Source: Methylophaga sp. (lineage in GTDB: Bacteria; Pseudomonadota; Gammaproteobacteria; Nitrosococcales; Methylophagaceae). From it: DNA of 40,447 bases. The notes under the pieces are model-generated. The model was not told the origin of the DNA. It saw nothing but the letters and a program-made list of their open reading frames with translations, and ran no database searches. Of the stretch, positions 1 to 40,447 are shown one piece after another (the stretch's first letter is position 1; every line of letters begins with the position of its first letter). The stretch covers positions 1 through 40,447 of the forward strand of contig JAGXHJ010000011.1 in NCBI GenBank assembly GCA_024636315.1, read 5' to 3'. The position numbers were made by a program, and so were the translations under genes.

Positions 1-26
1 TAGGCTGACAACATTGTTAGTTTGAG

Positions 27-53
27 AAAAGGGAGCTTCAGCTCCCTTTTTTT
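27..53 (+). terminator. Rho-independent terminator upstream of the EPS operon
   Basis: A GGGAGC/GCTCCC stem (31-36 and 41-46) with a TTCA loop, extended by A-T pairs and followed by seven T residues. It would end transcription of a gene lying left of the window and so separates the EPS genes from it. No convincing -35/-10 pair is visible in the 49 bases between it and the first start codon; TATGAT at 67-72 is the only -10-like hexamer. Confidence 0.85.
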
Positions 54-102
54 GTTTAAAGTAAGGTATGATTAAGCCTTATTTTTACTTAGGGATATAA
101 AA

Positions 103-660
103 ATGAGAACAGTAACATTACGAAATGGCGTATTAGCCTTATTAGCGTTATTGATGACAAATATAGCAATGTCAGCCGAGCGTTATTTATTGAATGCTGG
201 TGACGTACTTGATATTTCAGTTTGGAATGAAGAGTCGCTACAAAAACAACTGATAGTATTACCCGATGGTATGATTTCATTTCCATTAGCGGGCGAGTTA
301 CAGGCTGAGGGACAATCAGTAAGTGAGTTGCAGGCGGCTTTAAAGAATAAATTGGCTGAGTATTTATCTGCTCCCGTTGTCACCGTATCGGTAGCCAATG
401 TGAGTGGTAATACAGTGCATATCATGGGTAAAGTATTAAAACCAGGTAACTTCATGATGAGCAAGTCAACCGATGTTATGCAAGCGCTCAGTATGGCTGG
501 CGGACTGTCTCCTTATGCAGAAGAAAATAACATCATTGTTTTACGTCGTAATGGGGATGCACAGCAGGTTATATCAGTACATTATGCCGCCATAAAGAAA
601 GGTCAAGAATTAAACACCAACATCCTACTGCAAAGTGGCGATGTAATTGTAATTCCTTAA
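103..660 (+). CDS. Polysaccharide export protein (Poly_export/SLBB), exosortase-locus type
   Basis: Periplasmic or outer-membrane component that forms the exit channel for the exopolysaccharide, of the Wza/EpsE class. The 185-residue protein has a cleavable signal peptide (residues 1-25, hydrophobic core LALLALLM, cleavage after AMSA), a Poly_export domain (about 29-99, beginning YLLNAGDVLDISVW) and one SLBB segment (about 104-150, with GKVLKPG), and it ends in the typical QSGDVIVIP. AGGG at 91-94 lies 8 bases before the ATG. It is short, as expected for the single-SLBB proteins of exosortase/PEP-CTERM EPS loci. Unlike Wza it shows no lipobox cysteine at the cleavage site, so lipid anchoring is not supported. 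It is first in an export module with the beta-barrel, Wzz and ATPase genes downstream. The family is certain; membership of the XrtA-type subfamily is inferred from the neighbours. Confidence 0.93.
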   Translation: MRTVTLRNGVLALLALLMTNIAMSAERYLLNAGDVLDISVWNEESLQKQLIVLPDGMISFPLAGELQAEGQSVSELQAALKNKLAEYLSAPVVTVSVANVSGNTVHIMGKVLKPGNFMMSKSTDVMQALSMAGGLSPYAEENNIIVLRRNGDAQQVISVHYAAIKKGQELNTNILLQSGDVIVIP

Positions 661-675
661 ACTAGACAAATACTC

Positions 676-1836
676 ATGCATAAATCTCTTTGGGTACTAG
701 TGTGTGCCAATATCTTTACTACCTCGGTGGCATATTCAGCTGAGTGGTCATTAACATCAACATTAAATCCATCGGCAAAGTACGATGACAATGTGTTTAT
801 GTCGGAAAATGAACAAAGTAGTGTCCAATACTCCATTACGCCAACCCTAACGATTAAACGCGCTATGGAAACGAATGAAGTTAGTCTTACTGCTGGCTAC
901 AATGTACAGCGATACACTTCGTTCTCACGGCTTGATAGACAAGATCCCTTTGTTCGATTTAATAGTAGCTTAAACACAGAAAGAAATCAGTATGGATTAG
1001 CCGCAAGTTATTCTCAAAGTTCATCTAGAAGCACTGCTGAAGAAGATACCGGTGACTTTACGACTGAGTCTACAGTTACATCAGAAACAATATCCCCATC
1101 CTATCGTTATCAACTGACAGAGCGCGATTCTATCTCTTTAGGCGGTAGCTACTCAACTAGAACCTATTCGACGACAGATTTTGGTGATACTGAAACTAAG
1201 TCCGTAAATACCGGCTGGCAACGTCAGTTTTCAGAACGATTAAGTGGTGGTTTAAATTTATCAGTTTCTAATTATCAAACTGATGCTTTAACCTTGTCAT
1301 CAGATGATAATAATTACAATGTATCAACGACCGTAACGTATAAATTATCTGAGTTGTGGCAACTTAATGGCTCAGTTGGCATTCGAAAGCTCAACAGTCA
1401 CCGCACAGACAATTTCGGTGTGACTGAAAATAACAGTAGCTCTGGTTCTGCATTTGATTTTAGTGCTAATAGAACAACGGAGTTAGGTAGCTTGTCTATG
1501 GGATTATCACGTAGTTTATCCCCATCAAGTGACGGTAATGTAAATGAACAAGACCGAATCAATGCTAACTGGTCTAAAAAACTAACTGAGCAGTTATCAA
1601 CTAATTTATCGGCAAGTTATCAACAATCTACTTCTGCTACTGCTGATAGCAGTAGCAAGCGAGAAAATATTAATTTTTCGCCATCGATAAAATGGCAATT
1701 TGAGCGTAATTTGGGTCTTAATCTGGCATATAATTACCGCCAACAGAAACAGTCAATAGCAAATACGAATGTAAGTAGTAATGCTGTGATGATGACATTA
1801 ATCTATGACTGGGATGGCATTCGCGTCTCACGATAA
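676..1836 (+). CDS. Outer-membrane beta-barrel protein of exosortase/PEP-CTERM EPS loci
   Basis: Probable outer-membrane barrel of the kind annotated as PEP-CTERM-system-associated protein (TIGR03016-like). It is thought to accompany polysaccharide export, but its exact role is not established. The 386-residue protein starts with a signal peptide (about 1-22, ending SVAYSA). It then consists of alternating polar and hydrophobic stretches rich in Ser, Thr and Asn with regularly spaced aromatic residues, as in beta strands (for example LSLGGSYSTRTYS-like segments), and has no cysteine-rich or globular enzyme motif. The final strand (MMTLIYDWDGIRVSR) does not end in Phe, so a classic BAM C-terminal signal is imperfect. 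The Shine-Dalgarno is weak, and translation may depend on the gene ending 15 bases upstream. Its position between the export protein and the Wzz-like gene matches the conserved order of these loci. Confidence 0.8.
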   Translation: MHKSLWVLVCANIFTTSVAYSAEWSLTSTLNPSAKYDDNVFMSENEQSSVQYSITPTLTIKRAMETNEVSLTAGYNVQRYTSFSRLDRQDPFVRFNSSLNTERNQYGLAASYSQSSSRSTAEEDTGDFTTESTVTSETISPSYRYQLTERDSISLGGSYSTRTYSTTDFGDTETKSVNTGWQRQFSERLSGGLNLSVSNYQTDALTLSSDDNNYNVSTTVTYKLSELWQLNGSVGIRKLNSHRTDNFGVTENNSSSGSAFDFSANRTTELGSLSMGLSRSLSPSSDGNVNEQDRINANWSKKLTEQLSTNLSASYQQSTSATADSSSKRENINFSPSIKWQFERNLGLNLAYNYRQQKQSIANTNVSSNAVMMTLIYDWDGIRVSR

Positions 1837-1850
1837 GCGACAGGTATAAA

Positions 1851-3632
1851 ATGGAAGAAGAAGTTAAAGGGATAGCTGATTATCTCGATATAATTAGACG
1901 ACGTAAATATTGGGTTATTTTTCCAACATTAATATTGATGGTGGCAAGTGTTTCTGTTGCCTATCTGTTGCCACCAGCATATAAATCAGAAGGGTTGATT
2001 CTGATTGAATCTCAAGAAATCCCAAATGATTTAATTAAGTCGACCGTGACAAGTTACGCTGATCAGCGAATTGAAGTGATTAAACAGCGAATTATGACCA
2101 CAGAAAAGGTCATGGCTATAGTTAATAAATATAAGTTGTATCCTGAATCACGCCAAAAAGCACCTCCCGCTGAGATTGTCACAATGTTTCGTGACAATAT
2201 TGATGTGTCTATGGTTAATGCTAATGTCACTGATCCACGGAGTGGTCGATCTCGACAGGCGAGTATCGCTTTTAAAGTATCTTTTATCGATAAATCTCCA
2301 CAACTTGCACAGCAAGTAGCTAATGAATTAGTAACTGAATTTTTAAAAGAAAACGTGCGTACACGAACAGATAGAGCAGCAGAAACAACAGCTTTCTTAG
2401 AAGAAGAAGGCAATAAATTTCAGCGGAAAATACAAGTACTAGAAAAGAAAATAGCTGAATTTAAAGATAAATACAGTGATAGTTTACCTGAGTTATTACA
2501 ATACAACTTATCAATGGTTGAGCGTTTACAGCAAGAGTTAGCGGATAATCAAAAGCAGATTATGGTGCTACAAGACCAGATATTGACAATGAATCTGGAG
2601 TTAGCGAATCTCCCCGCTTATATAGAGGATTCACGCCAGCTTGCTCCAGGTTTTAAACCAACAACATCAGAACAACAGTTACAGCTAGCCAAAGCTGAAT
2701 ATAGTAAGTTGTCTGCAAAATATTCAACAAATCATCCCGATGTTTTGCAATTAAAACGTCAGATTGAAAGTTTGCAAGCAGAATTAGGTATTGATGAGTC
2801 TGAAGTTGATAATCTAACGTCGCAGCTAGAGCAAGCTGAAGAAAAGCTTAACCAATTATCACAACGTTATTCAGCTACTCATCCTGATGTTAAATCGATG
2901 AAAGCTCAGATTAACTTGCTACAAAAAAAATTAACTACCGCTAAAGCTAAGCAGGCTGAAACTGGTAATTCATCCTCTGCATCAGCTCAACAGAATACAA
3001 GACAAATTAATCCAATCTATTTACAGATTAAATCAAAAGTAGATTCATCTGAACGTGAAATAGTGCGTTTACGAAACCGTCAAGGTGATGTCACTAACAA
3101 ATTGGCCGACTTTGAAAAACGTGTTTTTCAAACACATCAAGTGGAACGAGCCTATGATGATTTAACGCGTGATCACGCGAATAATATTGCTAAATACAAA
3201 GAACTTAGGGCAAAACAGCTAGAAGCCCAGCTTGGGCAAAATTTAGAGTCCGAGAATAAAGGCGAAAGTTTCACGCTAATTGAACCGCCTCAAATACCAA
3301 ACAAAGCTGAAAAGCCAAACCGACCTAAAATTATGGCAATGGGATTCATGGCATCGATTGGTGCTGGTCTCGGTCTGGCATTATTAATTGAAATGTTTAA
3401 AGGCGGAGTACGTGGTTATAATGAGATTGCACGGATCGTCGGGCAAGCTCCCCTTGTTGTTGTACCTATTATTTCAACCTTACGTGACGAGAAAGTTAAA
3501 AAAACATCACGAACATACCTCATGTTTTGGTCGTTTATTTTGTTTATACTATTAGTCATCTGCTTCCATTTATTTGTAATGGATCTTGAGGTTTTGTGGT
3601 TCAAAATTGTACGTAAAGTAACGTTATTATAA
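1851..3632 (+). CDS. Wzz-like polysaccharide chain-length determinant
   Basis: Inner-membrane polysaccharide co-polymerase that sets chain length and bridges to the export channel. The 593 residues comprise a short cytoplasmic start (IADYLDIIRRRKYW), TM1 (about 20-41), a Wzz domain, long periplasmic coiled coils rich in Gln, Glu, Leu and Lys (about 175-460), a proline-rich approach (PPQIPNKAEKPNRPK), TM2 (about 494-516) and a third hydrophobic segment (about 556-578). The third segment suggests a C-terminus that differs from simple two-TM Wzz proteins. The coiled coil contains two related units with the core YSxxHPDV (around 2706-2790 and 2868-2940). There is no fused kinase domain; the kinase is the next gene, an arrangement like Wzc split into two. 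Length and context fit the chain-length determinant family of exosortase EPS loci (TIGR03007-like). Confidence 0.92.
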   Translation: MEEEVKGIADYLDIIRRRKYWVIFPTLILMVASVSVAYLLPPAYKSEGLILIESQEIPNDLIKSTVTSYADQRIEVIKQRIMTTEKVMAIVNKYKLYPESRQKAPPAEIVTMFRDNIDVSMVNANVTDPRSGRSRQASIAFKVSFIDKSPQLAQQVANELVTEFLKENVRTRTDRAAETTAFLEEEGNKFQRKIQVLEKKIAEFKDKYSDSLPELLQYNLSMVERLQQELADNQKQIMVLQDQILTMNLELANLPAYIEDSRQLAPGFKPTTSEQQLQLAKAEYSKLSAKYSTNHPDVLQLKRQIESLQAELGIDESEVDNLTSQLEQAEEKLNQLSQRYSATHPDVKSMKAQINLLQKKLTTAKAKQAETGNSSSASAQQNTRQINPIYLQIKSKVDSSEREIVRLRNRQGDVTNKLADFEKRVFQTHQVERAYDDLTRDHANNIAKYKELRAKQLEAQLGQNLESENKGESFTLIEPPQIPNKAEKPNRPKIMAMGFMASIGAGLGLALLIEMFKGGVRGYNEIARIVGQAPLVVVPIISTLRDEKVKKTSRTYLMFWSFILFILLVICFHLFVMDLEVLWFKIVRKVTLL

Positions 3633-3661
3633 CGGTTAATCAGATGTGGAAAATGAACTAA

Positions 3662-4489
3662 ATGGATAGAATACAAAAAGCACTTGAGAAAGCGAAAGCA
3701 AGACATCAAGCTTCGCCCGATAATAACGCTAGTTACGCTGAGCATAAAAAGCCACTGGTCGAAGACCCTTTAAAAGCACCTATTGATAACATTTCTTATA
3801 CTCAGACTAAAGTGGTCGACGTTACCCGGGAAAAATTAGAAGAAAAACGTGTTATAGCCGGAATGTATAATAATCCTCAATCGGCAGTTTTTCGTATGTT
3901 ACGTACACAGGTTTTACAAAAAATGCGAAATAGTGATTGGCAAACCATTGCCATTACTTCGCCGACAGTTGGTGAAGGTAAATCTCTTATTGCCTCTAAC
4001 TTAGCTGTTGCGATGGCCATGGAACTTAATCAAACAGTGTTGTTAGTTGATATGGATCTTCGTAACCCCAGTCTTAGTCAATATTTCAGTCTGAATCCCG
4101 AATACGGTTTAAAAGACTACTTAGAAAAAGATATTACATTAACCGATGTGTTGATTAACCCAAGCATTAAACGGATGGTGATTTTGCCAGGGAAGGGACG
4201 TGCAGAAGACTCTGCGGAATTACTCTCTAGCCCAAAAATGGCGCGCTTAGTATCTGATATAAAACAACAATATGATTCTCGAATGATCATCTTTGATGTG
4301 TCGCCAATTTTACAAACAGATGATGTTTTATTGTCAACGAATTATTTTGATTGCACCTTATTAGTTATAGAGGATGGTAAAAATTCTGAGGGTGATATTA
4401 CGAAATCAATGCAGTTGTTAGGTGGACATAATCTAATTGGCACAGTATTGAATAAGTCAGAAAAACCACCAACACATCAAAACTACTAA
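3662..4489 (+). CDS. BY-kinase-type ATPase (tyrosine autokinase) of the EPS locus
   Basis: Cytoplasmic P-loop ATPase of the bacterial tyrosine kinase (CpsD/Wzc kinase-domain) family, expected to act on the preceding Wzz-like protein to control polymerisation and export. The 275-residue protein begins MDRIQKALEKAK, a hallmark of the PEP-CTERM-locus kinase subfamily (TIGR03018-like). It has a deviant Walker A (PTVGEGKS, 101-108), Walker A' (VLLVDMDLR, about 126-134) and a Walker B-like IIFDVSP. The usual C-terminal tyrosine cluster, site of autophosphorylation, is not present: only one Tyr ends the chain (THQNY). Phosphate cycling, if any, must therefore use other residues. It lies 29 bases after the Wzz gene and 4 before the next. 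Confidence 0.9.
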   Translation: MDRIQKALEKAKARHQASPDNNASYAEHKKPLVEDPLKAPIDNISYTQTKVVDVTREKLEEKRVIAGMYNNPQSAVFRMLRTQVLQKMRNSDWQTIAITSPTVGEGKSLIASNLAVAMAMELNQTVLLVDMDLRNPSLSQYFSLNPEYGLKDYLEKDITLTDVLINPSIKRMVILPGKGRAEDSAELLSSPKMARLVSDIKQQYDSRMIIFDVSPILQTDDVLLSTNYFDCTLLVIEDGKNSEGDITKSMQLLGGHNLIGTVLNKSEKPPTHQNY

Positions 4490-4493
4490 ATCT

Positions 4494-5384
4494 ATGTATA
4501 CCGAACATTTTGGTCTTCACCATAAGCCCTTCAATTTGGTGCCTGACCCTTTATTTTTGTATCTTAGTCCTAATCATAAAAAAGCACTTACCATGCTTGA
4601 GTATGGCTTAATGAGTCACGCTGGCTTCACCGTTGTTACAGGTGAAATTGGTGCTGGTAAAACTACCTTGATTCGCACCTTATTAGGGAAGATGGGTGAT
4701 GATGTGACTATCGGACTTATCAATAATACACATGAGTCTTTTGGCGAGCTGATGATTTGGGTGCTTGATGCCCTAGAAATTGAAACAGAAGCTACAGATA
4801 ATGCGGGTCGTTATCGTGATTATATAAACTTTGTTGTTGATCAGCATGTACAAGGTAAGCGAGTAGTTTTGATTGTAGATGAAGCTCAGAACTTGTCTGT
4901 TAAATCATTGGAAGAGCTACGTCTCCTCTCGAATGTGAATATTGACTCAGATATCTTCCTACAGCTTATTTTGACGGGGCAACCCGAACTGATTGAAAAA
5001 CTAAATCAACCGGAACTAGAGCAGTTTGCTCAGCGTATTGGTGTTGAATACCATCTTAAAGCACTGGGCTATCCTGAAACCCAAAAATACATTGAACATC
5101 GACTAAAAATGGCAGGAGCAGAGCATCATATCTTTAGTAATGAAGCCTGTGCTGTTATTTACTGCTACAGTGAAGGTGTGCCAAGAAAAATCAATAATCT
5201 GTGTGACTTCGCCATGGTTTATGCCTTTGCCGATGACAAAGAAACGGTTGAAGTAGATACTGTACTGGAAATGATGAAAGAGAAAAAAGCATCACGCATT
5301 ATTAGACCTAAAGAAAAAGTTAATCCAGATGTAATACGGGTTAAAACAATGTTGCTAGAAAAATTTAGGATCTTATTAGATTAG
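4494..5384 (+). CDS. ExeA/GspA-like AAA ATPase of exosortase EPS loci
   Basis: Cytoplasmic AAA+ ATPase with a putative role in secretion or assembly of the polymer. The 296 residues start YTEHFGLHHKPFNLVPDP, the usual opening of the ExeA/GspA and MSHA-ATPase group. Walker A is GEIGAGKTT (about 50-58), Walker B is VLIVDEAQNL (DEAQ at 129-132), and the sensor/lid part contains RLLSNV and GVPRKINNLCD. It lacks the C-terminal peptidoglycan-binding domain of ExeA, which is expected for the 290-residue XrtA-associated ATPase (TIGR03015-like). It follows the BY-kinase by 4 bases, so translation is probably coupled. It is the last gene of the five-gene export module before a 237-base gap. Confidence 0.9.
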   Translation: MYTEHFGLHHKPFNLVPDPLFLYLSPNHKKALTMLEYGLMSHAGFTVVTGEIGAGKTTLIRTLLGKMGDDVTIGLINNTHESFGELMIWVLDALEIETEATDNAGRYRDYINFVVDQHVQGKRVVLIVDEAQNLSVKSLEELRLLSNVNIDSDIFLQLILTGQPELIEKLNQPELEQFAQRIGVEYHLKALGYPETQKYIEHRLKMAGAEHHIFSNEACAVIYCYSEGVPRKINNLCDFAMVYAFADDKETVEVDTVLEMMKEKKASRIIRPKEKVNPDVIRVKTMLLEKFRILLD

Positions 5385-5555
5385 CATTAAATTTTATCGT
5401 CGACGATTCAGCAAGTACTATATCTAACTCAGCAGATCTCTGACAATATTATTATTCTTGTGCGAGTTGAGACTTAATGCACACTAAAAAAATTATGTTT
5501 CCTATATCATCACCTTGCTTGAGAAAGGTAGGGAATTAGACATACTGAACTTTAA

Positions 5556-5561
5556 TATAAT
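5556..5561 (+). promoter_or_regulatory. Possible -10 box for the beta-helix gene
   Basis: A perfect TATAAT lies in the AT-rich 237-base gap (5385-5621) before the beta-helix gene. No good -35 hexamer sits 16-18 bases upstream (TTAGAC at 5536-5541 is only 14 away), so this is a weak candidate. The gap plus the terminator after the gene would fit a separate transcript. No other gene or repeat is evident in the gap. Confidence 0.25.
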
Positions 5562-5621
5562 AGTTCACATTATCTCTACAATATCAGGATGTTATCCATA
5601 GTGCATATAAGGAAGCTACAG

Positions 5622-7463
5622 ATGAACAAGATTAAATTAGTTGCGATATTTAGTGTGGTGTTATTAGTTGGTATTGTTGCCTTAGACTATAAAAACACTA
5701 GTATTGAACAAGTAAATGACCAGTTGGCAAGTAACCCGCCTGCTGCAGGAGGGGAAGTCCCTTTTGGTGATATTAGTACAGGTTCTAGCGACTCTAATAC
5801 TGTAGCAGGATTTAAAAGTACGACAAGCACAAGAAGCGTTTTCAAGGTAAAAGAGGGGAATGTGACATCGTATTCAGATGTTCCATCTCGTAACCAAGGA
5901 TCGACAACAGGAACTGCAGAAATAATTCAAGTTAAAACTTCTGTCCCGAGTACAGGTGATAGTAATGTAATACAAGTTGGACAATCTCAGTGGGCAAGTC
6001 AATTTGATCTGTTCCCTCAGGATCAAGATGGCTGGTCAATCATTGAGCCTGCCGCAGATTCAAGACTAATATATGTTAGTAATTCTACTGGTAATGATAG
6101 TAACGCTAAATTTTATTCATCAAAAGAAATTACTAATCCGCATAACCCACCAAGTAATGTACTTGCTTACAAAACAGTATCGGCAGCCTTGAAACAACAA
6201 AGAGCTGACCATGCGGACTGGGTGTTACTTAAAAAAGGTGAGGAATGGGACAGTGGGGCATGGTATTTGAACTCTGGCCGCTCGAGTAAAGAACCTTTAG
6301 TTATAACGTCGTATGGCGGTGACTATGAAAAAAGACCTTTGGTTAAGACCGGGACTAATTCGGCAGTAATTCTTAAAAGTGGAAAAAGCTTTATTGCAAT
6401 AACAGGAATTGAGTTTTACGCAAATAAACGTGATCCAAACGGCGTGAACTTTATTGGCTGGGATAACGTACAATCTCCTGGCGGTTTTGTTAGTGTTGTC
6501 GGATCGAATCAGCCTTCGCAGGCTATAACACTCGAAGATAATGTATTTAATTTTTACGGTGGAGCTGTTGTATTTTCGGGATCTGATTCGCAAAAAAATA
6601 TTGTGGTAAGACGAAATCAACTCTTAAACTCATATTCAACTTCCAGTCACAGCCAAGGGATATTCACCTCCAAGACCACAATGTTATTGGAAGAAAACCT
6701 TATTGATCATAATGGCTGGTACCAACAAAACTACGAAACATTAAATAGTCGAGAAAAAGGACAAGCAACTTGGTTTAACCATAATATATATATATCTAGT
6801 CCCCTAGATACAGTCATAACAGGAAATCTTATTACAAGATCGTCAAGCATTGGTATTAAAGTAGCTGGTAGCGCAAATACAGAAACCAAACAAAATGGTG
6901 TGGTTGCAGAAAATTTAATAGTTAGTAATAATTTATTTGCAGAAGGTGAAATAGGAATATCAGCCGGAGGGAATAAAGACTTTGACAATGGTTATAGGTT
7001 CAAGAACTTCACTTTCAAAAGCAATGTAATGATACATCTTGGCGATAGTCAACCTTTACGTCGAACTTTTGCCATGGGTATTCAAACTGTGGACTGGGAT
7101 GGCGGTGTGATTACGGGTAATCAATTTTTATATACCGATAATGAAGATGTGACCAATATACACGGGGTAGATATATCTGGTTTAACTAGAAATGTAACGG
7201 TCAGTAATAATACTTTCAAAAATTTGAGAGATTCTACGCCAGTTAGCCCATACAATGATGAGCCGGTTGAGAACCTTATTATAGAGAATAATGTGGCCGT
7301 AAAGGTTAACCTTTCTAGTCGCCATGACTTAACTTCTTATTTTAATACAGGGGGCGCGGGCAATGCTGTTAGCGCTCTTGTTGAGAAATCTAAAACACAA
7401 TCTAAATTCAGTTGGAATAAAGCGTATACTGCTAGTGAAATTAACGAATATTTAATGAATTAA
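5622..7463 (+). CDS. Membrane-anchored right-handed parallel beta-helix protein
   Basis: Secreted or periplasmic protein of unknown reaction. The beta-helix fold is typical of polysaccharide lyases, epimerases and carbohydrate-binding proteins, so a role in modifying or trimming the EPS is plausible but inferred. I chose the ATG at 5622 rather than the one at 5589 because AAGGA (5609-5613) lies 8 bases before it; this gives 613 residues beginning MNKIKLVAIF. Residues 4-22 form an uncleaved-looking TM or signal anchor. Then follows a low-complexity Ser/Thr/Asn/Gly region (to about 130) and a helix with repeated N-x-x/NNxF/N-L-I turns (for example NLIVSNNLF, VSNNTFKN, IIENNVAV). No catalytic motif of a named lyase family is recognisable. 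The C-terminus has no PEP-CTERM signal. The gene has its own terminator and a 5' gap, so it may be regulated apart from the operon. Confidence 0.75.
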   Translation: MNKIKLVAIFSVVLLVGIVALDYKNTSIEQVNDQLASNPPAAGGEVPFGDISTGSSDSNTVAGFKSTTSTRSVFKVKEGNVTSYSDVPSRNQGSTTGTAEIIQVKTSVPSTGDSNVIQVGQSQWASQFDLFPQDQDGWSIIEPAADSRLIYVSNSTGNDSNAKFYSSKEITNPHNPPSNVLAYKTVSAALKQQRADHADWVLLKKGEEWDSGAWYLNSGRSSKEPLVITSYGGDYEKRPLVKTGTNSAVILKSGKSFIAITGIEFYANKRDPNGVNFIGWDNVQSPGGFVSVVGSNQPSQAITLEDNVFNFYGGAVVFSGSDSQKNIVVRRNQLLNSYSTSSHSQGIFTSKTTMLLEENLIDHNGWYQQNYETLNSREKGQATWFNHNIYISSPLDTVITGNLITRSSSIGIKVAGSANTETKQNGVVAENLIVSNNLFAEGEIGISAGGNKDFDNGYRFKNFTFKSNVMIHLGDSQPLRRTFAMGIQTVDWDGGVITGNQFLYTDNEDVTNIHGVDISGLTRNVTVSNNTFKNLRDSTPVSPYNDEPVENLIIENNVAVKVNLSSRHDLTSYFNTGGAGNAVSALVEKSKTQSKFSWNKAYTASEINEYLMN

Positions 7464-7507
7464 TGTATAAGTATGTTATAAATAGAATAGACTTCCGTTT
7501 TAACGCC

Positions 7508-7540
7508 AAAAGCCAATGTTTCGACATTGGCTTTTATTTT
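7508..7540 (+). terminator. Strong rho-independent terminator with UUCG loop
   Basis: Perfect 12-bp stem AAAAGCCAATGT / ACATTGGCTTTT closed by a TTCG tetraloop (7520-7523) and followed by a T-rich tail. It lies 44 bases after the beta-helix stop codon and before the first glycosyltransferase. It shows that the beta-helix gene ends a transcript, and it makes any start codon inside it (such as the one at 7527) implausible for the next gene. Confidence 0.9.
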
Positions 7541-7562
7541 CGAGCCTAATGTAGTAAATATT

Positions 7563-8807
7563 ATGAAAGTAATCATCTTGGCTGAACAATGCAATCCTAT
7601 ATGGCCTTCACTTCCTGGATTTTCATACGCGTTAGCAAAGTCAATATCTCAGCATATAGATGTCGTATTAGTCACTCATATTAGAAATAAGGCTGGCATA
7701 TCTAATCAGAAGAATAATTTTAAAGAAGTTATCTATATTGATACTGAATACTTAGCTGCACCATTAAATAAGATCAGCAATTTTTTGCGGCGTATCGGCA
7801 TTGGTGGGTGGATGACGCATATGGCCTTGAAGTACCCCGCCTATATAGCATTTGAAAAAAAAGCCTACAAGTTATTGAAGCATAGACTGATAAATAAAGA
7901 GTTTGACCTTATTCATAGAATTTCACCTGTATCGCCAACTATACCTAGCCCAATAGCTTCTTGGACGGATACGCCCTTCATATATGGTCCATTGAATGGT
8001 GCTTTAGCTTGGCCCGAACAATTTAGAGAAGAGATAAAAAAAGAAAGAGAACTCTTAAGTCATGTACGAAATGTTTATAAGTATCTACCTTTTTATAAAA
8101 ATTCCTTTCACAGAGCAAGTATAATTCTTGCTGCTTTCAGCCATGTAGAAAAAGATATACCTGACCAAGACAAAAGCAAAATTATTCGGTTTAACGAGTT
8201 GGGTGTTGATACTGATTTATATCAGCCTGCCAAGAATAAAAAGTTTGATGTGGATCAGCCTTGTCAGTTTCTATTTGTAGGTCGACTTGTTCCTTATAAG
8301 TGTGCGCATGTAGTGATAACTGCTTTTGCGAATAGTGAGAAACTAAGAAAAAAGCATAGTTTGAAAATCGTAGGAGATGGACCTGAGCGAGAATACCTCC
8401 AAAAAATTATTGATGAAAACCAGTTAAATCATTGCGTAACCATACTCGGCTGGAAAGAGCAATTTGAAGTTGCTCAGATTATGGCTGATTCTGATGTATT
8501 TGTTTTTCCGACGATAAGAGAAGTGGGTGGCAATGTTATTATTGAAGCGATGTCTGCAGGCTTACCTTCAGTTGTACCAGATTATGGTGGCCCGAGTGAA
8601 TTGATCGATAATGCTGTTGGGATAAAAGTACCGTTATCTAATAAGTTGGAATTTCAAGAAAACTACACACGTACAATGGACATGCTTGCGGATAATGCTG
8701 AACTGAGGAAATTACTTTCTAATAATGCTAGAGCACGGGCTATTGAAATTCACAGCTGGAAGGCAAAGGGACTTAGAATGAAAAAGATATATGAGATAAA
8801 GGTTTAA
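7563..8807 (+). CDS. Glycosyltransferase family 4 (GT-B)
   Basis: Cytoplasmic retaining glycosyltransferase that would add one sugar of the repeat unit; donor and acceptor are unknown. The 414-residue protein starts MKVIILAEQC. The Rossmann C-terminal half shows FVGRLVPYK (about 238-246), GDGPEREYL and the E-x7-E nucleotide-sugar signature in REVGGNVIIEAMSAG (about 319-333), followed by PDYGGPSELI. I placed the start at 7563 because an upstream in-frame ATG at 7527 lies inside the terminator hairpin. The Shine-Dalgarno is poor. It is the first gene after a strong terminator, so a promoter must lie within or just after the hairpin or be supplied by read-through; none is clear. Confidence 0.87.
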   Translation: MKVIILAEQCNPIWPSLPGFSYALAKSISQHIDVVLVTHIRNKAGISNQKNNFKEVIYIDTEYLAAPLNKISNFLRRIGIGGWMTHMALKYPAYIAFEKKAYKLLKHRLINKEFDLIHRISPVSPTIPSPIASWTDTPFIYGPLNGALAWPEQFREEIKKERELLSHVRNVYKYLPFYKNSFHRASIILAAFSHVEKDIPDQDKSKIIRFNELGVDTDLYQPAKNKKFDVDQPCQFLFVGRLVPYKCAHVVITAFANSEKLRKKHSLKIVGDGPEREYLQKIIDENQLNHCVTILGWKEQFEVAQIMADSDVFVFPTIREVGGNVIIEAMSAGLPSVVPDYGGPSELIDNAVGIKVPLSNKLEFQENYTRTMDMLADNAELRKLLSNNARARAIEIHSWKAKGLRMKKIYEIKV

Positions 8808-8849
8808 TCATTAATGGAAAATGGAATTGAACTATAAGATGACGTATGA

Positions 8850-10250
8850 ATGAGTAAGGGTAATATATTTGCCTATTTAGTTTTGTTGTCTTGGCCGATT
8901 ATTTCTATTTGGTTATATAAAACAAAGTCTATCCAATTAGCAACATTGTGGACGATTCTCGGTGGTTTTATGTTTTTGCCCGTGAGAACACAGATTGATT
9001 TTCCACTGATTCCCCCTTTAGGGAAAGATAGCATGCCCGTTATATCAGCTTTCCTTGGTCTTTGGTTGGTTAAAGGTAAAATGATTTCATTGAGTAGTAA
9101 CCGTGGCGGGGTTAAGTGGTTACTATATTTGTTTGTGATAACCCCAATAATAACGGTAATGCTTAATGGTGATGCTGTGAATGTTGGCGGTCACATTATG
9201 CCTAGCCTAGGCTACCATGATGCTATTTCGACAACGATAAATAATTTACTTTTTATCTTGCCCTTATTCATGGGAAGACAGTTCTTCCGTTCTTACGAAT
9301 CTCAGTTATTGATGTTTAAAGTACTAGTCATTGCAGGACTTGGTTATTCTCTTTTAATGTTATATGAAATTAGAATGAGCCCGCAATTGCATAGTAGCTT
9401 ATACGGCTACTTCCCCCACAACTTTGGGCAACAAAAAAGGTCTGGGGGGTTCCGCCCTGTTGTATTTATGGGGCATGGCTTATGGGTGGCTTTTTTTGCA
9501 ATGACGATAATGTTAGCCGCTGTAACACTATCTAAAAATGGCATCAAAGCATGGAAATATTCATCAGCCAAGGTTAGTTATTATTTTTTTATAGTGCTAA
9601 TTCTCTGTAAAAGTATGGCCTCAGTAGCTTATGGACTATTTGCTTTTTACTTAATTAAATTTACAAGTAATAAATTTCAAATGCGAATGGCTATTTTAGT
9701 AACCTTGTTAGCATTAGCGTACCCAACAATGTCGATATTAAACTTGGTACCATACGATGAAATAACTAGTGTTGCTCGAATGGTTGATGATGACCGAGCA
9801 GATTCTGTTCAATTTCGCTTTGATAATGAGGCTGTCTTGCTGGCTCATGGTTCAGAGCGGTTCTTTTTTGGTTGGGGTGGATGGGGCCGAAACCGCGTCT
9901 ATGATAATCAAACTGGTGAAGATATTACAATTACTGATGGCCGATGGATTATTACATTTGGTCAATTTGGCTGGTTCGGTTTTATAGCTGAGTTCGGGTT
10001 GTTAGCGATGGCTGTTTTTAGAGCCAGCAGAGCCTTAAAGTTAGTCAAAGATAAAAAACAAAGTAATATGCTAACAGCTCACGCACTACTCGTGTGCTTG
10101 ATTATGCTTGATCAAATACCAAATGCAACGCTTGCACCATGGATGTGGTTATTGGCCGGTATTTTACTTGGTCGCTCGGAAGCAATAATTGCTGAAAATC
10201 GAGAGGCAATGAACTTAATATCAAATGTAAAGGATGGCAATGTTCGCTAG
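8850..10250 (+). CDS. O-antigen polymerase/ligase-like membrane protein (Wzy-like)
   Basis: Polytopic inner-membrane protein expected to polymerise lipid-linked repeat units in the periplasm. The 466 residues contain roughly ten or more hydrophobic helices. Before the last helices there is a large periplasmic loop (around residues 305-375) with the pattern FRFDNE, GWGGWGRNRVYD and TDGRWIITFGQFGWFGF, characteristic of the Wzy/WaaL family. Sequence conservation in this family is low, so polymerase rather than ligase is inferred from context: a Wzz-like regulator and an export channel sit in the same locus and there is no lipid A core gene. The ATG at 8850 opens the reading frame and encodes MSKGNIFAY. 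The 3' end overlaps the ABC transporter gene. Confidence 0.8.
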   Translation: MSKGNIFAYLVLLSWPIISIWLYKTKSIQLATLWTILGGFMFLPVRTQIDFPLIPPLGKDSMPVISAFLGLWLVKGKMISLSSNRGGVKWLLYLFVITPIITVMLNGDAVNVGGHIMPSLGYHDAISTTINNLLFILPLFMGRQFFRSYESQLLMFKVLVIAGLGYSLLMLYEIRMSPQLHSSLYGYFPHNFGQQKRSGGFRPVVFMGHGLWVAFFAMTIMLAAVTLSKNGIKAWKYSSAKVSYYFFIVLILCKSMASVAYGLFAFYLIKFTSNKFQMRMAILVTLLALAYPTMSILNLVPYDEITSVARMVDDDRADSVQFRFDNEAVLLAHGSERFFFGWGGWGRNRVYDNQTGEDITITDGRWIITFGQFGWFGFIAEFGLLAMAVFRASRALKLVKDKKQSNMLTAHALLVCLIMLDQIPNATLAPWMWLLAGILLGRSEAIIAENREAMNLISNVKDGNVR

Positions 10251-12072
10251 TTTAAAAAAGTTATATTTAGAATTTTCTTCTCAAGATAGGAGAAGACTAT
10301 TTCTTCTGTTATTGCTTATTATCATAACAGCCTTGCTTCAAGTGGTTGGTATCGCTTCTATCTTCCCTTTTATTTCTGCTGCTTCTGACCCCAGCATAGT
10401 AGATAAAAATGTCTACTTACTGGCCTTCAAAGCTTTTTTTAAAATAGAGAACAACCTGCATGTAATTGTTTTATTGGGTGGTTTTGTTCTTCTGACCTTA
10501 ATAATCACTAATCTATTTCTTGCTTTTAGTACATGGGTTTCGATGAAATTTGTAGTCACTATAAATCAAACTTTGGCATTACGTTTATTACAGAAATATC
10601 TCAATGAAAATTACTTGTTCCATCTAAATAGAAATAGTGCTGAATTATTAAAAAACTTAACAGCAGAAGTTAGCAGAGTAGTGATCGGCGGTATCATGAG
10701 TACAATTACCGTTGTATCAAAAGGGCTTGTCGTGTTGTGTATATTGAGCTTCCTGTTATTGGTCGACCCAATAATTGCCTTAACTGTAGGGGCCGTGCTG
10801 GGAGTTTCTTATGCATTAATCTATTGGTCAATACGATTAAAATTGAGTCAGATTGGCATTATTTTGTCAAGATTATACTTCGATAGATATCGCTGTCTTA
10901 ATGAGTCTCTTGGTGGTATCAAAGAGCTTAAATTATTAGGGCGCGAAAGATATTATTTGAAGCTGTTTAGTAATATCTCAGAAAATATAATTGAACACCA
11001 AGTCTTTAGTCGAGCAGCAGTTGACTTACCAAAATATGCATTAGAAACCATCGCCTTTGGCGGTATTCTCGTAATGACGATGTATTTAGTGGCCGTTAAA
11101 AATGAAGCACAATCTATATTACCAATGATATCGCTTTATGCCTTAGCAGGTTATCGTTTAATGCCTGCTTTGCAAGGCTTATTTCAGAGTGTAGCAACTT
11201 TAAGACAAGATATCGCCGCAGTCGATTTGTTTTATAATGATATCAAAGGTACAGATAAGTCTCCCTTTACTGTTTCTGACGATAACTTACCTAGAAAACA
11301 AATATTAGAATTTAATAAAGAGTTAGTATTAAAAAATATAGATTTCCACTACCCCAATACTGTTAAGCAAGCGGTGAGAGATTTATCGCTAACTATAAAA
11401 GCCAATACCAGTATCGGTATTGTCGGGACTAGTGGCTCGGGTAAATCAACTCTAGCGGATTTAGTTTTAGGGTTACTTCAGCCGCAACAAGGCAGTATGA
11501 CTCTCGATGGTGAAACGCTGTCGGACGATAACCTTAGAGCGTGGCAAAATAACATCGGTTATGTGCCTCAAGTGATTTTTTTAGCAGACTCAACCGTTAG
11601 TGACAATATCGCCTTTGGCATACCGAGCCAAGATATTGATCAATACGCCGTTGAAATGGCTGCCAAAATGGCCAACTTGCATGACTTTATTATTAATGAG
11701 CTGGAAGAGGGATATCAAACCATCGTCGGCGAACGAGGTATTCGTTTAAGTGGTGGTCAACGACAACGCATTGGTATTGCACGTGCTTTATATCATAACC
11801 CAAGTGTTTTAGTTTTAGATGAAGCAACAAGTGCATTAGATACGCCGACAGAACAAGCTGTAATGGAAGCGGTATATAACTTGTCACATCAAAAGACTAT
11901 TATTATGATCGCACATAGGATTTCCACAGTTAAAAATTGTGATGAATTACTCTGGCTAGATAAAGGGGAAGTTCGAGCTCAGGGTAGTTATGATTATTTG
12001 GTTGGTTCAAATGATGATTTCAGACAATTTGTTAGTATCGCAAGTAAAATCAATGGATCTGAAGTAATATAG
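10240..12072 (+). CDS. ABC transporter, fused permease-ATPase (PglK/MsbA-like lipid-linked glycan flippase)
   Basis: Half-size ABC exporter that would flip the lipid-linked oligosaccharide across the inner membrane. The 610 residues carry six TM helices (about 20-340) and a nucleotide-binding domain (about 365-600). The latter has Walker A GTSGSGKST (about 396-404), a Q-loop YVPQ, signature LSGGQRQRIGIARAL (about 502-516), Walker B VLVLDEATSALD and H-loop IAHRIST. I chose the ATG at 10240 because AAGGA (10230-10234) lies 5 bases upstream, whereas the ATG at 10234 overlaps that site. It overlaps the Wzy-like gene by 11 bases, implying coupled translation. It substitutes for the absent Wzx flippase. 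A decayed C-terminal fragment of a different ABC gene lies downstream at 13121-13246. Confidence 0.9.
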   Translation: MFASLKKLYLEFSSQDRRRLFLLLLLIIITALLQVVGIASIFPFISAASDPSIVDKNVYLLAFKAFFKIENNLHVIVLLGGFVLLTLIITNLFLAFSTWVSMKFVVTINQTLALRLLQKYLNENYLFHLNRNSAELLKNLTAEVSRVVIGGIMSTITVVSKGLVVLCILSFLLLVDPIIALTVGAVLGVSYALIYWSIRLKLSQIGIILSRLYFDRYRCLNESLGGIKELKLLGRERYYLKLFSNISENIIEHQVFSRAAVDLPKYALETIAFGGILVMTMYLVAVKNEAQSILPMISLYALAGYRLMPALQGLFQSVATLRQDIAAVDLFYNDIKGTDKSPFTVSDDNLPRKQILEFNKELVLKNIDFHYPNTVKQAVRDLSLTIKANTSIGIVGTSGSGKSTLADLVLGLLQPQQGSMTLDGETLSDDNLRAWQNNIGYVPQVIFLADSTVSDNIAFGIPSQDIDQYAVEMAAKMANLHDFIINELEEGYQTIVGERGIRLSGGQRQRIGIARALYHNPSVLVLDEATSALDTPTEQAVMEAVYNLSHQKTIIMIAHRISTVKNCDELLWLDKGEVRAQGSYDYLVGSNDDFRQFVSIASKINGSEVI

Positions 12073-12073
12073 A

Positions 12074-12889
12074 ATGATAAAAAAATTACGAGATATAAAA
12101 GTTCAGTGCCAGAGGCTTTTAGGTGACTATCTAGTTCTACCACCCAATATATATCAATATAAAAAAGAGGTTGTTCAAAAAAGAAAGAAAGTTTTAATCG
12201 TTGGTGTGGTTCTTGGGGATAGAAAAAATCATTATAAGCATATCTCTTCCGAATTAAGTGGTTCAAAATTTCATGAGGTACAGCAAGTATGGACAGTTCT
12301 AAAAGCCAAAAATAAACTTAAGTCATCTGAAAGTATCAAGCATACTTATATTGATGAATTTGTATCTAGGTCAAAGTTAATTAATTCAATGATCAATGAG
12401 CACTTGAATGGCTGTTATGATTATATTCTCATTATTGACGATGATATAAGGTTGCCGAAAAGATTTTTAGATCAATTCCTTCTTAGACAAGAAGAATTTA
12501 ATTTTTCATTGGCTCAGCCGGCTAGAACCCAAGAAAGTATAATTTCTCATAAAATCACACTACAAAATAATAGTTTATTAGCGAGAGAAACGCGTTTTGT
12601 AGAAATTGGACCGCTTGTGTCAATTCGACGTGATGCACAAAACATAATATTACCGATAGATGAAGAATCACCCATGGGGTGGGGACTTGATTATGTATGG
12701 CCTGCCTTGATTCTTGAAAATAAGCAGAAAATGGGAATAATCGATTGTGTTCCTGTTGCTCACACATTGAGAGAAACAGGCAAAAGCTATGATACTGATA
12801 AGGCTAAGGAGGAAATGAATAAATTTTTAGCTTTGAAACCACATCTTTCTGAAATTGAAGCACACACTATACTTAAAGAATTTATTTAA
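12074..12889 (+). CDS. Putative GT-A-like glycosyltransferase (DUF707-like)
   Basis: I do not recognise a named family with certainty. The 271-residue soluble protein has a basic N-terminus, a core LIVGVVLGDR, the acidic metal-binding-like motif LIIDDDIRLP (DDD at 122-124), and a later MGWGLDYVWP (about 202-211). The DDD plus GWGLDYVW combination resembles DUF707/GT2-related proteins and would fit a GT-A glycosyltransferase with a DxD motif. It starts one base after the ABC stop codon (TAG, then A, then ATG), so it is clearly co-expressed with the flippase. A 411-base non-coding patch follows. Function as a transferase is an inference from motif and context. Confidence 0.65.
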   Translation: MIKKLRDIKVQCQRLLGDYLVLPPNIYQYKKEVVQKRKKVLIVGVVLGDRKNHYKHISSELSGSKFHEVQQVWTVLKAKNKLKSSESIKHTYIDEFVSRSKLINSMINEHLNGCYDYILIIDDDIRLPKRFLDQFLLRQEEFNFSLAQPARTQESIISHKITLQNNSLLARETRFVEIGPLVSIRRDAQNIILPIDEESPMGWGLDYVWPALILENKQKMGIIDCVPVAHTLRETGKSYDTDKAKEEMNKFLALKPHLSEIEAHTILKEFI

Positions 12890-13300
12890 TTAATCTTAGT
12901 TTCAGTTTGATGGATATTTAGATGAAATATTTGTACATATAGGATCGGAAAGACAGTAAAAAGACAAGAGTCTCTTTACTTTATGAATGCTGAAGCGATC
13001 TTATCAAAAGGTCTGTTGTTTATAAGGACAGTAGGTTTAAATACTTATACAAATCTTGTAGTTGTAACCTATGATATTAAACGAATGGACGAGGTCAAAA
13101 TGAAATGATGAAAAATAAGGATGTTAATCAAACTGATATTAACCATTTGCGTTATGGATCAGGGTGTAATTTCAGACAATGGTACTTATGATCATTTGCT
13201 TGAAAGTAATAATAGATTTAAGAAACTGGCCAATGTTAAGAAATAATATCTTTTATTGATTACGGAGAATTGATGATGACTATAGAGCTGAGAGTGTTCA
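12890..13300 (+). other. Gene-poor 411-base gap with decayed coding sequence
   Basis: This is the longest gap in the operon. It holds short open stretches interrupted by stops. One of them (13121-13246) is a recognisable ABC-transporter C-terminus. Another (12983-13108, ATG to TGA, 41 codons) has no recognisable similarity and no good ribosome site. Nothing like a promoter, terminator hairpin or RNA gene stands out. The patch looks like what remains after deletion of one or more genes between the GT-A-like gene and the tandem GT2 genes. Confidence 0.6.
13121..13246 (+). pseudogene. Relic of an ABC transporter C-terminus
   Basis: The reading frame ending TAA at 13246 translates to ...VMDQGVISDNGTYDHLLE followed by SNNRFKKLANVKK. 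This is the stretch that follows the H-loop in MsbA/PglK-type ABC proteins (consensus MDxGxIxExGTHxELL). The intact ABC protein upstream ends LDKGEVRAQGSYDYLVGSND, similar but clearly not identical, so the relic derives from a second ABC gene and is not a recent copy of the first. The Walker and signature motifs are absent, and TGA at 13109-13111 closes the frame upstream. Confidence 0.7.
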
Positions 13301-14221
13301 ATGACGAGTGAAGTTAAACCGCTAGTTTCAGTCGTCATGCCTGTTTTTAATGCGGCATTTTATTTGGATGAAGCAATCGAAAGTATCCTGCAACAAACAT
13401 TTTCAGATTTTGAGCTGATCATTATTAATGATGGATCGACTGATAATTCTTTCGATTTACTTAAGCAGTGGGAAAAAAAGGACCATAGAATTAAATTGTT
13501 TGACCAAGCTAACCAGGGTCGGTCGTTGACAAGGAACAAAGGATTAGCATTAGCCACGAGTGAATTTGTAGCGATGATGGATGCTGATGATATTTCGACA
13601 CCGAATCGATTGCGATTGAGTTATGACTATCTACAAGAGCATGCTGAAGTTGTTGGGGTGAGTGGTCAATTTGAAACGATGTGCATGTACGGTGTTCCGT
13701 TGCATAAATCTTTGAAGCCTCTAGATCATGACAATATAGAGAAAAAGTTGCTTCATGATTTTGGTGATACTTTTAATCAGGGAGCATCAATGATTAGAAA
13801 GTCAGTTGCTGAAAGTGTCGGTGGTTATGACCCACAATATGAGTTAGGTGAAGATGTGGATTTGTTTTTAAAAATGGCATTGAAAGGTCAGCTGATAAAT
13901 TTGCCTGATCTGTTGTTATTATATCGACAACATCCAACATCGATTACAAATACTTCTAATGGCTTATTAATTGAAAATCGTATGAGTTGCCTAAATCAAG
14001 CTTGGGCTAATCGTGGTCTATATATGGAGAATGATTTTGAGCATTGGTTGATGCGTATCCCTGAACAAATTGGTCATCAGGTTTTACTAGGATGGGGATG
14101 GAATGCACTAGGTAAAGGAAAGGTTAAGACTGCCAGACGTTATGCACGGAAGGCACTGCTTTCACAACCATTAAGTGTCGATGTTTACCGATTTTTCTAT
14201 TGTGCGATGCGTGGTTCGTAA
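13301..14221 (+). CDS. GT2 glycosyltransferase, first of three tandem paralogues
   Basis: Inverting GT-A transferase adding a sugar in the cytoplasm. The 306 residues start with SVVMPVFNAAFYLDEAIES, then show the nucleotide-binding LIIINDGSTDNS, the DxD-type motif MMDADDIS (about 90-97) and the acceptor-side ELGEDVDLFLKMA. After the catalytic domain comes a short alpha-helical tail ending RYARKALLSQP...FFYCAMRG that is shared with the next two genes. AGAG at 13291-13294 precedes the ATG. An upstream mini-frame (ATG 13273, 12 codons, behind CGGAG at 13263-13267) ends inside this gene's start region (TGA 13309-13311). The high similarity to its two neighbours indicates duplication. Confidence 0.88.
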   Translation: MTSEVKPLVSVVMPVFNAAFYLDEAIESILQQTFSDFELIIINDGSTDNSFDLLKQWEKKDHRIKLFDQANQGRSLTRNKGLALATSEFVAMMDADDISTPNRLRLSYDYLQEHAEVVGVSGQFETMCMYGVPLHKSLKPLDHDNIEKKLLHDFGDTFNQGASMIRKSVAESVGGYDPQYELGEDVDLFLKMALKGQLINLPDLLLLYRQHPTSITNTSNGLLIENRMSCLNQAWANRGLYMENDFEHWLMRIPEQIGHQVLLGWGWNALGKGKVKTARRYARKALLSQPLSVDVYRFFYCAMRGS

Positions 14222-14223
14222 TA

Positions 14224-15144
14224 ATGTCAGACTTTTCCTCGATAAAAATTTCAGTACTAATGCCTGTATATAATGCTGAAAAATATATTCAAGCTGCAGT
14301 TGAAAGTATTTTAAATCAAACATTCACAAACTTTGAATTTATCATCATTAATGATGGTTCCACTGATAATTCTTTAAAAATTTTAGAAGACTACGCTCAT
14401 CAAGATGAGCGAATTCGTTTGATCAGTAGAGAAAATAAAGGTTTGGTTGCAACATTAAACGAAGGTATTGCAATTGCACAAGCTCCTTTAATTGCCCGTA
14501 TGGATGCTGATGATATTTCGTTACTGGAACGGTTAAAAATACAAAAAGAGTATATGGATTCTCATCCTGATGTCGTGTGTTTAGGTAGTCAGGTTAAAGT
14601 GATCGATGGCAAAGGCCGGTTTTTAATTCATAATGACATCAAGCAAGGGCATGATGAGATTGTTTTATCCGCATTGCAAGGAGTCTCGCCAATAATTCAC
14701 CCAACAGCGATGATACGTCTGGAAGCGCTTAAAAAGATCAATGGCTATTCGATTGATAATTACCCAGCTGAAGACTTAGCGTTATGGATCGATTTGAGCG
14801 AAATTGGTCAATTAGTGAATTTAGAAATGCCATTGCTGGAATACCGAATTCATGATAATTCAATAAGTACCTCTAGCCATGAATTACAATTAGCTAAAAC
14901 AGCGGAAATTTGTAAGCGAGCATGCGCTAAGCGCAATATTAAGTTTGAGATGAAGACAAATGTAGGGCGCTCAGGAGAAAGTAGATTATCAAAGTTTGAG
15001 ATTATATTGCGCCATGGCTGGTGGGCTCACTCTAGCCATGAGTGGCAAACAGCAGCAATTTATGCCCTTAAAGCGATCCACTTGTATCCATTTCAAGATG
15101 GTGGTTGGCGATTGTTATTTTGCTCGTTCTTTAGGAGAGTGTGA
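14224..15144 (+). CDS. GT2 glycosyltransferase, second tandem paralogue
   Basis: GT-A transferase of the same build and length (306 residues) as its neighbour. It has ISVLMPVYNAEKYIQAAVES, FIIINDGSTDNS, RMDADDIS and PAEDLALWIDLSE, with the same C-terminal helical tail (YALKAIHLYPF...LLFCSF). I chose the ATG at 14224, two bases after the preceding TAA, over the in-frame ATG at 14200 that lies inside the upstream gene and would add eight residues absent from the paralogues. The last base of its stop codon is the first base of the next gene's ATG. Divergence in the acceptor half relative to the first and third copies suggests each now uses a different acceptor or donor. Confidence 0.88.
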   Translation: MSDFSSIKISVLMPVYNAEKYIQAAVESILNQTFTNFEFIIINDGSTDNSLKILEDYAHQDERIRLISRENKGLVATLNEGIAIAQAPLIARMDADDISLLERLKIQKEYMDSHPDVVCLGSQVKVIDGKGRFLIHNDIKQGHDEIVLSALQGVSPIIHPTAMIRLEALKKINGYSIDNYPAEDLALWIDLSEIGQLVNLEMPLLEYRIHDNSISTSSHELQLAKTAEICKRACAKRNIKFEMKTNVGRSGESRLSKFEIILRHGWWAHSSHEWQTAAIYALKAIHLYPFQDGGWRLLFCSFFRRV

Positions 15145-16040
15145 TGATTCCTTTAATATCAGTATTGATGCCTGTTTATAATACGGAATCTTTTATTTCA
15201 CAAGCAATCGAAAGCATTTTAAATCAATCTTTTTCTGACTTCGAGCTCATTATTGTTGATGATGGATCGACTGATAATTCACTCGCCATCGCTAAACAAT
15301 ATGAAAGCTTGGATAGTAGAATTAAAATTTACTCTCAAACTAACCAAGGAATCTCAAAAACGAGAAATTATCTGGTCTCACTAGCAAGCAGTGAATATCT
15401 GGCTTGGATGGATTCCGATGATGTTTCAATGCCACTGCGATTAGGAAAACAGTATGACTATTTCCAAAACCATGAAGATTTAGTTGCTATTGGCACCAAA
15501 TCTTTAATGGTTGATGAGCAAGATCTTCCGATATGTGTTTGGGAGTCTCCGCTTGAACACGAAGAAATAGATCGTTGGCATATTGATGGAGGGGGTGGTG
15601 CAATCATTTTTCCTTCGGCAATGATGCGTAAACAGGCTGTTCAAAATCTAGGTGGTTTTGATGTCAACCTTACTGGGGCAGAAGATTTATCTTTATTTTT
15701 AATGCTCGCAGAAGTAGGTAAGCTTGAGAATATGAATGAACTGCTTCTCCATTATCGCCAGCATATAAAGAGTATTTCTCATACCGATAAAGATAAGATA
15801 TTGAGGGACAAACAAGTAGTGGTTGATGGCGCGCGTAAACGCAGAGGGATAAATGCACAGCGATTAAGTTTTGATAGTAAACCTATTCGCATTGTTGACA
15901 CTTTTACCAAGTGGGGGTGGTGGGCTCTGAAAGCACGCAATATATCGACATCAAGGAAATATGCAAGAAAAGCTATTTTGCTGCAACCTTTCAACTTCCA
16001 TGTATGGAAGTTATTCGTATGTAGTTTGCGAGGCTATTGA
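15144..16040 (+). CDS. GT2 glycosyltransferase, third tandem paralogue
   Basis: Third member of the tandem set, 298 residues. It shows ISVLMPVYNTESFISQAIES, LIIVDDGSTDNS, WMDSDDVS and TGAEDLSLFLMLAE, and a tail KYARKAILLQPF...VCSLRGY nearly matching that of the first copy. AGGAG (15133-15137) sits 6 bases before the ATG at 15144; a GTG three bases earlier is in frame but too close to the ribosome site. The ATG overlaps the previous stop codon by one base. The DxD position reads DSDD, which is acceptable for GT2 enzymes. It is more like the first copy than the second in the N-terminal and C-terminal segments. Confidence 0.88.
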   Translation: MIPLISVLMPVYNTESFISQAIESILNQSFSDFELIIVDDGSTDNSLAIAKQYESLDSRIKIYSQTNQGISKTRNYLVSLASSEYLAWMDSDDVSMPLRLGKQYDYFQNHEDLVAIGTKSLMVDEQDLPICVWESPLEHEEIDRWHIDGGGGAIIFPSAMMRKQAVQNLGGFDVNLTGAEDLSLFLMLAEVGKLENMNELLLHYRQHIKSISHTDKDKILRDKQVVVDGARKRRGINAQRLSFDSKPIRIVDTFTKWGWWALKARNISTSRKYARKAILLQPFNFHVWKLFVCSLRGY

Positions 16041-17123
16041 GTGAAAATCACATTTCTTATGCCGGCTTTAAATTTAACAGGAGGTGCCAGAGTAGTTTCT
16101 ATTTATGCTCAACTCTTATCTGAAAGAGGCCATCAAGTCAGTGTTATTTCACCGAATAAAAAAGTTCCTACTTTTAAAGAAAAAGTTAAGTCAGCTATAA
16201 AGTGGAAGGGCTATTCGTTTAAAACAAACTTTAATACTACTTTTTTTGATAAGCATGACTATGAACTTAAGGTCTTGAAAGAGCATCGCCCCATAGAAAA
16301 TGACGATGTACCTGATGGTGATCTTGTTATCGCAACCTTTTGGAATACAGCTGAATGGATGTCCTCTTTTTCCGAGAAGAAAGGTAAGAAAGTGTATTTC
16401 ATCCAGCACTATGAAGTGCATCCTTGGTTACCTTTGGAGAGGGTTGAATCAACATTAAGAGCTCCTTTTAATCAGATTGTTGTTTCACGATGGATAGCGG
16501 ATATTTTAGAGTCAAAGTATGACAAGAAAGATGTTGCTGTTGTTGGTAATGGTGTCGACTTACAACAGTTTTCTGCACCTGTAAGAGAGAAAAATAAACA
16601 GATTACTGTTGGCGTTATGTATGCTGATGAATTGAGTTTTAAAGGATGTGACACTTCAATCAATAGTGTACTCAAGGCGCGAGAGTCAATTCCTAATATT
16701 AGGTTGGTTGCTTTTGCAATGAGGCCTCCAGTTGAATCGCTTCCATTACCCGATAACTCAGAATTTTATTTAAAACCAGAACAAGAGGATATTAAAACTA
16801 TCTATAGTCAATGTGATGCATGGTTGTTCGGAAGTCGTAGTGAGGGTTTTGGTTTGCCGCTTCTTGAAGCAATGGCTTGTAGAACGCCTGTTATAGCAAC
16901 TAAAGCAGGCGCTGCTCCAGAGTTATTAAAAAGTGGTGCTGGACATTTGGTCGAGATTGACGATGTCAATGCTATGGCAAATGCAATATTAGCTATTCAT
17001 AATATGACTTCGCAAGATTGGTCTGCTTTATCTAAAAAAGCATATACCGTCGCGGCAGAGCATGCTTGGGATATTAAAGTTATTGAATTTGAGAATGAGT
17101 TAAACCGGATTTATCATGGATAA
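16041..17123 (+). CDS. Glycosyltransferase family 4
   Basis: GT-B retaining glycosyltransferase, 360 residues, cytoplasmic. The N-terminus ITFLMPALNLTGGARVV carries the Gly-rich loop typical of GT4 proteins. The C-terminal half shows GSRSEGFGLPLLEAMACRTP, in which the E-x7-E signature binds the nucleotide sugar, and ATKAGAAPELL. It begins with GTG immediately after the preceding TGA, with GCGAGG (16028-16033) about 7 bases upstream. It overlaps the following GT61 gene by 8 bases, so the two are probably translated together. Substrate cannot be deduced. Confidence 0.87.
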   Translation: MKITFLMPALNLTGGARVVSIYAQLLSERGHQVSVISPNKKVPTFKEKVKSAIKWKGYSFKTNFNTTFFDKHDYELKVLKEHRPIENDDVPDGDLVIATFWNTAEWMSSFSEKKGKKVYFIQHYEVHPWLPLERVESTLRAPFNQIVVSRWIADILESKYDKKDVAVVGNGVDLQQFSAPVREKNKQITVGVMYADELSFKGCDTSINSVLKARESIPNIRLVAFAMRPPVESLPLPDNSEFYLKPEQEDIKTIYSQCDAWLFGSRSEGFGLPLLEAMACRTPVIATKAGAAPELLKSGAGHLVEIDDVNAMANAILAIHNMTSQDWSALSKKAYTVAAEHAWDIKVIEFENELNRIYHG

Positions 17124-18147
17124 TCTACCAAAAACCATTTCGTTACCCAGTTATTCTGTTACAAGAGATTGGCTATATGCTCCACGTACATACTTAACGG
17201 ACTCTTTTTCTCCATTTGTCGAAGAAATTTACCTTCCGCCTGTAGCTACACATGCTGGTGATGTAAGATTGGAGTACAGTCAACAGGCAGTGGCAAGTTT
17301 CAGCACTAACTCCTTTTTTAAAAAATTAAAATTGAGGTTTACAAGGAAACAGCATGTTAAAGAAGATGTGCTGCTCGATTTAAGAGATTACTCACCAGCT
17401 AATTTGGCTCATGCAATAACGATACATCTGCCTATCGCACTATATGCAAGTGAGTATTTAGTGACTAACGGCTTTTTGAAACCACTACTTATTTTTCCTC
17501 AAAAGCTTCCTGCACATGTGCAGCATTTGTTTTCTGAGTTGGGGTTTAGGTTTCTGTTAACAGATGCCAGCGTGTCAGGTCAGATATGTCGGTGTGAGTT
17601 AGATTCATTGATATGCCTTAGAAGTACTCTACCTGCTTTGATTAAAGAGTCATTAATGCAAACTGAGTTTCCGAATAAATTACTCAATGCCAATATCAAT
17701 CAACCCAAGAAAATATTTATTTCAAGGCGTGATACAAGGCGCTTGAGTAATGAAAATCAAATTGAAGAATTTTTAGAAAAAAGAGGGTATAAAAAGCTTT
17801 ATTTGGAAGATTATAGTGTTACGGAACAGCTTGCCATTGTATCCCTTGCCGATAGTATTGTGGCTATTCATGGTGCAGCTCTTGGTCCACTAATATTTAG
17901 AACATTATTTAATAAAGAGCCACTGAAATTAGTCGAGCTATTTACCCCCGCTCATATGTCAAACGTATACCGGATTGTGATGCATCAGATTGGTGGAAAG
18001 TGGGTGGGCGTTAGGGGTAAAGCGTGGCCAAAACTAATTGAACAGGCCTATGAATGTGAAATAGAGAAAGTTCGGCAGTATTCATTACTTGATTTTGAAA
18101 TATGTTTAGATAGTTTAAAGCTTGCAATGGAGAAAATAGAGTTGTGA
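17116..18147 (+). CDS. GT61 (DUF563-type) glycosyltransferase
   Basis: Predicted GT61 family transferase, 343 residues. The diagnostic region is in the C-terminal half: KKIFISRRDTRRLSNENQ, GYKKLYLEDYSVTEQLAIVS and DSIVAIHGAALGPLIF, matching the family pattern (R-x-x-x-R-x-x-x-N, then E-x-x-x-x-x-x-Q, then HGAAL). The N-terminal third is divergent and probably binds the acceptor. It starts within the previous GT4 gene and is followed by a 28-base gap with GGAGAG before the acyltransferase. Such enzymes are common in capsule and EPS clusters; the transferred sugar is unknown. Confidence 0.82.
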   Translation: MDNLPKTISLPSYSVTRDWLYAPRTYLTDSFSPFVEEIYLPPVATHAGDVRLEYSQQAVASFSTNSFFKKLKLRFTRKQHVKEDVLLDLRDYSPANLAHAITIHLPIALYASEYLVTNGFLKPLLIFPQKLPAHVQHLFSELGFRFLLTDASVSGQICRCELDSLICLRSTLPALIKESLMQTEFPNKLLNANINQPKKIFISRRDTRRLSNENQIEEFLEKRGYKKLYLEDYSVTEQLAIVSLADSIVAIHGAALGPLIFRTLFNKEPLKLVELFTPAHMSNVYRIVMHQIGGKWVGVRGKAWPKLIEQAYECEIEKVRQYSLLDFEICLDSLKLAMEKIEL

Positions 18148-18175
18148 ATTTGAGTGTTATTGGAGAGCTAGCTTA

Positions 18176-18775
18176 ATGATAAAAAAATTAATTCGAGCTA
18201 TTGCGTTTAAAACGGGAAGGTTTACAAGTCTTTATCTTAAAATATGTAAACCATCTGGAACTGAGTACGCCTCTTTTCAAAAAAAATGGGGAAATTTTTA
18301 TTCTATTGGCGATGACTGTGCCTTTTGGCCTTATACGAATATTACAAATCCAGAATATACTAGGCTTGGTAACAATGTCATGTTATCGGCATGCACAATA
18401 CTCGGTCATGATGGTTCTATTGCAGTCTTAAATAAAGCATATAACAAAAAGCTAGATCGGGTGGGTAAGGTTGATATTAAAGATAACGTCTTTATTGGAC
18501 ATGGAGCCATTATTCTACCTGGGGTTACAATTGGACCCAATGCAATTGTTGCTGCTGGTTCTGTAGTTTCGAAAGATGTACCTCCTGGCAGTATAGCTGC
18601 GGGTGTGCCGGCCCGTGAAATTGGTAGAGTAGATGACTTAGTTAAAAGGCTGGAGGAGCAAACAGCTCAATTACCATGGGCAAGCATTATAAAAGATAGA
18701 GTAGGTGCTTATGACCCTAAATTAGAGCCTATATTAAAAGAAATGCGTGTCAAATATTTCTTTGGTGAGAGATAA
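18176..18775 (+). CDS. Left-handed beta-helix (hexapeptide) O-acyltransferase
   Basis: Cytoplasmic acetyl-CoA-dependent acyltransferase of the LbH superfamily (maltose acetyltransferase/WcaF-like), 199 residues, likely to acetylate a sugar of the repeat unit. Hexapeptide repeats run from about 45 to 145 (YSIGDDCAFWPYTNI, GNNVMLSACTILGHD, VDIKDNVFIGHGAIILPG, VTIGPNAIVAAGSVV) and end in the usual VPPGSIAAGVPAREIG. The catalytic His candidates are in ILGHD and FIGHG. An internal loop (about 82-97, SIAVLNKAYNKKLDRVG) interrupts the helix as in this family. GGAGAG (18162-18167) lies 8 bases before the ATG. The C-terminal helix is charged and may contribute to trimer packing. Confidence 0.85.
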   Translation: MIKKLIRAIAFKTGRFTSLYLKICKPSGTEYASFQKKWGNFYSIGDDCAFWPYTNITNPEYTRLGNNVMLSACTILGHDGSIAVLNKAYNKKLDRVGKVDIKDNVFIGHGAIILPGVTIGPNAIVAAGSVVSKDVPPGSIAAGVPAREIGRVDDLVKRLEEQTAQLPWASIIKDRVGAYDPKLEPILKEMRVKYFFGER

Positions 18776-18776
18776 G

Positions 18777-19745
18777 GTGATTGAGTTAGCAATTGTTGTT
18801 GTTAATTATAAAACGCCGAAGTTAGTCGAAGACTGCTTGGCATCGCTGTTACCTGAATTAGAGCACCTCAATGCTAAGGCGGTGGTAGTTGATAATGCTT
18901 CGATGGATGATTCAGTTGAAGCTATTCAGACCTGGATTTCTGAAAACAATGCAGACGATAAAGTTGAGCTGGTGGCGTCATCTGAAAATACAGGCTTTTC
19001 TGGTGGTAATAATACGGGTGTTAAACATCTTAGTGCTAAGTATTACTTGTTATTAAATAGCGACACTTTAGTGCGTCAAGGCTCAATTTTAAAATTACTT
19101 AACGCTGCGAAACAAGATCAAACTATTGGTTTAGTAGGGCCGAGGTTAGAATGGCCTGATGGGCAACCGCAAGAAAGTTGTTTTCGCTTCCACTCGCCAT
19201 TAAGTGAGTTAATTTCTTCGGCTAACTCAGGCCCCATCACAAAATTATTAAATAAATTCAATGTGCCATACCCTGTATCTGATAAACAGCGATACTATGA
19301 TTGGACTAGTTTTGCTTGTGTTTTAGTTAAGTCTGCGGTGTTTGATGATATCGGCTTGATGGATGATGGTTACTTTATGTATTTTGAAGATGTTGCTTTT
19401 GCATATATCGCCCAGCAAGCAGGCTGGAAAGTGCTAAATGTGCCTGATGCTCATGTCGTTCATTTGAGAGGGGGTAGCTCGCCAGTTAAAGCTCAAGCTA
19501 AAAAACGTAAAAGACTACCGCGATATTACTATGAGTCGAGAACACGCTTTTTTTATCAAACATATGGTCGTTTTGGCTTGCTGTGTGCAAATATCTTGTG
19601 GGTGTTAGGGTGGGGAATATCCAAAATACGGCAGTTATTTTCGTCCGACTATTCTTCGATTGTGGTGGAAAATCAATGGAAAGATATTTGGATTAACTTC
19701 TTTAATCCATTACATCGTTATATTCACCCTAATACTTACAAATAA
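18777..19745 (+). CDS. GT2 glycosyltransferase, WbbL/rhamnosyltransferase-like
   Basis: GT-A transferase of the WbbL type, many of which transfer rhamnose from dTDP-L-rhamnose; the rfb genes in the same locus make that donor. The 322 residues include AIVVVNYKTPKLVEDCLASL, VVVDNASMDDS, the family hallmark NTGFSGGNNTGV, LLLNSDTLV, and MYFEDVAFAYIAQQAGWKV with VVHLRGGSS. GAGAG at 18767-18771 supports the GTG at 18777; an in-frame GTG at 18747 would lie inside the preceding gene. The start follows the previous TAA by one base. A 100-base gap with no evident feature follows. Confidence 0.88.
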   Translation: MIELAIVVVNYKTPKLVEDCLASLLPELEHLNAKAVVVDNASMDDSVEAIQTWISENNADDKVELVASSENTGFSGGNNTGVKHLSAKYYLLLNSDTLVRQGSILKLLNAAKQDQTIGLVGPRLEWPDGQPQESCFRFHSPLSELISSANSGPITKLLNKFNVPYPVSDKQRYYDWTSFACVLVKSAVFDDIGLMDDGYFMYFEDVAFAYIAQQAGWKVLNVPDAHVVHLRGGSSPVKAQAKKRKRLPRYYYESRTRFFYQTYGRFGLLCANILWVLGWGISKIRQLFSSDYSSIVVENQWKDIWINFFNPLHRYIHPNTYK

Positions 19746-19845
19746 TGTGACGTTTTACAAATATTAAAAAATCCTTATGATGTTTAAGTAAATATTGCTT
19801 CAATATTGTGGTGATGTGAGACGCAAGATTAATCAAGGAGATTAA

Positions 19846-20844
19846 GTGGTTATTGTTTATTGTGATAAGGGAGTTGGCTGGTCACCTATTCTTCATATGG
19901 TGAAGCTAGCTGTTCGCTTATTAGATGCTGAGTTAATTGTGCTTGAGTATAAAACGCCAGACATACTTCAAAAATTATCAGCTTTACTTTTGAATAGGCG
20001 GCGGAATATAAATGGAGAAAAATTATTATTTATTTGTCCTTCTCCGAAAGAATTGCCCGTTATTTTCCAGATCCCAAATATTAGAAAGCGATTTGATTTT
20101 ATAGCCGCTTGGGTTATTGATTCATTCTGGATAGATAGGATCCCTCGGACTATTAAGGCTTCGAAGTATTTTGATCATTTTTTTATAACTTCAAAAGAAG
20201 ATATTCCACAATGGGAGAGAATGACAAAGACATCCGTTTCATGGCTGCCATGGGGGACAGATGCGCTCGGGCTAGGCGGATATAATGGCGATAGAAAGTG
20301 GGATTTGCGACGTGTTGGAAGACAACCTATTGAGTGGGATGACGATGGATTAACTGAAAAAAGTTGCTCAGAAAACAATATCAAGTTTCAAGGGCGACCA
20401 GAGCTATTTGATGAACAAATACAAAATCAAAAAGCATTAATGGCTATTTATCAGCAGTCAAAACTGGTGTTAGCATTCTCTAATACCGCAAACCCAACAG
20501 GTTACACACACCCAATTCGTTCGTATTTGACTGGAAGATGGGCTGATACCTTAGCTTGCGGTGGTATAGTAGCTGGAATTGCTCCAGCAGATCCAAGTAA
20601 CAAGGAGCTATTGTGGGATGGTGCAACATTGGAGCTTGGTACGATAAAACGTGAGGAGGGCCTTACAGTTATAAAGGAGGCGCTTGCAAACTGGAGTCCT
20701 AAACAAGCGGAGTACAATTATAAACAGTCATTACAACGTTTAGATTGGCGTTGGAGATTTGTTGAAATAGCAAAAATTTTTCAAGTTCAGCCACAGAAAC
20801 TATTTGATGAGATTAAGTTATTAAAGCTAAAAATAGATCAGTGA
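19846..20844 (+). CDS. GT-B-like protein, putative glycosyltransferase
   Basis: Not confidently assigned. The 332-residue soluble protein starts at GTG with AAGGAG (19835-19840) five bases upstream. The C-terminal half contains YTHPIRSYLTGRWADTLACG followed by GIVAG, resembling the CgeB/Glyco_trans_1_2 pattern in which an 'S-x-R...EALACG' segment lines the nucleotide-sugar pocket. The protein ends with RLDWRWRFVEIAKIF, seen in related transferases. The N-terminal half (WVIDSFWIDRIPRTIKASKY, FITSKEDIPQW, SWLPWGTD) also fits a GT-B fold. The acidic catalytic glutamates of GT4 are not obvious. It precedes the sulfotransferase by 89 bases. Confidence 0.6.
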   Translation: MVIVYCDKGVGWSPILHMVKLAVRLLDAELIVLEYKTPDILQKLSALLLNRRRNINGEKLLFICPSPKELPVIFQIPNIRKRFDFIAAWVIDSFWIDRIPRTIKASKYFDHFFITSKEDIPQWERMTKTSVSWLPWGTDALGLGGYNGDRKWDLRRVGRQPIEWDDDGLTEKSCSENNIKFQGRPELFDEQIQNQKALMAIYQQSKLVLAFSNTANPTGYTHPIRSYLTGRWADTLACGGIVAGIAPADPSNKELLWDGATLELGTIKREEGLTVIKEALANWSPKQAEYNYKQSLQRLDWRWRFVEIAKIFQVQPQKLFDEIKLLKLKIDQ

Positions 20845-20915
20845 AAAAAGGATTGGTTAGCCTTTTTCCTGAACTAGGCTATGTCACTCAGTACAAACCT
20901 GAATTATACAATTAA
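20841..20915 (+). CDS. Possible 24-codon ORF or start of a lost gene
   Basis: A GTG at 20841 overlaps the stop codon of the preceding gene (GTGA) and opens 24 codons (KKGLVSLFPELGYV...YKPELYN) ending TAA at 20915. The coupled start and protein-like composition suggest either a short translated peptide or the remaining 5' end of a deleted gene. There is no similarity I can name and no independent Shine-Dalgarno. Confidence 0.25.
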   Translation: MKKGLVSLFPELGYVTQYKPELYN

Positions 20916-20933
20916 TGAGCAGTAAGATAACTT

Positions 20934-21815
20934 ATGAGTAAACCTGACTTTATTATAATAGGGGCAATGAAAAGTGCTACCAGTACATTGCATGAACAGT
21001 TAGCAAAACAATCTGGTATTTTTATGTCTACACCCAAAGAGCCGAATTATTTTAGTGATGATGCTCAGTATGCTTTAGGTGACGACTGGTATGATGCGTT
21101 ATTTAATGATGCTAAACCCGATGATTTATGTGGGGAGTCGAGTACTCACTATGCCAAGCTACCAAATCATCCAGACACTCTGGAAAGGATGAGTAAGCGG
21201 CTTGAAAATCCAAAATTGATATATGTGATGCGGCATCCAATTGATCGCCTGATTTCACATTACACCCACCAATGGACACAAAACGTGTTTAAGTGCGATA
21301 TCAATCAAGCAATTGATCAATATGAGGAGTTAACTGCTTATAGTTGCTATGTTAAACAATTGACACCGTATTTTGAGCGATATGGATACCAAAATGTGTT
21401 ACCAGTTTTTACTGAGTCACTTAGAGTTAACCCACAGAAAGAATTAGAACGCGTAGCTAAGTTTATTGGTCACGCTGAACCAGTCGTTTGGCATGATGAG
21501 GTATTGGAACAGAATGTATCGAGTGAAAGGTTCCGTACATTTAAAGGTCGTACTCTCTTTGACTCTAAGTTGATGACCATTTTAAGACGTACGTTAATAC
21601 CTAAAAGCTTACGAAATAGAGTCAAAAAAGCACTTACAATGGCTAAGCGGCCTGAAATTGACCAAGCACACTATGCGAAATTAACAGCATTATTTGATAA
21701 GGACTTAGCTGTACTAGGTGCAATGATGGCTGTTGAATTGAATTGTGAAAATTATAAAATGGTAACTAGTGAACAAGAGCTTAATTGGTCGAAAGCATAT
21801 TGGAATAAACAATGA
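20934..21815 (+). CDS. PAPS-dependent sulfotransferase
   Basis: Transfers sulfate from 3'-phosphoadenylyl sulfate to a hydroxyl of the polysaccharide or its lipid-linked precursor. The 293-residue protein has the 5'-phosphosulfate-binding loop IIGAMKSATSTL (about 8-19, with the catalytic Lys13) and the 3'-phosphate-binding segment YVMRHPIDRLISHY (Arg100, Ser108), both diagnostic of the Sulfotransfer_1/3 families. The PNYFSDD and CGESSTHY segments are also typical of heparan and Nod-factor sulfotransferase relatives. It overlaps the next acetyltransferase gene by 4 bases (ATGA). Sulfated EPS is common in marine bacteria. No PAPS-synthesis genes are in the window, so PAPS must come from assimilatory sulfate metabolism. 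Confidence 0.9.
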   Translation: MSKPDFIIIGAMKSATSTLHEQLAKQSGIFMSTPKEPNYFSDDAQYALGDDWYDALFNDAKPDDLCGESSTHYAKLPNHPDTLERMSKRLENPKLIYVMRHPIDRLISHYTHQWTQNVFKCDINQAIDQYEELTAYSCYVKQLTPYFERYGYQNVLPVFTESLRVNPQKELERVAKFIGHAEPVVWHDEVLEQNVSSERFRTFKGRTLFDSKLMTILRRTLIPKSLRNRVKKALTMAKRPEIDQAHYAKLTALFDKDLAVLGAMMAVELNCENYKMVTSEQELNWSKAYWNKQ

Positions 21816-22312
21816 TTTCAACTTCTGAACCAGATTGGTCTCGAGAAAAGCCGAGGCAGTTTTTGGATAAAAGTCGACGATTATTAAGGGCTATTAGAGG
21901 TTATCAAAGATGCAAACAAAATGTAGCTCTTTTTATAACTAAATTAGCTGTGCTTCAACATCGTTTTTGGTCTGTTATAACTGGCGCAGATATACCACTC
22001 ACTAGTAAGTTAGGTGGAGGGTTACTTATTCCGCACCCTAATGGTATTGTTGTTCATCCAGATTCAGTGATTGGTGTGAATTGTTTAATTCACCAACAGG
22101 TAACCATCGGTGTAAAAAGAGGCGGTGATAAACCACCTGTATTAGAAGGTCATGTTGATGTAGGAGCTGGTGCCAAAATAATAGGGTCAATTTTAATTGA
22201 AAGAGATGCGTTAATTGGCGCGAATTCTGTTGTTGTAAAGAATGTGTCTGCTGGATCTATTGTGGCGGGTATTCCTGCAAAAGTTATTGGTTCTACTCGG
22301 GGGCAGAGATAG
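21812..22312 (+). CDS. CysE/WcaB-like serine O-acetyltransferase-family enzyme
   Basis: Small (166-residue) hexapeptide acetyltransferase related to serine acetyltransferase but without its N-terminal helical domain, as in the polysaccharide enzymes WcaB and EpsC-type proteins. After a basic N-terminus (about 1-45) come LTSKLGGGLLIPHPNGIVVH (His52 and His59 region), VIGVNCLIHQQVTIG, a family loop KRGGDKPPVLEG, then VDVGAGAKIIGSILIE and DALIGANSVVVKNV, ending AGIPAKVIG. Acetyl-CoA is the expected donor and a sugar of the EPS the expected acceptor, because no cysteine-biosynthesis gene is nearby. The start overlaps the sulfotransferase stop, and the stop codon directly abuts the next ATG. Confidence 0.85.
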   Translation: MISTSEPDWSREKPRQFLDKSRRLLRAIRGYQRCKQNVALFITKLAVLQHRFWSVITGADIPLTSKLGGGLLIPHPNGIVVHPDSVIGVNCLIHQQVTIGVKRGGDKPPVLEGHVDVGAGAKIIGSILIERDALIGANSVVVKNVSAGSIVAGIPAKVIGSTRGQR

Positions 22313-24922
22313 ATGGAAGAAAGCAAAGTAATAGGTATTGTTGCAAAAAATTCTTTGTCTTATGTTAAAGCTGTTTTTGATGCATATAAAGCAAATTCGA
22401 CCGTTGTTTTATTACGTAGTTCTGATGATGAAGCGAGAATCACGCTAACTAAGGTTACAACTGTTATAGAACCAGAAGAAGACTTTGGTTGGTTTGATTC
22501 GGCATATGACTTTGAAAACACTGATGCTGTTGCACAAATTTCATTTACGTCTGGCACTGAAGGTGAGCCTAAAGGAGTGCTGCTGACACACAAAGCTTTA
22601 TCCGATGTGAGTCGACGTTTAAATGACATTATGGAACTCGATTCATCCATTCGAGAATATGTTGGTGTGCCGGCTCATTTTTCATTTGGGTTAGGTAGGT
22701 TTCGAGCAATTGCAAATGTTGGTGGTGCAGCTTATTTACCTGAAGCTGGATTTAATCCCCTAGAAATACGAGATATGCTCAAAGCTGGCGAAATTAATGC
22801 TATATCTGCAGTCCCAACTTTGTGGCGAGTATTACTAAAGAATAAATCGTTATTTTCTACCGAAGCATTAGATTTAAAATGGATAGAAATAGGTAGCCAA
22901 TATATGAGTAGGCAGGAAAAAGAAGAGTTAAAAACTCTTTTTCCTAAAGCAATTATTGTTCAACATTATGGTTTAACCGAGGCATCTAGAACTACATTTC
23001 TTAGAATAGACCAAGTCGAGGGTGAGTTATTAGAGTCAGTAGGAATTGCTGTTGGTAGCACTCAACTCAAAATTTCAGCATCTGGCCGAATTTGCATTCG
23101 AGGCGATCATGTCGCTAGCTCATTGCTCAAAATGGGTGAATTTACTAGTAATGTAGATGACTCCGGATGGTTCGAAACCAATGATCTTGGAGCGTTAGAA
23201 GATGGCTACCTTTATTATCTAGGTCGTGCAGATGACTTGATTAATTGTAGCGGTATTAAATTGTCTCCCGATGCTTTGGAACGAGATTTACGCGAATATC
23301 TTAAGATAAAAGAAGGTATTGCCATTTCTAGTTATGACGATAGCCTGACGGGTAATGGTGTATTAATTGCTTTGAAAAGTACTGTTGAGAGGGCTTCGGC
23401 GGATGTGTTCAACGCGGCAATTGATATTTTATCTAAATATGGGCTGCATAATAAAAATGTCGTTAAAGTAATTGTGCTTGATGAGTTTCCTGTGACATCA
23501 ACGGGCAAGGTGCAACGTAAAGAGCTGGCAAAGCTTTATAAGTCTGAAAATACCAAGAAGATTGCCCCTAAAGTGGGAGAAGATAAGTCAGACGTAAACG
23601 AAGAGTTATCAGATGATGAATTCTATGTTCAAGGCATTTGGCAACAGGTTTTGAATATAAAAAATATTGACGTAGATTCGAACTATTACCAGCTTGGCGG
23701 CGATTCATTAAGTGCAATTAGTGCCGTTATTGAAATGGAGCAGTTGGGTGATGTTCCCTCAGCGCTATCAAAAGGCATGCTACAGGGGTTAACGATAAGA
23801 GAGATTGCAAACCAATTAACCACTGATGAACGAGTCAAAAATTATAAACATAAGATTCGTTCACCTGAAGTGAAGGCTGGCATTACAATTAATATTATCC
23901 GTGGGTTTTTAGTGTTATGTGTGATTTTAGCTCATTGGTCAGATGGTATTTTGGAGCGATTACCTGAGAGTATTAGCAATTTAGCACCTTACTTTGCACC
24001 AATTCTTTCAATAGGAACACCAGGCTTTGCGTTAATTTATGGTGTCGGAGCAGGTTATTCCTTATTTTCAATTTATCAATCAGACTCGCTACGCTTAAAA
24101 CGGTTATTGCATAAAACAGTCGTATTATTGTCATGGGGGATTTTAGCTTTAGCGGTGGTACATTTCGTAACAGCTTTAATAGTGTCATCTGAAGTCACAT
24201 TTACTGATTTTACCAACTCTTTTTATTCAGTATTAACTTATTATTTATTAATTTCATTAACCTTATCTTTTTGGTTTAAGGTTCTTTCATTTTCAAAATA
24301 TCCTGCGATTTGGAGCTTGTTGCTAGCGCTGTTGTTTTACTCTATTCATACTTTTGGTATACGTTATTTAGGTGTGTATCCAGCTGAAGGTGTCGTTGAA
24401 TTTATTAAACTATTATTCACAGCAAAATATTCATATTTTTTAATGCTTACAGGAACGATGATCGGTATTTCAATCGGAATGCATATAAGACATTTAATTG
24501 ATAATAAGCAATCTCTAGATGTTTATAAGTTGATTGGATTAATTGCTATATTAATGGGGTTTGTTATTTCCGTTCATGCTGGAGATCAACAAAATTGGTT
24601 AGTTTGGCCTAGCCATTACAATCATATATGGCGCTGGGTATTATATGCTGGCGTTATTTTGGTTATGTTGTCAGTTGTTGATAAATTGCTCTTTAATTAT
24701 GACCATTTCAATCGAGTCATGCGCTTGTTTATTCAGTTTTTTGCCGTTATTGGTATCTTAGCCTTTCCACTATTTATTACCCATGAAATGGTTTTACCAA
24801 TAAAGTCTGTACTCGTTTATTTCAATATGAACGGTACACTAGCCATGCTTATTCCTTTATTTTTATTCGTTGCAAGTAGCTATCTAATGTTTCGTAAAAT
24901 ACGCAGCGTTAGTTTTTTATAA
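22313..24922 (+). CDS. Adenylation - carrier protein - membrane acyltransferase fusion
   Basis: One 869-residue polypeptide with three parts. Residues 1-415 form an acyl/aminoacyl-adenylating domain: A3-like SFTSGTEGEPKGV (77-89), A5-like HYGLTEAS (218-225), A7 GWFETNDLG (285-293), A8 GRADDLINCSGIKL (304-317) and the A10 lysine in STGKVQRKEL (Lys399). Residues 435-503 form a phosphopantetheine carrier with GGDSLS, attachment Ser465. Residues about 520-865 are polytopic (about ten helices) and begin IIRGFLVLCVILAHW, matching the Arg-x10-His signature of acyltransferase-3 membrane enzymes (Arg530, His541). The likely function is to activate a carboxylic acid with ATP, load it on the carrier and transfer it to the glycan at the membrane, a single-chain analogue of DltA/DltC plus an acyltransferase. 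The A4-like region (PAHFSFGLG, 120-128) lacks the Asp that binds an amino group, arguing for a non-amino acid. The domain before A3 is unusually short. A 4'-phosphopantetheinyl transferase must act in trans. Confidence 0.82.
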   Translation: MEESKVIGIVAKNSLSYVKAVFDAYKANSTVVLLRSSDDEARITLTKVTTVIEPEEDFGWFDSAYDFENTDAVAQISFTSGTEGEPKGVLLTHKALSDVSRRLNDIMELDSSIREYVGVPAHFSFGLGRFRAIANVGGAAYLPEAGFNPLEIRDMLKAGEINAISAVPTLWRVLLKNKSLFSTEALDLKWIEIGSQYMSRQEKEELKTLFPKAIIVQHYGLTEASRTTFLRIDQVEGELLESVGIAVGSTQLKISASGRICIRGDHVASSLLKMGEFTSNVDDSGWFETNDLGALEDGYLYYLGRADDLINCSGIKLSPDALERDLREYLKIKEGIAISSYDDSLTGNGVLIALKSTVERASADVFNAAIDILSKYGLHNKNVVKVIVLDEFPVTSTGKVQRKELAKLYKSENTKKIAPKVGEDKSDVNEELSDDEFYVQGIWQQVLNIKNIDVDSNYYQLGGDSLSAISAVIEMEQLGDVPSALSKGMLQGLTIREIANQLTTDERVKNYKHKIRSPEVKAGITINIIRGFLVLCVILAHWSDGILERLPESISNLAPYFAPILSIGTPGFALIYGVGAGYSLFSIYQSDSLRLKRLLHKTVVLLSWGILALAVVHFVTALIVSSEVTFTDFTNSFYSVLTYYLLISLTLSFWFKVLSFSKYPAIWSLLLALLFYSIHTFGIRYLGVYPAEGVVEFIKLLFTAKYSYFLMLTGTMIGISIGMHIRHLIDNKQSLDVYKLIGLIAILMGFVISVHAGDQQNWLVWPSHYNHIWRWVLYAGVILVMLSVVDKLLFNYDHFNRVMRLFIQFFAVIGILAFPLFITHEMVLPIKSVLVYFNMNGTLAMLIPLFLFVASSYLMFRKIRSVSFL

Positions 24923-25917
24923 TGCAGAGTATAAAAAAGGCAGTAATAGGCGCTGTTATTATTGGTCGTAATGAAGGTCTACGATTAATAAACTGTATCG
25001 AGTCTCTGAAATCTCATATTCAGCATATTGTTTATGTCGATTCGGGCTCAACAGATAATAGTGTGCAAGAAGCAATAAACCGAGGTGTTAATTGTGTTTC
25101 TCTCGATTTGAACAGACCTTTTACCGCTGCACGTGCCCGAAATGAAGGTGCAAAATATTTAATTGAAAACTATCCTGAAATTGAATTCATTCAGTTTATA
25201 GATGGTGATTGTGAGGTTCAATCAGATTGGATTGATGGTGCATACAAGTTTTTGCTTGATAATCATGATTATGCTGTGGCATGTGGGCGGCGTCGTGAGC
25301 GATTTCCGGAAAAGTCAGTTTATAATCAATTATGTGATATTGAATGGAATACGCCTGTTGGTGAAGCCACGTCGTGTGGTGGTGATGCTTTAATTCGAAT
25401 GTCTGCTTTTACACAAGTTGGCGGTTATAATGGAGCATTGATTGCGGGTGAAGAGCCTGAAATGTGTTTTAGGTTGAGAAATGAAGGTTGGAAGGTTTTT
25501 CGTTTAGGTCTTGATATGACTCTGCATGATGCGGCTATGACACACGTTAGTCAGTGGTGGAATAGGGCTAAGCGTGCTGGTTTTGCCTATGTGCAAGGTT
25601 ACTATTTACATGGACGGTCAACAGAAAAATATAATTCCAAACCTACGATGAGTATTTTACTGTGGGGTGGAGCGCTTCCTTGCGCAGTAATATTATTATC
25701 TTTATTTGAACCATTGTTTCTGCTTTTAATTGCCTGTTTTCCATTGCAAATTGCTAGGCTTTCAATTAAAAATATTTTGCAAAAAATGTCGGTAAAAAAT
25801 AGTGTTATTTATGCAGTGTCTAATGTGTGTGGTAAATTTCCTCAATTTGTTGGAGTACTCAGATTCGTGAAAAATAATTTGCAAGGTCGTCAAAGCTCAT
25901 TGATTGAGTATAAATAA
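24922..25917 (+). CDS. GT2 glycosyltransferase
   Basis: GT-A transferase of 331 residues. It opens AVIIGRNEGLRLINCIESL, with YVDSGSTDNSV at the nucleotide site, FIDGDCEVQSDW as the DxD region, GGDALIRMSAF and GEEPEMCFRLRNEGWKVF on the acceptor side. A hydrophobic stretch near the C-terminus (about 242-275) may associate it with the membrane, as in several GT2 enzymes that act on lipid-linked acceptors. The ATG overlaps the last base of the preceding stop codon (TAATG), so its expression is tied to the acyltransferase fusion. The sugar transferred cannot be deduced. Confidence 0.86.
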   Translation: MQSIKKAVIGAVIIGRNEGLRLINCIESLKSHIQHIVYVDSGSTDNSVQEAINRGVNCVSLDLNRPFTAARARNEGAKYLIENYPEIEFIQFIDGDCEVQSDWIDGAYKFLLDNHDYAVACGRRRERFPEKSVYNQLCDIEWNTPVGEATSCGGDALIRMSAFTQVGGYNGALIAGEEPEMCFRLRNEGWKVFRLGLDMTLHDAAMTHVSQWWNRAKRAGFAYVQGYYLHGRSTEKYNSKPTMSILLWGGALPCAVILLSLFEPLFLLLIACFPLQIARLSIKNILQKMSVKNSVIYAVSNVCGKFPQFVGVLRFVKNNLQGRQSSLIEYK

Positions 25918-25931
25918 GGAAAAACCGTTTT

Positions 25932-26861
25932 ATGTCTTATCTATTAGTCACTCCATGCCGTAATGAAGCTGAATACATGAAACTCACATTAGATAGTGTT
26001 GTTTCACAGACGGTACCGCCTGATATGTGGGTCATTGTCGATGATGGCTCGACAGATGCTACCCCACATATATTGGCAGAGTATGCTGCAATGTATCCCT
26101 TTATTAATATTGTAACGCGTGAAAACAGGGGCCATAGAAGTGTTGGTCCGGGTGTAATTGAAGCTTTTTATTATGGATACGATCAAGTGGATGTCAGCCA
26201 ATTTGATTTTGTGTGTAAGTTTGATCTTGATTTAGATTTACCGCCTAGATATTTTGAAATACTGATCCAACGGATGAATGACAATCCTCGTATTGGAACG
26301 TGTAGTGGTAAAGCCTATTTCAGGGACAAAAAATCAGGTAATTTGATAAGCGAAAAATGTGGTGACGAAATGTCTGTTGGCATGACGAAGTTTTATCGTC
26401 GTACATGCTTTGAAGATATTGGGGGATTTGTTCGGCAGGTGATGTGGGATGGTATTGATTGTCATAAATGTCGCCAACTTGGTTGGATTGCAGTGAGCTG
26501 GGATGAACCAGATCTTAACTTCATTCATCTGCGACCAATGGGTTCAAGTCAGCAAGGTATTTTTACAGGGCGCATGAGACATGGTTTTGGCCAGTATTTC
26601 ATGGGTACTGGGTTGATTTATATGATTGCATCTTCAGTATTTCGCATGATTCATCCTCCCTATATTGTCGGTGGTATAGCTATGTTATGGGGGTATTTAA
26701 AAAGCATGTTTCAGCGTAAACCACGCTTTGATGATGCCGCGCTAGTTAAGTTTATTAAGTCATATCAAATGCAATGTTTGCTAAAAGGAAAGGCTGTTGC
26801 TACGGATGCATTAAATGCACAACAGGAGTCTGTGTGGAACGATTTGACACATCCACTATGA
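25932..26861 (+). CDS. GT2 glycosyltransferase
   Basis: GT-A transferase of 309 residues. Motifs in order are YLLVTPCRNEAEYMKLTLDS, WVIVDDGSTDATP, the charged FDLDLDLPPRYFE in place of a simple DxD, and GGFVRQVMWDGIDCHKCRQL in the acceptor half. This pattern matches glycosyltransferases found in other exosortase-type EPS clusters. A weak amphipathic or TM segment (about 228-258) lies near the C-terminus. AAGGA at 25916-25920 is about 11 bases before the ATG. Its stop overlaps the start of the next gene by 4 bases (ATGA). Confidence 0.85.
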   Translation: MSYLLVTPCRNEAEYMKLTLDSVVSQTVPPDMWVIVDDGSTDATPHILAEYAAMYPFINIVTRENRGHRSVGPGVIEAFYYGYDQVDVSQFDFVCKFDLDLDLPPRYFEILIQRMNDNPRIGTCSGKAYFRDKKSGNLISEKCGDEMSVGMTKFYRRTCFEDIGGFVRQVMWDGIDCHKCRQLGWIAVSWDEPDLNFIHLRPMGSSQQGIFTGRMRHGFGQYFMGTGLIYMIASSVFRMIHPPYIVGGIAMLWGYLKSMFQRKPRFDDAALVKFIKSYQMQCLLKGKAVATDALNAQQESVWNDLTHPL

Positions 26862-28099
26862 AAATTGCTTATTTAGCACCAGAAATCCCCGCTTTATCAG
26901 CAACCTTTGTTTATAAAGAGATCAATAAGTTAAAAGACTTAGGAGCTGACATTGTTCCTTTTTCAGTTCACAGGCCATCGTCTATTGCCAGTGAACCTGA
27001 ATTAAATGACCTAAAAAAACAGGTTATTCATCTATATGAACGATCGAAACTGGCCGTTATTCTTGCTCACTTTTATTTATTGTTTACACATCCATTACGA
27101 TATTTGAACAGTGTGCGTATATTAATATCCGATATGGCTACTGTTGGGATATTTTCAAGAAATGCTCTCGGTTTGGCTTTTAGGTTTTTCTACGCGGGCA
27201 GTTTAGCTAAAGATTTGATACAAAAAGGTTGTCAACATTTACATGTCCATTTTGCTCATGTGCCAACTGATATCTCCATGTATGCGGCCTCATTATCAGG
27301 CATAACCTACAGCGTTACAGCTCATGCCAATGATCTATTCGAGCGAGGATGGTTGTTAAAAGAGAAAGTAGAGCGATCTCAGTTTTTTGCTACGATTTCT
27401 GAGTTTAACAAACGCTATTTGCAAAATATTGGTATTAATACCGACAATATACGGATAGTTCGCTGTGGCGTTGATGACGAGCAATTTGAACCAAGAAAAG
27501 GTTTTATTTCGGGAGCTAAAATTAAGATTGGTGTAGTCGGACGGCTAGTAGAAAAAAAAGGTATTGATACTTTAATTGATGCCATTAGCAAATTAAAAAA
27601 ACAACATCATAATGTTACATTATATATAGCTGGCTCAGGTCCCTTGGAAGATGATTTAATTGTCCAGCTTCGTGAGAGCAAACTAAACAGTGATGATGTT
27701 GTTTTTCTTGGTGCCATGCCCAATGCTCAAGTGGCTGAATTTATAACTTCATTAGATGTCTTTGTTTTACCCTGTAAAATGGATAAAAGTGGTGATATGG
27801 ATGGCATCCCTGTCGTCTTGATGGAAGCTATGTTGTCAGGTGTCCCTGTTATATCTTCAAAACTGTCAGGCATTCCAGAACTTGTCATTGATAAAGAGAC
27901 GGGGTTATTGATTTCTCCAGGAGATAGTCAATCGTTGGCAGATGCAATTTTATTGATGGTTAGTAATGAAGACTTAAGAAATGCTATGGTTCAACACGCG
28001 ATTGCTAAAGTCAAAAATGATTTTTCATTATCGGGTAATACTAATCGCTTACATGATATGTTTAGTGATGTTATTGCTAACAACAGTACATTAAAATGA
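26858..28099 (+). CDS. GT4 glycosyltransferase, colanic-acid WcaL/AmsK-like
   Basis: GT-B transferase of 413 residues. The start EIPALSATFVYKEI and the later LHVHFAHVPTDISMYAASL, SVTAHANDLFERG and TISEFNKRYL are typical of the WcaL/AmsK group of EPS galactosyl- or mannosyl-transferases. The nucleotide-sugar half shows GVVGRLVEKKG, AGSGPLEDDL and GDMDGIPVVLMEAMLSGVP. In the E-x7-E signature the first acid is Asp. I placed the start at 26858, where the ATGA overlap with the preceding stop gives the family-typical N-terminus; a longer frame from 26774 would run inside the upstream gene. The end overlaps the next gene by 4 bases. Confidence 0.87.
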   Translation: MKIAYLAPEIPALSATFVYKEINKLKDLGADIVPFSVHRPSSIASEPELNDLKKQVIHLYERSKLAVILAHFYLLFTHPLRYLNSVRILISDMATVGIFSRNALGLAFRFFYAGSLAKDLIQKGCQHLHVHFAHVPTDISMYAASLSGITYSVTAHANDLFERGWLLKEKVERSQFFATISEFNKRYLQNIGINTDNIRIVRCGVDDEQFEPRKGFISGAKIKIGVVGRLVEKKGIDTLIDAISKLKKQHHNVTLYIAGSGPLEDDLIVQLRESKLNSDDVVFLGAMPNAQVAEFITSLDVFVLPCKMDKSGDMDGIPVVLMEAMLSGVPVISSKLSGIPELVIDKETGLLISPGDSQSLADAILLMVSNEDLRNAMVQHAIAKVKNDFSLSGNTNRLHDMFSDVIANNSTLK

Positions 28100-29238
28100 C
28101 TGCGGTGAAAGTGACATTATCAAATCATCCTATTGTTGATCGTAATGTTTGGTGTGTACTCGGGTTACCATTTGATTGCGTAAGCATTGATGATGCAGTT
28201 AATAGGGTGAATGCTGCGATTTCTCTAAAAGAATTATGTTTTCTCTCAACCCCAAACCTTAATTTTGCCATTGCAGCTCAAAGTGATCCCGCGTTTTTTC
28301 AATCTGTTGTGGATAGTGAGCTAAGTGTTGCTGATGGTATGCCGTTAATTTGGGTCGCAAAACTTTTAGGGCTCCCCTTCACTGAGCGTGTTGCTGGTTC
28401 AACTTTGTTTGAACAACTATCAAAGCAACAAGATCGTAAGTGTAAAATAAAGGTGTTTTTCTTTGGTGGTCAGGCAGGTGTTGCTGAACTGGCTCATCAA
28501 AAATTAAATGAAACTAGTTCCGCGATGGTGAGTTGTGGTTTTTATGATCCTGGTTTTGTTTCCGTTGATGTGATGAGTTCACCAGATATAATCAATAAGT
28601 TAAATCTGGCACAACCTGATTTTTTAGTGGTTGCTTTAGGCGCCCAAAAAGGTCAGGCATGGATCCAAAAAAATCGGCATCAATTGAATGTGTCAGTAAT
28701 AAGCCACTTGGGCGCAGTGATTAATTTTGTTGCCGGCTCTGTGGACCGGGCACCGATTATTTGGCAGCGGTTTGGTTTGGAATGGCTGTGGCGAATTAGA
28801 CAAGAGCCTACTTTGTGGAAGCGATACTTTTTTGATGGATTGGCCTTTTTAAAGCTAATACTTTTTAAGGTTTTACCTTTGGCAATATACGACCGATGGT
28901 TAAAGCGAAGTGAAGCCTTTAGTGTCCCCGCTAATATTAGCCCGATTAAACCTGAAAATAGCCGTATCTTGATTCGTCTGAGTGGCAGTGTCCATCATGC
29001 TGCACTTGATCCCGTTAAACAGGCATTATCTGAGCTTGTTTTTATGAAATCTGACGTTAGCATGGACTGTTCTGAACTAACCTATATTGATAGTGCTTTT
29101 ATTGGTACACTGCTACTATGTCAACGGTATTTAAATGAAGATGGATATCGACTTAATTTATGTCATGTTCCTAAGAGGATTAAGCGTATTTTAAAATTGA
29201 ATAATGTAATTACGCGATTTACTTTTATAGATGATTAA
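28096..29238 (+). CDS. WecG/TagA/CpsF glycosyltransferase fused to a STAS domain
   Basis: Residues 1-270 form a GT26 enzyme of the WecG/TagA/CpsF family, which adds a sugar such as ManNAc, ManNAcA or glucose to a lipid-linked acceptor at the membrane. Visible motifs are STPNLNFAIAAQ (Thr52), SVADGMPLIWVAKLLG (Asp80), VFFFGGQ, FLVVALGAQKGQAWI and FVAGSVDRAPIIWQRFGLEWLWR. Residues 288-380 are an added STAS (anti-sigma antagonist-like) domain: ILIRLSGSVH, then MDCSELTYIDSAFIGTLLLC and NVITRFTFIDD. In SpoIIAA-type domains the phosphorylated residue is the second Ser after the Asp (DSS); here it is DSA (Asp332-Ser333-Ala334), so classic serine phosphorylation looks impossible. The STAS part may bind a partner. 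The gene overlaps the preceding one by 4 bases; 33 bases separate it from the exosortase. Confidence 0.88.
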   Translation: MTAVKVTLSNHPIVDRNVWCVLGLPFDCVSIDDAVNRVNAAISLKELCFLSTPNLNFAIAAQSDPAFFQSVVDSELSVADGMPLIWVAKLLGLPFTERVAGSTLFEQLSKQQDRKCKIKVFFFGGQAGVAELAHQKLNETSSAMVSCGFYDPGFVSVDVMSSPDIINKLNLAQPDFLVVALGAQKGQAWIQKNRHQLNVSVISHLGAVINFVAGSVDRAPIIWQRFGLEWLWRIRQEPTLWKRYFFDGLAFLKLILFKVLPLAIYDRWLKRSEAFSVPANISPIKPENSRILIRLSGSVHHAALDPVKQALSELVFMKSDVSMDCSELTYIDSAFIGTLLLCQRYLNEDGYRLNLCHVPKRIKRILKLNNVITRFTFIDD

Positions 29239-29271
29239 CCGAAAACTTAACTATTGTAAAAGGACACGATT

Positions 29272-30798
29272 TTGTTAACGATGAAACAGAGCGGATTATT
29301 CTTTGTAGCACTGATCCTCGCGATACTTGCTTATTGGAATGGCCTAGCAGAAGCGGTATTTCGCTGGGGAAAACAAGAAGAATATAGTCATGGTTTTCTA
29401 ATTCCCTTAGTTACTTTATATATACTATGGGAAAAATCTGGACTGATTAAAGCGTCTATCGGTCCACCATTATGGTCTGGTTTAATAGTTGTTTTAGCTG
29501 CAATTAGTATTTTTATTGTTGGTGAAATAAGCGCTTTATTTTTATTGATCCAATATTCCTTTGTTTTATTATTAATTGGCCTTTCAATGATAACCATTGG
29601 ACGAGCCACTAAATATACGATTACGCCAATACTGTTATTGTTATTCGCTATTCCCTTACCGTATGTGATCGAGGTGGTACTGACAGCAAAATTACAGTTG
29701 ATCTCTTCATCGTTGGGTGTGAGTTTTATCCGTTGGTTTAATATCCCTGTATATCTTGAAGGTAACGTAATTGATCTCGGTGTATTTCAATTACAAGTTG
29801 TTGAAGCGTGTAGTGGTTTACGTTATTTGTTTCCTTTAATGAGTCTTGGTTTTATTGTCGCTTATTTTTATCAAGCAGCATTCTGGAAAAGATCGATTGT
29901 TTTTCTCGCTACAATTCCTATCACTATATTAATGAACAGTTTCCGTATTGGCGCTATCGGAGTTATGGTCGATAACTGGGGAATATCTATGGCAGAAGGT
30001 TTTCTACATGACTTTGAAGGCTGGATCATATTTATGGCCTGTACTGTCATATTGGTATTGCTGATTTGGTTGATGGAGAAAATCACTAATAAAGATGCTT
30101 CACTGGCTTCGGTATTTGGCGTTGTGTCAGTGCCTGATCTAAGCTTAAAGACAAATATCAATAGTAAACCTACTACAAGCTTACCGCTAATAATTACTAT
30201 TATGATTCTTGCTACGGCCTATGTTTCGGCTCAATTTTTAGACAAACGGGTTGAAGTTTATCCTGGCCATGTGTCCTTTGTTAACTTTCCTATACAGTTA
30301 GCTGATTGGCAGGGAATAAACGATAAACTTGATCCGCAAGTTGTTGAAAAACTTGGGATGACGGATTATCTTTTAGCAAACTATGTGAATAAACAGAAAC
30401 AGGCTGTTAATTTTTATGTTGCCTATTATCAGTCACAGCGTAAAGGTGTCTCGCCACATTCTCCACGTGTGTGTATTCCTGGTGGTGGATGGGAAATAGC
30501 TGATTTACAACGATTAACCGTAGCCGACCATCCGATTAATAGGGTGTTGATCAAAAAGGGCAACCAACGACAGTTAGTATATTACTGGTTTCAGGGGCAT
30601 GGTCGTATAGTTGCTAATGAATATATTAATAAATGGTACTTATTTATTGATTCTATTTTTAAAAATAGAACTGATGGTGCTTTAGTGCGAGTAGTGACAA
30701 ATGTTGCTGAGTATGAATCGCTTGCTGATGCAGATGCACGATTGATTGATTTTATGGCCACAGCAGAGCCAGAATTAAAAAACTATATTTTAGATTAG
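29272..30798 (+). CDS. Exosortase fused to an EpsI domain
   Basis: Inner-membrane cysteine protease-transpeptidase that recognises C-terminal PEP-CTERM-type sorting signals. Residues 1-275 form the exosortase with about eight TM helices and the active-site set Cys180 (VVEACSGLRYL), Arg225 (MNSFRIGAIG) and His246 (GFLHDFEGW). Residues 305-508 form an EpsI domain (DUF3485/TIGR02914-like) with its own TM anchor and the motif SPHSPRVCIPGGGWEI. Exosortase-EpsI fusions occur in the XrtA and XrtD groups. The neighbouring export genes argue for the XrtA EPS type, but I cannot exclude the VPLPA-CTERM type, so no symbol is given. A TTG at 29272 lies 7 bases after AAAGGA; the ATG at 29281 is 16 bases away, so TTG is preferred. 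No substrate with a sorting signal lies in the window. Confidence 0.9.
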   Translation: MLTMKQSGLFFVALILAILAYWNGLAEAVFRWGKQEEYSHGFLIPLVTLYILWEKSGLIKASIGPPLWSGLIVVLAAISIFIVGEISALFLLIQYSFVLLLIGLSMITIGRATKYTITPILLLLFAIPLPYVIEVVLTAKLQLISSSLGVSFIRWFNIPVYLEGNVIDLGVFQLQVVEACSGLRYLFPLMSLGFIVAYFYQAAFWKRSIVFLATIPITILMNSFRIGAIGVMVDNWGISMAEGFLHDFEGWIIFMACTVILVLLIWLMEKITNKDASLASVFGVVSVPDLSLKTNINSKPTTSLPLIITIMILATAYVSAQFLDKRVEVYPGHVSFVNFPIQLADWQGINDKLDPQVVEKLGMTDYLLANYVNKQKQAVNFYVAYYQSQRKGVSPHSPRVCIPGGGWEIADLQRLTVADHPINRVLIKKGNQRQLVYYWFQGHGRIVANEYINKWYLFIDSIFKNRTDGALVRVVTNVAEYESLADADARLIDFMATAEPELKNYILD

Positions 30799-30808
30799 GG
30801 AATAGAAG

Positions 30809-33193
30809 ATGATCTTATTAAAACGTACTTTAATTACAGGCTTAATACTCGGTATTTTGACTGCATGTGGTTCATCACAAGGAAGTGCTGAAAAGTTTGT
30901 TGCCAGTGGCAAAGCCTTAATGGCTGAAGGAAATATCGAAAAGGCGCGGTTAGAATTCCGTAATGCCATTCAAATCGAACCTAAAACAGCAGAAGCATAT
31001 TATCAATTAGCCTTGATTGATGAAAAAACTCAAAACTGGAAAGGCATGTTTGCCAATTTATCGCGCGTTGAGCAACTTTCACCAAATCATTATGAAGCGA
31101 TTGTTAAATTGGGCCAGATCCACCTATTAGCTGGTAACTTTGATGTCGCATTGGAAAAGGCGAATAAGGTACTAGAGGCTGATAATAAAAATGTTATGGC
31201 GTATGTGTTGCGTGCGTCTATTAATATGAAGCAAGAGAACTTTGGTAATGCATTAAGTGATATTGAACAAGCCTTAGCAATTGATGCAAACAATATTGAA
31301 GCCATTTCGGTCAAAACCTTGGTATTGAATAAACAAGGCAATCCTGATCAAGCATTGGCCGTATTAGAAACGGCATTGCAAGCGAAACCAAATGAATTGC
31401 CCCTGACAATGATTAAGTTGTCTATTTTGGAAGGGCAAAAAAAATATGCTGACATGGAGCAAGTATATAAAGGTTTATTAATATCACAGCCTGATGCTAA
31501 TTGGGTGCCGATCTCATTAGCAAAATTATTCAATACGCAGGATCGGTATGCTGATGCAAAACAGGTGTTATCTGATTTTATTGCAAGCCATCCTAATGAT
31601 ATTCAAGCAAAATTATTCTTAGTATCCTTCGTTAAAACTAAAGAACCACAACAAGCAATCACATTGTTGGACAAGTACATCGCACAAGATAAAACGAATT
31701 ATGATCTTCGATTATCGAAAATTCAGTTGTTATTGGCTAGTGAGCAAGTTGACTTAGCTATTTCTGATTTAAAAGAATTGGCTAATTTAGATCCTGAAGG
31801 CAATAGTGGACGAAAGGCTCAAGTTGTCTTAGCTGGAATTAACTTTCAAAAAGGTGATGTAAAAGCCGCGTCAGAGATATTGAAGAGGGTGTTAGCTGCA
31901 GCACCTGAAGATGAGTCTGCGCTATTGTTAAAAGCACGTATCGAGATTATGAATAAAGACATTGATACTGCTGTAACCAATTTACGTGTGGTATTACGTA
32001 ACAATCCTGAATCAGATCAAGCGTTAGTACTGCTTGCACAAGCCTATATGAATAGTGGCTCTGTTGAGTTGGCTGATGATAGCTTCCGTCGAGCATTGAC
32101 GGTTAATCCTGGTAATACAGTTGCGGCATTATCCGTTGCCGATAGTTTGATGAAGACGAATGATTTAAATCGTACTGAAGAGGTCTTAGTTAAATCACTT
32201 AAACAAGATCCAAATAATGAAGCAATTTTGCAGGCATTAGCCCAGGTTCGGATCTTGAAAAAAGATTGGTTAGGTACCGAAACTCTTGTTGATAATTTAA
32301 AAGCTAATAATAAAGAATCCGCACTTGCTCATTATTTCACTGGTCGTATTTCACAAGGGCAGGGATATTATGATGCAGCTATAGAAGAATACAGGCTTGC
32401 CTTAGATATTCGCCCAGATATGACGCGAGCTTTGCAAGGTTTAGCTTATAGTTATATGCAGTTGGAACAAAAAGAAAAATTGTTAGTTTATTTAGCTACT
32501 TATATAGCTAAAAATCCAAATCAGTTATCTGGTTATGCTGTGTTATCTAGTGTGTATGCACAAGATAAAGTATGGGATAAATCAATTGATGTATTAGAAA
32601 AAGGCTTGAAATTAGAGCCAAAATGGCAAGCTGGTTATAGTGCTATGGGCTCTGTTTATTATGCTCAAAATATGGCGGATAAAGCGATTAATAGTTATCA
32701 GCGCGGATTAGATAAAAATCCAGACAGTAACTTCTTGTCACTACAATTAGCCTCTGCGTATGAGCGTAATGGTGAGTTTGATAAAGCTAAATCTTTATAT
32801 GAAGCAATTTTGGATAAAGATGCCAGTATCGAACCTGCTATTAATAATCTTGCCAGCTTGTTAAGTGATCAGTTTTTATCAGAAGATAATTTACAGAAAG
32901 CACTCACATTATCTAGTCGGTTTAATAACGCAACTGAACCATATTATCTTGATACTTATGCTTGGGTTAACGTGCAGTTAGGGAACCTAGAAAAAGCGCA
33001 AACAGTATTGGAACGTGTAGTTTCCTTATCACCTAATGTTGCCGTATTTAATTATCATCTAGGTGCTTTGTACCAAAAACAAGGTGATAAAGTTGAGGCT
33101 GAAAAATATTTGAATAGTGCTAAAAAGCTGGCTGAAGAACAACGTGATTCACAAACTTTAGCCAAGGCGAACAGTCTTTTAGCCGAGTTGTGA
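30809..33193 (+). CDS. prsT: PrsT-like TPR-repeat lipoprotein of the exosortase system
   Basis: Secreted lipoprotein with tandem tetratricopeptide repeats, thought to scaffold EPS assembly or export in exosortase loci (TIGR02917-like). The 794 residues begin with a lipoprotein signal (LITGLILGILTACGSS, lipobox LTAC with Cys at about 20). The rest consists of about twenty TPR units (for example GNIEKARLEFRNAIQIEPKT, GNFDVALEKANKVLEADNKN, GYYDAAIEEYRLALDIRPDM, DKAINSYQRGLDKNPDS), each with the usual small-residue and Pro positions. The length is somewhat shorter than PrsT members of about 900 residues. Asp follows at position +4 rather than +2, so no inner-membrane retention signal is evident. 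It starts 10 bases after the exosortase stop. Confidence 0.88.
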   Translation: MILLKRTLITGLILGILTACGSSQGSAEKFVASGKALMAEGNIEKARLEFRNAIQIEPKTAEAYYQLALIDEKTQNWKGMFANLSRVEQLSPNHYEAIVKLGQIHLLAGNFDVALEKANKVLEADNKNVMAYVLRASINMKQENFGNALSDIEQALAIDANNIEAISVKTLVLNKQGNPDQALAVLETALQAKPNELPLTMIKLSILEGQKKYADMEQVYKGLLISQPDANWVPISLAKLFNTQDRYADAKQVLSDFIASHPNDIQAKLFLVSFVKTKEPQQAITLLDKYIAQDKTNYDLRLSKIQLLLASEQVDLAISDLKELANLDPEGNSGRKAQVVLAGINFQKGDVKAASEILKRVLAAAPEDESALLLKARIEIMNKDIDTAVTNLRVVLRNNPESDQALVLLAQAYMNSGSVELADDSFRRALTVNPGNTVAALSVADSLMKTNDLNRTEEVLVKSLKQDPNNEAILQALAQVRILKKDWLGTETLVDNLKANNKESALAHYFTGRISQGQGYYDAAIEEYRLALDIRPDMTRALQGLAYSYMQLEQKEKLLVYLATYIAKNPNQLSGYAVLSSVYAQDKVWDKSIDVLEKGLKLEPKWQAGYSAMGSVYYAQNMADKAINSYQRGLDKNPDSNFLSLQLASAYERNGEFDKAKSLYEAILDKDASIEPAINNLASLLSDQFLSEDNLQKALTLSSRFNNATEPYYLDTYAWVNVQLGNLEKAQTVLERVVSLSPNVAVFNYHLGALYQKQGDKVEAEKYLNSAKKLAEEQRDSQTLAKANSLLAEL

Positions 33194-33269
33194 TCTATTC
33201 ATAAACATTCTTTACTAATGATAACGTTATTGAGAATAAGCATTTATATTAATTGAGGATTATATTTAA

Positions 33270-34151
33270 GTGAAAGGAATAGTTTTAGCCGGAGGCAGCG
33301 GTTCTCGCTTGTATCCTATAACACGAGGCGTATCAAAACAGCTCGTTCCTATCTACGATAAACCGATGGTTTATTATCCGCTGTCAGTATTAATGTTAGC
33401 GGGCATTAAAGATGTTCTCATCATTACTACGCCAGAAGATCAATCAAGCTTCCAGCGTTTATTGGGTGATGGTGCTGAATTAGGCATGTCATTTGAATAT
33501 GTTATTCAACCTTCACCTGATGGTTTAGCCCAAGCATTTTTATTAGGTGAAGAGTTTATTGGCGATGATGATGTGTGCCTAGTTTTAGGTGACAATATCT
33601 ATCATGGCCATGATTTAACGGGTCTACTTTCTACTGCCGTTTGCAATGCCAAAAATGACAATAATGCGACTGTATTTGGTTATCGTGTGGCCGATCCGGA
33701 ACGCTATGGTGTTGCTGAATTTGATGATGCAGGTAATGTTATCAGCATCGAAGAAAAGCCCGCCATCCCAAAAAGTAATTATGCCGTAACAGGGCTTTAT
33801 TTCTATCCTAATGATGTGATTCAAAAAGCCAAAGCGATTGCACCTTCTGCGCGTGGTGAACTAGAAATCACCTCAGTCAATCAAGCGTATCTTGCAGAGC
33901 AACGTCTTAAAGTTGAACTGATGGGCCGTGGTTATGCATGGCTCGATACCGGCACCCATGAAAGTTTATTGGAAGCGGCGCAATTTATTGAAACCATTGA
34001 AAAACGTCAAGGTTTAAAAGTCGCCTGTTTAGAAGAAATTGCCTTTGAACAAGGTTATATTTCAAAGCAACAACTGATTGCATTAGCTCAGCCTTTAGCT
34101 AAAAATCAATATGGTCAGTATTTGTTGAAACGTGCTGAAGAAGGCTGTTAA
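33270..34151 (+). CDS. rfbA: Glucose-1-phosphate thymidylyltransferase
   Basis: Makes dTDP-glucose from dTTP and glucose-1-phosphate, first step to dTDP-L-rhamnose, in the cytoplasm. The 293 residues match RmlA length and motifs: the nucleotide loop [65 protein letters not shown] and the [13 protein letters not shown] segment. Translation starts at a GTG, with GAGGA (33255-33259) ten bases upstream; a leading MKGIVLAGG is standard for the family. It follows a 76-base gap containing the palindrome ATAACGTTAT (33221-33230), so it may be the first gene of the nucleotide-sugar module. Two bases separate it from rfbC. Confidence 0.97.
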
Positions 34152-34153
34152 TA

Positions 34154-34729
34154 ATGCAATTTATTCCTCAATCGATATCTGACGTATTTGTCATTGAACC
34201 TAAAGTTCATGGTGACCATCGTGGTTATTTCGTCGAAACCTTTCGCCAAGATAAGTTTGAAGCAGCCGTTGGTTATAAGATTAATTTTGTCCAAGACAAC
34301 GAATCTAAATCATTGAAAGGGGTCTTACGTGGTTTACACTTTCAATTAGCACCTCATGCCCAAAGTAAATTGGTGCGAGTCATTGAAGGTAGCGTGCTTG
34401 ATGTGGCGGTTGATATTCGAAAGGGTAGTCCAACCTTTGGTCAGCACGTGGCAGTAGAATTATCAGGTGATAACAAAAAACAAATGTTCATCCCCAGAGG
34501 TTTTGCCCATGGTTTTGTAGTGCTTACCGATACCGCCACCTTTGCTTATAAAGTCGATAACTACTCTTCACCTGAATGTGACCGTGGCCTAGCGTTTGAT
34601 GACAAGGCTCTGAACATCAATTGGCAGTTAGATTCTCAAAGCCTATTACTGTCAGAGAAAGACACCAAACAGCCATTACTTGCAGAGCTTTCAGACTGTT
34701 TTGATTACGACATAAACTACTATGCCTAA
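34154..34729 (+). CDS. rfbC: dTDP-4-dehydrorhamnose 3,5-epimerase
   Basis: Epimerises dTDP-4-keto-6-deoxyglucose at C3 and C5. The 191-residue cupin shows GYFVETFRQDKFE, NFVQDNESKSLKGVLRGLHF with the catalytic His in RGLHFQ, SVLDVAVDIRKGSPTFG, FIPRGFAHGFVVL and FAYKVDNYSSPECDRG containing the conserved Tyr. The length is slightly above the usual 180-185. The end overlaps rfbD by 8 bases. Confidence 0.96.
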   Translation: MQFIPQSISDVFVIEPKVHGDHRGYFVETFRQDKFEAAVGYKINFVQDNESKSLKGVLRGLHFQLAPHAQSKLVRVIEGSVLDVAVDIRKGSPTFGQHVAVELSGDNKKQMFIPRGFAHGFVVLTDTATFAYKVDNYSSPECDRGLAFDDKALNINWQLDSQSLLLSEKDTKQPLLAELSDCFDYDINYYA

Positions 34730-35618
34730 GATTAAACATATCTTAGTGACTGGCAGTAGTGGTCAGCTAGGGCAATCACTTAAAGCCATTGCCAACAACT
34801 ACCCTGACGTTGAGTTCACCTTTGTTGCGCGTACTGATTTAGACTTAAGCAGTGAACAAGCAATCCATGATTATTTTCAACACCATCACGTTGATTTAAT
34901 CATCAACTGCGCGGCCTATACTGCCGTTGATAAAGCCGAATCAGAACCTACACTTGCAAACCAAATTAACCACTTGGCCGTCAAACAACTCGCTGAAATA
35001 GCGAAATACCAAAACACTAAATTGATTCATATCTCTACCGATTATGTATTTAATGGTCAGCAATATCGCCCTTATATAGAAAATGATGATGTCGAACCGC
35101 AAAGTGTCTATGGTCAAAGTAAGCTCAAAGGTGAACAAGCTTTATTAACAATATTAGCCAACAATGGCCTTATTATCCGAACCAGTTGGGTGTATTCAGC
35201 GTATGGCAATAACTTCGTCAAAACCATGCTCAGACTAGGGCAAGAACGCGACAGTCTTAATGTCATCTTTGACCAGGTCGGCACACCGACCTATGCCCAT
35301 GACCTAGCTGAAGCGATTATGGCAATAGTGAATACTGAAACGTTCAATCAACAAAAAGTGGCCACCGAAATTTATCACTACAGCAATGAAGGCGTATGTA
35401 GCTGGTATGACTTTGCTAAAACTATCTTTGAACTGTCCAATATTGATTGTAATGTTAGCCCTATTGAAACTAAAGACTACCCGACACCGGCAACACGTCC
35501 TCATTACAGCTTACTCAATAAAGCCAAAATCAAACAACAGTATGCTATTACAATTCCTTATTGGAAAGACGCACTGCACGCGTGCTTAAATCAACTCGCT
35601 CAACAGGAACAGCATTAA
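34722..35618 (+). CDS. rfbD: dTDP-4-dehydrorhamnose reductase
   Basis: NAD(P)H-dependent reduction that completes dTDP-L-rhamnose. The 298-residue SDR-extended protein has the dinucleotide loop [27 protein letters not shown], the catalytic site [12 protein letters not shown] with YGQSKLKGE (Tyr-x3-Lys), and [20 protein letters not shown]. The C-terminal substrate part includes [16 protein letters not shown]. It begins inside rfbC and its stop overlaps the rfbB start by one base (TAATG). The gene order A-C-D-B differs from the common enteric B-D-A-C order but occurs elsewhere. Confidence 0.96.
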
Positions 35619-36715
35619 TGACCACCATCTTAGTCACTGGCGGTGCCGGTTTTATCGGCTCTGCCGTAATCAGGCACTTAATCAACGATACCGACCATCA
35701 GGTCATTAACGTCGATAAACTGACCTATGCTGGTAACTTAGAATCACTGACTTCAGTCAGCGATAATTCACGCTATCGTTTTGAACACGTCGATATCTGT
35801 GATGCTAAAGCAATCCAGCGGGTATTAACGCAGCATCAACCTGACATCATCATGCACCTAGCAGCAGAATCGCATGTTGACCGCTCGATTGATGGCCCAG
35901 GTGAGTTTATCCAAACCAATATTGTCGGTACTTATAACTTATTGGAGCAAGCCAGAACATACTGGACTAGTCTGGAAGCAGAAAAGAAAGCGGGTTTTCG
36001 TTTCCACCATATCTCTACCGATGAAGTATATGGTGACTTAGAAGGTACTGATGACTTATTTACCGAAACCACGCCATACGCCCCCAGCTCACCGTATTCA
36101 GCTTCAAAAGCGAGTTCTGACCACCTCGTTAGAGCATGGAATAGAACGTTTAACCTGCCCACCCTCGTCACTAATTGTTCAAACAACTATGGACCGTTTC
36201 ATTTTCCTGAAAAGCTTATTCCACTGGTTATTCTCAATGCACTAGCAGGTAAACCTTTACCCGTTTATGGCAAAGGTAATCAAATCAGAGATTGGCTATA
36301 TGTGGAAGACCATGCAAGAGCGTTGGTGCTTGTGGCAACGACAGGGAAAATAGCAGAAACCTACAATATCGGTGGTCATAACGAAAAACAAAACATTGAT
36401 GTGGTGAACACTATTTGTGAGATCCTCGATGAACTTGTCGGGCTGAAGCCCGACCTACAAGATAATACGGATAAAGTAGGTCGGGCTTCAGCCCGACAAC
36501 AATCACCAAAAAGTTATAAAGACCTGATTAGCTTTGTTAAAGACCGTCCAGGCCATGATGTACGTTACGCCATTGATGCCAGCAAAATTGCCAAAGAATT
36601 GAACTGGACACCACAAGAGACATTCGATAGTGGCATACGCAAAACCGTGCAATGGTATTTGGATAATCAAGACTGGTGTCAGCACGTTCAAGATGGTAGT
36701 TATCAGCAACGTTGA
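35618..36715 (+). CDS. rfbB: dTDP-glucose 4,6-dehydratase with an inserted palindromic segment
   Basis: Converts dTDP-glucose to dTDP-4-keto-6-deoxyglucose. The 365-residue SDR has [48 protein letters not shown] and the catalytic [16 protein letters not shown] chose the ATG at 35618 (AGGA at 35605-35608) over an in-frame start at 35561 inside rfbD. Between the conserved [10 protein letters not shown] and [17 protein letters not shown] lie about 22 extra residues ([20 protein letters not shown] and two more) that RmlB/RffG proteins lack. They are encoded by a perfect inverted repeat at 36437-36497. The frame stays open and the downstream [16 protein letters not shown] and [13 protein letters not shown] are intact, so the enzyme may still work. 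Confidence 0.95.
36437..36497. repeat. REP/BIME-like palindromic element inserted in rfbB
   Basis: Two 22-base arms, GTCGGGCTGAAGCCCGAC plus CTAC at 36437-36458 and the exact reverse complement at 36476-36497, flank a 17-base spacer. Each arm is itself a near-palindrome (GTCGGGCT-GA-AGCCCGAC), as in repetitive extragenic palindromes mobilised by RAYT/IS200-type transposases. It is visibly richer in G and C than its surroundings. Such units are normally intergenic; here the element lies in frame inside a coding sequence. No second copy was seen in the window. Confidence 0.85.
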
Positions 36716-36749
36716 TTTAATTAAATAACTCTATATTGGGAACTATAAA

Positions 36750-37916
36750 ATGAAAATTGCTATCGCAGGGACGGGTTATGTTGGACTTTCAAACGCCGTA
36801 TTATTAGCTCAGCATAACGAAGTAGTAGCGTTAGATGTTCTCGCTGAAAAAGTATCGCTGATAAACAGAAAGCAATCACCAATTTCCGATGTAGAAATCG
36901 AAGATTATTTACAAAATAAAACATTGAATCTCAAGGCTACTTTGGATAAAAAAGAAGCCTATGAGGGTGCTGATTTTGTGGTGATCGCCACGCCGACAGA
37001 TTATGATTCAGAAAATAATTATTTTAATACCAGTTCTGTAGAGTCCGTTATTAAAGATGTAATGGCGATTAACCCGCAAGCTGTGATGATTATAAAATCG
37101 ACTGTCCCAGTCGGTTACACTGCTAAAATTAAACAAACGCTTGATTGTGAAAATATCATATTCTCACCTGAGTTCTTACGAGAAGGTAAAGCGCTGCATG
37201 ATAACCTTTATCCATCACGCATTATCATCGGTGAAAAGACAGAACGTGCGAAGCAGTTTGCCGACTTATTAGTAGAAGGTGCGATTAAAACTAATATCGA
37301 AGTTTTATTTACTGACTCTACTGAAGCAGAAGCTGTAAAGTTATTTTCTAATACCTATCTAGCCATGCGCGTAGCTTATTTTAATGAACTTGATACCTAT
37401 GCAGAAGTACATGGTTTAGATAGTAAACAGATCATTAAAGGCGTATGTTTAGACCCTCGAATAGGTGATCATTACAATAACCCATCATTTGGGTATGGTG
37501 GTTATTGTCTACCAAAAGATACCAAGCAATTACGTGCTAATTATCAAAATGTCCCAAATAGCATCATTAGCGCCATAGTCGATGCAAATACTACCCGTAA
37601 AGATCATATCGCTGCATCCATCGTTAAACTTAAACCAACAGTAGTAGGTATCTATCGCTTGATTATGAAAGCTGGCTCAGATAATTTTAGAGCCTCATCC
37701 ATCCAAGGCATCATGAAACGTATTAAAGCCAAAGGGATTGAAGTAGTTGTTTACGAACCTGTGCTTAATGAGTCGGAGTTCTATAATTCAAAAGTAATTA
37801 ACGATCTTGGTGCCTTTAAAGCGATGAGTGACGTTATTGTGGCGAATCGATTGGTTGAAGAAATCAAAGATGTAGAAAGTAAGGTCTATACGCGTGATTT
37901 GTTTGGTAGTGATTAA
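36750..37916 (+). CDS. ugd: UDP-glucose 6-dehydrogenase
   Basis: Oxidises UDP-glucose to UDP-glucuronate, supplying the acidic sugar. The 388 residues, equal to the E. coli Ugd length, comprise an N-terminal Rossmann domain ([20 protein letters not shown]), [21 protein letters not shown] and [20 protein letters not shown], and the central [20 protein letters not shown]. The catalytic Cys is in [17 protein letters not shown], and the C-terminal UDP-binding domain includes [19 protein letters not shown]. The last motif is the E. coli-type class with YRL-x-MKxGSDNFR. A weak GGGA ribosome site precedes the ATG at about 10 bases. It lies 34 bases after rfbB. Confidence 0.96.
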
Positions 37917-37972
37917 TTTAGTACTAATGCACCGATAAACAATTAAAACTTGTTCAATAAAAAGGAAGAACC

Positions 37973-39373
37973 ATGATTCCAGTCATCATGTCAGGCGGTA
38001 GCGGTACTCGCTTATGGCCATTATCTCGTAAACATAAGCCTAAACAATTTTTAGCTTTGTTTGGTAACAATACTATGTTTCAAGAAACCTTAGAACGCCT
38101 GACTGGCTTAGACGATCTACAGTCGCCGATTATTGTTTGTAACAATGATCATCGGTTTATGGTGGCCGAGCAGTTACAACAGTTAACTGTCACAGAGCCG
38201 ACTATCATCTTAGAACCTTTCGGTAAAAATACGGCTCCCGCACTGGCCATTGCGGCCTTACAAGCGATGGCATCGGGTAACGATCCTGTTTTATTGGTGC
38301 TTGCTGCTGATCATGTTATTAATGATGTTGCGGCCTTTCATCAGGCCATTGGTCTTGCCAAAATTGAGGCTGAAAAGGGTTTGTTGGTGACCTTTGGTAT
38401 TGTGCCAACTTCGCCAAATACCGGTTATGGCTATATTCAAGCAGATGAAAAAAATACGGTCAGTAAAGTTAAAGCCTTTGTGGAAAAGCCTGATTTAGCC
38501 ACGGCTATTAACTATGTCGCTTCAGGTAACTATTATTGGAATAGCGGCATGTTCATTTTTAAGGCTTCGACCTTAATAGCTGAATTAGAGCAATACTCTC
38601 CTGATATTCTCAATAGTTGTCGTGATGCACTGGCAAAAGGTGCCAGCGATTTAGATTTTATTCGTTTAGATAGTGATGCCTTTGAAACTTGCCCAGCTGA
38701 TTCCATTGACTATGCGGTTATGGAACATACTGATAAAGTAGCGGTTGTTCCTTTGGCTGCGGGTTGGAATGATGTTGGTTCATGGTCATCATTATGGGAA
38801 TGTGCTGAGCAAGATGGTGACAGCAATGTCCTGCAAGGTGACGTCATGATTGATGACGTACAAAACTCCTATATTCATAGCGAACATCGCTTAGTTTCTG
38901 TACTGGGCTTAGACCATATTGTGGTCGTCGAAACGGCTGATGCAGTGATGGTCGCCAGTAAAGACAGCGCCCAGAATGTTAAAAAAATTGTGAATCGTTT
39001 AAATAAAGCAAAACGACCAGAAGCCGAAATACATCGCCTCTGTTATCGCCCTTGGGGTCACTATGACTCGATTGACCATGGTGAGCGTTTTCAAGTAAAA
39101 CGCATTACGGTTAAACCCGGTGCCTCATTGTCATTGCAAATGCATCACCATCGAGCAGAGCACTGGATTGTGGTGACAGGTACTGCCGAAGTCACCTGTG
39201 AAGATAAAGTAAGACTATTATATGAAAATGAATCGACCTTTATTCCTGTGGGCAAAAAACATCGTCTCCATAATCCAGGGCGAGTACCACTGGAAATAAT
39301 CGAAGTACAATCAGGCAGTTATTTAGGTGAAGACGACATTGTACGTTTTGATGATAATTATCATCGTTGTTAA
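37973..39373 (+). CDS. manC: Mannose-1-phosphate guanylyltransferase / mannose-6-phosphate isomerase
   Basis: Bifunctional type II enzyme making GDP-mannose and interconverting mannose-6-phosphate and fructose-6-phosphate (ManC/CpsB/AlgA class). The 466-residue protein has an N-terminal nucleotidyltransferase (IPVIMSGGSGTRLWPLSRK, PKQFLAL, LAADHVI, FVEKPDLATA, GNYYWNSGMFIFKA, GWNDVGSWSSLWE). It is followed by a C-terminal cupin (YRPWGHYDSIDHGERFQVKR, KPGASLSLQMHHHRAEHWIV, FIPVGKKHRLHNPG). AAGGAAGA at about 37961-37968 precedes the ATG. It is the last + strand gene of the cluster. No phosphomannomutase gene is in the window. No terminator hairpin is evident in the 190 bases after it. Confidence 0.96.
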   Translation: MIPVIMSGGSGTRLWPLSRKHKPKQFLALFGNNTMFQETLERLTGLDDLQSPIIVCNNDHRFMVAEQLQQLTVTEPTIILEPFGKNTAPALAIAALQAMASGNDPVLLVLAADHVINDVAAFHQAIGLAKIEAEKGLLVTFGIVPTSPNTGYGYIQADEKNTVSKVKAFVEKPDLATAINYVASGNYYWNSGMFIFKASTLIAELEQYSPDILNSCRDALAKGASDLDFIRLDSDAFETCPADSIDYAVMEHTDKVAVVPLAAGWNDVGSWSSLWECAEQDGDSNVLQGDVMIDDVQNSYIHSEHRLVSVLGLDHIVVVETADAVMVASKDSAQNVKKIVNRLNKAKRPEAEIHRLCYRPWGHYDSIDHGERFQVKRITVKPGASLSLQMHHHRAEHWIVVTGTAEVTCEDKVRLLYENESTFIPVGKKHRLHNPGRVPLEIIEVQSGSYLGEDDIVRFDDNYHRC

Positions 39374-39566
39374 CTACTGGCAGGAAAGGATAGTAGGATG
39401 ATAATTAAAAGCAATCAGTGATGATTAAGGATAGGATTGCATACAGATTGGGTAAATATAAATATATTGGAAGAGACCGACTTTAATGCATAAGTAAACA
39501 AATACACGAGCGGCAACATCATTACGTTTGAGACTACAAAAAAGCATGGTAAGGATGGGTTGAAGA

Positions 39567-39719
39567 ATGAAGCTCAACAAATATAAATCTGTTCTTATTT
39601 TACTACTTGGAGGTTTCGAACCAACAGTGTTTGCATCCAGTCAAGTGCAAATACAAAAGCGATGCTCGCCAACAGTCCTAGTGCTAGTCCACGCGCATCT
39701 ACAGGCATATGTACGATAA
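39567..39719 (+). CDS. Doubtful 50-codon ORF spanning a sequence junction
   Basis: An ATG at 39567 with AAGGA (39551-39555) 11 bases upstream opens KLNKYKSVLILLLGG, which looks like the start of a signal peptide. The frame then runs antisense through the truncated transporter gene with non-protein-like sequence until TAA at 39719. It may be the 5' remnant of a deleted secreted-protein gene joined to unrelated DNA near 39610-39620. Translation is not supported beyond the start context. Confidence 0.25.
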   Translation: MKLNKYKSVLILLLGGFEPTVFASSQVQIQKRCSPTVLVLVHAHLQAYVR

Positions 39720-39795
39720 AGTTTTTCACAACTTCCGCCCCTTGTTCTACGGGGAGCGGAGTTTCAGTCTCGGAAGTGGTGGGTGGTTGATTCAT
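39595..39795 (-). pseudogene. Truncated N-terminus of an AI-2E/PerM-family transporter
   Basis: The frame reads a hydrophilic Pro/Thr/Glu-rich start (MNQPPTTSETETPLPVEQGA) and then PVDARGLALGLLASIAFVFALD and WMQTLLV, the first TM region of AI-2E/PerM-family exporters (typically followed by P-L-L-L-G-x-L-x-A-Y). Here it continues RNLQVVK and stops. The family protein is normally about 350-400 residues, so roughly 300 are missing. The coding homology seems to end at about 39619. I infer a deletion or rearrangement; it could also be an unrelated short membrane protein. Confidence 0.6.
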
Positions 39796-39860
39796 GGCGA
39801 TGTATCGACTCGTGTTTACCCGATCTGGTCATGGTTTGTACCGATCACTAAGGTTCCCTG

Positions 39861-40337
39861 TTAATAGCGACTAATCTGACCGTTATCGATACGGACTCGG
39901 TCACCGATGCGTAGATCGTTAATATTCTCCACATTTATCATTAGATCGTCACCGTTATTGAGTCGCACACGAATGTTATAGGAATCATTTTGCTGTTGAC
40001 TACTCTTCTCCAGTTCATGACCCACTACGGCACCACCCACTACGCCGGCTACAGTTGCAATATCCTGGCCGGTACCGCCGCCTACTTGGTGGCCAAGGAC
40101 ACCGCCAACAACGCCTCCAATGATAGTGCCCGCGCCGACACCACTACCGGCAATGCCACCTTTGCTACCGGGGATGAATTGGATATCATCAACAACCCCA
40201 TAGCGCTCAGTTGAATAGGCATTCGACGACGATGAACGGGAGGATGATACTGGCTGATGATTGGGGGAATTTGCGCAGCCACTCAACAGGGTTGTAGCGG
40301 CGATAGACATTACGATGATTAATTTACTTGTTTTCAT
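39861..40337 (-). CDS. Glycine-zipper outer-membrane lipoprotein (SlyB/17-kDa antigen-like)
   Basis: Predicted lipoprotein of 158 residues. The signal KLIIVMSIAATTLLSGC ends in the lipobox LSGC (Cys at 21); a Ser-rich linker follows. A glycine-zipper 2TM region (about 66-110: GSGVGAGTIIGGVVGGVLGH, then GGGTGQDIATVAGVVGGAVV) matches the Rick_17kDa_Anti/SlyB family. A small C-terminal domain (NIRVRLNNGDDLMINVENIN) resembles those of related envelope proteins. The ATG at 40337 is preceded on its strand by TAGGAG. It is transcribed against the EPS genes and its composition is visibly more GC-rich, marking chromosomal sequence outside the cluster. About 65 bases separate it from the truncated transporter. 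Confidence 0.85.
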   Translation of the reverse strand: MKTSKLIIVMSIAATTLLSGCANSPNHQPVSSSRSSSSNAYSTERYGVVDDIQFIPGSKGGIAGSGVGAGTIIGGVVGGVLGHQVGGGTGQDIATVAGVVGGAVVGHELEKSSQQQNDSYNIRVRLNNGDDLMINVENINDLRIGDRVRIDNGQISRY

Positions 40338-40447
40338 AATAAACTCCTACTTCGAATGAATAATGACTAACACGACTCAGAATCAGAGTTGGATTGTCAC
40401 CTACTAAAATTTAACTACTTACTACGCAGACTCTGTAGTATTTGCCA

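Follow-up and report, generated by a model that had tools for sequence, protein, structure and literature searches.

A Methylophaga fusion protein with adenylation, carrier and putative AT3-type membrane domains: a candidate carrier-fed acyltransferase

The window, a 40,447-nucleotide stretch of Methylophaga sp. DNA, encodes an 869-residue protein that is, in our estimate, rather probably a self-contained machine for acyl activation and acyl transfer, activities that we infer from its domains. A sequence-only reading of the DNA had proposed that a single chain combines an acid-activating domain with a phosphopantetheine carrier and a polytopic domain resembling acyltransferase-3. This layout is borne out by the Pfam domains and 10 hydrophobic segments, and Lys399, Ser465 (GGDSL), Arg530 and His541 lie at the positions that reading gave, all four being invariant in a 12-row alignment. 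The three-domain architecture, for which a search had been suggested, does recur: genome searches, in some of which the best 2-4 candidates per genome were scored, define a rare but real family of 18 fusions (the window included) from four phylum-level groups. One further relative (L069), in which a thioesterase replaces the membrane domain, brings the alignment to 19 rows; these rows are related, and counts over them are of non-independent events. Residues catalytic in each of the three domains are invariant among relatives 33-55% identical, and recurrence of the architecture together with these residues across phyla rules out an origin by chance or artefact. Distant matches (23-29% identical) were rejected as relatives; the one that was read, L119, resembles by that reading a standard nonribosomal protein of adenylation-carrier-thioesterase type with FDVSV. 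The features of the gene and its neighbors are as follows.

20934..21815, + strand: neighboring sulfotransferase (PF00685, 9.9e-18)
21812..22312, + strand: neighboring CysE/EpsC-like hexapeptide acyltransferase (NF041874, 100.3 bits against a cut-off of 150)
22313..24922, + strand: whole gene, 869 aa, adenylation, carrier and AT3-related membrane domains (Pfam, alignment)
22313..23548, + strand: ANL-type adenylation domain, residues 1-412, whose N-terminal subdomain has roughly half the normal length (PF00501)
22544..22576, + strand: A3 phosphate-binding loop FTSGTEGEPKG, residues 78-88 (invariant residues, 12 rows)
22664..22714, + strand: A4/substrate-pocket segment GVPAHFSFGLGRFRAIA, residues 118-134, without Asp or Glu (row alignment)
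23507..23509, + strand: catalytic Lys399 of the A10 motif (invariant in 12 rows, kept in 19/19)
23615..23827, + strand: phosphopantetheine carrier domain, residues ~435-505 (PF00550, matched in 12/12 members of A1)
23705..23707, + strand: Ser465 of GGDSL, predicted phosphopantetheine site (GGDSL in 19/19 rows)
23846..24919, + strand: AT3-related membrane domain, residues 512-869, 10 hydrophobic segments (Pfam, profile comparison, model)
23900..23935, + strand: Arg530-x10-His541 in TM1 (18/18 fusions)
24026..24043, + strand: TM2 FxxxxG, Phe572-Gly577 (F and G in 13/13 type-A rows)

Adenylation and carrier domains

The AMP-binding model of Pfam (PF00501) matches residues 69-269 (5.6e-26), with the profile entered only at position 160 of 384. 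The ATG of the gene is preceded immediately by an in-frame stop (TAG at 22310), which excludes a longer N-terminus in this frame, and only 74-94 residues lie ahead of FTSGT in all 18 complete rows. Together, the adjoining stop and the equally short N-termini rule out truncation through a wrong start, and they uphold the proposal of a minimal adenylation domain that is short before A3. The ANL hallmarks are otherwise present, with the A3 loop (F78, T79, S80, G81, T82, G84 and K87 in 12 rows), A5 and the A10 Lys all invariant in the row alignments; Lys399 and Ser465 are kept in 19/19 rows.

The A4 segment, which reads VPAHFSFGLGRFRA in the window, carries invariant S124, F125, G126, G128, R129 and R131 (12 rows) and has no Asp or Glu in any of the 18 complete rows, the window and the thioesterase variant counted, so the absence of the amino-binding Asp first noticed in the window holds across the family. 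The activated acid is probably small and other than a conventional α-amino acid. The pocket is near-invariant across the four phylum-level groups, and identifying the acid once should therefore explain the whole family. It is improbable that this part is instead a fragment of nonribosomal-peptide type that activates an amino acid, in which case AlmE- or DltA-like aminoacylation would be fused to a different transferase. Such a fragment would agree with the best structural match, the adenylation and carrier domains of McyG, from a nonribosomal peptide synthetase (Foldseek, 2.7e-21), and with the NCBIfam DltA models that also match the domain, but the A4 segment speaks against it, and acyl-CoA ligases and MenE, the top NCBIfam matches (142 and 117 bits), outscore the amino-acid adenylation model (98 bits). 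The McyG match was obtained with an AlphaFold2 model of the full chain, which is itself poor (pLDDT 64, pTM 0.49).

The PP-binding domain (PF00550) is matched at residues 439-481 (2.1e-6) and passes the Pfam cut-off with 28.3 bits against 20.8. A gene for an Sfp-type phosphopantetheinyl transferase lies directly upstream of the fusion in all four Chlorobi-branch loci (ORFs of at least 100 aa), and there the carrier is thus expected to be charged. Less favorably, the window genome (88% complete) gives one phosphopantetheinyl transferase match, which is short and AcpS-like by reading; genomes G042, G036 and G040 (99-100% complete) also give one apiece. In another relative (L070), four tandem carriers precede the membrane domain, the layout expected where the carrier is the donor. 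We regard the Chlorobi-branch transferase genes, the four-carrier relative and the relative with a thioesterase for the membrane domain as independent signs of function.

The AT3-related membrane domain

By sequence, the membrane domain appears to be a diverged AT3 relative that falls under the Pfam cut-off and lacks confirmation from fold searches. The 10 hydrophobic segments equal AT3 in number, and the helices of the domain model are compatible with them. Acyl_transf_3 (PF01757) is matched at residues 526-859; the match spans the profile nearly end to end (positions 4-324 of 326) but is weak, with an E value of 0.0078 and a score of 15.7 bits where 31 are required. Only one of the 11 AT3-type fusions scanned singly passes the gathering score (L041, 38.1 bits), and PF01757 is matched in 8/12 at E ≤ 0.1, with L070 scanned against Pfam only at E ≤ 0.001.

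The fusions fall into a window type (A) and a cyanobacterial type (B). In hhalign comparisons with a profile of 18 stand-alone AT3 proteins, type B reaches a probability of 95.6% (E 1.1e-8, 283 columns) and type A 71.6% (E 3.5e-5, 55 columns), rising to 88.4% (E 2.8e-6) when the AT3 profile is enlarged by type B; two unrelated membrane-protein profiles reach at most 0.2%. At default settings only TM1-TM2 is confidently aligned (51-55 columns). The type A and type B profiles do not match each other (0.1%), so the two types are linked only via the AT3 set or by their position behind the carrier, and neither matches two HGSNAT-like controls (0.2% and 1.2%). With an AT3 HMM, L040, L073, L041 and L074 (3.7e-5 to 0.0037) outrank all unrelated decoys, the window (E 0.078) is barely ahead of the best one (0.14), and L035-L037 rank among them; three decoys are AT3-like themselves by that HMM (L073 16980-18995, L070 3048-4985 and L035 5867-6850). 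Among the matches listed by hmmsearch, a window-type HMM found no stand-alone AT3 protein above noise (best control 0.57, type B 0.28, decoy 0.39). Modeled alone from nine sequences, the domain attains a pLDDT of 75 and a pTM of 0.80; Foldseek with this model, run without an AT3 positive control, returned nothing at E ≤ 0.001 in PDB or BFVD.

Residue counts were compared with 20 stand-alone AT3 controls, comprising 18 of 21 search matches and two AT3 neighbors of L038; L097 (the target itself), L098 (a fragment with stops) and L092 (wrong ORF) were dropped. Two low-scoring controls that are HGSNAT-like by reading (L088, L089) are in the counts and outside the 18-row AT3 profile. In a single sequence the R-x10-H pattern is weak evidence, as it appears in 31% of shuffled C-termini, but its occurrence at the same aligned place in 18/18 fusions is not chance; the controls have R in 19/20 (K in 1/20) and H in 20/20 at these columns. 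At the FxxxxG columns, type B retains the Gly (5/5) and not the Phe (0/5). His824 at the end of TM9 is found in 11/13 type-A rows, 3/5 type-B rows and 19/20 controls, and Gly722, which lies in the sixth hydrophobic segment, does not vary among the 18 fusions.

The TMH1 DxxR and the RxxR differ from AT3. The TMH1 Asp is absent from all 18 fusions (N, S, H, I or V there) and present in 18/20 controls; the Arg is kept. Both basic residues of RxxR occupy their aligned columns in 0/18 fusions versus 17/20 controls, a count that depends on the alignment. Without alignment, [RK]xx[RK] occurs downstream of TM1 in 10/18 fusions versus 19/20 controls, and strict RxxR in 3/18, including the window (RLKR), versus 14/20, the ranges searched differing by 5 residues. 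The fusions thus seem to have lost or displaced RxxR while retaining the deep-pore AT3 residues.

The domain might alternatively be no acyltransferase at all, and instead serve as a flippase or transporter by which a carrier-made product is exported or anchored. The sub-threshold Pfam score, the absence of a fold match, the confinement of default hhalign alignment to TM1-TM2, the window's narrow lead over the decoys and the thioesterase substitution in L069 would all sit with a transporter. We nevertheless consider it quite unlikely, given that R-x10-H, the type-A FxxxxG and His824 all recur at AT3 positions in a domain of ten segments, that type B, on the same adenylation-carrier module, lies nearer to AT3, with L041 above the Pfam cut-off, and that four fusions rank over every unrelated decoy.

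With the AT3/TmAT superfamily (OafB, OatA, HGSNAT), the protein shares ten membrane segments, the TM1, TM2 and TM9-end residues and a polysaccharide setting. It differs in its fusion behind adenylation and carrier domains of its own, in the lost Asp and the lost or displaced RxxR, and in its low PF01757 score and want of a fold match.

Donor and known carrier-dependent systems

Four steps can be proposed. The short adenylation domain would couple an acid to AMP with ATP, and the acyl group would pass onto the phosphopantetheine arm at Ser465. The loaded arm would then enter the cytoplasmic mouth of the 10-segment domain, as the phosphopantetheine of acyl-CoA does in AT3/TmAT, and Arg530 and His541 may assist handover of the acyl group to an acceptor across the membrane. 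The acceptor here would be the exopolysaccharide made by the locus or its lipid-linked repeat unit, judging from gene context.

With a tethered donor, the AT3 parts that hold CoA by its nucleotide end would no longer be needed. In simulations of OafB, Arg74 of RxxR touches the 3′-phosphate of CoA (PMC9833829); the carrier arm lacks that group, and the apparent loss or displacement of RxxR is on these grounds counted for a carrier donor. Counting against it, the TMH1 Arg, which the fusions keep, likewise contacts the 3′-phosphate in the OafB simulations, and the TMH1 Asp is dispensable in OacB. The missing Asp and the lost or displaced RxxR fit a carrier-arm donor better than CoA. There is a small chance that the adenylation-carrier part yields acyl-CoA or a free product and that the AT3 domain uses ordinary acyl-CoA, fusion serving proximity only. 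The retained TMH1 Arg, basic residues near TM3 in many rows and the acyl-CoA donors of known AT3 proteins would agree with this; a review of AT3 argues for acyl-CoA and against ACP (PMC9558356). A CoA ligase, however, would gain nothing from a carrier domain, and the tandem carriers of L070, the adjacent phosphopantetheinyl transferase genes and the degenerate CoA-contact motifs all point away from it.

The suggestion of the sequence-only reading that carrier-dependent decoration of exported glycans might be undescribed is not supported as worded: both Dlt, which acts on teichoic acid, and AlmEFG, which acts on lipid A, pair an adenylating enzyme with a carrier and a transferase (PMC3783018, PMC12930378). 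The Dlt system (DltA, DltC, DltB, DltD) shares the logic of adenylating enzyme, carrier, membrane transferase and exported polymer, but it consists of separate proteins, its DltB is an MBOAT and its donor is D-alanine, whereas no amino-binding Asp is present in the adenylation domain of this protein; no MBOAT is among the three Pfam families matched at E ≤ 0.01. AlmEFG of Vibrio cholerae similarly combines an adenylating enzyme, a carrier and an acyltransferase acting on an envelope glycolipid, but in three proteins, with an LPLAT domain in AlmG, a glycine donor and lipid A as acceptor. Adenylation, carrier and membrane domains also share one chain in ε-poly-lysine synthetase, whose product is a peptide polymer and whose membrane domain is not known to be of AT3 type. 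The XrtA-associated acyl-CoA ligase of exosortase loci (TIGR03098) is another adenylate-forming enzyme; its model scores 107.8 bits here against a cut-off of 592, marking a different family, and is not known to include a carrier or membrane domain. We found no literature report of carrier-fed acylation by an AT3-type domain. What would be new is a carrier-fed AT3 on one chain, the principle having been set by Dlt and AlmEFG.

The farthest-reaching interpretation, to which we give about even odds, is that at least two AT3-type lineages, that of the window and the cyanobacterial one, have been recruited to a common position behind one adenylation-carrier module, are fed by its tethered arm and not by acyl-CoA, have shed or moved the CoA-gripping residues, and place one shared acid on exported glycans. 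Many bacterial surface glycans owe decorations to AT3-type proteins, and two papers on AT3/TmAT proteins take the donor to be acyl-CoA. If true, feeding from a built-in carrier would be a novel mode of donor supply for a large membrane acyltransferase family thought to be CoA-fed. A fusion with its own activated donor would directly test the acyl-CoA assumption, would tell CoA-gripping residues apart from those responsible for acyl transfer, and would constitute a single-protein route for unusual acids onto polysaccharides.

Gene neighborhood and acceptor

The sulfotransferase and acyltransferase neighbors are as originally described, the latter being a CysE/EpsC-like hexapeptide protein under its NCBIfam cut-off. 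The polysaccharide setting also holds among relatives: at least two polysaccharide homologs occur in 13 of 17 loci versus 2 of 20 control tiles drawn from 6 genomes, by a test of homology to the window's own genes (blastp, 1e-5) that misses other kinds of polysaccharide gene. These are 17 of the 18 non-window loci, with L039 (4.6-kb contig) left out and the thioesterase locus L069 included. Fewer than two homologs (0-1 each) are found in L036, L072, L040 and L076 (a contig of 5.9 kb). In some loci, then, the acceptor may be something other than exopolysaccharide. The same machine could indeed serve a different envelope molecule, for example a membrane lipid or a lipid-linked intermediate, the polysaccharide setting being merely frequent. 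We hold this to be the less likely case, at perhaps one chance in a few; it draws on those four loci and on the four Chlorobi-branch loci, in which the fusion and a phosphopantetheinyl transferase gene of its own stand side by side, as in a self-sufficient cassette. Against it stand the polysaccharide surroundings of 13 loci and the near colinearity of the window and L067 loci around the fusion gene.

Domain content and distribution of the fusion

22313-24922, + strand: 869-residue protein with adenylation, carrier and C-terminal membrane domains

Pfam identifies the adenylation domain (PF00501, 5.6e-26) and the carrier domain (PF00550, 2.1e-6) of this protein, and hydropathy places ten membrane segments within residues 522-860. 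An in-frame stop lies immediately 5' of the start codon, so the short N-terminus is not the result of a wrong start. The short N-terminal subdomain is also not unique to the fusion, as the NCBIfam MenE model NF005877 (362 positions) is similarly short.

The sequence-only reading proposed a search for the same three-domain architecture, and fusions were recovered in the window's own family and in four phylum samples. The adenylation-carrier-membrane fusion is a genuine family: a threshold of E <= 1e-60 gives 6 positives among 57 genomes from the window's family, counting the window itself and one thioesterase variant. At the same threshold, with 2-4 candidates scored per genome, at least 2/398 genomes are positive in the window's phylum sample, and at least 2/292, 4/198 and 2/199 in the samples around a named cyanobacterium, Chlorobium and planctomycete, respectively, with the window or centre genome included each time. 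A scan of genome contigs yielded eight named loci with the fusion. L072 and L073, two loci from the Chlorobium phylum sample, are referred to as the Chlorobi branch because the tree groups both with L035 and L036 (fork 83/76).

Many ATP-binding and substrate-pocket columns are invariant in a 12-row alignment, together with Lys399, Ser465, Arg530 and His541. Across all rows, identity to the window is 45-66% for the adenylation domain and down to 13-48% for the membrane domain. In the adenylation-domain tree, a genome from the phylum sample around the cyanobacterium adjoins the window's group (100/99), a placement that suggests horizontal transfer. No report of an adenylation-carrier-AT3 protein was found in the literature searched, with most subscription papers outside its reach. 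An AT3 review describes fusions with SGNH and racemase domains, and favors acyl-CoA rather than ACP as the donor (PMC9558356).

Relation of the membrane domain to AT3 acyltransferases

Two types of membrane domain are found behind one adenylation-carrier module. Type A (13 rows) includes the window and its family, L070 (same phylum, different family), the Chlorobi branch, two genomes from the planctomycete phylum and one from the cyanobacterial phylum sample. Type B (5 rows) comprises four cyanobacterial sequences and one from a gammaproteobacterial MAG. Against a profile built from 18 stand-alone AT3 (PF01757-type) proteins, type B matches at 95.6% (E 1.1e-8, 283 columns) and type A at 71.6% (E 3.5e-5), the latter over 55 columns of TM1-TM2 only. 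When type B is added to the AT3 set, type A reaches 88.4% (E 2.8e-6); this alignment spans 51 columns by default and 303 if an end-to-end path is imposed. A pair of unrelated membrane profiles gives no more than 0.2%. Compared directly, the type A and type B profiles show no match (0.1%), and two HGSNAT-like controls are unmatched (0.2% and 1.2%).

The C-terminus had been described as acyltransferase-3-like from sequence. Its ten segments and contact with PF01757 over nearly the whole length agree with this description, but the score is 15.7 bits against a cut-off of 31, and HMM searches barely separate the window type from decoys. The full-chain structure model, which had also been proposed, is poor; the membrane domain modeled alone has a pTM of 0.80 and no significant Foldseek match. 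On balance, we therefore describe the domain as related to AT3 without assigning it to that family.

A 2025 TmAT analysis lists the motifs as TMH1 DxxR (followed by x10-His in AT3), TMH2 FxxxxG, TMH3 RxxR, TMH6 Gly and TMH9 Tyr, with most conserved residues contacting CoA at its adenosine and 4-phosphopantetheine portions (PMC12423673). When 18 fusions and 20 stand-alone AT3 controls are aligned together, the TMH1 Arg and His are each present in 18/18 fusions. The FxxxxG Gly is likewise found in all 18, and its Phe in 13/13 type A and 0/5 type B rows. The His at the end of TM9 is present in 14/18 fusions versus 19/20 controls. The TMH1 Asp is absent from all 18 fusions and present in 18/20 controls, and both RxxR basic residues occupy the aligned columns in 0/18 fusions versus 17/20 controls. 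The contrast is weaker when counted alignment-free: strict RxxR occurs in 3/18 fusions versus 14/20 controls, and [RK]xx[RK] in 10/18 versus 19/20. The window has RLKR slightly upstream of the aligned position. In OafB simulations, both the RxxR Arg74 and Arg14 make contact with the CoA 3'-phosphate (PMC9833829). A carrier arm has no 3'-phosphate, so the lost or displaced RxxR would fit a tethered donor, though Arg530 is retained.

Ordinary AT3 genes also occur near the fusions. Two stand-alone genes, both used as controls, flank the fusion gene in the cyanobacterial locus L038 (8660-9805 and 13281-14360). An HMM of the AT3 controls detects additional AT3-like proteins close to the fusion in L073 (16980-18995, 1.4e-61), L070 (3048-4985, 2e-58) and L035 (5867-6850, 4.1e-16); thus, an ordinary AT3 and a fusion can share one locus.

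Predicted substrate, carrier arming and transfer

As had been noted for the window, the A4 segment lacks the amino-binding Asp, and none of the 18 complete rows has an acidic residue there. Among curated models, acyl-CoA ligases and MenE match best, with the amino-acid adenylation model ranking behind. The substrate is therefore likely to be a carboxylic acid that lacks the usual alpha-amino contact. The pocket segments SFGxGRxR, INAxSxVPxxWR, WIEIGSxYMS and QHYGLTEASR are kept in the 18 complete rows, so one acid is likely common to the whole family. We speculate that the invariant Arg129, Arg131, Arg172 and Arg226 might contact a second polar or charged group.

In the proposed mechanism, the acid and ATP would form acyl-AMP, and the acyl group would then be loaded as a thioester onto the carrier at Ser465. 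The loaded arm would enter the membrane domain from the cytoplasmic side and hand the acyl group to an exported glycan. Dlt and AlmEFG follow the same logic, but with separate proteins and other transferases (PMC3783018, PMC12930378).

Indications of function also come from sources other than the fusion gene itself. An Sfp-type 4'-phosphopantetheinyl transferase, which would arm Ser465, is encoded directly upstream of the fusion in all four Chlorobi-branch loci (L035, L036, L072 and L073). Counting against such arming, the window's genome (88% complete) and near-complete genomes G042, G036 and G040 each have a single phosphopantetheinyl transferase match, away from the target gene.

Two relatives vary the architecture:

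L070 8642-12052: 1136 aa; adenylation domain, four tandem carriers, membrane domain; adjoining TauD-type oxygenase gene
L069 9020-11263: adenylation-carrier module as in the fusions; a thioesterase (PF00975, GISFG) takes the place of the membrane domain; related polysaccharide locus

The L070 adenylation domain is the same as in other fusions. L069 belongs to the window's own family and shares one fork with its membrane-domain versions (100/98). The substrate module thus stays constant, and the transfer module can be exchanged.

Genomic setting

The + strand of the window is a dense polysaccharide locus of glycosyltransferases, an ABC transporter, a WecG-type enzyme, exosortase XrtD and sugar-nucleotide genes. 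By homology to the window's polysaccharide genes, two or more such genes accompany the target in 13/17 loci (thioesterase locus counted), versus 2/20 control tiles from six genomes. L036, L072, L040 and L076 (a 5.9-kb contig) fall below two, and no polysaccharide genes are present among the scanned neighbors of the first three. Polysaccharide decoration is therefore our best guess for the role in the window, and not a rule for the family.

Other genes of the window locus:

29272-30798: VPLPA-CTERM exosortase XrtD (TIGR04152, 544.7 bits, cut-off 400)
28096-29238: WecG/TagA-type glycosyltransferase with fused C-terminal STAS domain (PF03808 4.5e-47, PF13466 5.6e-12)
5589-7463: 624-aa ORF with no Pfam match at E <= 0.01
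8850-10250: 466-aa protein with no Pfam match

With XrtD a few genes downstream of the target, the locus may have a link to protein sorting. Relatives of the STAS fusion occur in L066, L067, L068 and L075 (49-51% identical over 360-376 aa), and L037 encodes a 731-aa relative of the 624-aa ORF (30% over 375 aa). Relatives 28-41% identical to the 466-aa protein, a probable flippase or polymerase, are encoded in 10 of the 17 target loci (L066-L071, L073, L074, L035 and L037).
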